From: Rhodobacter xanthinilyticus | GTDB taxonomy: Bacteria; Pseudomonadota; Alphaproteobacteria; Rhodobacterales; Rhodobacteraceae | DNA: 64,000 bases | Assembly (NCBI RefSeq): GCF_001856665.1 | Contig: NZ_CP017781.1 | Span: forward strand, 2,682,001-2,746,000 | Reading direction: 5' to 3' | In this document: piece after piece, positions 1 through 64,000 of the stretch | Position numbering within the stretch: position 1 is the stretch's first letter | How the letters are laid out: each line of letters starts with the position of its first letter | Made by a program: the position numbers and the translations under genes | Notes under the pieces: model-generated | Seen by the model: only the letters and a program-made list of their open reading frames with translations | The model's database searches: none | What the model was told of the DNA's origin: nothing

Positions 1-593
1 GCTGCGAATGGGTGCATCTGGTCGACCTGAACGGCGCCTTCGCGGGCGAGCCGGTGAACGCGGCGGCGGTCGAGGCAATCCTGGCGCGGATCAAGGTGCC
101 CGCCCAGCTCGGCGGCGGCATCCGCACGATGGCGACCATCGCCACCTGGATCGAGAAGGGCCTCTCGCGGGTGATCCTCGGCACTGTGGCCGTCGAGAAC
201 CCCGCCCTCGTGCGCGAGGCGGCGCGTGAATTCCCGGGCAAGGTGGCGGTGGGCATCGATGCGCGCGGCGGGCGCGTGGCGACCAAGGGCTGGGCCGAGG
301 AGACCGATGTGATGGTCACCGATCTGGCGCGCAGCTTCGAGGACGCGGGCGTCGCGGCGATCATCTACACCGATATCATGCGCGACGGCGCGATGACCGG
401 CCCGAATATCGAGGCGACCGAAGCGCTCGCGCGCGCGGTGTCGATCCCTGTGATCGCCTCGGGCGGGGTCTCCTCGCTGCCCGACCTGATCGCACTGCGC
501 GACACCGGCGTGATCTCGGGCGCGATCTCGGGCCGCGCGATCTATGACGGCGCGCTCGATCTCGGCCAGGCACTCGCCGCGCTCAAGGGCTGA
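1..593 (+). CDS. hisA: HisA, ProFAR isomerase (5' end missing)
   Basis: Isomerises ProFAR to PRFAR in histidine biosynthesis, in the cytoplasm. The frame is already open at the first base and reads [15 protein letters not shown], which is internal beta-strand sequence of the (beta/alpha)8 barrel, so roughly the first 45 residues lie outside the window, including the first catalytic Asp. Visible family features are QLGGGIR (first phosphate-binding loop), VGIDARGG (strand with the second catalytic Asp) and VIASGGVSS (second phosphate site). It ends 181 bases before hisF on the same strand, but a long palindrome fills that gap. The identity is clear; only the N-terminus is missing. Confidence 0.95.
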
Positions 594-634
594 GGGAGAA
601 GGGGGCGCCGCCCCCTCGCCCGTTCCGGGCTCAC

Positions 635-698
635 CCCCGGGATATTTTCGGCAAGATGAAACCAAGCGCCATTTCATCTTGCCAAAAATATCCCGGGG
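635..698. repeat. Subfamily A palindrome, full copy (hisA-hisF gap)
   Basis: Two 27-base arms (635-661 and 672-698) are inverted repeats with a single mismatch and a 10-base loop. Each arm runs from CCCCGGG through GATATTTTCGGCAAGATGAAA. The A/T-rich tract is inside the stem and no T-run follows, so it is not a classical intrinsic terminator. It is flanked by GC-rich hairpins (GGGGGCGCCGCCCCC on the left, GGGGCAGCGCCCC on the right), as at 8080-8144. It separates hisA from hisF within the his cluster. Confidence 0.9.
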
Positions 699-774
699 TG
701 CGGGGCAGCGCCCCGCTCGCGGCGCTTTCCTTGCGCGCCCGCAGGGGTTATGCAGACCGCAAAGGAGCCCGCCC

Positions 775-1533
775 ATGCTGAAGACGCGCATCATCCCCTG
801 CCTCGACGTGGCCGATGGCCGTGTCGTCAAAGGCGTGAATTTCGTCAACCTGATCGATGCGGGCGATCCGGTCGAGGCCGCCAAGGCCTATGACGCGGCG
901 GGCGCGGATGAGCTCTGTTTCCTCGACATCCACGCCACCCACGAAAACCGCGGCACGATGTTCGATCTCGTCACCCGCACCGCCGAGCAATGTTTCATGC
1001 CGCTGACGGTCGGCGGCGGCGTGCGCAGCCATGAAGACGTGCGCAAGCTCCTGCTCGCCGGCGCCGACAAGGTCTCGTTCAACTCCGCCGCGGTGGCCAA
1101 CCCCGATGTCGTGGCCGAGGCCGCCGACCGTTTCGGCAGCCAATGCATCGTCGTCGCGATCGACGCGAAGACCGTCGCCCCGGGCCGCTGGGAGATCTTC
1201 ACCCACGGCGGGCGCAAATCCACCGGCATCGACGCGGTCGAATTCGCCCGCACGGTCGAGGCCAAGGGCGCGGGCGAGATCCTGCTGACCTCGATGGACC
1301 GCGACGGCACCCGCGCGGGCTTCAACCTCGCGCTGACCCGCGCGATTTCCGATGCCGTGGCGCTGCCGGTGATCGCCAGCGGCGGCGTCGGCACGCTCGA
1401 CCACCTCGTCGAGGGCGTGACCCAGGGCGGCGCCTCGGCCGTGCTCGCCGCCTCGATCTTCCACTTCGGCGAATTCACCATCCGCGAGGCCAAGGAACAC
1501 ATGGCCGCCGCAGGCATCCCGGTGCGGCTGTGA
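775..1533 (+). CDS. hisF: HisF, imidazole glycerol phosphate synthase cyclase subunit
   Basis: Cyclase subunit of IGP synthase, which with HisH converts PRFAR plus ammonia to IGP and AICAR. The 252-residue product has normal length. The two catalytic aspartates are visible: Asp11 in IPCLD and Asp130 in VVAID. Phosphate-binding loops TVGGGVRS and VIASGGVG are also present. The ATG at 775 is chosen because AAAGGAG lies at 761-767; longer in-frame starts would read through the palindrome. HisE follows 88 bases downstream on the same strand. Confidence 0.97.
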
Positions 1534-1621
1534 GGCGCGAGCTGAGCTATCGCCCCGCCGACACGGCCACCGTGCCAACCGAGCCGCCCCCCCGCATCGC
1601 CGCCGCGAAAGGAGCCCGCCC

Positions 1622-1933
1622 ATGACCATCCTCGCCCAGCTCGCCGCCACCATCGAGGCGCGCAAATCCGCCGACCCGGACAGCTCCTGGACCGCGAAAC
1701 TGCTCTCCAAGGGCCCGGAGAAATGCGCCCAGAAATTCGGCGAGGAGGCGATCGAGGCCTGCATGGCGGTGGCCAAGGGCGACCGCGAGAACCTCGTCTA
1801 CGAGGCCGCCGACGTGCTCTACCACCTGCTGGTGATGCTCGCCGCGCGCGAGGTCACGCTCGAGGAGGTGCTGGCCGAACTCGCCCGCCGCGAGGGCACC
1901 TCGGGCCTTGCCGAAAAGGCCGCCCGCGGCTGA
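1622..1933 (+). CDS. hisE: HisE, phosphoribosyl-ATP pyrophosphatase
   Basis: Hydrolyses PR-ATP to PR-AMP, the second step of histidine synthesis. The 103-residue all-alpha MazG-like protein shows the acidic metal-binding signature in KFGEEAIEA followed by [12 protein letters not shown]. It stands alone rather than fused to HisI, as is usual in alphaproteobacteria. AAAGGAG at 1608-1614 supports the start. It is the last histidine gene of the cluster; the next genes are unrelated DUF1330 proteins. Confidence 0.96.
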
Positions 1934-2003
1934 GCCGCGACCCTGAACCGCCTTGCCAGACGCCCGCCCCGCGCGCAGACTTCGCGTGAAACGGGAGGGG
2001 AAA

Positions 2004-2306
2004 ATGACACCGACACCCAAGGGTTACTGGATCGGCCACGTCACCGTCGACGATCCGCAGGCCTATCAGGCCTATCGCGCGGCAAATGCCGCCGCCTTCG
2101 AGAAATTCGGCGGCAAATTCCTCGTGCGCGGCGGCGCGCAAGAGGTCGTCGAGGGCGATCTGCGCCCGCGCGCGGTGGTGATCGAATTCCCCTCCCTCGC
2201 GGCCGCCCGCGCCTGCTACCTCAGCCCCGAATACCAACACGCGCTCGCGCTGCGCACACCGGTCTCGGAGGCCGATCTGTGCATCGTCGAGGGCTGGGCG
2301 GAGTGA
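2004..2306 (+). CDS. DUF1330 family protein, first copy
   Basis: A 100-residue protein of the DUF1330 (dimeric alpha/beta-barrel) family, with the usual YWIGHVTVDDPQAYQAY opening and the VVIEFPSLAAARACYLSPEYQ core. No biochemical role is established for the family. The start at ATG 2004 follows a GGGAGGGG ribosome-binding site; an upstream in-frame start would add a basic, unconserved leader. Its TGA overlaps the GTG start of a second DUF1330 gene, so the two are translationally coupled tandem paralogues. Confidence 0.85.
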   Translation: MTPTPKGYWIGHVTVDDPQAYQAYRAANAAAFEKFGGKFLVRGGAQEVVEGDLRPRAVVIEFPSLAAARACYLSPEYQHALALRTPVSEADLCIVEGWAE

Positions 2307-2623
2307 GCGCGCCCGGCTTCTGGGTCGCCCATGTCACGATCCTCGACCCGGCGGGCTACGCCGCCTACCGCGCCGCCGCCGCCCCCGCGATCGCCGCCGC
2401 CGGCGGGCGAATCCGCGCGCTCGGCGCCCCGCAAGACACCGTCGCGGGCCAGATGCGCCCCGATACCGTGATCGTCGAATTCCCCTCCCTCGCCGCCGCC
2501 CGCGCCTGCTATTTCGGCGCGCCCTATCAAGCCACCCTCGCCGCGCGCGACGCCGCCGCCGCGGTCGATCTGACCATCCTCGAAGGCCTGCCCTTCAACG
2601 ATGCCGAAATATCCCGGGGGTGA
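2303..2623 (+). CDS. DUF1330 family protein, second copy
   Basis: Second DUF1330 protein, about 106 residues, starting at GTG 2303 inside the stop of the first copy (GTGA overlap). The paralogue shares FWVAHVTILDPAGYAAY and IVEFPSLAAARACYFGAPYQ, so the pair looks like a tandem duplication that has diverged, with the N-terminal half least alike. The last codons (DAEISRG and the TGA) are written by a dispersed intergenic repeat half-site, which suggests the original C-terminus was replaced. Function is unknown. Confidence 0.82.
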   Translation: MSAPGFWVAHVTILDPAGYAAYRAAAAPAIAAAGGRIRALGAPQDTVAGQMRPDTVIVEFPSLAAARACYFGAPYQATLAARDAAAAVDLTILEGLPFNDAEISRG

Positions 2624-2656
2624 GGCCCGCATGGGCCGGGGGGGCAGCGCCCCCCG
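2600..2656. repeat. Subfamily A half-site overlapping a gene end
   Basis: Only the right half of the subfamily A palindrome is present: GATGCCGAAATATCCCGGGG, then TGAGGCCCGC and GGGGGGCAGCGCCCCCC. This matches the right half and flank of the full element at 8118-8180 closely. No left half precedes it; the DUF1330 reading frame runs straight into it and stops within it at 2621-2623. Confidence 0.8.
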
Positions 2657-2667
2657 CGCCCCCTCCG

Positions 2668-2727
2668 CCCTTGCCACCCGCGCCCTTGCCTCCCGCGCCC
2701 TTGCCTCCCGCGCCCTTGCCTCCCGCG
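2668..2727. repeat. Four tandem 15-bp repeats
   Basis: Four head-to-tail copies of CCCTTGCCTCCCGCG, the first with one substitution (CCACC), followed by a partial unit. They lie in the 126-base gap before the TerB-like gene and form no obvious gene. This is a likely strand-slippage microsatellite with possible length variation between strains. Confidence 0.85.
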
Positions 2728-2749
2728 CCCGCGCCGCTAGAGTGAGCCC

Positions 2750-3193
2750 ATGTTCAAAACCCTCCTCGGCCTCCTCGCCGCGCCCCACCCCGATCCGCTG
2801 ACCGCCGACGACGCCGAGCTCGCGCTTGCCGCCCTTCTCGTGCGCCTCGCGCGCTCCGACGGCCGCTATGACGAGGCCGAACAGATCCGCATCGACCGCA
2901 TCCTCGCTGCCCGCCGCGGGCTTGGCCCCTTCGAGGCGACCGAGCTGCGCCGCAGCGCCGAGGCGCTCGAAGAGACCGCCCCCGACACCGTGCGCTTCAC
3001 CCGCGCGCTGAAGGACAAGATCGCCCATGACGACCGGATCGCGGTGATCGAGGCGATGTGGGAGGTGGCGCTCGCCGATGAGGCGCGCGCCCCCGATGAA
3101 GAGGCGATGATCCGCCTCGCGGCCAGCCTGCTGGGCATCAACGACCGCGATTCGGCCTTCGCGCGGCAACGCGTTCTCGCCCGCGAGGGCTGA
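2750..3193 (+). CDS. TerB-like (tellurite resistance B fold) protein
   Basis: A 147-residue helical cytoplasmic protein resembling the TerB-like family (COG4103). Features are ALLVRLARSDGRYDEAEQIRIDRIL, with acidic residues in the first helical pair, and MWEVALADEARAPDEEAMIRLAASLLGI, a second related helical pair ending in the family's LLGI. TerB folds bind divalent metal through such acidic residues, but no ter operon surrounds this gene, so tellurite resistance should not be assumed. The end of the gene forms one arm of a 13-bp inverted repeat. Confidence 0.75.
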   Translation: MFKTLLGLLAAPHPDPLTADDAELALAALLVRLARSDGRYDEAEQIRIDRILAARRGLGPFEATELRRSAEALEETAPDTVRFTRALKDKIAHDDRIAVIEAMWEVALADEARAPDEEAMIRLAASLLGINDRDSAFARQRVLAREG

Positions 3194-3233
3194 GCGCCGC
3201 CGCGGCCCGCTGCCGCACCCCGGGCGAGAACGC
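3171..3233 (+). terminator. Long hairpin overlapping the terB-like stop codon
   Basis: GCGTTCTCGCCCG (3171-3183) and CGGGCGAGAACGC (3221-3233) are a perfect 13-bp inverted repeat with 37 bases between them, containing the stop codon. CCCGTTTT follows the right arm, so it can act as a rho-independent terminator. The left arm is coding sequence. Nothing clear is seen in the remaining ~130 bases before the ABC transporter gene. Confidence 0.6.
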
Positions 3234-3365
3234 CCGTTTTGGCGCAATCTGCCTGCCTTTTTGGCCAAGTCCGCCCCCTTCTCCCTGCGGAACCTGTCAT
3301 TGCCCCGTTGCAATCGCCCCCGAAATCGCGCCAACTTGACCGAACGGACAAAGAGAAGCCCAAAA

Positions 3366-4178
3366 GTGACCCAGACCGCTCCCGCCTCCGCCGACGCCGC
3401 CGCAGCCTCCGCCGCGCCCGTCATCGAAATTCGCGACCTGCACAAGAGTTACGGTCCGCTCGAGGTGCTCAAGGGCGTCTCGGTGACCGCGCGCCGCGGT
3501 CAGGTGATCTCGCTGATCGGCTCCTCGGGCTCGGGGAAATCGACGCTGCTGCGCTGCTGCAACCTGCTCGAGGACAGCCAGGCGGGCGAGATCCTGTTCG
3601 AGGGCGAAGCGGTGAAATGGCAAGGCGCGGGCCTTGCGCGCCGCCCCGCCGACCGCGCCCAGGTCACCCGCTTTCGCACCAATCTCTCGATGGTCTTCCA
3701 GCAGTTCAACCTCTGGTCGCACATGTCGATCCTGCAAAACGTGATGGAGGCGCCGCTGACCGTGCTCGGCCGCCCCGTGGCGGAGGTCGAGCCGCTCGCG
3801 CGCGAGCTTCTCGCCAAGGTCGGCATCGGCGACAAGGCCGAGGCCTGGCCCGCGCAGCTCTCCGGCGGCCAGCAACAGCGCGCCGCGATCGCGCGCGCGC
3901 TGTGCATGCGCCCCGAGGCGCTGCTTTTCGACGAGCCGACCTCCGCGCTCGACCCCGAGCTGCAACAGGAGGTCGTCAAGGTCATCAAGGATCTCGCCGC
4001 CGAGCACCGCACGATGATCCTCGTCACCCATGACATGCGCCTGGCCGCCGATGTCTCCGACCATGTGATCTTCCTCCACCAAGGCAAGATCGAGGAGGAG
4101 GGCCCGCCCGAGGCGCTCTTCGGCGCGCCGAAATCCGAGCGGCTGAAACAATTCCTGTCGGCAACCCTGCCGGCGTGA
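3366..4178 (+). CDS. Polar amino-acid ABC transporter ATPase
   Basis: ATPase subunit of a polar amino-acid uptake transporter (HisP/ArtP/GlnQ class), bound to the inner face of the membrane. Walker A is GSSGSGKST (residues 52-60), followed by the Q-loop VFQQFNLW, the signature LSGGQQQR, Walker B LLFDEPTSALD and the switch His in LVTHD. The GTG at 3366 gives 270 residues; the upstream open frame is unconserved. A binding protein and two permeases follow in the same direction, completing the system. The substrate cannot be read from sequence, but the downstream amidoligases suggest an amine or amino acid. Confidence 0.9.
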   Translation: MTQTAPASADAAAASAAPVIEIRDLHKSYGPLEVLKGVSVTARRGQVISLIGSSGSGKSTLLRCCNLLEDSQAGEILFEGEAVKWQGAGLARRPADRAQVTRFRTNLSMVFQQFNLWSHMSILQNVMEAPLTVLGRPVAEVEPLARELLAKVGIGDKAEAWPAQLSGGQQQRAAIARALCMRPEALLFDEPTSALDPELQQEVVKVIKDLAAEHRTMILVTHDMRLAADVSDHVIFLHQGKIEEEGPPEALFGAPKSERLKQFLSATLPA

Positions 4179-4218
4179 TCTGAAGACCAAAAACACTCTC
4201 AACAGCGGAGCTGATACC

Positions 4219-4935
4219 ATGAAGAAGCTGATCCTGACCGCCGCGGCGCTGGCGCTGAGCGCGGGCCTTGCCTCGGCGCAGACCGTGCGCATGGGCACCG
4301 AGGGCGCCTACCCTCCCTACAACTTCATCAACGACAAGGGTGAGGTCGACGGTTTTGAGCGCGAGCTCGGCGATATCCTGTGCGAGAAGGCCGGCGTGAC
4401 CTGCGAATGGGTCACCAATGAATGGGACAGCATCATCCCGAACCTGCTCTCGGGCAACTATGACACGATCATGGCCGGCATGAGCATCACCGACGAGCGC
4501 AAGGAAGTCATCGACTTCACCGAGGCCTATTATCCGCCCGCGCCCTCGGCCTATGCCGCGCTCAAACCCGATGCCGACTTGAAGGGCATCGTTGCCGCCC
4601 AGGTCGGCACCATCCAGGCCGATTTCGTCGCCAAATCGGGCGCAACGCTGCTCGAATTCCCGACGCTCGACGACACCGTCGCCGCGGTCAAGAACGGTGA
4701 GGCCGATGCGGTCTTCGCCGACAAGGACCCGCTCGCGGCCTTCGTGACCGCAGAGAGCGGCATCCAATGGGTCGGCGAGGATGTCGCGCTTGGCGGCGGC
4801 GTGGGCATGGGCCTGCGCAAAACCGATGCCGAGCTGAAGGGCAAATTCGACGCCGTGATCGCCGAGATGAAAGCCGATGGCTCGCTCAACGCGCTGATCA
4901 CCAAATGGTTCGGCCCCGACGTCAAGGGCTTCTGA
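4219..4935 (+). CDS. Amino-acid ABC transporter periplasmic binding protein
   Basis: Periplasmic solute receptor of the family 3 (SBP_bac_3) type, 238 residues. The N-terminal signal peptide MKKLILTAAALALSAGLASA is cleaved before QTVRMGTEG. The family core is visible in YPPYNFINDKGEVDGFERELGD, and the Arg ligand for the substrate carboxylate is expected in TDERKEVIDFTEAYY. The gene lies 40 bases after the ATPase gene. A GC-rich hairpin follows its stop, as is common where the receptor is made in excess over its permeases. Confidence 0.93.
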   Translation: MKKLILTAAALALSAGLASAQTVRMGTEGAYPPYNFINDKGEVDGFERELGDILCEKAGVTCEWVTNEWDSIIPNLLSGNYDTIMAGMSITDERKEVIDFTEAYYPPAPSAYAALKPDADLKGIVAAQVGTIQADFVAKSGATLLEFPTLDDTVAAVKNGEADAVFADKDPLAAFVTAESGIQWVGEDVALGGGVGMGLRKTDAELKGKFDAVIAEMKADGSLNALITKWFGPDVKGF

Positions 4936-4958
4936 CCCCGACGCCGTCCGACGACCTC

Positions 4959-4984
4959 GGGCGGGGGCCTCCGGGCGCCCGCCC
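4959..4984 (+). promoter_or_regulatory. Intergenic hairpin after binding-protein gene
   Basis: GGGCGGG (4959-4965) pairs with CCCGCCC (4978-4984) over a 12-base loop, between the binding-protein and permease genes. There is no T-run, so it more likely stabilises the upstream mRNA or attenuates partially than terminates fully. Such hairpins explain differential expression in other ABC transporter operons; here that is inference. Confidence 0.5.
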
Positions 4985-5005
4985 CTCCCGCAAAGTTTCT
5001 CCCAG

Positions 5006-5887
5006 ATGTTCACCCATTGCGCTGACCCATCCCAACTCGAGGGCCTGAGCTGGCTTCTGTGCTACCTGACCACGGGCAAGCAGTTCCTGTTCTACGGCTC
5101 CTTCCTGATCGTGATCGCGCTCTTGGTGGTCACCGCGCCGGTGGCGCTCCTGTTCGGCTTTGGCGGGGCGCTGGCCGCGCGCAGCCAGATCCTGCCGCTG
5201 CGGCTCTTTGGCAAGGGCTATACCTCGATGGTGCGCGGCGTGCCCGACATCATCTTCTTCCTCTTCGTGCCGGTCGCCATGGACCAGGGGCTCGAATATC
5301 TGCGCCATCTGTGGAAATGCCCGCCGAGCGATGCGCCGGTCTGGGCCAATAACGAATTCAACGTCTGCGCCGCGGCGAAGATCCCGCTCTCGACCTCGCC
5401 GCAGATCTGGCACGAGGCCTATGGCTTTGCGCTGGCGGTGGTGGCCTTCGCGGTGGTCTTCGGCGCCTTTGCCGCGAATGTGCTTTACGGCGCGATGAAT
5501 GCCGTGCCCCGCGCCCAGCTCGAGACCGCCGAGGCCTATGGCATGTCGCCCGCCCAGGTGCGCCGGCGGATCCTGATCCCGCAGATGTGGACCTATGCGC
5601 TGCCCGGGCTTGCGAATCTGTGGATGATCCTGATCAAGGCGACGCCGCTCCTGTTCCTGCTCGGCATCGAGGATATCGTCTATTGGGCGCGCGAACTCGG
5701 CGCCACCAAATCGGCGATCTACGCCTATCCCCACCCCGATTGGCGCGTGTGGTATTTCCTCGTGCTGCTCGGCTTCTACCTCGGCATGACGCGGGTCTCC
5801 GAGATCCTGCTCGGCCGCCTCACGGCGCGGCTCTCGCGCGGCCAGGCCACGATGGCCGGCGAAGCGATGCGAAAGGCCGGCGCATGA
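5006..5887 (+). CDS. Amino-acid ABC transporter permease 1
   Basis: Inner-membrane permease of the HisM/GlnP type, 293 residues with about five membrane segments. The first spans roughly residues 27-55 and the ATPase-contacting EAA-like loop is AETAEAYGMSPAQVRRRILIPQMW. A hydrophilic insertion of about 45 residues (KCPPSDAPVW through IPLSTSPQIW), rich in Cys and polar residues, lies between the second and third segments and is longer than in HisQ/HisM. The second permease gene overlaps its end by four bases (ATGA). Confidence 0.88.
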   Translation: MFTHCADPSQLEGLSWLLCYLTTGKQFLFYGSFLIVIALLVVTAPVALLFGFGGALAARSQILPLRLFGKGYTSMVRGVPDIIFFLFVPVAMDQGLEYLRHLWKCPPSDAPVWANNEFNVCAAAKIPLSTSPQIWHEAYGFALAVVAFAVVFGAFAANVLYGAMNAVPRAQLETAEAYGMSPAQVRRRILIPQMWTYALPGLANLWMILIKATPLLFLLGIEDIVYWARELGATKSAIYAYPHPDWRVWYFLVLLGFYLGMTRVSEILLGRLTARLSRGQATMAGEAMRKAGA

Positions 5888-6717
5888 CCCAAAGCTGCCT
5901 CGAGATCATCTCCGATTACGGCCTGCGCTCGATCGGCATCGGCGAGCGGCTGCTGCCGCGCTCCGATTTCACGCTCTGCCATGAATTCACGCTGATCGGC
6001 TCCGGGCTGATCTGGAACCTCTATTTCGGCCTTGTCGCGATGGCGCTGGGGTTTTTCCTCGCCAATGCGCTGGCGCTGGCGAAGACCAGCCCGCGCGCGG
6101 CGCTGCGCAAACCGGCGGAATGGTTCATCTTCGTGTTCCGCGGCTCGCCGCTCTTCATCCAGTTCTTCCTGGCCTATGAGCTCCTCGTGCTGTTGCCGCG
6201 CACGGGCATCAATATTTTCGGCCTGACGATCGAGACCGCCTGGACGACGAAAGCCTGGGCGGGGGCGCTTTTTGTGCTCTTCCTCAACACCTCGGCCTAT
6301 TCGGCGGAGATCTTCTACGGCGCGCTTTGTGCGGTGCCCAAAGGCGATCTCGAGGCCGCCGATGCCTATGGCTTCACCGGCTGGAAGAAGTTCCGCAAAG
6401 TGGTCTGGCCGACGACGCTGCGGCTCGCCTGGCCTGCCTATACCAACGAGGCGATCTTCCTCGTCCATGCCACGACGCTCGTCTTCTTCTCGGGCTTCCC
6501 GGCCTATCAACAAAGCGGCGACGCGCTCTATTACGCGAAATATTTCGCCGACAAGACTTACAACCCCTTCATCCCCTACCCGATCGCGGCCTTCTATTTC
6601 GTCCTGGTGACGCTGGCCCTGATCTGGCTCTTCGGGATGGTCAACCGCCGCCTGAACCGGCATCTTCCGGGCGCCCAGCGCCCCAAACTGAAGGTCAGGC
6701 CGCAAATCATCAGGTGA
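5884..6717 (+). CDS. Amino-acid ABC transporter permease 2
   Basis: Second inner-membrane permease, 277 residues, pairing with the preceding one. Its start ATG overlaps the previous stop (ATGA), indicating coupled translation in equal amounts. The EAA-type loop is DLEAADAYGFTGWKKFRKVVWP, and the FVFRGSPLFIQFFLAYE segment is typical of HisMQ-type permeases. The C-terminus is basic and cytoplasmic. Only four bases separate it from the first glutamine-synthetase-like gene, so transporter and enzyme are one operon. Confidence 0.88.
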   Translation: MTQSCLEIISDYGLRSIGIGERLLPRSDFTLCHEFTLIGSGLIWNLYFGLVAMALGFFLANALALAKTSPRAALRKPAEWFIFVFRGSPLFIQFFLAYELLVLLPRTGINIFGLTIETAWTTKAWAGALFVLFLNTSAYSAEIFYGALCAVPKGDLEAADAYGFTGWKKFRKVVWPTTLRLAWPAYTNEAIFLVHATTLVFFSGFPAYQQSGDALYYAKYFADKTYNPFIPYPIAAFYFVLVTLALIWLFGMVNRRLNRHLPGAQRPKLKVRPQIIR

Positions 6718-6721
6718 GGAC

Positions 6722-8053
6722 ATGGACTGGCTGAAAGATCACCCCGAGGTGCGCACGATTCGCGTCGCAGCGGCGGACCTCAACGGGGTGGCGCGGGGAA
6801 AACGCATCCCCGCACGTTTTGCGAGCAAGGTATTTACCGAAGGCACCCGCTTCCCCTTCTCGGTGCTGAACCTCGACATCTGGGGCGAGGACATCGAGGA
6901 AAGCCCTCTGGTTTTTGAATCGGGCGATTGTGACGGGCTGTTGATGCCCACCGAACGCGGCTTCATGCCGATGCCCTGGCTCGAGGCGCCGACCGCGCTT
7001 CTGCCGATCTGGATGTTCCATATGGACGGCCGCCCCTATGACGGCGACCCGCGCCAGGTTCTGGCCCGCGTGCTCGACCGCTATACCGCGCTGGGGCTGA
7101 CCCCGGTCGTCGCGACCGAGCTCGAGTTCTTCCTGATCGACGATTCGGGCAAGACCCTGCGCGTGCCGCCCAGCCCCCGCTCGGGCAAGCGCCGCACCGG
7201 CGGCGAGACGCTGTCGCTCCGCGCGCTCGACGCCTTCGACAGCTATTTCACCAAGCTCTACGAGGCTTGCGAGGAAATGGATATCCCCGCCGATACCGCG
7301 ATCTCCGAAGCGGGCCCGGGGCAGTTCGAGATCAACATGATGCACAGCTCGGATGCGCTGAAAGCGGCCGACGATGCCTGGCTCTTCAAGATGCTGGTCA
7401 AAGGGCTGGCGCGCAGCCACGGCTTCGCCGCCTCTTTCATGGCCAAACCCTATGACCTCTGGCCCGGCAACGGCATGCATGTGCATTTCTCGATCCTGGA
7501 TCGCGATGGCAACAACATCTTCAACGATGGCTCCGAGAAGGGCTCGGATGCGCTCCGCCATGCGGTGGCGGGCTGCCTCGCGGCGCTGCCCGGCTCGACC
7601 TTGATCTTCGCGCCCCATGAGAACAGCTTCGACCGGCTGGTGCCCAATGCGCATGCGCCCACCGGCATCGGCTGGGCCTATGAGAACCGCACCGCGGCGC
7701 TGCGGATCCCCGCCTCGGGCCCGGCCGCGCGGCGGATCGAACACCGCGTCGCGGGGGGCGATGTGAACCCCTACCTCATGCTCGCCGCCGTGCTCGGCGC
7801 GGCCCTTGTCGGGCTCGAGGACAAGATGATCCCCGATGAGCCGCTCACCGGCAACGCCTATGCCCAAAGCCTGCCGCAGCTCCCCGCGACCTGGAACCTC
7901 GCGATCGAGACCTTCGCGACCTGCCCGCTGGTGCAACGGATCTTCCCCAAGGAGCTGGTCGCGAACTACCTGATGACCAAGCGCCAGGAAATCCACTACA
8001 TGGCCGAGCTCTCCGACGAGGAACAGACCGAGCTCTACCTCGACACCGTCTGA
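6722..8053 (+). CDS. Glutamine-synthetase-like amidoligase 1 (PuuA type)
   Basis: A 443-residue member of the glutamine synthetase superfamily, closest in layout to gamma-glutamylputrescine synthetase (PuuA), which joins glutamate to an amine using ATP. Metal and ATP ligands are visible: Glu133 and Glu135 in TELEFFL, Glu196 and Glu203 in EAGPGQFEIN, the HVHFS strand, Arg in ENRTAALRIP and RRIEHR. The beta-grasp domain starts IRVAAADLNGVARGK. It follows the transporter genes by four bases, so it probably modifies the imported compound. The real acceptor is unknown. Confidence 0.85.
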   Translation: MDWLKDHPEVRTIRVAAADLNGVARGKRIPARFASKVFTEGTRFPFSVLNLDIWGEDIEESPLVFESGDCDGLLMPTERGFMPMPWLEAPTALLPIWMFHMDGRPYDGDPRQVLARVLDRYTALGLTPVVATELEFFLIDDSGKTLRVPPSPRSGKRRTGGETLSLRALDAFDSYFTKLYEACEEMDIPADTAISEAGPGQFEINMMHSSDALKAADDAWLFKMLVKGLARSHGFAASFMAKPYDLWPGNGMHVHFSILDRDGNNIFNDGSEKGSDALRHAVAGCLAALPGSTLIFAPHENSFDRLVPNAHAPTGIGWAYENRTAALRIPASGPAARRIEHRVAGGDVNPYLMLAAVLGAALVGLEDKMIPDEPLTGNAYAQSLPQLPATWNLAIETFATCPLVQRIFPKELVANYLMTKRQEIHYMAELSDEEQTELYLDTV

Positions 8054-8079
8054 GGGGGGCGCCGCCCCCCGCTGCGCTC

Positions 8080-8144
8080 CCCCCGGGATATTTTTGCATC
8101 ATTGAAGCGCAGCTGGTTTCAACGATGCAAAAATATCCCGGGGG
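8080..8144. repeat. Subfamily A palindrome, full copy
   Basis: Arms 8080-8106 and 8118-8144 (27 bases each, one mismatch) enclose an 11-base loop. Each arm carries CCCCCGGGATATTTTTGCAT followed by a TTGAA end. GC-rich hairpins flank it (GGGGGGCGCCGCCCCCC at about 8054, GGGGGCAGCGCCCCC at about 8163). It lies directly after the amidoligase stop. Confidence 0.92.
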
Positions 8145-8192
8145 TGAGGCCCGCAGGGCCGAGGGGGCAGCGCCCCCTTTCCAGAGCTCGAA

Positions 8193-8206
8193 AATTTGAT
8201 CAAATT
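8193..8206. promoter_or_regulatory. Perfect 14-bp palindrome, likely operator
   Basis: AATTTGATCAAATT is a perfect palindrome, very A/T-rich in a GC-rich setting, 71 bases before the start of the glutamine amidotransferase gene. It fits a dimeric repressor site. It is not an FNR site, because the two TTGAT half-sites overlap instead of being separated by four bases. No regulator gene is adjacent. Confidence 0.5.
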
Positions 8207-8276
8207 CTTGCGGAGCCCCCTTGCCCGCCCATCGGCCCGGGTCTAGGCTTTCGTCATCCAACCCAATGAGAGCCCC

Positions 8277-8957
8277 ATGCTGATCGGCATCCTGCAAACC
8301 GGCCAATCCCCCGATATTCTGCGGGCGGAGGCCGGCGACTACCCAGACATGTTCGCGCGCCTTCTGGCGAATCACGGCCTGACCTTCCGCACCTATCACG
8401 TCGAGGCGATGGAGTTTCCCGCCGATGTGCAGGAATGCGAGGGCTGGCTGATCACCGGCTCGCGCCATGGCGCCTATGAGGATCACCCGTTCATCAAACC
8501 GCTCGAGGCGCTGATCCGCGAGATCATCGCGGCGGGCGTGCCGCTGGTGGGGATCTGTTTTGGCCATCAGATCATCGCCCAGGCGATGGGCGGCACGGTC
8601 GAGAAATTCCCCGGCGGCTGGGCGGTCGGCGCGCAGGATTACGATTTCGGCGGCGAGACGGTGACGCTGAACGCCTGGCACCAGGACCAGGTGACCCGCC
8701 GCCCCGAGGGCGCCGAGGTGGTCGGCTGCAACGCGTTTTGCGAGAATGCCGCGCTGGTTTACGGCGACCGCGCCTTCACCGTGCAGGCCCACCCCGAATT
8801 CCCCGACAGTTTCGTCGAGGGGCTGATGAACACCCGCGGCAAGGGCGTCGTGCCCGACCCGTTGATGGAGGCCGCGCGCACCCGCCTTGGCCAGCCCAAC
8901 CAATCCGCCGCGATTGCCGACCGCATCGCGGAGTTCTTCCTCAAACCGCGGAGCTGA
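8277..8957 (+). CDS. Class I glutamine amidotransferase-like hydrolase
   Basis: A 226-residue class I glutamine amidotransferase domain with a complete catalytic triad: nucleophile Cys94 in GICFGHQ, His172 and Glu174 in AHPEF. No synthetase domain is attached, so it is a stand-alone gamma-glutamyl hydrolase or amidase. In E. coli the unrelated-subclass PuuD hydrolyses gamma-glutamyl-GABA in the pathway with PuuA and PuuB. This protein sits between two PuuA-like genes and could fill that role, though it is closer to GMP-synthase-type GATases than to PuuD. GAGAG precedes the ATG. Confidence 0.82.
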   Translation: MLIGILQTGQSPDILRAEAGDYPDMFARLLANHGLTFRTYHVEAMEFPADVQECEGWLITGSRHGAYEDHPFIKPLEALIREIIAAGVPLVGICFGHQIIAQAMGGTVEKFPGGWAVGAQDYDFGGETVTLNAWHQDQVTRRPEGAEVVGCNAFCENAALVYGDRAFTVQAHPEFPDSFVEGLMNTRGKGVVPDPLMEAARTRLGQPNQSAAIADRIAEFFLKPRS

Positions 8958-8958
8958 G

Positions 8959-9054
8959 ATGAGCCCCGCGGCTGCCCACCGCTGCCCCTGCCCCGCCTTT
9001 GGCTTTGCCGAAGGCGAGCCGCTTGCCCGGCTGATGCCCGACCCGCTTGACTGA
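8959..9054 (+). CDS. Possible 31-residue microprotein
   Basis: An ATG one base after the amidotransferase stop (TGAGATG) opens a 31-codon frame beginning MSPAAAHRCPCPAFGF and ending LMPDPLD. It has a CPC motif and no resemblance I recognise. The close spacing would allow re-initiation, but it has no ribosome-binding site of its own. It could equally be non-coding spacer before the second amidoligase. Confidence 0.25.
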   Translation: MSPAAAHRCPCPAFGFAEGEPLARLMPDPLD

Positions 9055-9095
9055 CCAAGGCCGCCTTCACCGCAACCCTTTGGAAAGTTACAGAT

Positions 9096-10463
9096 ATGTC
9101 CTCGAAACCCACCGACTGGACCGAACAACTCCCGCAAGCCGCGCGCGATTATATCGCCGGGCGCCGCCTCGATGAGGTCGAATGCATCGTCGCCGATATC
9201 GCCGGCGTTGCCCGCGGCAAGGCGATGCCCGCCTCGAAATTCGCCTTTCAGGATCGCTTCTTCCTGCCCAATTCGATCTTCTTGCAAACCATCACCGGCG
9301 AATGGGCCGACAACCCGATGGGCGCCTTCACCGAGCCCGACATGATCCTGACCCCGGATTTCTCGACCGCGACCGCCGCCCCCTGGACGGCCGATATCAC
9401 GCTGCAGGTCATCCATGACGTGAACGACCAGCAGGGCAACCCGGTGCCGGTCGCGCCGCGCAACCTGCTCAAGCGGATCGTCGGGCTTTACGAGGCTGAG
9501 GGCTGGAAGCCGGTGATCGCGCCGGAGATGGAGTTCTTCCTCGTCGCGCGCAACCTCGACCCGAACCAGCCGATCATCCCGCCGATGGGCCGCTCGGGGC
9601 GGCGCGCGGCCGGCAAACAGGCCTATTCGATGTCCGCCGTCGACGAATACGGCAAGGTGATCGACGATATCTATGATTTCGCCGAGGCGCAGGGCTTCGA
9701 GATCGACGGGATCTTGCAAGAAGGCGGCGCGGGCCAGGTCGAGATCAACCTCGCCCATGGCGACCCGGTGGCGCTCGCCGATCAGATCTTCTTCTTCAAG
9801 CGGCTGATCCGCGAGGCCGCGCTGCGCCACGATTGCTTCGCCACCTTCATGGCCAAGCCGATCGAGGGCGAGCCGGGCTCGGCGATGCATATCCACCAAT
9901 CGGTCATCGATGTGAAGACCGGCGCGAATATCTTCTCGGAAGCCGATGGCAGCGAGAGCATCGAGTTCATGTATGCGATCGCGGGGCTGCAAAACCACCT
10001 GCCCGCGGTGATCGCCCTGCTCGCGCCCTATGTGAACAGCTACCGCCGCTACGTCCCCGATTTCGCCGCGCCGATCAACCTCGAATGGGGCCGCGACAAC
10101 CGCACGACGGGGCTGCGCGTGCCGATCTCGGGCCCCGAGGCGCGGCGGATCGAGAACCGCCTCGCGGGGATGGATTGCAACCCCTATCTCGGCCTCGCGG
10201 CCTCGCTCGCCTGCGTCTATCTGGGGCTGAAGGAACGGCGCATGCCGCGCCCCGAATGCACGGGCGATGCCTATATGAATGACACGGACCTGCCCTATAA
10301 CCTGGGCGATGCGCTCGATCTGCTCTCCGATTCCGCGCCCGTGCGCGAGGTTCTGGGGATCGAGTTCTGCACCGTCTACGAGGCGGTAAAACGCAACGAA
10401 TACAAGGAGTTCCTGCAGGTCATCAGCCCGTGGGAGCGCGAGCATCTGCTGCTGAATGTCTGA
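9096..10463 (+). CDS. Glutamine-synthetase-like amidoligase 2 (PuuA type)
   Basis: A second glutamine synthetase superfamily ligase of 455 residues, clearly diverged from the first. Active-site residues are Glu144 and Glu146 in PEMEFFL, the GGAGQVEINL strand, MHIHQSV, and Arg in RDNRTTGLRVP and RRIENR. The start IVADIAGVARGKAMP matches the gamma-glutamylpolyamine synthetase type. It lies three bases before the FAD oxidase gene, the natural next enzyme if it makes gamma-glutamylputrescine or a similar compound. Two ligases imply two amine acceptors or a heteromeric enzyme. Confidence 0.86.
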   Translation: MSSKPTDWTEQLPQAARDYIAGRRLDEVECIVADIAGVARGKAMPASKFAFQDRFFLPNSIFLQTITGEWADNPMGAFTEPDMILTPDFSTATAAPWTADITLQVIHDVNDQQGNPVPVAPRNLLKRIVGLYEAEGWKPVIAPEMEFFLVARNLDPNQPIIPPMGRSGRRAAGKQAYSMSAVDEYGKVIDDIYDFAEAQGFEIDGILQEGGAGQVEINLAHGDPVALADQIFFFKRLIREAALRHDCFATFMAKPIEGEPGSAMHIHQSVIDVKTGANIFSEADGSESIEFMYAIAGLQNHLPAVIALLAPYVNSYRRYVPDFAAPINLEWGRDNRTTGLRVPISGPEARRIENRLAGMDCNPYLGLAASLACVYLGLKERRMPRPECTGDAYMNDTDLPYNLGDALDLLSDSAPVREVLGIEFCTVYEAVKRNEYKEFLQVISPWEREHLLLNV

Positions 10464-10466
10464 GCC

Positions 10467-11771
10467 ATGAACCTGCTTTTCGCCAATGACCGCCCCGGAG
10501 AATACCCCCGCAGCTTCTATGCCGATACCGCCGACCCCACGCCCGAGCGCGCGCCCCTGACGGGCGCCGTGCGGGCCGATGTCTGCGTGATCGGCGCGGG
10601 CTATACCGGGCTCTCGGCGGCGCTGCATCTGGCCGAGGCCGGGCGGCGGGTGATCGTGCTCGAGGCGCATCGGGTGGGCTTTGGCGCCTCGGGGCGCAAC
10701 GGTGGGCAGATCGGCTCGGGCCAGCGTCTCGAGGTCACCGAGCTCGAGAAGATGGTCGGCAAACCGGGCGCGCGGCGGCTGTGGGATCTGGCCGAAGCGG
10801 CAAAGGCGCTGACCTTCGATCTCGCCGCGCGCGCCGGCGTGCCGACCCATCGCGGCATCGCCCATGCCGCGCTCAAACCCGCCGAGGTGCGCCATGCCCA
10901 TGAGATGGCCGAGCATCTCGCGCGGCATTACGATTATGAGCAGATCACACCGCTCGACCGCGCGGGCCTGCGCGCGCTGATCCCCTCGCCGCGCTATATC
11001 GGCGGCGATATCGACCGCGGCGCGGGTCATGTTCACCCGCTCAACCTCGCGCTCGGAGTGGCGCGGCTGGCCGAGGCCGCGGGCGCCACGATCCATGAAC
11101 GCTCGGTCGTCACCCGTATCGAGCACGGCACCGCCACCACCCCGAGCCGCATCTTGACCGCCACCGGCGAGGTCACCGCGGATCATGTCGTGATCGCCGC
11201 GAACGGCTATCTCGACCGGCTCGAGCCGAAGATCACCGCCCGCGTCATGCCGCTCAACAATTACATCGTCGCGACCGAGCCGCTGGGGGAGCGGGTGCGC
11301 GAGGTGCTGACCGAGAACATCGCCGCGCATGACACGAAATTCGTGGTCAATTACTGGCGCTTGCATGAAGACCGGCTGCTTTTTGGCGGCGGGGAATCGG
11401 TCACCGACCGCTTCCCGCGCGATATCGCGCGCAAGGCGCTGGTGCCGATGCTGAAGACCTACCCGCAACTCAAGGGCGTGAAGATCACCCATGCCTGGGG
11501 CGGCACGCTCGCGATCACCCTCAACCGCATGCCCTATTTCGCCCGCCCCGCGCCGAACTGCCTCTCGGCCTCGGGGTTCTCGGGCCATGGCGTGGCGCTC
11601 GCGACGCTATCGGGGCGGCTGATGGCGGAGGCGATCACCGCCACGGGCGACGGCTTTGACGCGATGGCGGCGGTGCCGACCTACCCGTTCCCGGGCGGCG
11701 GCGCGCTGCGCTGGCCGATCCTTGTCGCCGGGATGAGCTTTTACGCGCTGCGCGACCGGCTGGGGATCTGA
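10467..11771 (+). CDS. FAD-dependent oxidoreductase, PuuB-like
   Basis: DadA/PuuB-type flavoenzyme of 434 residues. The N-terminal FAD motif is VIGAGYTGLSAALHLAEAG (Gly43-Gly48), followed by SGRNGGQIGSGQR, typical of gamma-glutamylputrescine oxidase, and a C-terminal SGFSGHGVALATLSG FAD-binding segment. In the Puu pathway PuuB oxidises the gamma-glutamylated amine to the aldehyde. The aldehyde dehydrogenase (PuuC) and the aminotransferase are absent here. It is the last gene of the block and faces a convergent gene. Confidence 0.85.
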   Translation: MNLLFANDRPGEYPRSFYADTADPTPERAPLTGAVRADVCVIGAGYTGLSAALHLAEAGRRVIVLEAHRVGFGASGRNGGQIGSGQRLEVTELEKMVGKPGARRLWDLAEAAKALTFDLAARAGVPTHRGIAHAALKPAEVRHAHEMAEHLARHYDYEQITPLDRAGLRALIPSPRYIGGDIDRGAGHVHPLNLALGVARLAEAAGATIHERSVVTRIEHGTATTPSRILTATGEVTADHVVIAANGYLDRLEPKITARVMPLNNYIVATEPLGERVREVLTENIAAHDTKFVVNYWRLHEDRLLFGGGESVTDRFPRDIARKALVPMLKTYPQLKGVKITHAWGGTLAITLNRMPYFARPAPNCLSASGFSGHGVALATLSGRLMAEAITATGDGFDAMAAVPTYPFPGGGALRWPILVAGMSFYALRDRLGI

Positions 11772-11790
11772 GAAGGGGGAGGCGCAGCCG

Positions 11791-11805
11791 GGGGGCAGAG
11801 CCCCC
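11791..11805. terminator. GC hairpin between convergent genes
   Basis: GGGGG-CAGAG-CCCCC lies in the 40-base gap between the convergent PuuB-like and CoA-binding genes. There is no T-run on either strand, so it is at best a weak bidirectional terminator. Confidence 0.3.
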
Positions 11806-11811
11806 TCTGGC

Positions 11812-12231
11812 TCACCCCATCACGCGCGGATAGTCGATCTTCGGGCAGCGATCCATCACCACCCGCAGCCCGGCCGCGCGCGCGGCCTCGGCGCCCTCGG
11901 GGCTGATCACGCCCAACTGCATCCAGATCGTGCGCAGCGCGGGCAGGTGCGCCACCGCTTCGGCGACGATCCCCGGCACCGCCTCAGAGGCGCGGAAGAT
12001 GTCGACCATGTCGACCGCGATCTCGGCGGGGATCTCGGCGAGGCTCGCATAGACCCGCTCGCCCATCAGCTCCTGCCCCGCCAGGCCCGGGTTCACCGGG
12101 ATCATCCGATAGCCCTTGGCTTTCAGGAATTCGGCCACATGATGCGAGGGCCGCGCCGCGTTGGCCGACACGCCCACCACCGCGATCACCTTGGTATCGC
12201 TCAGAATTTCTCGAATCTCTTGATCTTGCAT
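11812..12231 (-). CDS. CoA-binding protein (YccU type)
   Basis: A 139-residue stand-alone CoA_binding Rossmann domain. The nucleotide loop is VIAVVGVSANAARPSHHVAEF, and the middle reads YRMIPVNPGLAGQELMGERVYASLAEIP, the standard YccU pattern. The C-terminus has WMQLGVISPEGAEAARAAGLRVVMDRCPKIDYPR, with the invariant Cys near the end. The family resembles the CoA-binding part of succinyl-CoA synthetase; its cellular function is not settled. An intrinsic terminator and a candidate small RNA separate it from the upstream rlmB gene. Confidence 0.88.
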   Translation of the reverse strand: MQDQEIREILSDTKVIAVVGVSANAARPSHHVAEFLKAKGYRMIPVNPGLAGQELMGERVYASLAEIPAEIAVDMVDIFRASEAVPGIVAEAVAHLPALRTIWMQLGVISPEGAEAARAAGLRVVMDRCPKIDYPRVMG

Positions 12232-12261
12232 CCGGTCCTCCCTTTGGCGGTGAGCTTAATG

Positions 12262-12292
12262 AAAAAGGCGCCCGAGCCAAGGGCCGGGCGCC
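12262..12292 (-). terminator. Rho-independent terminator (minus strand)
   Basis: CGGGCGCC at 12285-12292 pairs with GGCGCCCG at 12267-12274; the minus strand continues into TTTTTC. It ends transcription coming from rlmB or from the candidate small RNA, before the CoA-binding gene. Confidence 0.85.
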
Positions 12293-12352
12293 GAAGTTGT
12301 GGAACGAGGGACAGTGAACTGAAACGCAGCGGTTCCAAGGCTGCGTTCCGAC
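12262..12352 (-). ncRNA. Candidate small RNA, about 90 nt
   Basis: Downstream of the rlmB stop the minus strand shows a possible promoter (TTTAAC at 12386-12381, 16-base spacer, TATGTT at 12364-12359). Then comes a hairpin with perfect 8-bp arms (12347-12340 with 12330-12323) and, about 50 bases on, a strong intrinsic terminator. This promoter-hairpin-terminator order without an open frame fits a trans-acting small RNA or an rlmB 3'-UTR-derived RNA. The A/T-rich palindrome ACATAGGTATGT (12360-12371) overlaps the -10 region and could be an operator. This is inferred from structure only. Confidence 0.4.
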
Positions 12353-12427
12353 AAATCAAACATAGGTATGTAAAACCGCCGTTAAAGGGGGTCGCGGCAA
12401 AATCGCGCGGAAGTGAGGCGGCGTGAC

Positions 12428-13210
12428 TCAGCGGTGTGTGGCGGCGTAGAGCGAGACCGCCGCCGCGTTCGAGACGTTGAGCGAGCCGAATTCCCCCGCG
12501 AAGGGGATCTTCACCAGCCGGTCACAGGTCTCGCGGGTTTTCTCGCGCAGGCCCGGCCCCTCGGCGCCGAGCACCAGCGCCACCGGCCGCGGCCCAATCG
12601 CCGCGAGGCCCTCGGCCAGCGACTCCTCCGCCTCGCCCGCAAGGCCGATGAGCACAAAGCCCATGTCGCGCAGCTCGACCATCGCATCGGCGAGGTTCGT
12701 CACCCGCAGATAGGGCTGACGCTCGAGCGCGCCCGAGGCGGTTTTCGCGAGCGCCCCGGTCTCGGGCGCCGAATGGCGCGCCGGCGCCACCACGGCGCGC
12801 GCGCCAAACACCTCGGCCGAGCGCAGGATCGCGCCGACGTTATGCGGGTCGGTCACCCGATCGAGCAGCACAACGAGCGGCTCGCCCCGCCCGGTCAGCG
12901 CGACATCCTCGAGCTTGCCCCAGTTGAGCGGCTTGACCTCGAGCGCGGCGCCCTGATGGACGCTGTCGGGGGCGAGCGTGACATGGCTGTCGAACTTGCG
13001 CGGATCGACGATCTCGGGCTCGAGCCCGCCCGCCGCGATCGCCGGGCCGAGCTTGTCGGCGGCATTTTTCGTCAGCACCAGCCGCAGCTTGACCCGCGCC
13101 GGGTTCATCAGCGCATCGCGCACCGCATGCAGCCCGAAGAGCCAGACGGTCTCGGCCGCCGCCGCGCGCTTGGCGCGTTCCTTGTCGATCACCCAGCTCG
13201 GCTTTTTCAT
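12428..13210 (-). CDS. rlmB: TrmH-family 23S rRNA 2'-O-methyltransferase (RlmB)
   Basis: SPOUT-class methyltransferase that modifies 23S rRNA (Gm2251 in E. coli) using S-adenosylmethionine. Near the start WLFGLHAVRDALMNPARVK is the SpoU substrate-binding domain; the trefoil-knot motifs are LLDRVTDPHNVGAILRSAEVFG, ALVLGAEGPGL and IPFAGEFGSLNVSNAAAV. The start at 13210 is chosen because GGAGAGAG lies just upstream and the protein then begins MKKPSW; longer versions add unconserved residues. The 260-residue length is normal. tRNA-Tyr lies upstream on the other strand. Confidence 0.9.
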   Translation of the reverse strand: MKKPSWVIDKERAKRAAAAETVWLFGLHAVRDALMNPARVKLRLVLTKNAADKLGPAIAAGGLEPEIVDPRKFDSHVTLAPDSVHQGAALEVKPLNWGKLEDVALTGRGEPLVVLLDRVTDPHNVGAILRSAEVFGARAVVAPARHSAPETGALAKTASGALERQPYLRVTNLADAMVELRDMGFVLIGLAGEAEESLAEGLAAIGPRPVALVLGAEGPGLREKTRETCDRLVKIPFAGEFGSLNVSNAAAVSLYAATHR

Positions 13211-13385
13211 CGCTCTCTCCGCGGATTGGCGCATTCGGATTGGCTCTTTTGACGCCAAACGCGCAAAATCGCAAGCCTGCAAGCCCGCCCCGGGCGCCGC
13301 CGCGCGCCGCGCGCGAAAAATTCTCGCGCCGCGCTTTTGCCCCCTTGACGCCCCCCGCCCCCTTCGGTATCCCCCGCCTCGCGTC

Positions 13386-13469
13386 GGGTGACGAGCTGCA
13401 AGGTGCGGCAGCGGACTGTAACTCCGCCGGGGAGACCCATGCCTGGTTCGATTCCAGGGTCACCCACCA
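13386..13469 (+). tRNA. tRNA-Tyr (anticodon GTA)
   Basis: A complete cloverleaf. The acceptor stem GGGTGAC (13386-13392) pairs with GTCACCC (13459-13465), followed by discriminator A and an encoded CCA. The anticodon stem GCGGA/TCCGC holds the loop CTGTAAC with anticodon GTA at 13418-13420. The T-arm is CCTGG-TTCGATT-CCAGG. A long 14-base variable arm (13428-13441) marks it as class II, as bacterial tRNA-Tyr is. The D-arm is compact (GCTG/CGGC with a 7-base loop). Confidence 0.95.
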
Positions 13470-13518
13470 CTTCCCCCAGAATTGGTGATCCATCCGACGC
13501 TCTGCCAGCCGCAGACCC

Positions 13519-13537
13519 GCCGCGAAAGCGGTCTTTT
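13519..13537 (+). terminator. tRNA-Tyr terminator
   Basis: The hairpin CCGC-GAAA-GCGG (a GNRA tetraloop) is followed directly by TCTTTT, 50 bases after the tRNA 3' end and before the next gene. It is short but well formed. Confidence 0.6.
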
Positions 13538-13586
13538 GCCCGCCCGGAAACCCGCTATAGTATCGGCCAAAGAAACGAGGCAGGTC

Positions 13587-14576
13587 ATGGCAGTGAGCAC
13601 GGCGCCCAACTTCAACGTCTTTTGCGTGGTGCAATCGGGGCGGCTCGAATATGAGGCGCTGATCTTTGCGCGCTCGTTCCGCGAGGCGAACCCGGGGTTT
13701 CTCGGCCGGCTGCTGATGGCCGAGCCCGGCGGGCCGCGCTGGAGCCAGACGACGCGGGTCTCCGACCCGGTGCGGGCGCTCCTCGAAGAGGCGGGCGCCG
13801 AGATTATCCCCTTCGAGAACAAGCACTTCGGGGAAAGCTACCCCTATGGCAACAAGATCGAGGCGATGACCGCTCTGCCGGCCGAGCCCTTCGTGTTCTT
13901 CGATACCGATACGGTCTTCACCGGGCCGCTCGCCTCGGTGGGCTTCGATTTCAACCGCCCCTCGGCCTCGATGCGCCGCGAGGGCACCTGGCCCGAGCCG
14001 CCCCTTTACGGGCCGGGCTACACCGCGATCTGGAAGAGCCTTTATGACAAGTTCGGGCTCGAGTTCGACAGCTCGCTCGATAAAACCCAGTTCGACGAAT
14101 ATTGGCAGCGCTATCTCTATTTCAACGCCGGCTGGTTCTTCGGCGCCGATGCGGTGACCTTCGGCAAGCGCTTCTTGCATTATGCCCATGGCATCCGCTG
14201 GGATACGCCCGATGAGCTGGCGAGCCAGTCGCTCGACCCCTGGCTCGATCAGGTGGCGCTGCCGCTCGTGATTCATTCCTTCGGCGGCGGCCGGCCGGGG
14301 CCGGAATTGGCGGGGCTCGACGGCGATGTCAGTTGCCATTACCGGGCGCTGCCGCTGCTTTACGCGCGCGAAAGCGACGCGGCGGTCGAGATGGTCGAGC
14401 GGGTGACGGCGCCCAATGCGGTCAAGAAGGTTCTGAAGAACTACGACCCCGCCAAGAAGCTGATCTATCAGGGCAAGGGCATGAAATTGCGTCGCAAATT
14501 CGATCGCGCCAATCTGCCGCCGCGGGAGGCGATGCTGCGCAATGCGATCCGGCGCGAGGGGCTGTGGCTGCGCTGA
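13587..14576 (+). CDS. Conserved hypothetical protein, glycosyltransferase-like (DxD)
   Basis: A 329-residue cytoplasmic protein. It contains PFVFFDTDTVFTGPL, a DxD-type motif after a hydrophobic strand, and KIEAMTALPAEPFVFFDTD resembles the nucleotide-sugar and metal site of GT-A glycosyltransferases. Two Trp/Tyr-rich stretches (YWQRYLYFNAGWFFGAD; PGYTAIWKSLYDKFGLEF) also fit a sugar-binding enzyme. The C-terminus is basic. ATG 13587 is chosen because GAGGCAG precedes it and the sequence before it is the tRNA tail. Function is inferred from the motif only. Confidence 0.7.
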   Translation: MAVSTAPNFNVFCVVQSGRLEYEALIFARSFREANPGFLGRLLMAEPGGPRWSQTTRVSDPVRALLEEAGAEIIPFENKHFGESYPYGNKIEAMTALPAEPFVFFDTDTVFTGPLASVGFDFNRPSASMRREGTWPEPPLYGPGYTAIWKSLYDKFGLEFDSSLDKTQFDEYWQRYLYFNAGWFFGADAVTFGKRFLHYAHGIRWDTPDELASQSLDPWLDQVALPLVIHSFGGGRPGPELAGLDGDVSCHYRALPLLYARESDAAVEMVERVTAPNAVKKVLKNYDPAKKLIYQGKGMKLRRKFDRANLPPREAMLRNAIRREGLWLR

Positions 14577-14603
14577 GCGCGGCCGCGGGCCTGTGGCGCG
14601 GAC

Positions 14604-14632
14604 GGAATTTGCGTATTTGGGCCAAGAAGAAG
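14604..14632. repeat. Subfamily B half-site
   Basis: GGAATTTGCGTATTTGGGCC followed by AAGAAGAAG is one arm of the subfamily B palindrome without its partner. Its reverse complement is nearly identical to the right part of the hybrid element at 60000-60026 (one substitution). It lies between the hypothetical gene and metY. Confidence 0.75.
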
Positions 14633-14726
14633 GGCCAGGGATTCGGGCTGCATCGCCGTTTCTGAATGTGTTTGAAGGCGCCCCGGCCCGGGGTTAGGGT
14701 GCCCCCACTTTTTGCGGGAGGCGCGA

Positions 14727-16010
14727 ATGACCGACTATTCCTTTGACACGTTGCAGATCCATGCCGGCGCGGAGCCCGATCCGGCCACCGGCGCGCGGCA
14801 GGTGCCGATCTATCAGACCACGGCCTATGTGTTCCGCGATGCCGATCACGCGGCGCGGCTCTTCAACCTCGAGGAGGTGGGCTATATCTATTCGCGGCTG
14901 ACCAACCCGACGGTGTCGGCGCTGGCGGCGCGGGTGGCGGCGCTCGAGGGCGGTGCGGGGGCGGTGTGCTGCTCCTCGGGGCATGCGGCGCAGATCATGG
15001 CGCTGTTCCCGCTGATGGGGCCGGGGCTCAACATCGTCGCCTCGACGCGCCTTTACGGCGGCACGATCACCCAGTTCAGCCAGACGATCAAACGCTTCGG
15101 CTGGTCGGCGAAATTCGTCGATTTCGACGATCTGGCGGCGCTCGAGGCGGCGATCGACGGCAACACCCGCGCGGTGTTCTGTGAGTCGATCTCGAACCCG
15201 GGCGGCTATATCACCGATCTCGACGCGGTCTCGGCGGTGGCCGACAAGGCGGGCGTGCCGCTCATTGTCGACAACACGCTGGCCTCGCCCTATCTGTGCC
15301 GCCCGATCGAGCATGGTGCGACGCTGGTCGTGCATTCGGCGACGAAATACCTGACCGGCAACGGCACCGTGACCGGCGGCGTGATCGTCGACAGCGGCAA
15401 GTTCGACTGGTCGGCCTCTGACAAGTTCCCCTCGCTCTCGGCGCCCGAGCCGGCCTATCACGGGCTGAAATTCCACGAGGCGCTCGGGCCGATGGCCTAT
15501 ACCTTCCATTCGATCGCGGTCGGGCTGCGCGATCTGGGGATGACGATGAACCCGCAGGGTGCGCATTACACGCTGATGGGGATCGAGACGCTGAGCCTGC
15601 GGATGGAGAAGCATGTCGCCAATGCGAAGGCGGTGGCGCGCTGGCTCGAGGCCGATCCGCGGATCGATTACGTCACCTATGCGGGGCTCGAGAGCTCGCC
15701 CTGGCATGACCGGGTGGCGCGGATCTGCCCGGCGGGCGCGGGCGCGCTCTTCACGGTGGCGGTCAAGGGCGGCTATGAGGCCTGCGTCAAGCTCGTCGAC
15801 AGCCTCAAGCTCTTCAGCCATGTGGCGAACCTCGGCGACACCCGCTCGCTGATCATCCACTCGGCCTCGACCACCCACCGCCAGCTCACCGAGGCCCAAC
15901 AGGTCGCCGCGGGCGCGGGCCCGAATGTGGTGCGCCTCTCGATCGGCACCGAGAGCGCCGAGGATCTGATCGCCGATCTCGATCAGGCCCTGACCCTCGC
16001 CACCGCCTGA
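14727..16010 (+). CDS. metY: O-acetylhomoserine sulfhydrylase (MetY type)
   Basis: PLP enzyme of the Cys/Met metabolism family that makes homocysteine from O-acetylhomoserine and sulfide (or cysteine-linked variants). The 427-residue product has the DTLQIHAGAEPDPATGARQVP opening specific to the MetY branch, the PLP phosphate site SGHAAQ, and the Schiff-base lysine Lys207 in HSATKYLTG. GGGAGG at 14715-14720 supports the ATG at 14727. It is monocistronic, with an intrinsic terminator downstream. I looked for a SAM-II riboswitch in the leader and found none. Confidence 0.92.
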   Translation: MTDYSFDTLQIHAGAEPDPATGARQVPIYQTTAYVFRDADHAARLFNLEEVGYIYSRLTNPTVSALAARVAALEGGAGAVCCSSGHAAQIMALFPLMGPGLNIVASTRLYGGTITQFSQTIKRFGWSAKFVDFDDLAALEAAIDGNTRAVFCESISNPGGYITDLDAVSAVADKAGVPLIVDNTLASPYLCRPIEHGATLVVHSATKYLTGNGTVTGGVIVDSGKFDWSASDKFPSLSAPEPAYHGLKFHEALGPMAYTFHSIAVGLRDLGMTMNPQGAHYTLMGIETLSLRMEKHVANAKAVARWLEADPRIDYVTYAGLESSPWHDRVARICPAGAGALFTVAVKGGYEACVKLVDSLKLFSHVANLGDTRSLIIHSASTTHRQLTEAQQVAAGAGPNVVRLSIGTESAEDLIADLDQALTLATA

Positions 16011-16051
16011 TCGGCCCGCGACCGATCACGACTTGGCAAAAACCCGACCAA

Positions 16052-16080
16052 GCGCCCGCCCTGACCCGGCGGGCGCCTTT
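16052..16080 (+). terminator. metY terminator
   Basis: GCGCCCGCC (16052-16060) and GGCGGGCGC (16068-16076) form a 9-bp stem with a 7-base loop, followed by CTTTTC. Confidence 0.85.
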
Positions 16081-16172
16081 TCACGGGGCAAAAAAGTCTT
16101 TACCAAGGGCCGAAGCACGGCCCCGCCGTTCCTCCCCCCGTCCGGCCGCTCCCGGTATCGCAAGAGACCCGC

Positions 16173-19100
16173 ATGAAACCCAGCTTTGCCCTCAACCTCA
16201 CCCCTGACGGCATCGGCCTTTTGCGCCGTGTGGAGACCGGCTGGGAGGACTTCGGCGAGGTGGCGCTCGACGCCGCCGACCTGCCTGCCGAGCTTGGCGC
16301 GCTGCGCGAGGCGGCGCTTGCCGTGGCGCCCGAGGGGCTGACCACGATGCTGATCATCCCGCCCTCGCAGATCCTCTACACCGAGATCGAGGCCCCGGGC
16401 CCCCGCCCCCGCCAGCGCCGCGCGCAGATCATGGCCGCGCTCGACGGTATGACCCCCTATGCGGTCGAGGATCTGGTGTTCGATTTTTCCGGCCGCGGCG
16501 AGACGGTGAAGGTTGCGGTGGTCGCGCGCGAGACCCTCGATGAGGCGGAGGCCTTCGCCGAGACCCATGGCTTCGCGCCGATCTCCTTTGCCGCGATCCC
16601 CGGCCCCGACCAGTTCGAGGGCGACCCCTGGTTCGGCCCGACCCGCAGCGCGGCGACGCATCTGCCCGAGGGCGCCCAGGTCGAGCGCGACAACGAGCCG
16701 CTGCGGCTGGCCGAGACCGCCGCTTTGGCCGCCGCCCTGACGGGGGAGCCCGAGCCGGAGCCGGTGGTCGAGTCGGAGCCGGAGCCCCTGCCGGAGCCGG
16801 AGCCCGAGCCCCTGCCCGAGCCGGAGCCCGAGCCGGAGCCCGAGCCGGAACCGGAACCTGAAATGGTGCCCGCGCCGGAGCCCGAGGAGCTGCCGGAACC
16901 GGAGCCGGAGATCGCGCCGGAACCCGAGATCCTGCCCGAGCCCGAGCCGGAGCCCGAAATCCTGCCCGAACCCGAGATCCCGGCCGCCCCGGAGCTGCCG
17001 CTGTTTGCGGCCGCGCCGTCCGTGCAGGCCCCCGAAACGCCTGCCGAAACGCCCGCCCCCGCGCTTGAGGCCGATCTCGACGCGGATCTCACCGACGAAC
17101 TGACCGACCCCGAGGCGCTGCTCGATCTCGACCTCGCGCTGAACGCGCCCCTTGCGCCGCGCGCCGAGCCCGCCGCCGCGCCGCGGCCCGAGCCGCTGCC
17201 CGAGCCGCTGCCCGAGGCGCACGAGACCAAGTCGCTCGCCGCCGCCCCGGCCGCGCCCGCGCCCGATGAGGCCCCCGAAGCGCCCTTCGCCATGATCGAG
17301 GAGCCCGAGGATCTCGAGGCCGAGGCCGCGCCGCTGCCCGCCTTCGCCTCGCGGCGCAAGCTGGATGTCGACCTCGCCCCCGAGGGCGGAGCGGCGCCGC
17401 CGTTGGGCGGGGCTGCGCGGCTGCATCCGCGCCCGGCCGATCAGCCCGAGCCCCCGCCGCTCGCCGCGCCCGAGCCGAAGGCCGATCTCGTGCGCAGCGG
17501 GGCGGCGCGGATCACCTCGCCCGACCTCGTGCTGCCCGGCGCCGAGCCCGCCCCCGCGCCGCTGAAGGTCAACACCCGCGCGGTCGTGGCCAAGCCCGGC
17601 AAGGACAAGGCGCCCGCGAAGAAGCCCACTCCGCCGGTGCTGCGCTCTGGCAAGATCGAGACGCCGGTGAAGGCGCCGGCTGCGCAGCCCGCCGCCGCGC
17701 CGGAGGCCGCCGCCAGCCCCGCCGAGCCGCCGGTCGAGCGGACCGTGTTTGGCGGGCGCAAACAGCCCCGGACGGTCGGCGGCAAACCGCGCCATCTGGG
17801 CCTGATCCTGACCGGCGCGCTGGTGCTGTTGCTCGGCGTCGTCGCGCTGTGGTCGAGCGCGCTCACCGATGACGGCGCGCCGCAAAGCCTCGCGCCGCCC
17901 GCCGGTGGGGCGCAAACCGGCGCGCTCGATCCGGCCGCGCCCGCGACCTTGGCGCCCGAAAGCCCCGCCCCCGCGACCCCTGCGCCCGAGACGGCCGCGC
18001 CCGCGCAGACCGGCGCCGCCGAGCCCCCCGCCCCGGCCCAGACCGAGGCCGCCGCGCTCACCGCCGAACCCGAGGCCCCGCCCGCCCCCGCGACCGCCGC
18101 CGAGGCGCTGGCCGCCGCGCCCGCCGCCCCGCAGCCCGCCGTTGCCCCCGATGGCGAGGCCACCGCCACCAGCCCGCCCGCGCTCAGCGCCGCCGATCTG
18201 ACCGCCGCGATCCCGCCCAGCCCGCTCGCCGCCCAGGCGCTCGGGCTTTCGCTTGCCGGTGTCTCGAGCGCCTCGCCCGAGGCCGCCCCCGCCGAGACCG
18301 CCGCCGAGCCCCCCGTGGCCGCGGTCGCCCCCACCGCCGAGGGCGTGCAAATGCCCGGCGATTTCACCCTTTACTCCGGCAAGCCCGCGCGCATCCCGCG
18401 CGACCGCCCCGCCGCGATCGCCGCCGCGGCCGCCGCCGCGTTGGCCGCCGCCGAGGCGCCCTATGCCGACCCCGCGCTCAAGGGCGCCAAGCCGAAGGCG
18501 CGCCCCGCCGCCGTCGCCCGCGCCGCAGCCGCCGCGGCGGCGCCCCCCGCTCCGGCGCCCGAGGCCGCCCCCGCGCAAACGCCCGAGGACGGCGCCGCCC
18601 TTGCGCCGCCCGCCGCCGATCCGGCACTCGCCGGCGCCAAACCGCGCGCCCGCCCCGCCGCCGTGAGCCGCGCCGCAACGGCCGCCGCCAACGCCGCCGC
18701 CGAGGAAGCCGCCGCCGCCCAGGCCGCCGAGGAGGCCGCCCGCGCCGCCACCGCCAGCGCCACCGCTCAGGCCGTCGCCGTCTCGCGCCGCCCCGTCGCC
18801 AAGCCGCGCAACTTCCGCGCTTCGGTCGAAAGCGCGCTCGCCGCCGCGATCGCGGCCGAGACGCTGCCCGCCGCCGCGCCAGTGGCCCCCGTGGCCGCCC
18901 CCGCCGCGCCGAGCAAGGCCGCCGCCGCGGCCGCCCCCGCGCCCGAGGAACTCGACGAGCCCGAGCCCACCTCGGTGATGCCGCGCCTGCCGACCTCGGC
19001 CTCGGTCGCCAAACAGGCCACCGAGAAAAACGCGATCAAGCTCGGCGACATGAACCTGATCGGCGTCTACGGCTCCTCCTCGAACCGCCGCGCGCTGGTG

Positions 19101-19241
19101 CGGATGCCGAATGGCAAATTCGTCAAGGTCTCGGTCGGCGACCGGCTCGATGGCGGCAAGGTCACCGCGATCGGCGAGGGCCAGCTCACCTATCAAAAGG
19201 GCAGCCGCGCGATCACGATCAAGCTCCTCAAGGGCAGCTGA
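16173..19241 (+). CDS. Large single-pass protein: GspL/PilM-like N-domain and GspC/PilP-like C-domain
   Basis: A 1022-residue protein. Residues 1-150 are folded and resemble the GspL/PilM actin-like cytoplasmic domain: [15 protein letters not shown], then [19 protein letters not shown]. Residues 191-270 are EP-dipeptide repeats and 271-540 are Pro/Ala-rich. One membrane helix lies at about 541-563 ([19 protein letters not shown]), followed by about 380 Pro/Ala-rich residues. Residues 949-1022 form a compact domain ([40 protein letters not shown]) like the HR/PilP domain of GspC. This matches a fused inner-membrane platform of a type II secretion-like system, but no other secretion gene is in the window. 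Domain calls are by eye. Confidence 0.7.
16743..16982. repeat. Glu-Pro coding repeat
   Basis: Repeats of the hexamer GAGCCG/GAGCCC encode alternating Glu and Pro (residues about 191-270 of the GspL/GspC-like protein). Codon variants GAACCG, GAGCCC and CTGCCC are mixed, so it is selected at the protein level and prone to length change. An extended EP rod is stiff and would span a set distance, as in TonB. Confidence 0.85.
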
Positions 19242-19346
19242 CCGCCAGCACACGGAAAGTTCAGGCTTTTTCGCCTTGAACAGAGCCCCCCGACGGGTAC
19301 CATCGGCGCCTGACCGCTCTCGCCCCTCCCCCAGACCCGGACCCTG

Positions 19347-21239
19347 ATGGAAAGCTTCCTGCTGCAAGCCTCGCTCTATTTGTTCGCCATGGTGATCGCC
19401 GTGCCGCTGGCGACGCGCGCGGGCCTGGGCTCGGTGCTGGGCTATCTGCTCGCCGGGATCCTGATCGGGCCGGTGACCGGGCTTTCGGGCACCGAAATGA
19501 CCGATTTGCAGCATTTCGCAGAGTTCGGCGTGGTGATGATGCTGTTCCTGATCGGGCTCGAGCTCGAACCGCGCGCGCTCTGGGCGATGCGCGACAAGCT
19601 CCTTGGGCTTGGCGGCTTGCAGGTGGTGCTGACGATGGCGGCCGTCACGGCGATCGCGCTCGCGCTCCAGCAGCCGCTGCGCACCGCGCTCGCGATCGGG
19701 ATGATCTTCTCGCTCAGCTCGACCGCGATCGTGCTGCAAACCCTCAATGAACGGCGCCTGATCCAGACCGCGGGCGGACGCTCGGCCTTCGCGGTGCTGC
19801 TCACACAGGATATCGCGGTGATCCCGATGCTGGCGCTGATGCCGCTGCTGGCGCTGCCGGGCGCGCGGGCGCTGGCCAAGGCCGAGGCGGGCGATGGCCA
19901 TGCCGTCACCCATTTCATCGAATCGCTGCCCGGCTGGGGGGTGACGCTGCTCACCCTCGCCGCCGTCGCCGCGGTGATCCTCGCGGGGCACCTGCTCGTG
20001 CGCCCGCTCTTCCGCTTCGTCCATACCGCGCGGCTGCGCGAGGTGAACACCGCGATGGCGCTGATGATCGTCGTCTCGATCGCCTCGCTGATGAACATCG
20101 TCGGCCTGTCGCCCGCGCTCGGCACCTTCCTCGCCGGCGTCGTGCTCGCCGACAGCGAGTTCAAACACGAGCTCGAAAGCGATATCGAGCCGTTCAAGGG
20201 CCTGCTGATGGGGCTTTTCTTCATCACCGTCGGCGCGGGCATCAACTTCCAGGTGTTCACCGCCGCGCCCTTCCAGACGCTTGCCCTCGTCGCCGCCCTC
20301 GTCGGGCTCAAGGCCGCGATCCTCTACGGGCTCGCGCGGATCTTCCGCCTCACCGGCCCCGACCGCACGCTCTTCACGCTCGGCCTCGCGCAGGCGGGCG
20401 AATTCGGCTTCGTGCTCGTCGCCTTCGCGGTCAGCCAAAGGATCCTGCCCGCGCAGACCGCCGAAAAGGTGCTGCTCGTGATCGCGCTTTCGATGCTGAT
20501 CACGCCGCTGCTCTTCATCCTCAACGAACATCTCGCCCGCCTGCGCCGCCCCGAGCCCGGCCCCGCCGCCGACGAGATCGAGGAACAACAGCCGATCATC
20601 ATCGCCGGCGTCGGCCGCTTCGGGCAGGTGGTGAACCGGCTCGTCACCATGTCGGGCTTCCGCACCACCGTTCTCGACGCCGATCTCAAGACCATCCAGC
20701 TGATGCGCACCTTCGGCTTCAAGGCCTATTTCGGCGACCCGACGCGCCCGGATCTCCTCGCCGCCGCCGGCCTCGCCTCGGCGCAGGTGCTCGTCGTCTG
20801 CCTCGACGACAAGGCCTCGATCACCCGGCTCGTCAGCTATGCCCGCCGGATGCGCCCCGATCTGCATATCATCGCCCGCGCCCGCGACCGCTACCACGTC
20901 TATGAGCTCTACCGCGCCGGCGCCAATGACATCGTGCGCGAGATGTTCGATTCGAGCCTGCGCTGCGGGCGCTATGTGCTCGAGAACGTGGGCCTGAGCG
21001 AATTCGAGGCGGCCGAGCTCGAAAAGCTGTTCTTCAAGACCGATCGCGCCAATGTCCGCGAGCTCGCCCAGGTCTGGAAACCCGATGTGCCGATCGAGGA
21101 AAACCCCGATTACATCGCCCGCACCAAGGCGCTCAACGCCGAGCTGGAAGCCCAGATGATGGGCCGATTCGCGCGCCGCACGAGCCAGCCCGACCCCAAC
21201 GACCGCCCCGCCGAGGACGGCATCATCGAAGAGGGCTGA
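19347..21239 (+). CDS. CPA2-family cation:proton antiporter (KefB/KefC type)
   Basis: Integral membrane exchanger of 630 residues, with about 12 hydrophobic segments over residues 1-395. The ion-site QD pair is in LLTQDIAVIP (Gln154-Asp155). A C-terminal TrkA-N Rossmann domain begins PIIIAGVGRFGQVVNRLV (Gly421), the regulatory nucleotide site. Kef proteins export potassium in exchange for protons, gated by glutathione adducts. No KefF/KefG partner is adjacent, and ion specificity cannot be read from sequence. A convergent terminator separates it from carD. Confidence 0.9.
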   Translation: MESFLLQASLYLFAMVIAVPLATRAGLGSVLGYLLAGILIGPVTGLSGTEMTDLQHFAEFGVVMMLFLIGLELEPRALWAMRDKLLGLGGLQVVLTMAAVTAIALALQQPLRTALAIGMIFSLSSTAIVLQTLNERRLIQTAGGRSAFAVLLTQDIAVIPMLALMPLLALPGARALAKAEAGDGHAVTHFIESLPGWGVTLLTLAAVAAVILAGHLLVRPLFRFVHTARLREVNTAMALMIVVSIASLMNIVGLSPALGTFLAGVVLADSEFKHELESDIEPFKGLLMGLFFITVGAGINFQVFTAAPFQTLALVAALVGLKAAILYGLARIFRLTGPDRTLFTLGLAQAGEFGFVLVAFAVSQRILPAQTAEKVLLVIALSMLITPLLFILNEHLARLRRPEPGPAADEIEEQQPIIIAGVGRFGQVVNRLVTMSGFRTTVLDADLKTIQLMRTFGFKAYFGDPTRPDLLAAAGLASAQVLVVCLDDKASITRLVSYARRMRPDLHIIARARDRYHVYELYRAGANDIVREMFDSSLRCGRYVLENVGLSEFEAAELEKLFFKTDRANVRELAQVWKPDVPIEENPDYIARTKALNAELEAQMMGRFARRTSQPDPNDRPAEDGIIEEG

Positions 21240-21249
21240 AACGCGAAAC

Positions 21250-21265
21250 GGGCCCCGAGGGGCCC
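21250..21265. terminator. Bidirectional hairpin between antiporter and carD
   Basis: GGGCCCC-GA-GGGGCCC, with a short GTTTC tail on the minus strand. It lies in the 51-base gap between convergent genes and probably serves both. Confidence 0.55.
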
Positions 21266-21290
21266 GCTCCGTCAGATCCGGTGGAGGCGA

Positions 21291-21800
21291 TCAGGCCGCG
21301 CGGCCGATCAGAACCTCGTCCACGGCCTTCGCCGCGCCGGCCTCATCGGTGCCCGACACGGCCGCGACTTCGCGCGTCAGACGCTCGAGCGCCGCTTCAT
21401 AGAGTTGACGCTCGGAATAGCTCTGCTCGCGCTGATCATCGGCGCGGTGCAGGTCGCGCACCACCTCCGCGATCGAGAGCAGATCGCCCGAGTTGATCTT
21501 CTGTTCATATTCCTGGGCGCGGCGCGACCACATCGCGCGCTTCACCTTGGCCTTGCCCTTCAGCGTTTCGAGCGCTTTCGAGACGATCTCGGGCGAGCTC
21601 AGGCCGCGCATGCCGATATCGACCGCCTTGTGGGTGGGCACGCGCAGCGTCATCTTGTCCTTCTCGAAGGAGATGACGAACAGTTCGAGCCGCAGCCCGG
21701 CAATCTCCTGCTCCTCGATCGACATGATCTTGCCGACGCCATGAGCCGGATAGACGACGAAATCGTCCGGGCGAAACTCGGTTTTCTTGGTCTTGGTCAT
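21291..21800 (-). CDS. carD: CarD family transcription regulator
   Basis: A 169-residue RNA-polymerase-interacting protein of the CarD/CdnL family. The N-terminal RID domain is visible in DDFVVYPAHGVGKIMSIEEQ and LRVPTHKAVDIGMRGLS, and the C-terminal helical DNA-binding part in VKRAMWSRRAQEYEQKINSGD. CarD stabilises open complexes at many promoters in bacteria of this group. A good promoter (TTGAAA-16-TACATT) lies about 150 bases upstream, giving a long leader. It sits beside fdxA, S4 and helicase genes, all on the minus strand. Confidence 0.93.
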   Translation of the reverse strand: MTKTKKTEFRPDDFVVYPAHGVGKIMSIEEQEIAGLRLELFVISFEKDKMTLRVPTHKAVDIGMRGLSSPEIVSKALETLKGKAKVKRAMWSRRAQEYEQKINSGDLLSIAEVVRDLHRADDQREQSYSERQLYEAALERLTREVAAVSGTDEAGAAKAVDEVLIGRAA

Positions 21801-21951
21801 TCAGATGCTTCCTTGCAGCCGCGACTTTCTCCCCCCGATCAGCGCACAAGACACCCACGGCGCCGAGGCTCCGCGATGTCCGGTATCTGTCGCTGAAATC
21901 TCCCGCGAGGCGAGCAGGTCTGCGGGACGGGATCGAACTCCTTGTTACAGG

Positions 21952-21979
21952 AATGTAGCATAAAATAAGGGCATTTCAA
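21952..21979 (-). promoter_or_regulatory. carD promoter
   Basis: On the minus strand, TTGAAA (21979-21974), a 16-base spacer and TACATT (21957-21952) give a near-consensus sigma-70 promoter. Transcription would begin near 21945, giving a leader of about 145 nt before carD. The surrounding 368-base gap (21801-22168) also holds the fdxA terminator and a DnaA-box palindrome; I see no gene in it. Confidence 0.65.
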
Positions 21980-22100
21980 AGCGCGGCGGTGCAGCACGAA
22001 AGCGCGAGCGGAGAATTTTCCCCGTCAAACAGCGCTTAACCTTAGATTTGTCTTAATGTTTACCCTGCGTCAGGGGCTGTCTTTTCGCTTCGAATCAGAA

Positions 22101-22119
22101 AGGGCGCCCCCGGCGCCCT
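22101..22119 (-). terminator. fdxA terminator
   Basis: AGGGCGCC-CCC-GGCGCCCT is a perfect 8-bp stem, about 50 bases beyond the fdxA stop on the minus strand, followed there by TTTCTGATT. The T-run is short but the stem is strong. Confidence 0.65.
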
Positions 22120-22136
22120 TATCCACAGCCTGTGGA
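22119..22136. promoter_or_regulatory. Consensus DnaA box inside a palindrome
   Basis: TTATCCACA (22119-22127) is an exact DnaA box. It overlaps the palindrome TCCACA-GCC-TGTGGA (22122-22136), so a second, imperfect box (TCTTCCACA) faces it on the minus strand. It lies between the fdxA stop and carD promoter and could be a DnaA-titration or regulatory site. Confidence 0.45.
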
Positions 22137-22168
22137 AGAATCAGCCCGGCGCCGCCCGGGGCGACGAC

Positions 22169-22507
22169 TCAATCGCCCTGGCCGGGGTTCGGCGAGAAGT
22201 ATTTCTCGAGCTTGCCGGTCTCGCCGTCGCGGGCCTCATAGCCCGGCATCGGGTCTTTCTTCTGGGTGATCACCGGCCAGAGTTCCGCATATTTGCGGTT
22301 GAACTCGACCCAATCCTCCATCCCCGGCTCGGTATCCGGGCGGATCGCATCGGCCGGGCACTCGGGCTCGCACACGCCGCAATCGATGCATTCATCGGGG
22401 TGGATCACCAGGGTGTTCTCGCCCTCGTAGAAACAGTCGACCGGGCAAACCTCGACACAATCGGTATATTTGCAGGCGATGCAGTTATCGGTGACGACAT
22501 AGGTCAT
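22169..22507 (-). CDS. fdxA: 7Fe ferredoxin FdxA
   Basis: A 112-residue [3Fe-4S][4Fe-4S] ferredoxin of the Azotobacter FdI type, a soluble electron carrier. The cysteines are Cys9, Cys12, Cys17, Cys21 and Cys25 ([17 protein letters not shown]) and Cys40, Cys43, Cys46 and Cys50 ([11 protein letters not shown]). The extra C-terminal segment to SPNPGQGD is typical of this subclass. It lies 106 bases downstream of the S4-domain gene on the same strand and ends at its own terminator. In Rhodobacteraceae it regularly accompanies carD. Confidence 0.95.
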
Positions 22508-22613
22508 GGGACACCCCGGAGCGTTGGTTCTTGCCGTTTCCTAGCGGGAGGGCCGCGCACAATCAAGAGTGCGGGATATATAAAAGCCCGGCTGCGGCGA
22601 TCTGGCCCGTTGC

Positions 22614-22928
22614 TCAGAACGCCTGTTCCGGCGGCGGCGCGGCGGCGGGGCGTTTGGTCTCGCCCAAGGGCTCCCACAGCGTCGCGGCCTCGGTCGCAGG
22701 GCCGCGGCGGGTGCCGCAGGCGAGGATCCGCACCACCATCACCTCGCCGCCCAAGCCAAAGGTCAGCACATCGCCCGGGCCGATCGCGCGGCCCGGTTTC
22801 GCGCAGGGTTGACCGTTGATCCGCACCCGGCCCTCGGAGATCATCTCCGCAGCCAGCCCGCGCGATTTGCAAAACCGCGCGTGCCAGAGCCATTTGTCGA
22901 GGCGCAGCCGGTCAGACCCGTGCGCCAT
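22614..22928 (-). CDS. S4-domain RNA-binding protein (Hsp15 type)
   Basis: A 104-residue protein with an N-terminal S4 domain: RLRLDKWLWHARFCKSRGLA, then ISEGRVRINGQPCAKPGRAI. This is the Hsp15 pattern. In E. coli Hsp15 binds free 50S subunits carrying nascent chains. The C-terminal tail is Pro/Ala-rich. It starts three bases after the helicase stop, so both are cotranscribed, linking two RNA-related proteins. Confidence 0.88.
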   Translation of the reverse strand: MAHGSDRLRLDKWLWHARFCKSRGLAAEMISEGRVRINGQPCAKPGRAIGPGDVLTFGLGGEVMVVRILACGTRRGPATEAATLWEPLGETKRPAAAPPPEQAF

Positions 22929-22931
22929 CGC

Positions 22932-25745
22932 TCACTTCTTGCCTTTCAGCGCCGCGAGCACCGCAAACGGGCTGTCGGGGTCGATCGGCTTTTCCTTCTT
23001 GGGCGGATGCGCCTCGAAATGCCGCGCGCCTTTCTTGGCGTCGTCGAATTTCGGCTTGCCCTTGCCCTTCGGCTTGCCGCCGAATTTCTCGCCGCCACCC
23101 TTGCGATCCCCACGATCGCCGCGCTCGCCCCGGCCCTCGGGCTTCGGCCCGCGCTCACCGCGCTCGCCGCCGCCCTCGCGCCGCGGGCCCCGCTCGCCCC
23201 GCTCGGGGCGCACATGGCGCGGGCGCGGCGCCCAGGTGAAGGTGAAGAAGGTCTCGAGTTCGGGCTCGGCGGCCTCGGCCACGGCTTCCGCCTCGGCCAC
23301 CGGCGAGCTTTCCTCCGGGATCGGGTTCTCGGCGCCCTCGGCGCCCGCCTCGGGGGCCTTCGGCTCGGCCACGGGCCGGGTCTTGGCGCGCTCGCCCTTC
23401 TCGGCCTTGTAGCCCAAGCCCTCCATCAGATCGGCGAATTGCTCGAGCGTCATGCCGGTGATCGACAGCATATCCGGGTTCGCCTCAAACCCCGCGCGGC
23501 TGTCTTGCGTGCGCAGGATATCGGCGAGGCGCTCGAGCATGTCGATGCGGATCGCGCGCGCGCCCGCCGGGCGGTAGCCCGAGAGCGAATAGGCCTGCGC
23601 GCCGACTTCGGGGATATGCGGGATCGTCACGAGGCCCGGCGGCGGGCTTTCGGGGAACTCGGCCAGCCCTTCCCAGAGCGAGGCGAGCACGAGGCGCAGC
23701 CGCGTCGGCGCGGGCTTGAGCAGCGCCGGCATGAAGATCGTGTATTGGCCAAAGCGCACGCCATGCTTGCGCAGCGCGCCGCGGGCGTCCTGGTCGAGCT
23801 CTTTGACCTCGGCCGCCACCGACTCGCGCGGGATGATCCCCATCCCCTCGACGAGGCGGAAGGCGAACCCGCGCGCGAGCCCCGTCAGAGCCTCATCGCG
23901 GCTCATCGCCAGCATCGGCTCGAAGAGCGCCGCGACCTTGCGGTCTATGAAATGCTGCAGGCGGCGCTTGACCTTCTCGGCCACATCCGCGCCCGCTTCC
24001 TCGTCGACGAAAGCCTCGACCGAGGGCTTGAGCGGCTCGGAGCCCTTCACCAGCTTGCCGACCGCCGTGGTGCCCCACATCAGCCCGCCCTGCTCGGTGA
24101 AATCCATCTCCGTATCGGGAGCGTTGTAGAACCGGTCCGCCCGCAGGTGGAATTCCGGCTTGAGCGCCTCATAGGCCGCACGCGCCAGCATCTTCGCCTC
24201 ATCGGGCGAAGAGGTTTGGTCCTGCTGGAAGCGGAACCCGTCCAGACGGCCGGCGAATTCGCCCTCGACCGTCACTTCGCCCTTGTCGTTCACCTCGGCC
24301 ACGAGGGTCTCCTTCTGCTTGAGCCGGCGCAGCAGCACAGAGGTGCGCCGGTCCACAAATCGTTGGGTCAGCGCGCCGTGAAGCGCATCTGACAGGCGGT
24401 CTTCTACAGCGCGAGTCTCCGCGCGCCAATGGGTTTCGTCATCGACCCAGCCCTTGCGTTGCGCCACATAGGTCCAGGTGCGGATGAAGGCGAGCCGTTT
24501 GGAGAGCGTGTCGATATCGCCGACGGGGCGGTCGATGCGGGCGATCTGCCCGGCGAGCCAGTCCGAGGCGATCCCCTTGCCGCTTTGCAAAAAGCCGAAG
24601 ATCCGCGCCAGAAGGGTCGCATGTTCCATCTGCGAGATCGAGCGAAAATCGGGGATCCGGCAGACATCCCAGAGCAGACGCACATCGGCCGGGCGCGTCA
24701 CCCGGTCGCGGATCTCGGGGAAATCGGCGAGCGTCTTGAGCGCGCGCAGGTCATCGGCCTCGCGCCCGCGGGTGAGCCATTCGTCGCGCGGGCTCTCCTC
24801 GAGCGCCTGCACGAGCCGCGCAATGGTGCCGAATTCAAGCCGCGGGTTGCGCCATTGCAGGCGCTGGATCGGCGCGAAGCGATGCCCCTCGACCGCCTCG
24901 ATCACCTCCTGCGCGAAGGGCCGCGCCTCGCCCGTCACCCCGAAGGTGCCGTCCATCGTATGCCGCCCCGCGCGCCCGGCGATCTGGCCGATCTCATGGG
25001 GAAAGAGCGCGCGCATCCGCCAGCCGTCGTATTTCACCGTCGAGGAGAAGGCGACATGCTCGATATCGAGGTTCAGCCCCATCCCGATCGCATCGGTGGC
25101 GACCAGATAATCGACATCGCCGTTTTGATACATCTCGACCTGGGCGTTGCGCGTGCGCGGGCTGAGCGCCCCCATCACCACCGCCGCCCCGCCCTTCTGG
25201 CGGCGCAGGAGCTCCGCGATCGCATAGACATTTTCAACCGAAAAGCCCACGATCGCCGCCCGCGCGCCCATCCGACTTATCTTTTTCGAACCTGCCCAGC
25301 GCAATTCGGAAAATCTCTCGCGCCGGGTGAACTGCACGCCGGGCACCAGCGCCGCGATCGCGCCCTTCATCGTCTCCGAGCCGAGAAACAGCGTCTCGTG
25401 CAGCCCGCGCATGTGCAACAGCCGGTCGGTGAAGACATGGCCGCGGTCGGGGTCGGCGCAAAGCTGCACCTCGTCGATGGCGACGAAATCGGCGCCGATC
25501 TCGGGCATCGCCTCGGTCGTGCAGACCCAATAGGCCGCGCGCTCGGGCACGATCCGCTCCTCGCCGGTGACCAGCGCCACCACCGAGGGCCCGCGCGCCT
25601 TCACGATCCGGTCATAGACCTCGCGCGCCAGAAGCCTGAGCGGCAGCCCGATGACGCCGGTGCGATGCGCCAGCATCCGCTCGATCGCATAATGCGTCTT
25701 GCCGGTATTGGTCGGCCCCAGAACGGCCGTGATCCGCGATGCCAT
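22932..25745 (-). CDS. SUV3-like DEXH-box RNA helicase
   Basis: A 937-residue superfamily 2 helicase. Walker A is GPTNTGKT (residues 10-17), the DEXH-box is DEVQ (91-94), and the conserved C-terminal helicase motif is QIAGRAGRH. This set is typical of mitochondrial SUV3 and its alphaproteobacterial relatives. Residues beyond about 760 are a low-complexity Glu/Ala then Lys/Arg/Gly-rich tail (RPERGERGPRREGGGERGER), likely an RNA-binding extension. A role in RNA turnover is expected. The S4 and fdxA genes follow on the same strand. Confidence 0.9.
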   Translation of the reverse strand: MASRITAVLGPTNTGKTHYAIERMLAHRTGVIGLPLRLLAREVYDRIVKARGPSVVALVTGEERIVPERAAYWVCTTEAMPEIGADFVAIDEVQLCADPDRGHVFTDRLLHMRGLHETLFLGSETMKGAIAALVPGVQFTRRERFSELRWAGSKKISRMGARAAIVGFSVENVYAIAELLRRQKGGAAVVMGALSPRTRNAQVEMYQNGDVDYLVATDAIGMGLNLDIEHVAFSSTVKYDGWRMRALFPHEIGQIAGRAGRHTMDGTFGVTGEARPFAQEVIEAVEGHRFAPIQRLQWRNPRLEFGTIARLVQALEESPRDEWLTRGREADDLRALKTLADFPEIRDRVTRPADVRLLWDVCRIPDFRSISQMEHATLLARIFGFLQSGKGIASDWLAGQIARIDRPVGDIDTLSKRLAFIRTWTYVAQRKGWVDDETHWRAETRAVEDRLSDALHGALTQRFVDRRTSVLLRRLKQKETLVAEVNDKGEVTVEGEFAGRLDGFRFQQDQTSSPDEAKMLARAAYEALKPEFHLRADRFYNAPDTEMDFTEQGGLMWGTTAVGKLVKGSEPLKPSVEAFVDEEAGADVAEKVKRRLQHFIDRKVAALFEPMLAMSRDEALTGLARGFAFRLVEGMGIIPRESVAAEVKELDQDARGALRKHGVRFGQYTIFMPALLKPAPTRLRLVLASLWEGLAEFPESPPPGLVTIPHIPEVGAQAYSLSGYRPAGARAIRIDMLERLADILRTQDSRAGFEANPDMLSITGMTLEQFADLMEGLGYKAEKGERAKTRPVAEPKAPEAGAEGAENPIPEESSPVAEAEAVAEAAEPELETFFTFTWAPRPRHVRPERGERGPRREGGGERGERGPKPEGRGERGDRGDRKGGGEKFGGKPKGKGKPKFDDAKKGARHFEAHPPKKEKPIDPDSPFAVLAALKGKK

Positions 25746-25764
25746 GCTCCCCCGCTCCAGCGCC

Positions 25765-26325
25765 TCAAAGCGCCGTGCCCGCGCGCGCCGTCTCCAGCCT
25801 GTCGATCGCGTCTTTCACATCCTGCTGATGCGGGTTCAAGGCAAAAGACGCCCGATAAGCCGCCAGCGCCGGGCCTGCATCGCCCATATCGTCGAGAATC
25901 GCCCCGAGCGTGGTCAGCGCCCCCCAATGCCGCGGCTCGAGCGCGAGCGCACGGCGCAGATCGACCACCGCCGGCCCGTAATAGCCCGCCATGTAATAGG
26001 CCGTCGCCCGGCTCGCAAAGCCCTCGGGGAACGCGGGCGCCAGATCGGTCAGCGCGGTCAGATGCTCGATCGCGGCGCCCGTGTCGCCCGCGTCGAGCGC
26101 CTCCTGCCCGCGCTTGAGCAGCAGATCCATCACCGCCGAGCCCGAGCGCGACCAGGCCCGCTCGATATCCGATTGCGCGCGCGCCCAGCCGGCATAATCG
26201 GGGTCCGCGAGCTCCGCAAAAGCGCGGTCGAGCCCCTCGGTCTCGGCCGCCGCCGGCAGGGCCAGGTTGACGATTACGGCAAGTGCCGCAACGATACATT
26301 TGTTTATCAGATTTGCACCGCGCAT
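25765..26325 (-). CDS. Exported tetratricopeptide-repeat protein
   Basis: A periplasmic TPR protein of 186 residues. The N-terminus MRGANLINKCIVAALAVIVN is a signal peptide, with cleavage expected after LALPAAA. TPR-like units include GDTGAAIEHLTALTDLAPAFPEG and YYGPAVVDLRRALALEPRHWGAL, so it is a protein-interaction scaffold of unknown partner. The start at 26325 gives the best signal peptide; an in-frame ATG at 26343 would add six residues, and neither has a clear ribosome-binding site. It ends 20 bases before the helicase start and is divergent from the SCP2 gene. Confidence 0.82.
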   Translation of the reverse strand: MRGANLINKCIVAALAVIVNLALPAAAETEGLDRAFAELADPDYAGWARAQSDIERAWSRSGSAVMDLLLKRGQEALDAGDTGAAIEHLTALTDLAPAFPEGFASRATAYYMAGYYGPAVVDLRRALALEPRHWGALTTLGAILDDMGDAGPALAAYRASFALNPHQQDVKDAIDRLETARAGTAL

Positions 26326-26388
26326 AACGAAACTGTAACTCATATGCCGGAGAAAGCGAGAGCCCGGCAGTCACATTCGGAGGAACTC

Positions 26389-26676
26389 ATGAGCGACATC
26401 ATCGAGGCGGCGGTTGCTGCCCTGGCCAAGAAGCTGCCCAACGGCTTCCCCGCGACCGCGAAATTCGTGATCAAGGACGAAGGCGCGATCATCATCGACG
26501 CCGAGGGCGTGCGCGCGGGCGATGATGAGGCCGATGTGACGCTGATCGCCTCCGCCGACACGTTCAAGGGCATCCTCGAGGGCGATGTGAACCCGACGAT
26601 GGCCTTCATGACCGGCAAGCTGAAGATCGAAGGCGCGATGGGCCTGGCGATGCAGCTCGGCTCGGCGCTCGGGTGA
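26389..26676 (+). CDS. SCP2 sterol-binding family protein
   Basis: A 95-residue single SCP2 domain, a lipid- or fatty-acyl-binding fold, beginning MSDIIEAAVAALAKKLPNGF. The pattern DVTLIASADTFKGILEGDVNPTMAFMTGKLKIEG is diagnostic. GGAGGA at 26379-26384 supports the ATG. Its stop overlaps the GTG start of a lysophospholipase-like gene by four bases, so the two probably act together on lipids. The ligand is unknown. Confidence 0.92.
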   Translation: MSDIIEAAVAALAKKLPNGFPATAKFVIKDEGAIIIDAEGVRAGDDEADVTLIASADTFKGILEGDVNPTMAFMTGKLKIEGAMGLAMQLGSALG

Positions 26677-27653
26677 GCGAGAGCCTCCTCCGCGGGGCGC
26701 CCCTCGAGCCGGCGCCCCTTCATGAGGAGATCGCGCGCGGCCCCGCGGGCGGCCGCGCCTTTTGGCTTTACGCCGAAGATCATGTGCGGATCCGTGCGGC
26801 CCTTTGGCCCGCGGCGCCGGGCGCCGCCGCGCCCCGGGGCACTGTCTTCCTGTTCCCCGGCCGCACCGAATATATCGAGAAATACGGGCCCACCGCGGTG
26901 CGGCTGAGCGCGGCGGGCTATGCCTGCCTCACCCTCGACTGGCGCGGCCAGGGCCTCGCCGACCGCCCGCTCGACGACCCGTTCAAGGGCCATGTCGGGC
27001 GCTTTTCCGAATTCCAGACCGATGTCGCGGCGCTCTATCGGCTCGCCGAGGCGCTCGATCTGCCCCGCCCCTGGGGGCTCTTGAGCCATTCGATGGGCGG
27101 CGCGATCGCGCTGCGCACGCTCATGGGCGCCCATCCTTTCGCCACCGCCGCCTTCTCGGCGCCGATGTGGGGAATCGGCCTGCCGCGGCCCTTGCGCGCC
27201 GTGGCCCGCCCGCTCGCCCGGCTCCTCCATGACAGCGCGCTCTCGCGGCTCTACGCGCCGGGCACCGGCCCGGAGACCTATGTGCTCGCCCAGCCCTTCG
27301 CCGATAACCTGCTGACCACCGACCCCGCCGTCTGGGCGATGCTGATCGAGCAGGTGGGCGCGGTGCCGGGGCTGATCCTGTCGGGGCCCTCGCTGCAGTG
27401 GGTCGCCGAAGGCATCCTCGAATGCGCCGATCTCGCCACCCGGCCGCCGCCGCGCCTGCCCGTCTATATCGGCCTTGGCGCCGAGGAGCGGATCGTCGAA
27501 CCGGCCGCCGTGCGGGCGCAGGCCGCGCGCTGGCGCGAGGCGCGGCTCGAGATCTTCCCCGGCGCGCAACATGAGCTGATGATGGAGGGCGGCGCCACGC
27601 GCACCGGCTTCCTCGATGCGGCGCTCGCGCTCTTCGAGGCGATGCCGCGCTGA
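26673..27653 (+). CDS. Alpha/beta hydrolase, lysophospholipase L2-like
   Basis: A 326-residue serine hydrolase of the Hydrolase_4 (PldB) group. The oxyanion region is VFLFPGRTEYIEKYG, the nucleophile elbow is LLSHSMGGAIAL, and a late acidic/His pair falls in LPVYIGLGAEERIVEP and FPGAQHELMMEG. It lacks a signal peptide. Translation starts at GTG 26673, coupled to the SCP2 gene. Hydrolysis of lysophospholipids or monoacylglycerols is likely. It converges on the Anbu operon with an eight-base gap. Confidence 0.86.
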   Translation: MSESLLRGAPLEPAPLHEEIARGPAGGRAFWLYAEDHVRIRAALWPAAPGAAAPRGTVFLFPGRTEYIEKYGPTAVRLSAAGYACLTLDWRGQGLADRPLDDPFKGHVGRFSEFQTDVAALYRLAEALDLPRPWGLLSHSMGGAIALRTLMGAHPFATAAFSAPMWGIGLPRPLRAVARPLARLLHDSALSRLYAPGTGPETYVLAQPFADNLLTTDPAVWAMLIEQVGAVPGLILSGPSLQWVAEGILECADLATRPPPRLPVYIGLGAEERIVEPAAVRAQAARWREARLEIFPGAQHELMMEGGATRTGFLDAALALFEAMPR

Positions 27654-27660
27654 GGCCGCC

Positions 27661-28386
27661 TCAGATCTCGATCCGGCTGAACCCTTCGCGCAGCGCATCC
27701 GACCAGGCATGCGACATGCGGGTGAAATCCGGGTCTTCCTTCTGGATCCGGCGGCGCAGCGAGACCTTGCAGGCATCCTTCTCGATCACCGCGAAATCGA
27801 GCGGCATGCCCACCGAGAGGTTCGAGCGCAGGGTCGAATCCATCGATAGAAGCACCGCCTTGCGCGCCTCATCGAGCGAGGTCGCGGTCGTCACCACCCG
27901 GTCGAGGATCGGTTTGCCGTATTTGTGCTCGCCGATCTGCAGGTAAGGCGTGTCCTCGGTCGCCTCGATGAAATTGCCCTCCGGGTAGACGAGGAACATC
28001 CGCATCGCGCCGCCGCGGCGCTGGCCCGCGACGATCATCGAGGCCGAGGTCGAGACCTTCGAGGCCTCCATCCGCGCGTCGATATCCTGGCGCACATGGG
28101 CAAGCGTATTGCCGACGATCTCGGCGACCTTGAGCATCGAGGGCGCGAGCATGATCGAGGTCTCGCCCGAGGCGTCGCTGTCCTCGATCGCGTCGCGCAG
28201 CCGCGCGAGGGTGGTCTGCGTGACCGAAAGCGAGCCCGCGGTCAGGATCCCGATCACCCGCTCGCCCGGTTCCTCGAACAGGAACATCTTGCGATAGGTC
28301 GCGATATTGTCGAGCCCCGCATTCGTGCGCGTGTCGCTCAGAAGCACCATGCCCGCCTCGAGCAGCAAGCCAACGCAATAGGTCAT
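27661..28386 (-). CDS. Anbu, proteasome-like peptidase
   Basis: A 241-residue Ntn-hydrolase of the Anbu (ancestral beta subunit) family, related to HslV and the 20S proteasome. It begins MTYCVGLLLEAGMVLLSDTR; after Met removal Thr2 is the nucleophile, which is why the second of two adjacent ATG codons (28386) is preferred over 28389. SDTRTNAGLDNIATYRKMFLF and ILTAGSLSVTQT are further family signatures. GGGGGG precedes the start. It is the last gene of an operon with ATP-grasp, alpha-E and transglutaminase-like proteins, the known Anbu context. Confidence 0.9.
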   Translation of the reverse strand: MTYCVGLLLEAGMVLLSDTRTNAGLDNIATYRKMFLFEEPGERVIGILTAGSLSVTQTTLARLRDAIEDSDASGETSIMLAPSMLKVAEIVGNTLAHVRQDIDARMEASKVSTSASMIVAGQRRGGAMRMFLVYPEGNFIEATEDTPYLQIGEHKYGKPILDRVVTTATSLDEARKAVLLSMDSTLRSNLSVGMPLDFAVIEKDACKVSLRRRIQKEDPDFTRMSHAWSDALREGFSRIEI

Positions 28387-28418
28387 CATGTCCCCCCGGG
28401 GATTCGCCTCTCGGCCTT

Positions 28419-29231
28419 TTATTGCTGCACCGCTTCCAGAGCAACAACCACCTCGAGGCTCTCCTCGCCCAGCCCCTGCGCCACCCCGCGGATCGGCGCG
28501 GCCTCCCGCGCATCGAGCCCGGAGCCCAGCCGGATATAACGCCCGTCCGGGCAGCACTGGTTGGCCGCATCAAAGCCGATCCAGCCGATCGCGGGCACAT
28601 GCACCTCGGCCCAGGCGTGGGCCGCCTCATGCGGCGTGCCGTCCTCGGTCGCGTGCAGATAGCCCGAGACATAGCGCGCCGGCATCCCGACCGCGCGCGC
28701 CGCGGCGATGATCGCATGGGCATGGTCCTGACAGACCCCCTCGCCCAGCGCCAGCGCCTCGGCGGCGGTGGTATGGGCATGGGTCACGCCGGGTTTGTAG
28801 GCGATCGCCTCGGCCACCGCCCGCGCGATGCGATGCGCGCGCTCGAGATCATCCTCGGCGCCCACCACCGCCTCCTGGCCCAGCGCCTCGAGATCGGCGT
28901 CGATCCAGGTCGCGGTGGTCTCGCGCAGGTAAGCCATGGGCGAGACCAGCTCGCGATGACCGCGCAGCACGCCGGCCAGATCGGTCGTCTCGACCTGCCC
29001 CGCGACCGAGATCGTCACCTCCTCGACCGGGCCGCGCACCGACCAGCCCTCGATCCGGTCGCCCGCGCCGTCGCGGAAGCCCCCGCCCCGCACGCCGCCC
29101 TCGACCGAGACTTCCCAGGAGATCACCCGCTGGCCATCGAAACGCGAGGGGAACAGCCGCAGCGACTGCACCGCGGCGCGCATCGGCGCATCATATTGAT
29201 AGGTGGTGACGTGATTGACCGTCAGGATCAT
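28419..29231 (-). CDS. Transglutaminase-like cysteine protease
   Basis: A 270-residue protein of the bacterial transglutaminase-like superfamily, with an N-terminal beta region (YQYDAPMRAAVQSLRLFPS) and a catalytic domain. The triad is visible: Cys167 in GEGVCQDHAHAI, His205 in HEAAHAWAEV and Asp221 in WIGFDAANQ. It has no signal peptide and probably cuts or transfers peptides in the cytoplasm. Its start overlaps the alpha-E stop by four bases, so it is coupled to the operon. Confidence 0.9.
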   Translation of the reverse strand: MILTVNHVTTYQYDAPMRAAVQSLRLFPSRFDGQRVISWEVSVEGGVRGGGFRDGAGDRIEGWSVRGPVEEVTISVAGQVETTDLAGVLRGHRELVSPMAYLRETTATWIDADLEALGQEAVVGAEDDLERAHRIARAVAEAIAYKPGVTHAHTTAAEALALGEGVCQDHAHAIIAAARAVGMPARYVSGYLHATEDGTPHEAAHAWAEVHVPAIGWIGFDAANQCCPDGRYIRLGSGLDAREAAPIRGVAQGLGEESLEVVVALEAVQQ

Positions 29232-30181
29232 CGCGCGTCTCCGCTCAGATAAGCATTATGGACCATGTCGGAGAGCTCGCCCACCTCGCGGATGAACCGG
29301 GTGAGGAACTCATGCAGGCCCTCTTCAAAGATATCCTCGACACGCGTGTCGGAGAGCTCGCCCAGCAGCGCGCGCGCGCGCAGCTGCGCGGGGCCGGTCT
29401 TGCCGTAATCCTTCGCGAGCGCGTCGAGATGGTCCTTGGTCGTCTCGAGCGCCGAGATCAGCGCGCGCGGGCTTTGCCGGTTCAGGATCAGGAAATGCGC
29501 GATCTTCGCCGCGGTGATGTCGCCGCCATAGGCCCAGTGGAAGGCCCGCAGCGCCGAGAACGCGCGCAGAAGCGTCTGCCATTGGTAATTGTCGAGGCCG
29601 GAGCCGACGAAATCCACCGAGGGCAGCAGCACGAAATATTTGACGTCGATCAGCCGCGCGGTGTTGTCGGCGCGTTCGAGCGAGAAGCCGAGGTTGAGGA
29701 AGCTGTAGCCGTCGTTGCGCAGAAGCGTCGCATCCATCGCGCCGCGGATCGAGGCGGCCTGATGGTTGACCCATTCGGTCAGCTCGGTCAGCTCGAGCTC
29801 GGAGCGCGGCTTGCGCTCGAGCTTGCGCATCTCCTGAAAGGCGGAGTTGAGCGCATCCCAGACCTGCGCGGTGAGCGCGGTGCGCACGATGCGCGCATTT
29901 TCCCTCGCCCGCTCCAGACAGCTCACCACCGAGCTCGGGTTGTCGCGATCGAAGAACAGGTAGCTCTCGATATTGCGCTGCACCGGGTCGCCATATTTGC
30001 TGGCAAAGCCTTCCGCCGTGCCCGAGGCCTGCAACAGGCTCTCCCATTCCGAGCGGTAGCCATGTCCCGCCGAGGGCATCAGCGCGATCCGCGCCCCCAC
30101 CTCGAGCAAGCGCGCCATGGTCTCGGCGCGCTCGATATAGCGCCCGATCCAGAACAGGTTCTCCGCGGTCCGGCTCAGCAT
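29228..30181 (-). CDS. Alpha-E domain protein (DUF403)
   Basis: A 317-residue all-helical protein of the alpha-E family, with the standard start MLSRTAENLFWIGRYIERAE and FSLERADNTARLIDVKYF. It is regularly found beside permuted ATP-grasp enzymes and is thought to assist them; no activity is proven. The start at 30181 is chosen because GGAGGGG lies just upstream and families start at MLSRTAE. The transglutaminase gene overlaps it by four bases. Confidence 0.92.
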   Translation of the reverse strand: MLSRTAENLFWIGRYIERAETMARLLEVGARIALMPSAGHGYRSEWESLLQASGTAEGFASKYGDPVQRNIESYLFFDRDNPSSVVSCLERARENARIVRTALTAQVWDALNSAFQEMRKLERKPRSELELTELTEWVNHQAASIRGAMDATLLRNDGYSFLNLGFSLERADNTARLIDVKYFVLLPSVDFVGSGLDNYQWQTLLRAFSALRAFHWAYGGDITAAKIAHFLILNRQSPRALISALETTKDHLDALAKDYGKTGPAQLRARALLGELSDTRVEDIFEEGLHEFLTRFIREVGELSDMVHNAYLSGDAR

Positions 30182-30239
30182 CCCGCCCCTCCGATGAAAA
30201 TGGATCTTGTGGCTTGCGAAACGATCCTTGGGCATCGCC

Positions 30240-31655
30240 TCACTCCGCCAGAACCCAGGTGTCCTTCACGCCGCCGCCCTGCGAGGAGTTCACGACGAGC
30301 GAGCCCTCCTTCAGCGCGACCCGCGTGAGCCCGCCCGGCACCAGCTCGATCTTCTCGCCCACGAGGCAATAGGGCCGGAGATCGACATGGCGCGGCGCGA
30401 TCCCCTCCTCGACGAAGGTCGGCGTGGTCGAGAGCGCGAGCGTCGGCTGCGCGATGTAATTCTGCGGGTCTTCGGTGATCTTGATGCGGAAGGTCTCGAT
30501 CTGGTCCTTGGTCGATTTCGGCCCGACGAGCATGCCGTAACCGCCCGAGCCATGGACCTCTTTCACGACGAGGTCTCCAAGGTTTTCAAGCACATACTTG
30601 CATTCGTCGGGCTTGGCGCATTGCCAGGTCGGCACGTTTTGCAAGATCGGCTCCTCGCCGAGATAGAAGCGGATCATCTCCGGCACGAAGGTGTAGACCG
30701 CCTTGTCATCGGCCACGCCCGCGCCCGGCGCCGAGCAGATCGACACGCCGCCCGAGCGGTAGACATCCATCAGCCCCGGCACGCCGAGCATGCTGTCGGG
30801 GCGGAAGCACAGCGGGTCGAGGAAGCTGTCGTCGATGCGCCGATAGATCACGTCGAGCTTCTTCGGCCCCTCGGTGGTGCGCATCCAGACAAAGCCGCCC
30901 TCGACGAAGAGATCGGCGCCCTCGACGAGCTCGACCCCCATCAGATCCGCGAGGAAGCTGTGCTCGTAATAGGCCGAGTTGAAATGGCCGGGCGTCAGGA
31001 TCGCCACCGTGGGCTCGCGGTCGCAGCGCGCCGGCGCCACGCTTGCGAGCGTGCGGCGCAGCGCATCGGCATAGCCGTCGACCGGCTCGATGCGGTTCTC
31101 GCGGAACAGGTTGGGGAACATCCGCATCATGATCTCGCGGTTCTCCAGCATGTAGGAGACCCCCGACGGCGTGCGGCAATTGTCCTCGAGCACGAAGAAT
31201 TCATCGGGCCCGGTGCGCACCAGATCAATGCCGACGATATGCGAATAAATCCCGCGCGGCGGGGTGAAGCCGACCACGGCGCGCTCGAAGGCCTCGTTCT
31301 GATAGACGAGTTTCGCCGGGATCTTGCCCGCGCGGACGATCTCGCCGCGGCCATAGACATCGAGCAGGAAGGCGTTGAGCGCACGGGCGCGCTGCTTGAT
31401 GCCGCGCTCGAGCCGGCGCCATTCGAACTGGGTGAAGACGCGCGGGAACATGTCGAAAGGGATCAGCCGATCCGGGTCGCCGCCCTCGCCATAGACCGCG
31501 AAAGTGATGCCGATGCGCCGGAACAGCGCCTCCGCCTCGGCCTGTTTCATCTGGCGCAATTCGGCGGGCATCGCGTTGGTCCAATCCTCGAGCCGGGCAT
31601 AGGGCTCGCGGACGTGACCGTTGTCGTACATTTCGTTGAAATAGGTGGTGCTCAT
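30240..31655 (-). CDS. Circularly permuted ATP-grasp type 2 ligase
   Basis: A 471-residue permuted ATP-grasp protein (DUF404/407). It opens YFNEMYDNGHVREPYARLEDW and contains FVLEDNCRTPSGVSYMLENRE, the hallmark of these amidoligases, and a C-terminal KEVHGSGGYGMLVGP nucleotide loop. Such enzymes are predicted to form peptide or peptide-like amide bonds. It is the first gene of the operon (ligase, alpha-E, transglutaminase-like, Anbu). The substrate is unknown. Confidence 0.92.
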   Translation of the reverse strand: MSTTYFNEMYDNGHVREPYARLEDWTNAMPAELRQMKQAEAEALFRRIGITFAVYGEGGDPDRLIPFDMFPRVFTQFEWRRLERGIKQRARALNAFLLDVYGRGEIVRAGKIPAKLVYQNEAFERAVVGFTPPRGIYSHIVGIDLVRTGPDEFFVLEDNCRTPSGVSYMLENREIMMRMFPNLFRENRIEPVDGYADALRRTLASVAPARCDREPTVAILTPGHFNSAYYEHSFLADLMGVELVEGADLFVEGGFVWMRTTEGPKKLDVIYRRIDDSFLDPLCFRPDSMLGVPGLMDVYRSGGVSICSAPGAGVADDKAVYTFVPEMIRFYLGEEPILQNVPTWQCAKPDECKYVLENLGDLVVKEVHGSGGYGMLVGPKSTKDQIETFRIKITEDPQNYIAQPTLALSTTPTFVEEGIAPRHVDLRPYCLVGEKIELVPGGLTRVALKEGSLVVNSSQGGGVKDTWVLAE

Positions 31656-31747
31656 CGGGCGTTGATTCCTCCGGCCTTGCCCTCAGATTAGGCAGCCCCT
31701 CGGGCGAGCGGAAGCTATGCCCCGCGCTTGCCCGGTGCCGACCCGTC

Positions 31748-31788
31748 AAAAACGCCCAAAACCGTGCATATCGCCTAATTTTTGGGCG
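31748..31788 (-). terminator. marR terminator
   Basis: CGCCCAAAA (31788-31780) and TTTTGGGCG (31761-31753) on the minus strand form a 9-bp stem with an 18-base loop, followed by TTTTT. It ends the MarR transcript before the ATP-grasp operon. The loop is long, so it could also serve as an operator of the operon. Confidence 0.65.
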
Positions 31789-31797
31789 GCAATTGAG

Positions 31798-32244
31798 TCA
31801 ATCGGCCAGATTGCCCGCCATCCGGGTGATCAAATCGAGCAGAACCTGCCCGTCGCGCGCCTCGAGCCCCGCGAGCGCGCGGGCGTTGACCTCGGCCGCC
31901 GCCGCCGTCGCGGGGCCGCGCAGGGCGCGCGCGCGCGCGGTCAGATGCAGCGTCTGGGCGCGCCGGTCGACCGGATGCGGGCGCCGCTCGATCAGCCCGT
32001 CGCGCTCCATCCGCGCCACCGTGCCCGCCATCGTCGCCTGTTCGACCGCCAGCCGCGCGACGAGCTCGGCCTGGGTCAGCCCGTCCTCCTCCCAGAGCTC
32101 GAGAAGCGTCATGAACTGCGCCGGCGCAAGCCCGAGCGGGCGGATCGCCGCCGCCAGCCGGTTGGCAAAGAGCCGCGCGAGGCGGTTGACCAGATAGCCC
32201 GGCGAGCGGGCCTTTTCGAAGGCGGGGGGAGAGCTGTCAGACAT
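31798..32244 (-). CDS. MarR family regulator
   Basis: A 148-residue winged-helix regulator. The DNA-binding core is AQFMTLLELWEEDGLTQAELVARLAVEQATMAGTVARMERDGLIERRP, the usual MarR recognition helix and wing. It is divergent from a small membrane protein gene across a 75-base gap holding two palindromes of like sequence, so it probably represses itself and its neighbour. No ligand is obvious. Confidence 0.93.
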   Translation of the reverse strand: MSDSSPPAFEKARSPGYLVNRLARLFANRLAAAIRPLGLAPAQFMTLLELWEEDGLTQAELVARLAVEQATMAGTVARMERDGLIERRPHPVDRRAQTLHLTARARALRGPATAAAAEVNARALAGLEARDGQVLLDLITRMAGNLAD

Positions 32245-32259
32245 GGGCCGAGATTAGAC

Positions 32260-32302
32260 TTGCATAGCAGGCTATTCAAGCGAATACTACATAGTACCCT
32301 AT
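32260..32302. promoter_or_regulatory. Twin MarR operators with promoter
   Basis: ATAGCAGGCTAT (32264-32275) and ATAGTACCCTAT (32291-32302) are two palindromes sharing ATAG-N4-CTAT, with centres 27 bases apart. A rightward promoter (TTGCAT at 32260-32265, 17-base spacer, AATACT) overlaps them. This spacing fits two MarR dimers shutting off both divergent genes. Confidence 0.6.
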
Positions 32303-32319
32303 CTATCATGGAGATCCCG

Positions 32320-32772
32320 ATGTCCCCCCTCCCCAAAATTCACGCCGCCGCGGGCGGCCTCGCCCTTGTCACCATCCTCGGGCTGCAAACCTTCCTCGCC
32401 CTCGCCGAGACCGGCTATGCCGCCGATCTCGCCGCCAGCCGGGCCGCCGCGCTCTGGGTGGTCGCGCTTCTCCTCGTGCCGGCGCTGGCGCTCGCGGGGG
32501 GCTCGGGCGCCTGGCTCGGGCGCGGGCGGCGCGGGCCACTCCTTGCGGCGAAGATGCGCCGGATGCAGGCGGTGGCGGCGCTCGGGCTTGTGGTCCTTCT
32601 GCCGCTCGCGGTGGCGCTCTGGTGGCTCGCGGCGCGCGGCATGGTCGAGGGGCGGTTCGCGCTCCTGACCCGGATCGAGACGCTCGCCGCGCTCACCAAT
32701 GTGCTGCTCCTCGGGCTGAACCTGCGCGACGGGCTGAAGATGCGGCGCCCCGCGCGGCCCGCCGCCGCCTGA
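32320..32772 (+). CDS. Small membrane protein
   Basis: A 150-residue integral membrane protein with about four hydrophobic helices (ALVTILGLQTFLAL, ALWVVALLLVPALALAG, AVAALGLVVLLPLAVALWWL, ALTNVLLLGLNL) and a basic C-terminus. The ATG at 32320 is preferred over one four codons earlier because GGAG at 32310-32313 is well spaced. I do not recognise a family. It is probably controlled by the divergent MarR gene. Confidence 0.75.
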   Translation: MSPLPKIHAAAGGLALVTILGLQTFLALAETGYAADLAASRAAALWVVALLLVPALALAGGSGAWLGRGRRGPLLAAKMRRMQAVAALGLVVLLPLAVALWWLAARGMVEGRFALLTRIETLAALTNVLLLGLNLRDGLKMRRPARPAAA

Positions 32773-32858
32773 CCGCCGGGCGCGGCCTGAACGGCGGCGC
32801 CCCTTGCCCCACCCCCCCGGGGCGCCCTATGTCTTAGGGGTCAACAAGAGAGGCCGCC

Positions 32859-34682
32859 ATGACGTTTCCCCTGCCCCGCCCCGTTCTCGACGCCGAAGCC
32901 GGCTCTGGCCCTGGCGCCTTCGGCACCCTGCCCGATTGGGATCTGAGCGACCTCTACACCGCCCCCGACGCGCCCGAATATGCCGCCGACATGGCCTGGC
33001 TCGAGACCGAATGCGCGGCCTTCGCGGCCGCTTACGAGGGCAAGCTCGCCGGCCTCGACGCGCCGGCGATGGCCGAGTGCATCCGCCGCTACGAGGCGAT
33101 CGAGACCACCGCCGGGCGGATCATGTCTTACGCGGGCCTGCGCTATTACCAGAACACCGTCGACGCCACCCGCGCCAAGCTGATGGCCGATGCGCAGGAC
33201 CGGATCACCACCTTCACCACGCCGCTCGTGTTCTTCTCGCTCGAGTTCAACCGCATCGACGACGCGCGCTATGAGGCGGTCTTCGCCGATCCGGCGCTGG
33301 CCCGCTACAAGCCCGTCTTCGACCGGATGCGCGCGATGAAACCCTATCAGCTCTCCGACGAGCTGGAGAAATTCCTGCACGATCAATCGGTTGTCGGCGC
33401 CGCCGCCTGGAACCGGCTGTTTGACGAAACCACCGCCGGGCTCGAATTCACCATCGACGGCGAGGTGATGAGCCTCGAAGCGGCGACCACGCTCCTCTCC
33501 GACCACGACCGCGCCAAACGCGAGGCCGCGGCCCATGAGCTCGCCCGCGTCTTCACCGCCCACCTCAAGATCTTCTCGCGCGTGCACAATTCGCTCGCCA
33601 AGGAAAAGGAGATCGAGGACCGCTGGCGCAAGATGCCGACCCCGCAGACCGCGCGCCACCTCTCCAACGATGTCGAGCCCGAGGTCGTCGCGGCGCTGCG
33701 CGATGCGGTCGTGGCGGCCTATCCGCGCCTCTCGCACCGCTATTATGCGCTCAAAGCGCGCTGGCTCGGGCTCGAGAAGCTGCAGATCTGGGATCGCAAC
33801 GCGCCGCTGCCGACCGAGGCGCCGCGCACGATCAAATGGGATGAGGCGCAGGCGACCGTGATGGGCGCCTATGCCGCCTTCGCCCCCGAGATGGCCGAGA
33901 TCGCGCGGCCGTTCTTCGAGAAGGGCTGGATCGACGCGGGGGTGAAGCCCGGCAAGGCGCCCGGCGCCTTCGCCCACCCGACGGTCACCACCGTGCACCC
34001 CTATGTGATGCTGAATTACCTCGGCAAGCCGCGCGATGTGATGACGCTCGCCCATGAGCTCGGCCATGGCGTGCACCAGGTTCTGGCCGCGGGCCAGGGC
34101 GAGATGCTGAGCCAGACGCCGCTGACGCTCGCCGAAACCGCCTCGGTCTTCGGCGAGATGCTGACCTTCCGCGCGCTCCTCGACGCCGCCAAGACCCCGG
34201 CCGAGCGCAAGGCGCTGCTCGCCGGCAAGGTCGAGGACATGATCAACACCGTCGTGCGCCAGATCGCGTTCTACGATTTCGAGTGCAAGCTCCATGCCGC
34301 GCGCGCGTCGGGCGAGCTGACGCCCGAGGATATCAATGCGCTGTGGATGTCGGTGCAGGCCGAGAGCCTGGGGCCGGCGTTCGAGTTCATGCCGGGCTAC
34401 GAGACCTTCTGGGCCTATATCCCGCATTTCGTCCACTCGCCCTTCTATGTCTACGCCTATGCCTTCGGCGACGGGCTGGTGAACGCGCTTTACGCGGCCT
34501 ATGCGGGCGGCCTGCCGGAGTTTCAGGCGAAATATTTCGACATGCTGAAGGCGGGCGGCTCGAAACACCACAAGGAGCTGCTCGCGCCTTTCGGGCTCGA
34601 TGCCTCCGACCCGGCGTTTTGGCAAAAGGGCCTCGACATGATCGCGGGCTTCATCGACGAGCTCGAGGCGATGGAGGCCTGA
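32859..34682 (+). CDS. M3 family oligoendopeptidase F
   Basis: A 607-residue zinc metallopeptidase that degrades short peptides in the cytoplasm. The zinc motif is LAHELGHGVHQ, with the third ligand Glu in AETASVFGEMLTF. GVKPGKAPGAF and YVYAYAFGDGLVNALY are further M3B signatures. The length is normal. Transcription ends at a strong bidirectional terminator a few bases downstream. Confidence 0.93.
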   Translation: MTFPLPRPVLDAEAGSGPGAFGTLPDWDLSDLYTAPDAPEYAADMAWLETECAAFAAAYEGKLAGLDAPAMAECIRRYEAIETTAGRIMSYAGLRYYQNTVDATRAKLMADAQDRITTFTTPLVFFSLEFNRIDDARYEAVFADPALARYKPVFDRMRAMKPYQLSDELEKFLHDQSVVGAAAWNRLFDETTAGLEFTIDGEVMSLEAATTLLSDHDRAKREAAAHELARVFTAHLKIFSRVHNSLAKEKEIEDRWRKMPTPQTARHLSNDVEPEVVAALRDAVVAAYPRLSHRYYALKARWLGLEKLQIWDRNAPLPTEAPRTIKWDEAQATVMGAYAAFAPEMAEIARPFFEKGWIDAGVKPGKAPGAFAHPTVTTVHPYVMLNYLGKPRDVMTLAHELGHGVHQVLAAGQGEMLSQTPLTLAETASVFGEMLTFRALLDAAKTPAERKALLAGKVEDMINTVVRQIAFYDFECKLHAARASGELTPEDINALWMSVQAESLGPAFEFMPGYETFWAYIPHFVHSPFYVYAYAFGDGLVNALYAAYAGGLPEFQAKYFDMLKAGGSKHHKELLAPFGLDASDPAFWQKGLDMIAGFIDELEAMEA

Positions 34683-34687
34683 GCGAC

Positions 34688-34714
34688 AAAGCCCCGCCAA
34701 CCGGCGGGGCTTTT
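34688..34714. terminator. Bidirectional terminator
   Basis: GCCCCGCC-AACC-GGCGGGGC with AAA before and TTTT after, between the convergent oligopeptidase and Hint genes. Confidence 0.92.
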
Positions 34715-34724
34715 GCTTTTGGGC

Positions 34725-35534
34725 TCAGTCCCAGAGGCTTTCCACCTCGAACCGGGTGAGCCTCGGGTGCAGCGGCGGGCCAAAGTCGCGCAGGCTCTCG
34801 ATCTGGGGGAAGAGCGCGCCGAAGAGGCTGAGCATCCGCGGCTCGACCATCTCCGCGAGCCCCTCGCCCGGGTGGTAGCTCTCCACCTCGAGCCCGGCCA
34901 CGCGCAGGCTGCCCTGCCGGGCGAGCACGACATGATAGACCGTGACCGGCGCGACGGGGGTGACCTCGATCACCGAAACCCCGTCGATGAAGGCGCGGGC
35001 GGGCACATAGGCCGCCTCGAGCCCCGTCGCCCGGCGCAGCCGCGCATCGCGCAGACAGATCCGCGCCCGCGCCCCGAGCAGAAGGTCGGGGCTCGGCCGC
35101 CCAACGCCGAGCGCATCCGAGGTGATCCGCGTCAGGCTGACGGCCTCGCCCTCCTCGGCGCCCGCGCCGGGGTAGAGCATCATCGAGCCGATCCAGGTGA
35201 TCGTCTCGACCCGCCCCTCGGCGGTGAGCGCGCGCATCCCCGGCACGAGGTCTTCGACCGCGACGGGGCCCTCCTCGGTGGCGACAACCGCGCCCCGGGC
35301 AAGCGCCGAGAACGCCTCCTCGAAGAGGGGTGTGGCCGGCGCCAGACGGGTGGAATTCTCGATCAATCCGTTGGGGGTGAGCCAGGCGGCCTCGTAACGG
35401 CGCGTCAGAGGCATCGCGCGCAGAGGCCGCCGGTCAGAACCCAGCGTGGCCCGTGGAAGTTGGGCCGGAACAGATACAACTTTCCCCGCTTCGGGCTGCG
35501 AGAGCCCAGCCGCGGAGCGGTGAGGAAACGACAT
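34725..35534 (-). CDS. Hint-domain protein
   Basis: A 269-residue protein with a Hedgehog/intein (Hint_2) domain: GAVVATEEGPVAVEDLVPGMRALTAEGRVETITWIG, then LLLGARARICLRD, and VYHVVLARQGSLRVAGLEVESYHPG. Such Rhodobacteraceae proteins are often annotated as Hint domain proteins with unknown targets. The splice-type N-terminal Cys/Ser is not evident; Gly-Ala precedes VVATEEG, so self-cleavage is doubtful. An upstream promoter lies at 35599-35627. Confidence 0.82.
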   Translation of the reverse strand: MSFPHRSAAGLSQPEAGKVVSVPAQLPRATLGSDRRPLRAMPLTRRYEAAWLTPNGLIENSTRLAPATPLFEEAFSALARGAVVATEEGPVAVEDLVPGMRALTAEGRVETITWIGSMMLYPGAGAEEGEAVSLTRITSDALGVGRPSPDLLLGARARICLRDARLRRATGLEAAYVPARAFIDGVSVIEVTPVAPVTVYHVVLARQGSLRVAGLEVESYHPGEGLAEMVEPRMLSLFGALFPQIESLRDFGPPLHPRLTRFEVESLWD

Positions 35535-35598
35535 GCGATCAGCCTTTCGGTCTGGTCACATCTGCGGCGGCCCCCACCGGTTGCAGAGAGACAAGGCC

Positions 35599-35627
35599 AA
35601 GATGCCCTCTGCGCGCAGTTTCGTCAA
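35599..35627 (-). promoter_or_regulatory. Promoter of the Hint gene
   Basis: On the minus strand TTGACG (35627-35622), 17-base spacer, CATCTT (35604-35599), in the 278-base gap before the gene. Apart from this, the gap shows only A/T-rich sequence around 35620-35650. Confidence 0.4.
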
Positions 35628-35812
35628 ATTTTTGCTGTAATTACGGCGGATTGCGCATCAGTCCGGCGCGTGGCGCAGGGACTGTTTCGGGGCGCGGCCC
35701 GGGGCGCCACACGGGCGCCACATTTGCCGAAATTTCGCCATCTTTCGCGGCGAATCGGTCTTCGGGAAAGGCGCGGTCCGGGGGTGGCAGCCCCCGGCCG
35801 CTCGCGGCGGTC

Positions 35813-35986
35813 TCAGCTGGCGCGCAGCGCCCGCGCCGAGAGGGCACGCGGAATTTCACGTTCGGCGCGGCGCGCGATCATCTCGGCGCGGCGCGGCCCC
35901 CGGGCCCAGGGCATCACGACCTCGGTCTTCGCGGCGTCGCGGATCACCGATTTCATCCAGCGGGGGGTGGTGTTGGAAACGGTCAT
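35813..35986 (-). CDS. Small basic protein, 57 residues
   Basis: A small ORF starting MTVSNTTPRWMKSVIRDAAK and ending ALSARALRAS, with about a quarter basic residues and no hydrophobic segment. AGGAG lies eight bases before the ATG at 35986, which supports translation from here rather than an upstream ATG. The protein could bind nucleic acid. I recognise no family; it is a hypothetical small gene between the Hint gene and pgeF. Confidence 0.6.
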   Translation of the reverse strand: MTVSNTTPRWMKSVIRDAAKTEVVMPWARGPRRAEMIARRAEREIPRALSARALRAS

Positions 35987-36153
35987 GGTCGGCTCCTGCT
36001 CTGGTGCTCGTGGGTTTGTTTCGGGTCTGTCGCCCGGATGACCCTTTATCGCGCCCCATTGCGGCAAGGTTTTGGCAAGTTTGATGGAATTTTCGCGCCG
36101 CCCGCGCCGGAAATATGGCAGGGCGATTGTTTCGAAACCCGAAAAAATCAGCA

Positions 36154-36183
36154 AAAAACGCGGCCCCGCCGGGGAGCCGCGTC
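36154..36183 (-). terminator. lgt-midA-pgeF terminator
   Basis: ACGCGGC (36159-36165) pairs with GCCGCGT (36177-36183), with inner CCC/GGG, and the minus strand runs on into TTTTTT. It lies 40 bases beyond the pgeF stop. Confidence 0.88.
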
Positions 36184-36222
36184 AAAATTGAGGCAATTTG
36201 ATGAAAATTGCCGGGATCCGCC

Positions 36223-36984
36223 TCAGAGCCGGATCGCCGAGATCAGCCGCCCGTAATCGGCCTCGCCCGCGTGAGTCGCGCGACGGAAGGAATAGAAGCG
36301 CTCCGGGTCGGAATAGGTGCAATGCCGCGTCCATTCGGCTGCGCCCACCCCGGCCGCGCGCAGCCGGTAAAGCCCGAAGGCGGGCAGATCGAACATCGGC
36401 TTGCCGTTCGGCCCGCCCGCGAAGAAGCGCGCATAGTCCGGGTCTTCGACGAGGAAGTTTTCCATGAAATCATGGCCGACCTCATAGGCGCGCTGCGAGA
36501 TGCACGGCCCGATGACGGCGGTGATATTGGCGCGCTCGGCGCCGAGCGCCTCCATCGCGGCGACGGTGGCCTCGAGCACCCCCTCGAGCGCGCCGCGCCA
36601 GCCGGCATGGGCCGCGCCGATCACCCCCGCGGCACGGTCGGCAAAGAGCACCGGCTCGCAATCGGCGGTGAGGACGCTGAGAGCGAGCCCCGGCGTCGCG
36701 GTCACGATCGCATCGGCGCGCACGGGTTCGGTGAGCGGGCCGGTGACGGTCGCGACATCGGGGGAATGGATCTGATGCACGCCGATCAGCCGCTCGGGCG
36801 CGACGCCCATCGCGGCGGCCACGCGCGCGCGGTTGACATCGACCGCGCCGGTCAGATCGCTCGAGCCATGGCCGCAGTTGAGCCCGGAAAACACCCCCGA
36901 AGAGGCGCCGCCCTTGCGGGTGAAGAACCCATGCGCGACGCCCTCAAGGGCTTGAGACGTCAGGATTTCAAGCGTGGTCGACAT
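36223..36984 (-). CDS. pgeF: PgeF-family (laccase-domain) protein
   Basis: A 253-residue protein of the YfiH/PgeF family, which in E. coli removes wrongly built L-Ser muropeptides (peptidoglycan editing). The metal-site residues Cys and His are visible in LTADCEPVLFAD and GAAHAGWRGALEGV. It starts 17 bases inside midA, forming a translationally coupled lgt-midA-pgeF unit. Confidence 0.9.
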   Translation of the reverse strand: MSTTLEILTSQALEGVAHGFFTRKGGASSGVFSGLNCGHGSSDLTGAVDVNRARVAAAMGVAPERLIGVHQIHSPDVATVTGPLTEPVRADAIVTATPGLALSVLTADCEPVLFADRAAGVIGAAHAGWRGALEGVLEATVAAMEALGAERANITAVIGPCISQRAYEVGHDFMENFLVEDPDYARFFAGGPNGKPMFDLPAFGLYRLRAAGVGAAEWTRHCTYSDPERFYSFRRATHAGEADYGRLISAIRL

Positions 36985-38077
36985 CGGAGGGCCTCGAGGA
37001 GCTGGCCGCGTCGAAGCCCGGGGGCAGCGGCGCGGTCCGGGGGAAGATCGCGAGCGTTTGGAACAACTGACCCATTTCCGCGGGGTGGGTCAAGCGCCGA
37101 TGCGCGGCGATATGGGCCTCGAGCGCGGCGCCCGTCAGCCCGCGCGCGAGGCTTTGGGCGCGCGCGGTGATGCCGAGGCGCTCGAGCAGCACGCCCTGCG
37201 CGGTCATCGCCGAGACCTCGGCGCCCACGGCACGGGCGGCGCGCGCGAGCGGCGCGAAGGCGACGTGCGCGGTCAGATCGGCCGCGCCGGGCTCGGCCAG
37301 CGGGTCGACCGGCGCATGGCCGCGCAGCGCCTGAAACGTATCGCCGAGGCTTTGCCAATGGCCGTAATCGAGAAAGATCGCGACCCCGCCATGGGCCGCG
37401 ATCCGTGCCGCGATCTCGGCCACGAAGGGCGGCGCGGCGGGGCAGAGCTCGACCACATCGCCCTCGCGCGTGTCGGCCAGACGCGGGCCGAGCGCGGCCA
37501 CCTCCATCGGCGGGGTGAGCCCGAAGGCAAGCCCGCCCGCGGGGCCGAGCCCGACCTGACGCTCGCACCAGGCCGGGCCGCGGCGCTCGAACTGGCGGAT
37601 CGGCAGGGCGTCGAGAAACTCGTTCGCGACGAGGAAGACCGGCCCCTCGGGCAGGCTCGCGGCGCTCTCGTGCCAGGTGACCGGGTGGCCCGCGAGGCGC
37701 GCGGCCTGGATCTCTCGCAAGGTGGCCGAGGCCTCGATCAGATGCACCTGCGCGGCCGCCGCCATGCCCGGCACCGAGCCGATCGCGCGCAGCATATCGG
37801 CCATCAAGGTGCCCCGCCCCGGCCCCGGCTCGACGAGCAGGAAGGGCGCGGGCCGGCCTTGGTCGATCCAGACCTGCGCCAGCGCAAGGCCCAGCATCTC
37901 GCCAAACATCTGGCTGATCTCGGGCGCGGTGATGAAATCGCCCGCCGTGCCGAACGGGTCGCGGGTGGCGTAATAGCCATGCGCGGGGTTCAAGAGGCAC
38001 TCGGCCATGAAATGATCGAGCCGCATCGGCCCCTCGGCGGCGATCCGCCGCGCGAGGATCTCGCCCAAGGGCGTCAT
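36968..38077 (-). CDS. MidA/NDUFAF7-like methyltransferase
   Basis: A 369-residue SAM-dependent methyltransferase (DUF185). The SAM site is [18 protein letters not shown] and [12 protein letters not shown] follows. The human counterpart, NDUFAF7, methylates an arginine of complex I subunit NDUFS2; a bacterial role in complex I is inference. It starts at ATG 38077 overlapping the lgt stop (ATGA), and ends inside pgeF. Confidence 0.9.
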
Positions 38078-38955
38078 GCCCGCGCCTCGCGCGCCCGCAC
38101 GATCAGCCAGACGCCGACCAGAACCATCGGGATCGAGAGGATCTGGCCCATGGTCAGCCCGCCCGCGCCGAATTGCAGCGCGTAGCCCAGCGGGTTGGTG
38201 TCGGAGGCGAATTGCGCATCGGGCTGGCGGAAGAGCTCGACAAAGCCGCGCGCGAGCCCGTAGCCCGCGAGGAAGGCGCCGAAGATCCGCCCCGGGCGGG
38301 CGAGCGCGCCGGCCTGCATCATCAGCCAGAGCACCGCGAAGAGCAAAAGCCCCTCGAGCCCGGCCTCGTAGAGCTGCGAGGGGTGGCGCGCGCAGGCGCC
38401 GTCGACCTGGCCCGCCCAGGCCCCGCAGAGCTGCGCCTCGGGCACCGGGAAGATCACCCCCCAGGGCGCATCGGTCGGCCGGCCCCAGAGCTCGGGCTTG
38501 ATGAAATTCGCAAGCCGCCCGAGGAAGAGCCCGATCGGCGCGACCAGCGCCGCGGCATCGGCCACCGACAGCGTGGGCAGCGCATTGCGCCGGCAATAGA
38601 GCGCGATCGCCACCACGACGCCGAGGAAGCCGCCGTGGAAGGACATGCCGCCCTGCCAGACCTTGAGGATTTCCAAGGGGTTGGCGAGGTAATAGCCGGG
38701 TTGGTAGAAGGCCACGAAGCCCAGCCGCCCGCCGAGCACCACGCCGAGGATCACCCAGGTGAGCAGGTCCTCGACCTGGCCCGGGCGCATCGGCGCCACC
38801 CCGCCCCAGAGTTTCGGGCGCTCCATCAGCCCCGCGATGATCCGCCAGCCCGCGACGAGCCCGACGATATAGGCCAGCGCATACCAGCGGATCGGCAGGT
38901 CGATCCCGGGGATGACGAAGGCGTTGGGGTCGATCTCGGGGAAGGGAATGGCCAT
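38074..38955 (-). CDS. lgt: Lgt, prolipoprotein diacylglyceryl transferase
   Basis: Inner-membrane enzyme that adds diacylglycerol to the lipobox Cys of prolipoproteins. The 293-residue product has seven hydrophobic segments and the Lgt motifs [10 protein letters not shown] and [21 protein letters not shown]. It begins the lgt-midA-pgeF operon. Confidence 0.95.
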
Positions 38956-39112
38956 GAGCTCCTCCTGGGTCGGGGCGGAGAAAGCCTTGAGTGCGCGGCG
39001 AAGTCAACCACCCGGGCGCGGCGGCGCCTGGGGGGTCTTGGCTCTGCGGGGCCTTGTCTCGGGGCGGATCCCTGCGCATATAGGGAGAAAGCGGAGCCAA
39101 GCGGAGAAAGCG

Positions 39113-39358
39113 ATGCAAGCGCCCAACAAATTGTTCGACGAAATGTCCAAGCTGATGACCAATGCGATGGGCGTGGCGCAGGGCGCCAAGACCGAAGCCG
39201 AGACCGCGATGAAGAGCTGGATGGATCGCTGGCTGGCCGACCGCGATTTCGTCACCCGCGAGGAATTCGACGCGGTGAAGGCGATGGCGGCGAAGGCGCG
39301 CGAGGAGAATGAGGCGCTCAAGGCCCGGCTCGAGGCGCTGGAGGCGAAGGCGGGCTGA
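39113..39358 (+). CDS. ubiK: UbiK-type ubiquinone accessory factor
   Basis: An 81-residue protein of the BMFP/UbiK family, ending in a coiled coil (AKAREENEALKARLEALEAK). In E. coli UbiK binds UbiJ and lipids to support ubiquinone synthesis in the cytosol. The family start FDEMSKLMTNAMGVAQG is clear, and GGAG precedes ATG 39113. Confidence 0.88.
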   Translation: MQAPNKLFDEMSKLMTNAMGVAQGAKTEAETAMKSWMDRWLADRDFVTREEFDAVKAMAAKAREENEALKARLEALEAKAG

Positions 39359-39380
39359 GGCCCTTGCCGCGCGAGATCGC

Positions 39381-39408
39381 AAACCGGGTCGGTTCGGCCC
39401 GGTTTTTT
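39381..39408 (+). terminator. ubiK terminator
   Basis: AAACCGGG and CCCGGTTT form an 8-bp stem over a 9-base loop, ending in a run of six T. Confidence 0.9.
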
Positions 39409-39440
39409 CATGCCCGGCGGGGCGCGGGTTTTGCGGGCGG

Positions 39441-39474
39441 AGCCTCCGGCGGGGATATTTGGGGCAAGATGAAA
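39441..39474. repeat. Subfamily A half-site, variant
   Basis: GCCTCCGGCGGGGATATTTG followed by GGGCAAGATGAAA is a single left half of the subfamily A palindrome. It is in the gap between the convergent ubiK and NUDIX genes, eight bases from the NUDIX stop. Confidence 0.7.
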
Positions 39475-39481
39475 GGCGGCG

Positions 39482-39910
39482 TCAGCGCGCCGTGAGGGCG
39501 CGGGCGAGCACCTCGTCGACGCGCGCCGACATCGGCAGGGCGCGGGCGAGCACGGTTTCAACGGGCACCCAGGCGGCCTCGAGCGCGTCATCGGCGGCGG
39601 TGGGCGCGCCGGTTGCGCCGTGGCAGGCGACCGCGACGAGGTGGTAATGGAAGGCGACGGCGCCTGTGGCATCGTGGCTGATCGCATCGGTCTGGCCGAG
39701 GATCGCGCCGGGGCGGGCGGTGAGGCCGGTTTCCTCGGCCAGTTCGCGCGCGGCGGCCGCCTCGACGGTCTCGCCCCAATCGACCTTGCCGCCGGGAAAG
39801 CCCCACAGCCCCTGATCGGGCGGGTTGGCGCGGCGCACCAGAAGCACTTCGCTGGCCGAGGCATTCAGCGCGACGGCGAGCACGCCCAGCCGCGGCACCG
39901 GCGCGCTCAT
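39482..39910 (-). CDS. NUDIX hydrolase
   Basis: A 142-residue NUDIX pyrophosphohydrolase. The NUDIX box is visible as GGKVDWGE followed by RELAEETGL. The substrate is not predictable; the sequence [19 protein letters not shown] resembles ADP-ribose or mutT-like members. It overlaps the upstream membrane-protein gene by four bases, so the two are coupled. Confidence 0.9.
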
Positions 39911-40206
39911 GGCGCGCTGAGCCGGGTCTGGCCGAGGAGCGCGCCCTCGGGGGAGTAGAGGAGCACCTCGCCGCCCTGGCCCAGCACCACGACGCGGCCC
40001 TCGGCGAAGCTGACCGAGAGCGCGGTGACGCCTTCGGGCAGGGTGATCGCGGCGGGCAGCGCGGGCGCGCGCCCTTGGGCCGGCAGGCGGATGACAAGCA
40101 GCGCGACGATGGTTATAAGCCCTGCGATCATCGTGACCGCCAGCGCCGTCACCAGCAATTTGAGAAAGCGCACCTCGGGCAGCGGGGGCGGATCGGAAGG
40201 CATCAT
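39907..40206 (-). CDS. Single-span membrane protein (probably DUF6476)
   Basis: A protein of about 99 residues with one membrane helix ([23 protein letters not shown]) after a short Pro/Asp-rich N-terminus and a periplasmic beta-rich tail. It looks like the Rhodobacterales DUF6476 group, by recall only. Its start is uncertain (40203, 40206 or 40215). The last two overlap the divergent rluD start at 40205, so the two genes must share an extremely compact promoter region. Confidence 0.65.
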
Positions 40207-41263
40207 GTCGGACATGGAAGAACGCATCCTGCGGCTGGAAATCGAGGCCGGAGAGGACGGAAACCCTCCCTTCGACCGTCTTGATAAGGCCTTGGCGGCG
40301 ATTGTGCCAGAGGAGGCGGCGCTCTCGCGCTCGCGGCTGGCGCGGATGATCGCCGAGGGCGCGGTGACGCGCGACGGCGTGGCGGTAACCGATCAGAAGG
40401 CGCGCGTCGCCCCCGGCGAGATCTATCAGATCGCGCTCGAGCCACCGCGCAGCGTCGAGACTTTGGCGCAGGAGATCCCGCTCACCGTGCTCTGGGAGGA
40501 CGCGGATCTGATCGTCATCGACAAGCCCGCGGGGATGGTCGTGCACCCCGCGCCCGGCTCGGAGGACGGCACGCTCGTCAACGCGCTCTTGCATCATTTC
40601 GGCGGCAAGCTCTCCGGCGTGGGCGGCGAGGCGCGGCCGGGGATCGTGCACCGCATCGACAAGGAAACCTCGGGGCTGCTCGTCGTCGCGAAATCCGATC
40701 GGGCGCATCACGGCCTTGCGGCGCAATTCGAGAAGCACAGCGTCCACCGCCATTATCTTGCGGTCTGCACCGGCGTGCCCGAGGCCTCCGACCCGCGGCT
40801 GCGCGGCACGCCGGGGGTGAGCTTCGAGGCGGGCAACATCCTCAAGATCACCTCGCAGCTTGCCCGCCACAAGACCGACCGTCAGCGTCAGGCGGTGCTC
40901 TTTCACGGCGGGCGCCATGCGGTCACCCGCGCCCGCGTCGTCGAGGCGTTCGCCGGCGCCGCGGCGCTCATCGATTGCTGGCTCGAGACCGGGCGCACGC
41001 ATCAGATCCGCGTGCATCTGGCCCATGCCGGCCACGGGCTGATCGGCGACCCGACCTATGGCGGGCGGCGCAAGCTGCCGGCCAAGGCGGTGGGCGCGGC
41101 GGCGGCCGAGGCGGCGGCGGCCTTCCCGCGGCAGGCGCTGCATGCCGCGACGCTGGGCTTCCTCCATCCGGTGAGCGGCGAAGAGCTGAGCTTCAGCTCG
41201 CCGCTGCCCGCCGATATCGAGGCGCTGCTGGCGGCGCTGCGGGCAGGGGCCGAGGGCGCTTAA
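40205..41263 (+). CDS. rluD: RluD-type 23S rRNA pseudouridine synthase
   Basis: A 352-residue pseudouridine synthase of the RluA/RluD family, with an N-terminal S4 domain ([25 protein letters not shown]) and the catalytic Asp in [32 protein letters not shown] completes the active site. It probably modifies helix 69 of 23S rRNA. GGAAGG at 40195-40200 supports the ATG at 40205. Confidence 0.92.
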
Positions 41264-41318
41264 GCGGGCGTTAACCGGGCGCGGCTATTCTGCGCGGGTT
41301 CTGCCCGGAGCCCGTGCG

Positions 41319-42584
41319 ATGCTCTCCTCGATTCCCTCCGTCAGCCTGACCACCGCCGCGAGCCCGAAGCGCGACGCGGCGAGCCTCTATGCCGCCGATC
41401 TGCCGGTGCAAGAGGCCGAGATGGCCGAGAAACAGGCCTGGCTCGAGGAGGTCTTCGTGACCCCGCCGGGCGCGCCGACCACGCGCGAGACCCTGCGCCT
41501 GCGCGCGCGCACCGAACATCTGACCCGCGCGCTCGACCGGCTCGTGGCGGCGCAGGCCGCGGCATCCGGGCTCGCCGCGCAGGCCAATGGCGTGACCGCC
41601 CTCGCCTCGGGCTCCGCGCGGCTCTCGGGGGGCTTCACGCTCGCGGTTTCGGGCACGCGCGTCGCGGGCCTCTACACCGATTTCAAGGCCGGCCTCTCGC
41701 CCGCCGATTATTACAACGACGCCCGCCGCGCCGACCGCGTCACGATCAGCGCCGATCTCGTCACCCAGGTCGATACCGCGGGCGGCGATGACACGCTCTC
41801 GATCTCGGCCGATCGGGTGAGCCAGATCTACACCGGCAACGACGCCGACACGCTGGTCATCGCGGCGCGGATGGTGCGCAACATTTTCACCGAGGAGGAC
41901 ACCCGCGACGCCACCACGCGCCCGGGCGCCGATAGCGTCACGATCGCGGCGGCGCTTGTCGAGGGCGTCTTCACCGGCGGCGGCGATGATACGATCACCC
42001 TCGCGGCGGAGCGTGTCGACATGATCGACAGCGGCGCGGGCGATGACCGGATCACAATCGCGGCGGGGCTCGTCGCCGCGGTCTACGCCGGCGCGGGCAA
42101 CGACCGGATCGAGGTGCAGGCCATTGCCGGGCGCCAATGGGTCGGCTGGGGCGACGAGATCGAGCCCGTGCCCGACCTCTCCACCCCCGAGGCGCGCCTC
42201 GCCGCGAGCGCCACCGTCGGCGCGATCTCCGCCGGCGCGGGCAATGACGAGATCCATATCGCCGCAGCCGGGCCGATCGGCGTCGCAGGCGAGGCGGGCG
42301 ACGACCGGATCTTCCTCGAGGGCGGCTCGGTCTCGCTCTTCACCGGCCCGGTCGACGGCCATGACACCGTGACGCTCGGCGCCGGGACCGAGCTGATCAT
42401 CCGTCTCGCCCGGCCGATCGAGAGCTATGCGCTCAGCCGCGGCGACGACAGCCTGATCCTCACCCTCGGCTCGGGCTCGATCACGCTGCACGGCGTGGCC
42501 GCGGCGGGGATGATCGCGGTGCAGCTGAGCGAGGGCCCGCCCGAGGTGCTCTGGCCCGGCGCGGCGCTCGACCGCAGCGCCTGA
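41319..42584 (+). CDS. Degenerate RTX-like beta-solenoid protein
   Basis: A 421-residue protein with no signal peptide. Residues 30-95 are helical. From about residue 138 to 265 there are 19-residue repeats such as DDTLSISADRVSQIYTGND and DDTITLAAERVDMIDSGAG, each holding one GxGxDxhx turn like an RTX nonapeptide, plus a ten-residue strand. A second set follows at about 299-353. RTX export would need a C-terminal signal, and calcium binding is plausible. I recognise no named family. Confidence 0.6.
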   Translation: MLSSIPSVSLTTAASPKRDAASLYAADLPVQEAEMAEKQAWLEEVFVTPPGAPTTRETLRLRARTEHLTRALDRLVAAQAAASGLAAQANGVTALASGSARLSGGFTLAVSGTRVAGLYTDFKAGLSPADYYNDARRADRVTISADLVTQVDTAGGDDTLSISADRVSQIYTGNDADTLVIAARMVRNIFTEEDTRDATTRPGADSVTIAAALVEGVFTGGGDDTITLAAERVDMIDSGAGDDRITIAAGLVAAVYAGAGNDRIEVQAIAGRQWVGWGDEIEPVPDLSTPEARLAASATVGAISAGAGNDEIHIAAAGPIGVAGEAGDDRIFLEGGSVSLFTGPVDGHDTVTLGAGTELIIRLARPIESYALSRGDDSLILTLGSGSITLHGVAAAGMIAVQLSEGPPEVLWPGAALDRSA

Positions 42585-42693
42585 GCCCCCGCCCCCGCCC
42601 TGCCCCCGCCCCTGCCCCCTTGAACGCCGACGGAAAGCGGTTCATCTTCCGTTCAGCTTTTCGTGAGACGCTTCGCGGCGCGCCCCAGAAGGG

Positions 42694-42721
42694 TTGAATG
42701 CGCCGCCGAGTCACCCCATTT
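42694..42721 (+). promoter_or_regulatory. Sigma-32-like promoter of rpoH
   Basis: TTGAAT (42694-42699), 14 bases, then CCCCATTT (42714-42721) fits the heat-shock consensus CTTGAAA-N11-16-CCCCATNT closely. It lies 34 bases before the rpoH start, so rpoH may sustain its own expression. Confidence 0.55.
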
Positions 42722-42754
42722 CGGGGCCAAAGCGACAGGTCTGAAAGGGACTGA

Positions 42755-43654
42755 ATGACGAGTTATGCCAATCTGCCGGCACCGAGCCCCGAACAGGGTC
42801 TCAACCGCTACCTGCAGGAGATCCGGAAGTTCCCGCTTCTGGAGCCCGAGGAGGAGTATATGCTGGCGAAACGCTGGGCCGACCATCAGGACCCGGAGGC
42901 CGCGCACCAGCTCGTCACCTCGCACCTGCGCCTCGCCGCGAAAATCGCCATGGGCTACCGGGGCTATGGCCTGCCGCAGGCCGAGGTGATCTCGGAGGCG
43001 AATGTCGGCCTGATGCAGGCCGTCAAACGGTTCGACCCGGAGAAGGGCTTCCGCCTCGCGACCTATGCGATGTGGTGGATCCGCGCCGCGATTCAGGAAT
43101 ATATCCTGCGGTCGTGGAGCCTCGTGAAGCTCGGCACCACCTCGGCGCAAAAGAAGCTGTTTTTCAACCTGCGCAAGGCGAAATCGAAGATCGGCGCCTA
43201 TGAAGACGGCGATATGCGCCCCGAAAACGTCGCCAGGATCGCCCGCGATCTGAACGTGACCGAGCAGGAGGTGGTCGATATGAACCGCCGCCTCGCGGGC
43301 GCGGATGCCTCGCTCAACGCTCAGGTCGGCTCGGCCGAGGGCGACAGCGCGACGCAATGGCAAGACTGGCTCGAGGATGAGGATGCCGATCAGGCGGAGG
43401 CCTTCGCCGAGGCCGACGAGCTGCAGGCGCGCCGCGCGCTCTTGCTCTCGGCGATGGATACGCTCAACGAACGCGAGCGCGATGTGCTGATGCAGCGGCG
43501 CCTGCGCGATGACCCGGTGACGCTCGAAGAGCTCTCCGAAACCTATGGCGTCTCGCGCGAACGGATCCGCCAGATCGAGGTGCGCGCCTTCGAGAAGCTG
43601 CAAAAGCGCATCCGCGAGCTTGCCCGCGAAAAGGGCATGGGGATCCCCGCCTGA
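42755..43654 (+). CDS. rpoH: Heat-shock sigma factor RpoH (RpoHI type)
   Basis: A 299-residue sigma-32 that directs RNA polymerase to heat-shock genes. Regions 1.2-2.4 are visible in NRYLQEIRKFPLLEPEEEYMLA and FRLATYAMWWIRAAIQEYIL, the RpoH box in QKKLFFNLRKAKSKI and region 4.2 in LEELSETYGVSRERIRQIEVRAFEKL. The opening closely resembles RpoHI of Rhodobacter sphaeroides. GAAAGGGA precedes the start. The Gfo/Idh/MocA gene is next on the same strand. Confidence 0.95.
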   Translation: MTSYANLPAPSPEQGLNRYLQEIRKFPLLEPEEEYMLAKRWADHQDPEAAHQLVTSHLRLAAKIAMGYRGYGLPQAEVISEANVGLMQAVKRFDPEKGFRLATYAMWWIRAAIQEYILRSWSLVKLGTTSAQKKLFFNLRKAKSKIGAYEDGDMRPENVARIARDLNVTEQEVVDMNRRLAGADASLNAQVGSAEGDSATQWQDWLEDEDADQAEAFAEADELQARRALLLSAMDTLNERERDVLMQRRLRDDPVTLEELSETYGVSRERIRQIEVRAFEKLQKRIRELAREKGMGIPA

Positions 43655-43724
43655 CCAAGCGCGCCCCGCTTGCCGCCCCCGGCCCACGCCGCTAGGCTCG
43701 GGCGAAAGCCGCAAGGAGGGTGCG

Positions 43725-44696
43725 ATGCAGGTGATGAATTTCGGAATTCTCGGCGCCTCGGATTTCGCGCGGCGCCGGATGGGCCCGGCGATCCATGCCG
43801 CGCGCGGCGCGCGGCTAGTCGCACTCGCCACCTCATCGCCCGAAAAAGCCAAGGGCTTTCAGGCCTTTGCGCCCGACCTGCGGCTCCATGAGAGCTATGA
43901 GGCCCTGCTCGCCGACCCGGAGATCGAGGCGGTCTATATCCCGCTGCCCAATACGCTGCATGTCGAGTGGAGCCTGAAGGCGCTCGCCGCTGGCAAACAT
44001 GTGCTCTGCGAAAAGCCGCTCGCGCTGCGCGCCGAGGAGATCGACCCACTGATCGCCGCGCGCGACGCCTCGGGGCGGTTTTGCACCGAGGCCTATATGA
44101 TCGTGCATCACCCGCAATGGCAGCTCGTGCGCGATTGGCTCGCCGAGGGCCGCATCGGCACGCTCTGCCACGCCGATGCGGCGTTTTCCTTCTTCAACGA
44201 CGACGCCACCAATATCCGCAACCGCCCCGAGATGGGCGGCGGCTCGCTCCCCGATATCGGCGTCTACGCCTATTCCTCCGTGCGCTTCGCCACCGGCGCC
44301 GAGCCCGTGTGGATGAAATCGGTGATGGCGCGGGCGAACGGCGTCGAGACCCGCACCCAGGTGATCGGCGAAATGGCGGGGCCCCTGGGGCGGTTTTCCT
44401 TCGGCGCGATGACCTCGACGCGGCTCTTCCCGCGCCAGGAGGTCACCTTCCAGGGCACCGAGGGCCGGATCACCCTGACCGCGCCCTTCAACGCCGGCAT
44501 CTTCGCCGAGGCGCAGGTCACCCTGCACCGCGAGAACGCCTCCGAGACCCGCCGCTTCCCCGATATCAATCAATATGTGGTGCAGGTCGAGGCGTTCATC
44601 GCCCATATCCGCGAAGGCGCGCCCTACCCCTGGCATCTCGAAGATGCCCGCGCGGGTCAGGCGATGATTGATATGGTGCGCGCCGGCGAGATCTAG
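43725..44696 (+). CDS. Gfo/Idh/MocA family oxidoreductase
   Basis: A 323-residue NAD(P)-dependent sugar or inositol dehydrogenase. The Rossmann start is MNFGILGASDFARRRMGPAI and the conserved catalytic EKPLA motif is in GKHVLCEKPLALRAEE. AAGGAGGG at 43713-43720 is a near-perfect ribosome-binding site. The substrate is unknown, and the neighbours give no pathway. Confidence 0.88.
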   Translation: MQVMNFGILGASDFARRRMGPAIHAARGARLVALATSSPEKAKGFQAFAPDLRLHESYEALLADPEIEAVYIPLPNTLHVEWSLKALAAGKHVLCEKPLALRAEEIDPLIAARDASGRFCTEAYMIVHHPQWQLVRDWLAEGRIGTLCHADAAFSFFNDDATNIRNRPEMGGGSLPDIGVYAYSSVRFATGAEPVWMKSVMARANGVETRTQVIGEMAGPLGRFSFGAMTSTRLFPRQEVTFQGTEGRITLTAPFNAGIFAEAQVTLHRENASETRRFPDINQYVVQVEAFIAHIREGAPYPWHLEDARAGQAMIDMVRAGEI

Positions 44697-44737
44697 GCGC
44701 CCGCATCCAGCCGCCGGGGCTTTGCCCCGGACCCCAG

Positions 44738-44788
44738 CGTATTTGTGCCAAGAAGAAGCCAAGCCCGTTTCTTCTTGGCAAAAATACG
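44738..44788. repeat. Subfamily B palindrome, full copy
   Basis: CGTATTTGTGCCAAGAAGAA (44738-44757) and TTCTTCTTGGCAAAAATACG (44769-44788) pair with one mismatch over an 11-base loop. It lies between the convergent oxidoreductase and Lrp genes, after a short GC hairpin (GCCGGGGCTTTGCCCCGG). Confidence 0.9.
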
Positions 44789-44817
44789 CAAAATCCGACC
44801 GAGCCCGAGGGCGCGCC

Positions 44818-46438
<1,621 letters not shown>

Positions 46439-46577
46439 CCCCGCGCCGGCGCGGCCCCCCGCCGCGCCGCCCCCCCGCCCGCGCGGAACAACCGCTCCGC
46501 TGCCCGGCGGAATGCGAACCCCGGTTCCAGAGCACCGCTCTCGATCGGGCGAACCTCCCGCAACGCCCCAAAGCCCC

Positions 46578-46646
46578 ACAAAAGCGGTCTTTTGTCACCG
46601 TTCGAGCCGGCATTTTCCTTGAAATCTTCACACTTCCGTTGATAAC
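46578..46646 (+). promoter_or_regulatory. sat promoter region with palindrome
   Basis: A perfect palindrome ACAAAAG-CGGT-CTTTTGT (46578-46595) is followed by TTGAAA (46619-46624), 16 bases and GATAAC (46641-46646), which fits a sigma-70 promoter. The rest of the 275-base gap is GC-rich with no gene. The palindrome could be an operator or the trxB terminator. Confidence 0.5.
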
Positions 46647-46713
46647 GAACCTCGAGCTGGCGGTCCTTTCGCAGGGCCGACCCCATTTTTTCGCACTCGA
46701 TACAGGTCCAGAG

Positions 46714-48420
<1,707 letters not shown>

Positions 48421-48440
48421 TCGGCCCGCCAGAGATAAAA

Positions 48441-48467
48441 ACGCCCCGGTGAGAGCCGGGGCGTTTT
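48441..48467 (+). terminator. sat terminator
   Basis: ACGCCCCGG and CCGGGGCGT form a 9-bp stem with a six-base loop, AAAA before and TTTT after. It precedes the subfamily B palindrome at 48499. Confidence 0.93.
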
Positions 48468-48498
48468 GCTTTCAGATCAGCGCTGCGCGCGCGACGAG

Positions 48499-48571
48499 GG
48501 CGGATTTGCGTATTTTTGCCAAGAAGAAACGGCTTGGGCTTCTTCTTGGCCCAAATACGCACAAATCCGCC
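48499..48571. repeat. Subfamily B palindrome, full copy
   Basis: The left arm (48499-48528) carries GCGGATTTGCGTATTTTTGC and then CAAGAAGAA. The right arm (48540-48571) carries TTCTTCTTGGCCCAAATACG and then CACAAATCCGCC. The arms differ by AA/CC and a two-base insertion. It sits between the convergent sat and DUF1150 genes, just after a classical terminator, so termination is not its only possible role. Confidence 0.88.
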
Positions 48572-48595
48572 TCCCCCCCGCACGCGGCCGGGCGG

Positions 48596-48823
48596 TCAGT
48601 GGACGCTGACGGCGGCGAAATCATGCTGGCGCGCGAGCACGAAGGCGAGGCGGCGGTCCGTCACCAAGGCCAGCCGCGCGCCGCTTTCATCACAGAGCGC
48701 GTAGAGTTTATCGACGCCGGGCGCGCGCTCGCGCAGCTCCGCAGGCAGCTCGGCCACCGCGACCGGGCGGATATAGACGATGCGGTTTTCCGGCCCCGCG
48801 CCGAGATCATAAGGCGCGTGCAT
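48596..48823 (-). CDS. DUF1150 family protein
   Basis: A 75-residue protein of the DUF1150 family, with the typical middle RIVYIRPVAVAELPAELRER and C-terminus GARLALVTDRRLAFVLARQH. In Rhodobacteraceae it habitually follows an Hsp20 gene, as here, so a chaperone-linked role is likely but not shown. The ATG at 48823 overlaps the Hsp20 stop (TGATG); GGGGGG precedes it. Confidence 0.85.
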   Translation of the reverse strand: MHAPYDLGAGPENRIVYIRPVAVAELPAELRERAPGVDKLYALCDESGARLALVTDRRLAFVLARQHDFAAVSVH

Positions 48824-49245
48824 CACAGCCCCCCCCGGTTGCGGATCGGGATCCGTTGCACGACCGGCTCGGGCTGCGCCCGGGTCAGGTCGATGTGCAA
48901 AAGCCCGTTCTCCATCGCCGCGCCCGCGACCTCGACCCCTTCCGCCAGCACGAAGCTGCGCTGGAAGGCGCGCGCGGCGATCCCGCGATGGAGAAAGAGC
49001 CGCTCGCCCGGGTCTTCGGCCTGCCGGCCGCGGATCACCAGCGCGCGGTCCTCCATGGTGATCGCGAGATCATCCTCGGCAAAGCCCGCGACCGCGAGCG
49101 TGATGCGGAACGCATCGGGCCCACATTGTTCGATATTATAGGGCGGATAGCCCTCGGCGCCGGTCTTGGCCGTGCGTTCCACGAGGCGCTCGAGTTGATC
49201 GAAGCCCAGAAGATAGGGGTGCGCCCCAAAGCTCAATTTCGTCAT
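48823..49245 (-). CDS. Hsp20/alpha-crystallin small heat-shock protein
   Basis: A 140-residue small heat-shock protein (IbpA-like). The alpha-crystallin domain is visible in YNIEQCGPDAFRITLAVAGF and ALVIRGRQAE, with RAFQRSFVLAEGVEVAGAAMENGLLHIDL. It holds denatured proteins for refolding. GGAAGGG precedes the start at 49245. It probably forms an operon with DUF1150. Confidence 0.93.
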   Translation of the reverse strand: MTKLSFGAHPYLLGFDQLERLVERTAKTGAEGYPPYNIEQCGPDAFRITLAVAGFAEDDLAITMEDRALVIRGRQAEDPGERLFLHRGIAARAFQRSFVLAEGVEVAGAAMENGLLHIDLTRAQPEPVVQRIPIRNRGGL

Positions 49246-49443
49246 CAGGCAGCCCTTCCGAAAGCGACATGCGAGACGGGCCCCGCGCCTGCGGCGGCCC
49301 TTGGGCTCAATATGGGCGGCCCGCCCGCGCCCTGCAAGGCCCCGCGCATGCGTGATTTTTTCTACCGCGGCGCGCGGCTTTGCTATAGTGGGGAGGTATT
49401 GGCCGACTCGCTCGGCCCTCCCCGCCGCAAGCCAGAGCCCGCC

Positions 49444-49662
49444 ATGAACGCCCATCTCGAGATGAACCCCGAAGAGGTGCTCCGCATGAAGCTGGAGATG
49501 CTCCGGCGCGAGCACCGCGATCTCGATGTGGCGATCGCCGCGCTGGTGGACAGCGGCCACCCCGATCAGCTCCGCCTGGTGCGCCTCAAGAAGCAGAAGC
49601 TCTCGCTCAAGGACCAGATCGCGCGGATCGAGGACCGGCTGACCCCCGACATCATCGCCTGA
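49444..49662 (+). CDS. DUF465 (YdcH-like) protein
   Basis: A 72-residue helical protein of the DUF465 family, with [22 protein letters not shown] and [20 protein letters not shown]. The function is unknown. It is upstream of purE on the same strand with a 68-base gap. Confidence 0.85.
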
Positions 49663-49730
49663 GCCGCCCGCGGCCCCTTGCCCTGCGGGCCGGGCCGCCT
49701 ATAGTGCGGCCGCCTGACGGAGGGATTTGG

Positions 49731-50216
49731 ATGACCGTAAAAGTTGGAATCATCATGGGCAGCCAGTCGGACTGGCCGACCATGCGCGAGGCCGCCACCG
49801 TGCTCGACGAGCTCGGCGTGGCTTACGAGAAGAAGATCGTCTCGGCTCACCGCACCCCCGACCGGCTCTGGAGCTATGGCAAGACCGCCGCCGAGCGCGG
49901 GCTGCATGTGATCATCGCCGGCGCCGGCGGGGCCGCGCATCTGCCGGGCATGATGGCCTCGAAAACGCGCGTGCCGGTGATCGGCGTGCCGGTGCAAACG
50001 CGCGCGCTTTCGGGCGTCGACAGCCTCTATTCGATCGTGCAGATGCCCAAGGGCTTCCCCGTCGCGACGATGGCGATCGGCGCCGCGGGCGCGGCCAATG
50101 CCGGGCTGATGGCCGCCGGTATCCTCGCGATCTCCGACCCCGATCTCGCCGCCCGGCTCGATGCCTGGCGCGAGGCGCTCTCCGCCTCGATCCCCGATGA
50201 GCCCGCCGATGAGTGA
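49731..50216 (+). CDS. purE: PurE, N5-CAIR mutase
   Basis: A 161-residue class I PurE that converts N5-CAIR to CAIR in purine synthesis. The active-site motifs are GSQSDWPTM and [16 protein letters not shown] at 49719-49724 supports the start. purK overlaps it by eight bases, forming a coupled purEK operon. Confidence 0.96.
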
Positions 50217-51273
50217 GATGCTGCCCCCCGGTTCGACGATCGGCATCCTCGGCGGCGGCCAGCTCGGCCGCATGCTCTCGGTCGCGGCCTCGCGGCTGGG
50301 GCTCAAGACCCATATCTACGAGCCCGGCGCGGCGCCGCCCGCGGGCCATGTCGCCGAGAAGGTCTATACCGCGCCCTATGAGGACGAGGCCGCGCTGCGC
50401 GCCTTTGCCGAAGGGGTCGATGTGGTGACCTATGAATTCGAGAATATCCCGACCTCGGCGCTCGACCTGCTCGAGAGCCTGCGGCCGATCCATCCGGGGC
50501 GGCGCGCGCTCGCGATCTCGCAAGACCGGATCCTCGAGAAGAGCTTTCTGAACGAAATCGGCCTCGCGACCGCGCCCTGGGCCGAGGTGACCGACGCCGC
50601 GAGCCTCGAGGCCGCGATTGCCCGGATCGGCACGCCGGGGATCTTGAAGACCACCCGGCTCGGCTATGATGGCAAGGGTCAGGCGCGGATCATGGCGCCC
50701 GCCGATGCGCCCGCGGCGCTCGCCGCGATGGGCGGCGCAACGGCCGTTCTCGAAGGCTTCATCGACTTCTCCGCCGAGGTCTCGGTGATCGCCGCGCGCG
50801 GCGCCGATGGCGCGGTCTCCTGCTATGACCCGGGCGAAAATGTCCATAAAAACGGGATCTTGCACACAACCACGGTGCCGGCGAAACTCTCCGAGGCGCT
50901 GCGCACCGATGCGGTTCTGATCGCCGCGCGGATCCTCAACGCGCTCGGCTATGTCGGCGTCATGGGGGTCGAGCTTTTCGTCACGCCGGGCGGGCTGATC
51001 GTCAACGAGATCGCGCCGCGGGTCCACAACTCGGGCCATTGGACGCAGGCGGGCTGCACCGTCGACCAGTTCGAGCAACATATCCGCGCGGTGGCGGGCT
51101 GGCCCTTGGGCGACGGCGCGCGCTATGCCGATGTCGAGATGCTGAACCTGATCGGCGAAGATGTCGCGCGCGTGCCGGAGTTTGCGCGCGAGGGCCGCAC
51201 CCAGATCCACCTCTACGGCAAGGCCGAGGCCAAGCCCGGCCGCAAGATGGGCCATATCAACCGGGTGCTCTAA
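50209..51273 (+). CDS. purK: PurK, N5-CAIR synthetase
   Basis: An ATP-grasp enzyme of 354 residues that carboxylates AIR to N5-CAIR. The N-terminus is [17 protein letters not shown], and [17 protein letters not shown] and [14 protein letters not shown] are PurK signatures. ATG 50209 gives an eight-base overlap with purE; 50218 is an alternative. Its stop overlaps the stop of the convergent EamA gene by four bases. Confidence 0.94.
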
Positions 51274-52124
51274 CCCCGCGCGCCGCTCCGCCCCGGGCGG
51301 CGCAGCGCCAGCCCGATGCCCCCGAGAACCAGCGCCGCGGCGAGCCAGAACCGCCCGCCCGGCACCTCGCCCAGCAGAGCCGCCCCGCCCAGCGCCGCGA
51401 GCACCGGCACCGAGAGTTGCGCCACCGCCGCGAGGCTCGGCGCGAGCCGCGGCACCACCGCATACCAGAGCGCATAGCCAAGCCCCGAGGTCACCGCTCC
51501 GGACAGAAGCGCGGGCCAGATGCCCCAGGTCAGATCTCCCCCGCCCCGCAGCGCCACCCACCCGAGCGCAAGCGGCAGCGCCAGCGTGAAATTCACCGCG
51601 CTCGCCGCGAGCGGCGCCCCCGCGCGGCGGCCGTTGAGCGAATAGAGCCCCCAGCCGAGCCCACCGAGCGCCATCATCGCCGCGCCGAGCGGGTCGACCC
51701 CCGCGCCCCCCGCCGGCGCGACGAGCACGACAAGCCCGCCAAAGGCCACCGCCGCGCCGAGCCAGCGCGCCGCCCCCGGCCGCTCGCCCATCAAGAGCCC
51801 CGCGGCGAACATGGTGATCTGCACCGCGCCAAAGAGGATGAGCGCGCCGATCCCGGCCTCGATCCGGCCATTCGCGACGGTAAACCCGAAGATATAGAGA
51901 AAGAGCGTGCCCGCCCCGGTGAGCGCGACCGCGGGCCGCGGCCGCGCCACCCCGCCGCCCCCGCGCCAAACGGCGAGCACAAGCAGCACCGCCGCCCCCG
52001 CCCCGAGCCGCACCGCCCCCGCCACGCCCGGGTCGAGCCCCGCCACCCCCACCGCCATCCGGTTCAGCACCGAATTCGCGGCAAAGGCGATCATCACGAG
52101 CGTGGTCAAAAGAAAGAGGCGCAT
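51270..52124 (-). CDS. EamA/DMT-family transporter
   Basis: A 284-residue inner-membrane protein of ten hydrophobic segments, with the two EamA repeats typical of the drug/metabolite transporter superfamily. The substrate is not inferable. It converges on purK, sharing four bases. The start at 52124 (MRLFLLTTLVMIAFAANSVL) gives a normal first membrane segment. Confidence 0.88.
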   Translation of the reverse strand: MRLFLLTTLVMIAFAANSVLNRMAVGVAGLDPGVAGAVRLGAGAAVLLVLAVWRGGGGVARPRPAVALTGAGTLFLYIFGFTVANGRIEAGIGALILFGAVQITMFAAGLLMGERPGAARWLGAAVAFGGLVVLVAPAGGAGVDPLGAAMMALGGLGWGLYSLNGRRAGAPLAASAVNFTLALPLALGWVALRGGGDLTWGIWPALLSGAVTSGLGYALWYAVVPRLAPSLAAVAQLSVPVLAALGGAALLGEVPGGRFWLAAALVLGGIGLALRRPGRSGARG

Positions 52125-52172
52125 GAGGCAGTGTCCCCGCCCCCTGCGCCCCGTCAAGACGACTTTCGTCGA

Positions 52173-53192
52173 TCAGACCTGCGAGTAGAGGCCCTCATAG
52201 ATCGGCACCAGCGTGTCGGTCTCGAAGAGCGAGCTGACCGAGGTGCCCGACCAGGTGTTCAGGATCGCCTGCGCAAACATCGGCGCGGTCGGCACGATGC
52301 GGATGTTCTTCGCGGCCTTCACCGCCTCGGTCGGCTCGATCGAATCGGTGATCACCAGCGATTTCATCACCGAATTGGTGACGCGCTCGACCGCCGGGCC
52401 CGAGAGCACGCCGTGGGTGATATAGGCATGCACCTCGGTCGCGCCCGCCGCCATCAGCACCTCGGCCGCCTTGCACAGCGTGCCCGCGGTGTCGCAGATG
52501 TCGTCGACGATGATGCATTTCTTGCCCGAAACATCGCCGATCACGGTCATGCCGGCGACTTCGCCCGCCTTCTCGCGGCGCTTGTCGACGATCGCGAGCG
52601 GCGCGTTGATCCGCTTGGCGAGCTCGCGCGCACGCGCCACGCCGCCAACGTCGGGCGAGATCACCATCACATCGTCGAGCTGGCCCTTGAAATGATGCAG
52701 GATATCGAGCGCGAAGACCGGCGAGGCATAGAGGTTGTCCACCGGGATGTCGAAGAAGCCCTGGATCTGCGCGGCATGCAGATCGAGCGTCAGGATCCGG
52801 TCGACGCCCGCCTCGGTGAGCAGGTTCGCGACGAGTTTCGCCGAGATCGGCGTGCGGGCCTTGGCGCGGCGGTCCTGGCGGGCATAGCCGAAATAGGGGA
52901 TGACGGCGGTGATCCGGTCGGCCGAGGAGCGCTTGAGCGCATCGGTGATGATCAACAGCTCCATCAGGTTGTCATTGGCCGGGTTCGAGGTCGGCTGGAT
53001 GATATACATATCCTCGCCGCGCACGTTCTCATAGACCTCGACGAAGATCTCCTGATCGTTGAACCGCTCGACGCGGGCGTCGACGAGCCCCACCGACATG
53101 CCCCGATGCATCGACATCCGGCGCGCGATGGAATTGGCAAGCGGCTTGTTGGCATTGCCGGAGATCAGTTTCGGTTCGGTCATGGCAGGCAT
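52173..53192 (-). CDS. prs: Ribose-phosphate pyrophosphokinase
   Basis: PRPP synthase of 339 residues, which supplies PRPP for purine, pyrimidine and histidine synthesis. [32 protein letters not shown] and [18 protein letters not shown] (PRPP-site loop) are visible. AAAGGTGA precedes the start at 53192; an alternative ATG is three codons later. Confidence 0.96.
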
Positions 53193-53307
53193 AGGTCACC
53201 TTTCGGCAGTCGCCGGGGGCAGAGCCGGCGGATTCGGGGGAGATTGCGCCTGCCTTAACACCGGGCTAGCGTTCCCGCAAACCTCCGCAGCCCCGGAAAG
53301 GCCCACT

Positions 53308-53907
53308 ATGGCGCAGATTGATTACTTTTTCTCCGTGTTCAGCCCCTGGACCTATCTCGCGGGCAACCGGCTGGAGGACATCGCCGCGCGCCATGGCGCC
53401 ACCGTGACCTATAAACCGCTCGATCTGCTCGGGCTTTTCGACCGCACCGGCGGCACCCGCCCCGCCGCGCGCCACCCCAGCCGGATGGCCTACCGCGGCC
53501 AGGAGCTCGCCCGCTGGGCCGCGCGGCTTGGCGTGCCGATGCTGGCGCAGCCGACGCTTTACCCGCCGAACCCCGCGCCCGCGTCTTACGCGATCATCGC
53601 CGCGCAACAGGCGGGCGGCGGCGATACCGGCGCGCTCGTGCAGGGGCTCGCCCGCGCGCTCTGGGTCGAGGACCGCAACATCGCCGAGGATGAGGTGATC
53701 CGCGCCGCGCTCACCGCCGCCGGGTTCTCGGGCGATCTCGTCACCACCGGGCTCTTCACCGGCGCGATGGCCTATGAGAAGAACCTCGAGGAGGCGGTTG
53801 ACCGCGGCGTCTTCGGCTCGCCCTTCTATATCGTCGCCGAAACCGATCAGCGCTTCTGGGGCCAGGACCGGCTCGACTTCCTCGACGCCCATCTGGGAGA
53901 GCTCTGA
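53308..53907 (+). CDS. DsbA-family / 2-hydroxychromene-2-carboxylate isomerase-like protein
   Basis: A 199-residue thioredoxin-fold protein of the DSBA_oxred (HCCA isomerase/kappa-GST) type. It opens IDYFFSVFSPWTYLAGNRLE, where SPWTY is the kappa-GST glutathione contact, and GVFGSPFYIV is the cis-Pro region. The usual redox CxxC is absent, so glutathione-dependent isomerase activity is more likely than disulfide exchange. It shares an operon with the following hydrolase (TGATG overlap). Confidence 0.85.
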   Translation: MAQIDYFFSVFSPWTYLAGNRLEDIAARHGATVTYKPLDLLGLFDRTGGTRPAARHPSRMAYRGQELARWAARLGVPMLAQPTLYPPNPAPASYAIIAAQQAGGGDTGALVQGLARALWVEDRNIAEDEVIRAALTAAGFSGDLVTTGLFTGAMAYEKNLEEAVDRGVFGSPFYIVAETDQRFWGQDRLDFLDAHLGEL

Positions 53908-54716
53908 TGCCGCGCGATACCCGTCACGGCCAGGAGATCTTCTGGCAGGAGATCGGCGCGGGCCCCCGCCCGGCGCTCGCGATTCATTGCACGCTCGGCG
54001 CGAGCCAGATCTGGACGCCGGTGCTCGAGCCCTTGACCGAGCTCACCACGCTCGCCTTCGATCAGCCCGGCCACGGCCAATCGGCGCCTTGGGAGGCCGA
54101 GGGCGCCGCGCCCGGCGCCTTCCAGCAGCTCGTGACCCAGATCGCAGCCTCGTTCATCACCCGCCCCGTCGATCTGATCGGCCACAGCTTCGGCGCCTCG
54201 GTCGCGCTGCGCATCGCGGTGGCCGCGCCCGAGGCGGTGCGCAGCCTCACGCTGATCGAGCCGGTGCTCTTCGCCGCCGCCGAGGGCACCGAGGAATGGG
54301 CCGAGATGCGCCCCCATCAGGCGCATTTCGAGGCCGAGATCGCCGCCGGCCACCTCGAGGCCGCGGCGCGCGGCTTCATGGGCGCCTGGGGCGCGGGGGT
54401 GCCGTGGGAGGCGCTGCCCGAGCATCAACGCGCGCGGTTTTGTCAACAAATGCCGATGGTTGGCAATATCAGCGCGGCGAATTTCTCCGACCCGGGCCAG
54501 ATCGTGCGGGCGGGCGGGATCGAGGCGATCGACGCGCCGGTGATGATCATCCGCGGCGATGCGAGCCCGCCGATCGTGGCGCGGGTCTGCGAGGCGCTGG
54601 CCGCGCGGTGCCAGGATGTGGGCACCGCGGTGATCCCCGGCGGCGGCCATATGCTGCCGGTGACCCATGCGCGCCAGGTGCGCGAGCTGATCGCGATGAA
54701 CCTCGAACGGGCGTGA
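53907..54716 (+). CDS. Alpha/beta hydrolase
   Basis: A 269-residue alpha/beta hydrolase with the nucleophile elbow LIGHSFGASVALRIA, an acid in VMIIRGDASPP and a late His in IPGGGHMLPVTH. Its start overlaps the stop of the DsbA-like gene, indicating a common pathway, possibly aromatic degradation, but nothing else in the window supports it. Confidence 0.85.
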   Translation: MPRDTRHGQEIFWQEIGAGPRPALAIHCTLGASQIWTPVLEPLTELTTLAFDQPGHGQSAPWEAEGAAPGAFQQLVTQIAASFITRPVDLIGHSFGASVALRIAVAAPEAVRSLTLIEPVLFAAAEGTEEWAEMRPHQAHFEAEIAAGHLEAAARGFMGAWGAGVPWEALPEHQRARFCQQMPMVGNISAANFSDPGQIVRAGGIEAIDAPVMIIRGDASPPIVARVCEALAARCQDVGTAVIPGGGHMLPVTHARQVRELIAMNLERA

Positions 54717-54723
54717 ACCCGGC

Positions 54724-56109
54724 TCAGACGGCGGGCCGCAGCCACGGCCCGCGCCAGAACCGCGCGATCATCGACAGCGCCACGCAGGCGAGCCCGATGA
54801 CGAGCCCGAACCACAGCCCCACCCCGCCAAAGCCGAGCGGAAAGGCGAGGATCCAGCTCGCCGGGATGCCGATCAGCCAATAGCTCCCCGCCGCGACCCA
54901 CATCGGCACGCGCGTGTCATGCACCCCGCGCAACAGCCCGAGCGCCATCACCTGCGTCGAATCGAAGAGCTGGAAGAGCGCCGCGACGGCGAGGAGTTTG
55001 GTGCCGAAAGCGAGGATTTCGGGCGCCGCCGGGTCGGTCCGATCGAGAAAGAGCCCGATCATCGGCCCCGCCGCGCCGAGAAACAGCCCCACCGTCGCGA
55101 GCCCGAAGCCAAGCGAGAGGAGCTGCGCGATCCAGGCGCCATCGCGCAGCCGCACGAGGTCGCGCGCCCCGAGCGCCCGCCCGACCCGCACCGTCGCGGC
55201 ATTCGAGATCCCCATATGGACCATGAAGGTCAGCGAGGCGAGCTCGAGCGCGATGCCATGCGCGGCGAGCTCGACCGTGCCGATCCAGCCCATCATCAGC
55301 GCCGAGGCCTGAAACATCCCCGCCTCGGAGACCGAGGTCAGCCCGATCGGCAAGCCCATCCGCGCCACCGCGCGGAAGGCCGGCCAATCGGGGCGCCAGA
55401 CTCGCGCGAAGAGATCCATCTGGCGCAGCCCCCGCGCATGGCCCGCATAGACCATGAGCGCGGCGCAGGTCACGAGCTGCACCACCACCGAGGCCACCGC
55501 GGCGCCCCGCACCCCCATCTCCGGCGCGCCGAAATTGCCAAAGATCAACAACCAGTTGAGCCCGATGTTGAGGCCCACCCCGGCGAGCGTCACCCACATC
55601 ACGATCTGGGTGCGCTCCTGGGCGGAGAGCAGAGCCTTGAGCACCGCGATGATCAGCGCGGGCACCATGCCGAGCATCGCGATGCGCAGGTAATCCTGCG
55701 CGAGGGCGGCGATCGCGGGCTCCTGACCGAGGGCGCGCAGGATCGGCCCCGAGGCCCACATCAAGGGCATCACGCCCAGCGCGAAGAGGATCGAGAGCCA
55801 CAGCCCCATCCGCGTATCGCGCCGCGCCTGCACCTCGTCGCCCGCGCCGAGCGAGGCCGCGACGCGCCCCATCACCGCATAGGAAAACCCCGAGCCGAGG
55901 ATGAAGAGGATGAAGAAATACCCCGCGCCAAGCACCACCGCGGCGAGCTCGGGCACCCCATACCAGCCCAGCATGATCGTATCGGTGACATGCAGGCCCA
56001 TCTGCGCAAGGTTCGAGCCCACCAAAGGCAGGCCGAGCGCGAGGAGCGCGCGCAAATGGGCGGGGACGGTCATCCGGCCCGGGGCGGGGGGGAGCTGCGG
56101 GGAGGTCAT
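54724..56109 (-). CDS. MATE family efflux transporter
   Basis: A 461-residue multidrug/cation exporter with about 12 membrane segments and two MATE repeats (LPLVGSNLAQMGLHVTDTIML; LGLPIGLTSVSEAGMFQASA). The long N-terminus could start at 56073 instead. It converges with the hydrolase gene, seven bases apart. The drug is unknown. Confidence 0.9.
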   Translation of the reverse strand: MTSPQLPPAPGRMTVPAHLRALLALGLPLVGSNLAQMGLHVTDTIMLGWYGVPELAAVVLGAGYFFILFILGSGFSYAVMGRVAASLGAGDEVQARRDTRMGLWLSILFALGVMPLMWASGPILRALGQEPAIAALAQDYLRIAMLGMVPALIIAVLKALLSAQERTQIVMWVTLAGVGLNIGLNWLLIFGNFGAPEMGVRGAAVASVVVQLVTCAALMVYAGHARGLRQMDLFARVWRPDWPAFRAVARMGLPIGLTSVSEAGMFQASALMMGWIGTVELAAHGIALELASLTFMVHMGISNAATVRVGRALGARDLVRLRDGAWIAQLLSLGFGLATVGLFLGAAGPMIGLFLDRTDPAAPEILAFGTKLLAVAALFQLFDSTQVMALGLLRGVHDTRVPMWVAAGSYWLIGIPASWILAFPLGFGGVGLWFGLVIGLACVALSMIARFWRGPWLRPAV

Positions 56110-56151
56110 CGCGCAAGGCTAGCCTGCGCCGCGCCCAAGGTCCAGTGGCGC

Positions 56152-56724
56152 TTAGCGGCGCCGGCCGGTGATCATCGGCGTGACGAGATCTTCGCGCTTC
56201 CAGAAGCGGTAAAACAGGATCGCGCCGACATGGAAAGCGACGAGCACGGCGAGCAAGAGCCCGAGCCGATGATGCCAGCCCAGCGCCCAGCGGTTCCACT
56301 CGCTCGAGACATAGCCCGCGAGCGGGCCGGTGTTGATATAATCCTCCGGGTCGAGGATCAGCCCGGTGCCGACCTGCCCCGCGAGCACAATAAGCAGCGC
56401 CGCGACCGACCAGCCCCCCAAGGGGTTGTGGCCCTCGCTCTGGCTCGCCCGGCGGGCGGGCAGCGTCTTGAGGTAGCGCAGAACCGCCCCGGGGCCGCGC
56501 AGGAAGCTCGCGAACCGCGCGTTGCGGGGCCCGATGAAGCCCCAGATCAGGCGGAAGACGAGAAGCGCGAGCACCAGATAGCCCGCGTAGAAATGCCAGC
56601 TCATCTGCAACGGGCCGAAATGGCCCAGAAGCCAGCCGCCCGTCACCGCGACGACCAGGAGCCAGTGGAAGAGCCGCACGAACGGATCCCAGATCTGCGG
56701 CGATTGCGGGGCGGGGTCGGTCAT
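56152..56724 (-). CDS. Cytochrome b561
   Basis: A 190-residue di-haem b-type cytochrome with four membrane segments. Haem-ligand His residues are in LFHWLL, SWHFYAGYLV, GWHHRLGLLL and AFHVGAIL. It ends in a basic ITGRRR tail. It starts 65 bases downstream of cytochrome c', so it is the likely electron partner of that protein in the membrane. Confidence 0.88.
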   Translation of the reverse strand: MTDPAPQSPQIWDPFVRLFHWLLVVAVTGGWLLGHFGPLQMSWHFYAGYLVLALLVFRLIWGFIGPRNARFASFLRGPGAVLRYLKTLPARRASQSEGHNPLGGWSVAALLIVLAGQVGTGLILDPEDYINTGPLAGYVSSEWNRWALGWHHRLGLLLAVLVAFHVGAILFYRFWKREDLVTPMITGRRR

Positions 56725-56789
56725 CGGCTCTCTCGCTCGGAAGGGGCGCGCCCCCGGCGGAGGCGCGCGCAGCTTGTCTTGTTCGGGTC

Positions 56790-57236
56790 TTATTCGGGCA
56801 GACGATAGTCGTCGTGGCAGGCCTTGCAGGTGCCGCCGAGCTTGCCGAAGGCCGCGCCAAAGGCCGCGCCATCGCCCGCATTCGCCGCGGCGATCAGCTC
56901 GGCGCCGGCCTCTTTCGTGGCTTTGCCCTTGGCGGCGAAATCATCCATGTCGGTCCAGATTTTCGCCATCGCGCGGGTCTTGCCGGGGAAATCGGCATCC
57001 GAGGTGCCGGCCGGGAAGAAGGTCGAGGTATCGGTCGCGAGAACCGCCTCGAGCTTGGCGGCCTCGGCCTTGGCGGCCTCGGCGTCGAAGGATTTGGCAA
57101 GCGGGCCCATCGCCTTCATCGACCCGCCGAGGGCTTTGAAATAGGCCTGACGGGCTTCGATCGATTGCATCGGCTCGGCCGAGGCGGCGCCGAAGGCGAG
57201 CGCGAGCGGAAGGGCAGCGAAAAGGATCTTGTGCAT
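56790..57236 (-). CDS. Cytochrome c'
   Basis: A 148-residue periplasmic cytochrome c' (four-helix bundle). Signal peptide [20 protein letters not shown] is followed by the mature protein, with the C-terminal haem motif CKACH (137-141). Cytochromes c' bind nitric oxide and may protect against it. It is paired with cytochrome b561. Confidence 0.92.
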
Positions 57237-57348
57237 CTGGGTCTCCTGGTTGGGTGCCTGCGATATCTACGGTCACGGCAGGAAAATCTGTCGCGAAAAT
57301 ATAATGCCTTTGGAATGTGACATTCCGCAGCGCGGCAAGTCCAGCGTT

Positions 57349-57945
57349 TCAGGGTTTGCTCGCGATAAAGTCAACGAGCGCCGCGCGCCCGCAATGGGCC
57401 GCGCCGCCGTAGATCTCGGCATCGTAATCGGCCTGGTGCAGCACCCGCCAGCCGGGGAAGGCCGCGCGCAGGAGATCGAGCGTGTAGAGCTGTTCGACCG
57501 CCCCCGGCCCGCCCGAGCCATAGGCCGGCTGGCGCGTGGCAAAGCCGTGGATCAGCACGAGCCCGCCCGGGCGCGTGGCCCGCGCCATGCCGGCGAAGAT
57601 CTGCCCCTGCAGGGGCGGCGCGGCGAATTGCATGCAGCACCCGAGCACCGCGTCATAGGCGCGCTGGGGCCAGTCATGGCGAGCCAGATCGGCCTCGAGA
57701 AAAGTGGCCGCGACGCCGCGCGCCTGCGCGAGCGCGCGCGCCTTGGCGATCGCATTCGGCGCGGCCTCGAGCCCGGTCACCCGCGCCCCCCGCCCCGCGA
57801 GGTAAACCGCGTTGCGCCCCTCGCCCTCGGCGAGGCTGAGAACACTCGCCCCCGGCGCAATCCGCCACCCCTGCGCCGCGACAAATTCCGAAGGTTCGGT
57901 GCCGTAGACATACTCCGCCCCGGCAAATCGGTGATTCCAGTCCAT
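57349..57945 (-). CDS. Class I SAM-dependent methyltransferase
   Basis: A 198-residue methyltransferase with motif I in VLSLAEGEGRNAVYLAGRGARVTGLE and FLEADLARHDWPQRAYDAVLG. The WNHRFAGAEYVYGTEPSEF start is typical of the tellurite-resistance/TehB-like group. ATG 57945 follows AGAGGGG. The substrate is not known. Confidence 0.88.
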   Translation of the reverse strand: MDWNHRFAGAEYVYGTEPSEFVAAQGWRIAPGASVLSLAEGEGRNAVYLAGRGARVTGLEAAPNAIAKARALAQARGVAATFLEADLARHDWPQRAYDAVLGCCMQFAAPPLQGQIFAGMARATRPGGLVLIHGFATRQPAYGSGGPGAVEQLYTLDLLRAAFPGWRVLHQADYDAEIYGGAAHCGRAALVDFIASKP

Positions 57946-58047
57946 GTCGCCCCTCTTGCGCGCCCCTTGCGCGGGGCTTTGGAGCAAGATGGGGTTTCGG
58001 GGCGGCGCGACAAGCGGCAACGCGTCGCACCGCCCCCCACCGCGCGA

Positions 58048-59085
58048 TCAGCTCTTGGTCGCGCGCTGCTGTGCCGGATGCAGCGAGGCGCCCAGAATAT
58101 GGTCCGCCTGGTGGATGACATGGCTCGCATGGCCCACGATCAGCGGGTCGGGCGGCGTGGCGATCTCGTAATCCTTGTCGGGATAATCGAGCGTCGACAG
58201 GAAATGCTTCATGCAGTTGAGCCGCGCACGCTTCTTGTCGTTGGATTTCACGATCGTCCAGGGCGCATCGGCGGTGTCGGTGTAGAAGAACATCGCCTCC
58301 TTCGCCTCGGTGTAATCATCCCATTTGTCGAGCGAGGCGAGGTCGATCGGCGAGAGCTTCCAACGCTTGAGCGGATCGGTCTCGCGCGATTTGAACCGCG
58401 CGCGCTGCTCGTCGCGGGTCACCGAGAACCAGTATTTGTAAAGCCGGATCCCCGAGCGCACGAGCATCCGCTCGAGATCGGGCGCCTGGCGCATGAATTC
58501 GAGATATTCGGTGGGGGTGCAAAAGCCCATCACCCGCTCGACCCCGGCGCGGTTATACCAGGAGCGGTCGTAGAACACCATCTCACCCTTGGTCGGCATG
58601 TGATTGATATACCGCTGGAAATACCACTGGCCGCGCTCTTCGTCGGTGGGCTTGTTGAGCGCCACGACACGCGCGAACCGCGGGTTGAGATGTTCGTTGA
58701 AACGCTTGATCGTGCCGCCCTTGCCGGCCGCGTCGCGCCCTTCGAACAGGATCACGAATTTCTGCCCGGTCTCCTGCGCCCAGAGCTGGACCTTCAGAAG
58801 CTCGGCCTGAAGCTGCGCCTTTTCCTTCTCATAGGCCACGCGCCCCATGCGGTGCGGATAGGGATATTTGCCGGTCTCGAAGGCCAGACGGATCGCATTC
58901 GGATCGATCCGCGGGAACCGCTTCGGCCCCGCATCATCGCTGTCGCCCGGCACCACGGCCGGATGCGGAGAGGCCGGATCCGCAGGCTTCTCGACGACGC
59001 CGGGCGCGGCGGGCTCCACGCCGACCACCCCCTGCGGCGCCTCAGGCTCCGCCTGCACCGCGACCTTCGCGCTCTGATCTTCCAT
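58048..59085 (-). CDS. Polyphosphate kinase 2 (PPK2)
   Basis: A 345-residue PPK2 that uses polyphosphate to phosphorylate nucleotides. Walker A lies in LFEGRDAAGKGGTIKRF, Walker B in YDRSWYNRAGVERVMGF, and the lid in SVTRDEQRARFKSRETD. The first 60 residues are an acidic/Pro-rich extension. Class I or III cannot be set by eye. It is monocistronic. Confidence 0.92.
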   Translation of the reverse strand: MEDQSAKVAVQAEPEAPQGVVGVEPAAPGVVEKPADPASPHPAVVPGDSDDAGPKRFPRIDPNAIRLAFETGKYPYPHRMGRVAYEKEKAQLQAELLKVQLWAQETGQKFVILFEGRDAAGKGGTIKRFNEHLNPRFARVVALNKPTDEERGQWYFQRYINHMPTKGEMVFYDRSWYNRAGVERVMGFCTPTEYLEFMRQAPDLERMLVRSGIRLYKYWFSVTRDEQRARFKSRETDPLKRWKLSPIDLASLDKWDDYTEAKEAMFFYTDTADAPWTIVKSNDKKRARLNCMKHFLSTLDYPDKDYEIATPPDPLIVGHASHVIHQADHILGASLHPAQQRATKS

Positions 59086-59246
59086 GCAAATCCCTCCGTT
59101 TTATTGACTGGAGGGAGCTTATCGCCGCCAGGGTTAATTTTCCTTGATGCGCGTCAAAAAACCGTCTTGAAATCGCAAGATTTCCGAGAAATTCCGGCTT
59201 TTCTTTCGGCGCGGCGCGGCGCAACCTGCCCGAAAAGGAGCCCCCG

Positions 59247-59909
59247 ATGATCACCCTTTACGGCGTTTACCGCTCGCGCGCCTCGCGCAACCTGTGGCTG
59301 CTCGAAGAGCTCGGCCTGCCCTATACCCTCAAACCCGTGATGCAGGCCTATCGGCTGGTGGCAAAGGGTATCGACCCGCTCACCCCCGAGGCGCCCTTCA
59401 ACACCCGCACACCCGAGTTCCTGCGCCTCTCGCCCGCCGGCGCGATCCCGGTGCTCGAGGATGCCGGGCTCGTGCTCTCCGAATCGCTCGCGATCAACCT
59501 CTACCTCGCGAAAAAGGCCGGCGGCCCGCTCGCGCCGAAGAACCCGCAGGAAGAGGCGCTGATGGTGCAATGGGCGCTTTACGGCGCCACCGCGATCGAG
59601 GAGGCGGCGCTCGCGATCCAATATCCGCTGATGGCGGGGGGTGATGACGCCGAGACGGTGATCGCGGCGGCGGCCGAGCGGCTCGCGCGTCCGCTCGCCG
59701 CGCTCGAGGCCCATCTCGCGGCGCATAGCCATATCACCGGCGGGCGGTTTACGGTCGCCGATATCAACATGGCCGAGATCTTGCGCTATGCGCAGGGCCA
59801 TGCGCCCTTGATGGCGCGCTTCCCCCGGGTGGCGAGCTGGCTCAAACATTGTCAGGCGCGGCCAGCGTTCCAGAAGATGTGGGCAGCGCGCGAGGCCGAG
59901 CCGATGTGA
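59247..59909 (+). CDS. Glutathione S-transferase
   Basis: A 220-residue cytosolic GST. The thioredoxin-like N-domain reads ITLYGVYRSRASRNLWLLEELGL, glutathione contacts fall in GAIPVLEDAGLVLSESLAINLYL, and the C-domain has FTVADINMAEIL. The substrate is unknown. AAAAGGAG precedes the ATG. The hybrid palindrome follows its stop. Confidence 0.92.
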   Translation: MITLYGVYRSRASRNLWLLEELGLPYTLKPVMQAYRLVAKGIDPLTPEAPFNTRTPEFLRLSPAGAIPVLEDAGLVLSESLAINLYLAKKAGGPLAPKNPQEEALMVQWALYGATAIEEAALAIQYPLMAGGDDAETVIAAAAERLARPLAALEAHLAAHSHITGGRFTVADINMAEILRYAQGHAPLMARFPRVASWLKHCQARPAFQKMWAAREAEPM

Positions 59910-59954
59910 GGCATCCGAGGGCGGAGGGGGCGCTGCCCCCGCGGCTGCGCCGCC

Positions 59955-60026
59955 CCCCGGGATATTTTCGCATCGTTGAAGAGGAAGCGGGCGTTCCCCC
60001 TTCTTCTTGGTCCAAATACGCAAATT
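59955..60026. repeat. Hybrid subfamily A/B element
   Basis: The left half (59955-59980) is subfamily A: CCCCGGGATATTTTCGCATC then GTTGAA, two substitutions from 8081-8106. The right half (60001-60026) is subfamily B: TTCTTCTTGGTCCAAATACG then CAAATTC, matching the half-site at 14604-14632 with one substitution. The arms cannot pair as in the parental elements; between them lies a small GGAA/TTCC hairpin. GC flanks of subfamily A type are on the left. The element fills the GST-parE gap. Confidence 0.85.
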
Positions 60027-60134
60027 CTTCGGGCAGAGCCGGGCGCGCGCGGCGGGCATGGGCGCGCCCGCTTGCCCCGCCCCCCCAAGCTGCGGTATCC
60101 GTGAGCGCCAGACCCACCAAGGAAAGCGAGAGCC

Positions 60135-62089
<1,955 letters not shown>

Positions 62090-62093
<4 letters not shown>

Positions 62094-62566
62094 GCACGCA
62101 AACGCCCGCAACCCGCGCGCTCGCCGCGGCCAAGGCGGCGTTTCGGGTGCTCGATTATGACTATGTCGCCGGGCAGGAGAAGATCGGGCTTCATGCCGCC
62201 GCGGCGATCGGCCTGCCGCCCGAGCGGGTGCTGAAAACCCTGATGGTCGAGGTCGATGGCAAGCCCGCCTGCGCGGTGATCCCCTCGGATCGCTCGCTTT
62301 CGATGAAACGGGTGGCGGCGGCCTTTGGCGGCAAACATGCCACGATGATGGACCCGGCCAAGGCCGAACGGCTGACCGGCTTTCACACCGGCGGCATCAG
62401 CCCCTTCGGCCAGAAGCGCCAAAGCCCCTGCGCCTTTGAAGAGACCGCGCTCGGCGCCGAGGAGATCGTGCTGAACGGCGGCAAACGCGGGATGATGGTG
62501 GCTCTCGCCCCCGCCGCGGCGCTCGCCGCCGCGCGCGCGCGCCCCGCGCCTCTGATCGCCGACTGA
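62090..62566 (+). CDS. ybaK: YbaK-type Cys-tRNA(Pro) deacylase
   Basis: A 158-residue trans-editing protein that deacylates Cys-tRNA(Pro). LPPERVLKTLMVEVDG and AVIPSDRSLSMKRVAAAFGGKHATMM carry the family's conserved Lys and Asp. Its ATG overlaps the parE stop (ATGA), so it is coupled to a topoisomerase gene. Confidence 0.93.
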
Positions 62567-62647
62567 GCCCATCAACATTGGCATTTCCCGCGCGGCTGCG
62601 CTAAGTAAGCGCCAGCCGCCGCTGCGGCCCGCTTTCGGAGGAGCCAG

Positions 62648-64000
62648 ATGCCCTATTATCGTTCCCGCAAATCCACCCACGGCCGCAACATGGCCGGCGC
62701 CCGCGGCCTGTGGCGCGCCACCGGCATGACGGACGGCGACTTCGGCAAGCCGATCATCGCGGTCGTGAACTCCTTCACGCAATTCGTCCCCGGCCACGTC
62801 CACCTCAAGGACCTCGGCCAGATGGTCGCGCGCGAGATCGAGAAAGCGGGCGGCGTCGCCAAGGAATTCAACACGATCGCCATCGATGACGGCATCGCGA
62901 TGGGCCATGACGGCATGCTCTATTCGCTGCCCTCGCGCGAGGTGATCGCCGACAGCGTCGAATATATGGTCAACGGCCATTGCGCCGATGCGATGGTCTG
63001 CATCTCGAACTGCGACAAGATCACCCCCGGCATGATGATGGCCGCGATGCGCCTCAACATCCCGGTGATCTTCGTCTCCGGCGGCCCGATGGAGGCCGGC
63101 AAGGAAGGCGCCGCGATCGTCGGCCATGACCTCGACCTCGTCGATGCGATGGTCGCCGCGGCCGATGACCAATATACCGACGAGGAAGTCCTCGCGATCG
63201 AGAAATCCGCCTGCCCGACCTGCGGGTCGTGCTCGGGGATGTTCACCGCCAATTCGATGAACTGCCTCGCCGAGGCGCTCGGCCTCGCGCTGCCGGGCAA
63301 CGGCTCGATGCTGGCCACCCACGCCGACCGCAAGGAGCTCTTCCTCGAGGCCGGCCGCAAGATCGTCGAGATCACCAAGCGCCATTACGAGGGCGAGGAG
63401 CCCGGCCTCCTGCCGCGCGATATCGCCACCTTCGAGGCCTTCGAGAATGCGATGAGCCTCGATATCGCGATGGGCGGCTCGACCAATACCGTGCTGCACC
63501 TCCTTGCCATCGCCTATGAGGGCAAGGTCGATTTCACCATGGCCGACATGGACCGGCTCTCGCGCAAGGTGCCCTGCCTGTGCAAGGTCGCGCCCGCCAA
63601 ACAGGACGTGCACATGGAAGACGTGCACCGCGCCGGCGGCATCATGGGGATCCTGGGCGAGATGCACCGCGCGGGCCTGCTGCACGGCGATGTCCGCACC
63701 GTCCACAGCGACACGCTCGCCGAGGCGATCGCGAAATGGGATGTGATGACCGCCAATGACCCCGCGGTCGAGGAATTCTACCGCGCAGCGCCGGGCGGCG
63801 TGCGCACGACCCAGGCCTTCTCGACCCAGAACCGCTATCAGGAGCTCGACCGCGACCGCGTGGGCGGCGTGATCCGCTCGGCCGAACACGCCTTCTCGAA
63901 AGACGGCGGCCTCGCGGTCCTCTCGGGCAATATCGCGCTCGATGGTTGCATCGTGAAAACCGCGGGCGTGGACGAATCGATCCTGAAATTCTCCGGCCCG
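62648..64000 (+). CDS. ilvD: IlvD, dihydroxy-acid dehydratase (3' end missing)
   Basis: The enzyme makes 2-keto acids in branched-chain amino-acid synthesis. 451 codons are present of roughly 610, and the frame is open at the window end. The iron-sulfur Cys residues are visible in [12 protein letters not shown] and [17 protein letters not shown], with the start [29 protein letters not shown] precedes the start. No terminus is seen because the gene runs out of the window. Confidence 0.96.

Follow-up and report, generated by a model that had tools for sequence, protein, structure and literature searches.

The Anbu operon of Rhodobacter xanthinilyticus is preceded by a palindrome that is common to its relatives and to P-II genes, which points to a place for the operon in the nitrogen response. 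The operon itself is already known, and its control is the new part. The predicted NtrC-like operator lies at positions 31771–31789 of the window (the whole 64,000-nucleotide stretch analysed), 116–134 bp before the start of the ATP-grasp ligase gene AG. We consider it somewhat better than an even chance that the operon serves as a module for nitrogen limitation, with a ligase pair that makes amide bonds and two hydrolases that cut them.

Four genes on the minus strand make up the operon. AG (30240–31655) encodes a circularly permuted ATP-grasp ligase of 471 residues (PF14403, E = 1e-164; PF04174) that matches PDB entry 3n6x at 5e-191, and alpha-E (29228–30181) encodes its all-helical partner of 317 residues (PF04168, E = 9e-93). 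The third gene (28419–29231) specifies a transglutaminase-fold Cys enzyme of 270 residues (PF01841, E = 2e-25, plus PF08379), and the last gene (27661–28386) specifies Anbu, a proteasome-like Thr hydrolase (PF00227, E = 1e-5) matching five distinct Anbu sequences of the PDB with a best E value of 1.6e-75. The open reading frames, Pfam families and PDB sequence matches bear out the gene identities and coordinates of the original prediction, and NCBIfam returned no match for any of the four proteins. The alpha-E reading frame opens at 30235, and its Pfam match begins at residue 1 of the ATG at 30181. There is a 4-bp overlap between alpha-E and the transglutaminase gene, and the gaps derived from the gene coordinates are 142, 58, 32 and 7 bp. 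As had been anticipated, the system was known beforehand; Iyer 2009 and Valas and Bourne 2008 are reportedly cited for it.

AG keeps every residue that is invariant in 48 relatives, with its ATP-grasp residues intact. The predicted triad of the transglutaminase-fold protein, Cys167/His205/Asp221, is likewise complete; an alignment of 52 relatives shows no variation at H205 or D221 and at least 90% conservation of C167. Anbu begins with Thr1 after Met removal, carries no propeptide and retains Asp17 and Lys32, and its identity to the Anbu proteins of most other lineages is 50% or less. A profile search of the PDB with AG gave a significant match to 3n6x only, a putative enzyme, and no sequence relation to a characterised glutathionylspermidine synthetase. 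The structure of alpha-E is predicted with a pLDDT of 92; Foldseek found no structural relative in the PDB at E ≤ 0.001, and a profile search of PDB sequences found none at E ≤ 5.

Of 137 Anbu loci, 91 show precisely the order AG, alpha-E, transglutaminase, Anbu. Conservation of this order in close relatives had been named beforehand as a test of the original prediction, and it is borne out by 22 loci among the 26 nearest to the window (L093–L119 without L118); of the exceptions, L099 and L100 are cut by contig ends, and L096 and L108 consist of Anbu alone in the fetched stretch. AG and alpha-E were never found apart in a sample of 200 genomes: 112 contain both (four weak AG matches set aside), and 44 of the 112 lack Anbu. 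AG with alpha-E is the invariable core of the system, and Anbu is optional. An all-against-all BLAST covered 11,841 ORFs of the 137 Anbu loci, and its 60 largest clusters, judged by size, strand and position, revealed no obvious fifth operon partner; many of these clusters resemble antisense shadows or synteny within a clade. Cluster 4 is present in 28 loci and on both strands.

The palindrome reaches 21.9 bits against a matrix built from 22 relatives with the window left out. A possible second operator at 31677–31695 is weaker, at 13.0 bits, and weak alone. Sites of at least 10 bits precede 28 of 31 P-II genes examined, a count to be read with thresholds chosen after a first look and with related loci that are not independent; three P-II loci score below 10 bits. 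The expectation is 0.53 from shuffles, and permuted matrices give a mean of 0.70 and at most 6, both controls having been run on the extraction that gave 27 of 31, which two loci near contig ends raised to 28 of 31. Both P-II genes of this genome are preceded by an operator-type site. Elsewhere in the window, sites of at least 13 bits occur at 1725, inside ORF 1622–1933, and at 21956, upstream of ORF 21291–21800.

The NtrC of this genome lacks GAFTGA. Such proteins are reported for Rhodobacterales and are said to work with the housekeeping polymerase, according to the available part of PMC10274813. A sigma54 promoter before AG was rejected for this clade, as none of 23 Rhodobacterales upstream regions scores at least 13 and the best score in the window is 11.7. 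The sigma54 consensus and weights used for scoring, like the NtrC consensus, are assumed. In other lineages, sigma54 sites replace the palindrome: a sigma54 or NtrC-like site is found in 62 of 89 other AG upstream regions, as compared with 4.4% of 1283 random windows, and 27 of the 89 have neither. Nitrogen control of Anbu itself was also rejected, a site being present at 1 of 91 Anbu genes within full operons and 1 of 16 that stand alone (a seventeenth is truncated at its contig end); since the stand-alone genes are largely devoid of the site, nitrogen control is tied to the ligase pair and not to Anbu. Of the substrate and the role, both described as unknown in the original prediction, the role is now narrowed by the control site to the nitrogen response, in agreement with the induction of the Pseudomonas putida operon genes on nitrate versus ammonium (PMC8050072, in the part available; also cited in PMC6376114).

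A second, related operon is located about 0.9 Mb away in the same genome; neither it nor the operator figured in the original prediction. It encodes a transglutaminase–DUF2126 predicted amidoligase, an AG–alpha-E fusion and a transglutaminase, and an 18.1-bit site lies 106–124 bp before its first gene, against a background of one site of at least 15 bits in 427 kb. The two operons are alike in their homologous AG, alpha-E and transglutaminase domains and in the nitrogen-type site. By comparison, the second operon differs in that the fusion has lost the ATP-grasp catalytic residues, the amidoligase is of another type and Anbu is absent. Judging from its sequence, this ligase copy is probably dead. 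The nearest folds to the fusion model are 3n6x, glutathione and homoglutathione synthetases, YgiC, glutathionylspermidine synthetase and trypanothione synthetase, at 9–13% identity with 3n6x excepted. A nitrogen site before the second operon was rejected as a general rule and has partial support, with NtrC-like sites of at least 13 in 6 of 26 and sigma54 sites of at least 13 in 2 of 26 other genomes, counts affected in part by uncertain starts and by regions shared with a divergent AG.

In the nitrogen-limitation module that we favor, nitrogen shortage would lead the GAFTGA-less NtrC to bind the palindrome at 31771–31789, and bound NtrC would switch on AG, alpha-E, the transglutaminase-fold protein and Anbu jointly, control presumably being by activation. 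AG with alpha-E would use ATP to activate a carboxylate and join it to an amine, through chemistry of the glutathione-synthetase type. Cleavage of amide bonds, in the products or in modified targets, would then fall to the Cys enzyme and to Anbu as the Thr1 hydrolase, whereby amino nitrogen may be moved or recovered. The substrate may be a peptide, a protein or an amine in the cytosol, and the ligase and the hydrolases would work on this one substrate. Our analysis suggests that the operon assists the cell during nitrogen shortage. For Anbu, which is regarded as lying near the origin of the proteasome, the conserved nitrogen operator indicates a growth condition and a regulator for a substrate hunt, with AG plus alpha-E as the minimal core, and the second operon, with its probably dead ligase copy, points to partner candidates.

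A broader and rather doubtful extension holds that the two operons, both under NtrC, form one nitrogen-starvation conjugation system. The window operon would supply the writer and cutter (active AG, alpha-E, the transglutaminase-fold protein and Anbu), and the second operon would bring the transglutaminase–amidoligase fusion and a second transglutaminase-fold protein, with the dead ATP-grasp fused to alpha-E acting as a receptor for presentation of the conjugate. Across Proteobacteria, the ligase pair would have stayed under nitrogen control, and the promoter class would have shifted from sigma54 to the GAFTGA-less NtrC type.

Alternatively, AG with alpha-E may synthesise a small molecule or short peptide, such as a glutathione-like peptide or a peptide–amine conjugate, which serves as a nitrogen store or carrier and is mobilised by the hydrolases. 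The modelled fold of the fusion, nearest to glutathione-type synthetases, the invariable AG–alpha-E core and the nitrogen-type control all fit this possibility, but we judge the chances to be well against it, given the low identity to those folds and the ring or washer shape of Anbu in the structures of PMC5666114 and PMC6376114, unusual for a Thr hydrolase acting on a small molecule. A functional counterpart of the Pup-proteasome route, which serves mycobacteria in nitrogen starvation, would have AG tag proteins, Anbu degrade them for salvage and the transglutaminase-fold protein detach the tag; this reading appears unlikely. In it, AG tags proteins with a small tag, as proposed. It draws on the proteasome-like Anbu with its active Thr1, on the upstream nitrogen operator and on Mycobacterium smegmatis, which grows worse under nitrogen limitation without its pup and proteasome genes (PMC8223512, in the part available). 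Against it, AG with alpha-E lacks Anbu in the 44 genomes above, and no unfoldase is present among the recurrent neighbours of the Anbu loci in the clusters, which were read in part. Moreover, no tag gene fits the operon gaps and neither Pup nor PafA has a match in this genome, in a search whose control was positive in Corynebacterium glutamicum; the make-and-destroy cycle of a peptide tag proposed in the original prediction may still operate with a tag encoded elsewhere. That the palindrome is another regulator's site or a general promoter or terminator feature, leaving the operon outside the nitrogen response in this clade, is very improbable: the simple pattern has 30 strand matches genome-wide versus 29 for its reversed control, some copies resemble terminators and NtrC binding here is predicted from sequence, but this reading is at odds with the site before 28 of 31 P-II genes, the sigma54 sites in the palindrome's place in other lineages and the published NtrC or nitrogen control of relatives.

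Like the proposed module, glutathionylspermidine synthetase joins and cuts one amide bond. It, its amidase and the glutathione synthetases have an ATP-grasp fold related to that of AG, as seen in the model of the fused paralogue only; the significant PDB match of AG to 3n6x alone sets it apart. The actinobacterial Pup-proteasome likewise combines a ligase with a proteasome-type hydrolase and a tie to nitrogen starvation (PMC8223512, available part), and is distinct in its Pup and PafA, not found in this genome. Burkholderia cenocepacia I35_5080-83, which we infer to be related to the second operon, is under nitrogen control (PMC5491218, in the part available). Also among the closest systems are the Anbu operons of Pseudomonas, Yersinia and Hyphomicrobium described by Fuchs 2017 (PMC5666114) and Piasecka 2018 (PMC6376114). 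In the available parts of these two papers, Anbu forms a split-ring or lock-washer assembly, Thr1 of Pa-Anbu is modified by epoxomicin (PMC5666114) and the AG of an Anbu operon releases phosphate from ATP (PMC6376114), and the same parts contain no assay, with standard proteasome substrates in use, that detected Anbu peptidase activity or stable complex formation among the operon's products. Fuchs and co-workers considered protein degradation likelier than peptide synthesis (PMC5666114, part available). These operons and that of the window are alike in their four genes, order, Pfam families, Thr1 without a propeptide and, in P. putida, nitrogen induction, whereas the window operon is distinguished by an NtrC-type operator with no sigma54 promoter and by its connection with a second operon that carries this operator too.

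The four minus-strand genes of the original prediction are present in the window at 27661–31655. The first (30240–31655) encodes a circularly permuted ATP-grasp ligase (AG) of 471 aa, which matches PF14403 and PF04174 and has its conserved residues complete. It is followed on the minus strand by the helical partner alpha-E (29228–30181, 317 aa, PF04168), a transglutaminase-fold protein (28419–29231, 270 aa, transglutaminase core and bacterial N-terminal domain) and the proteasome-like Thr hydrolase Anbu (27661–28386). The triad Cys167/His205/Asp221 predicted for the transglutaminase-fold protein is found as written. Anbu matches PF00227 weakly, and its best hit among Anbu proteins of solved structure has E=1.6e-75; the mature protein contains Thr1, Asp17 and Lys32, and its Met-Thr start without a propeptide is the same as that described for the Anbu family in the consulted part of PMC5666114. 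The PF00227 search of the same genome (hereafter the own genome) missed this weakly matching Anbu, and its sole listed gene (C1:77115–77630) is one that we infer to encode HslV. In one other locus (L066:8060–8788), Anbu starts with Met-Ser instead of Met-Thr, a sequence that makes a Ser nucleophile possible. An unlisted tag gene of any size has no room inside the operon: 142 bp lie 5' of AG, 58 bp separate AG from alpha-E, alpha-E and the transglutaminase gene overlap by 4 bp, 32 bp precede Anbu, and a convergent hydrolase gene follows 7 bp after Anbu. A Hint_2 domain protein of 269 aa is encoded at 34725–35534 on the minus strand, beyond an M3 oligopeptidase gene at 32859–34682.

An NtrC-like palindrome is common to the upstream regions of 22 near relatives, about 100–145 bp before AG in most; two of these relatives (one being L101) were not named to Rhodobacterales or were chosen by Anbu identity alone. 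A palindromic matrix built from these 22 relatives, the window left out, gives 21.9 bits to the window site at 31771–31789 (116–134 bp before AG) and 13.0 bits to a second, weaker site at 31677–31695; two relatives (L106 and L112) remain below 10 bits even though they belong to the training set. P-II genes are classical NtrC targets, and an independent test covered the 31 loci retrieved from the P-II matches: the two P-II genes of the own genome and a single one per genome for 29 family genomes. Sites of at least 10 bits lie no more than 220 bp before 28 of the 31 genes, and sites of at least 15 bits before 26, as compared with 0.53 for shuffled upstreams and, for column-permuted matrices, 0.70 on average and never more than 6. 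In the own genome (3.78 Mb), a simple pattern with at most one mismatch yields 30 strand hits, which fall on 23 separate positions; these include the window's site and one upstream of each P-II gene. Since this total is essentially no higher than the 29 strand hits of the reversed control pattern, it is the placement of the pattern, not its number, that constitutes the evidence. A weaker operator-like site (13.2 bits) is also seen at 21956, upstream of a minus-strand ORF (21291–21800) that is presumably CarD-like.

The AG promoters of other lineages differ in look and seem to carry the same message. Among 89 other AG upstreams, a sigma54 −24/−12 site is found in 44, an NtrC-like palindrome in 29 and either of them in 62, with related loci counted separately, so that the counts overstate independent events; neither site is found in 27. 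The rate of either site in 1283 windows placed at random in the same loci is 4.4%. Within the more distant Rhodobacterales Anbu type (43–50% identical to that of the window), the palindrome is present in L034, L036, L037, L148 and L172 and absent from L035 (8.8 bits) and Marinibacterium L124 (7.6 bits). No sigma54 site scoring at least 13 occurs before AG in the 23 Rhodobacterales upstreams, which fits the NtrC of the own genome, identified by sequence and by an NtrB-like neighbouring gene, in that it contains no GAFTGA. Consulted parts of PMC10274813 describe Rhodobacterales NtrC as devoid of the GAFTGA loop, report that R. capsulatus NtrC works through sigma70, and, for Caulobacter, show NtrC binding at the promoters of glnBA and glnK. 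A nitrogen site precedes only 1 of 16 stand-alone Anbu genes, and a sigma54 site is retained by two AG–alpha-E pairs that do not lie with Anbu (L088, 13.7; L089, 14.7). Nitrogen control of the operon is very likely. Nitrogen induction is already known in Pseudomonas putida from published work: PP_2685 (proteasome beta subunit) and PP_2688 (permuted ATP-grasp) rise by 4.44 and 3.99 log2, respectively, on nitrate versus ammonium, as given in the excerpt of PMC8050072. Likewise, by the excerpts at hand, a DUF404/407, DUF403 and transglutaminase cluster of Burkholderia cenocepacia, probably of the second operon type described below judging from its large transglutaminase protein, depends on NtrC and sigma54 (PMC5491218), COG3484 falls in a predicted sigma54 regulon (PMC12316311), and marine metagenomes show a correlation of these domains with urea metabolism (PMC3597751). 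No published account of wide operator conservation was found in the literature searched, the reach of which did not extend to Iyer 2009.

A sample of 200 genomes of the phylum contains Anbu in 69, alpha-E in 112 and AG matches in 116 at E≤0.001 (113 above the curated cut-off). Four weak AG matches (G021, G121, G152 and G180; E 1e-7 to 2e-4) all fall in genomes without alpha-E, and once they are set aside, AG and alpha-E occupy the identical 112 genomes. Alpha-E is also present in 68 of the 69 Anbu genomes (Fisher p=6e-22, shared descent uncorrected). These co-occurrence counts therefore define AG and alpha-E as the core and Anbu as an addition in 68 of 112. One genome (G094, locus L076) has Anbu with no AG or alpha-E matches, the only such case among the 69, and two near relatives (L096 and L108) carry Anbu alone, the retrieved stretches of roughly 20 kb containing neither AG nor alpha-E. 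The exact order AG, alpha-E, transglutaminase, Anbu is kept in 91 of 137 Anbu loci (140 loci examined, 3 of them without Anbu), and no recurrent fifth family is seen among the 60 largest ORF clusters of the Anbu loci. The own genome resembles those of Rhodobacteraceae: the Anbu of a same-genus genome is 87% identical to that of the window, and the closest named loci are from uncultured Defluviimonas (80%), Thioclava and Pseudorhodobacter. Within the family, Anbu identity to the window falls into two classes, at least 67% in 27 genomes (including the own genome and one fragment) and 43–56% in 42, a pattern suggesting two lineages or transfer.

A related second operon lies elsewhere in the own genome (C1:1810126–1816890, equal to L087:7126–13890). 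Its first product, of 1146 aa, combines transglutaminase domains with DUF2126 ('putative amidoligase'); an AG–alpha-E fusion and then another transglutaminase-like protein follow. Its operator (18.1 bits) is located 106–124 bp before the first gene, a spacing near that of the window operon. Across 26 second operons, the own genome counted in, NtrC-like sites are found in 6 and sigma54 sites in 2. At least 36 fused copies are among the matches listed, every one in a genome also listing a stand-alone AG, and both systems share one locus with Anbu in L062–L064, L078, L083, L091 and L092. Comparison of 48 stand-alone AG proteins yields 114 nearly invariant positions, of which a set of 21 fused proteins keeps 43 and has lost 37. 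The losses include E157, N159, R161, D316, D317, K318, K365, the GGYG loop, H423, D425 and N456, and thus the fused ATP-grasp is probably inactive. The predicted model of the fusion (pLDDT 87.6, pTM 0.85) agrees with a defined arrangement of its two parts, and its nearest fold neighbour is 3n6x, followed by glutathione and homoglutathione synthetases, YgiC, glutathionylspermidine synthetase and trypanothione synthetase. The alpha-E model (pLDDT 92, pTM 0.91) is all-helical and finds no counterpart in the PDB at E≤0.001. Of the 40 alpha-E positions that are invariant or nearly so, 15 are charged (11 of them Arg) and 4 are Trp, a conservation pattern suggesting a polar ligand or partner site.

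We slightly favour, as a working model, a cycle of ligase and cutters. Upon nitrogen limitation, NtrC would turn the operon on, AG with alpha-E would form an amide bond at the expense of ATP, with a protein, peptide or amine as acceptor, and the Cys and Thr hydrolases would cleave amide bonds of products or targets. According to the consulted part of PMC6376114, phosphate release by an AG was seen, and neither Anbu peptidase activity nor a stable complex of the operon proteins was found in published work. Fuchs and co-workers, in the excerpt of PMC5666114, argue for protein degradation over peptide synthesis. A role like that of the actinobacterial Pup-proteasome system would fit the physiology as outlined in part of PMC8223512, but the own genome lacks both Pup and PafA. 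The operator evidence and the operon of the probable pseudo-ligase make the long-open function of the gene set directly testable, and the gene set itself belongs to an already known kind of system.
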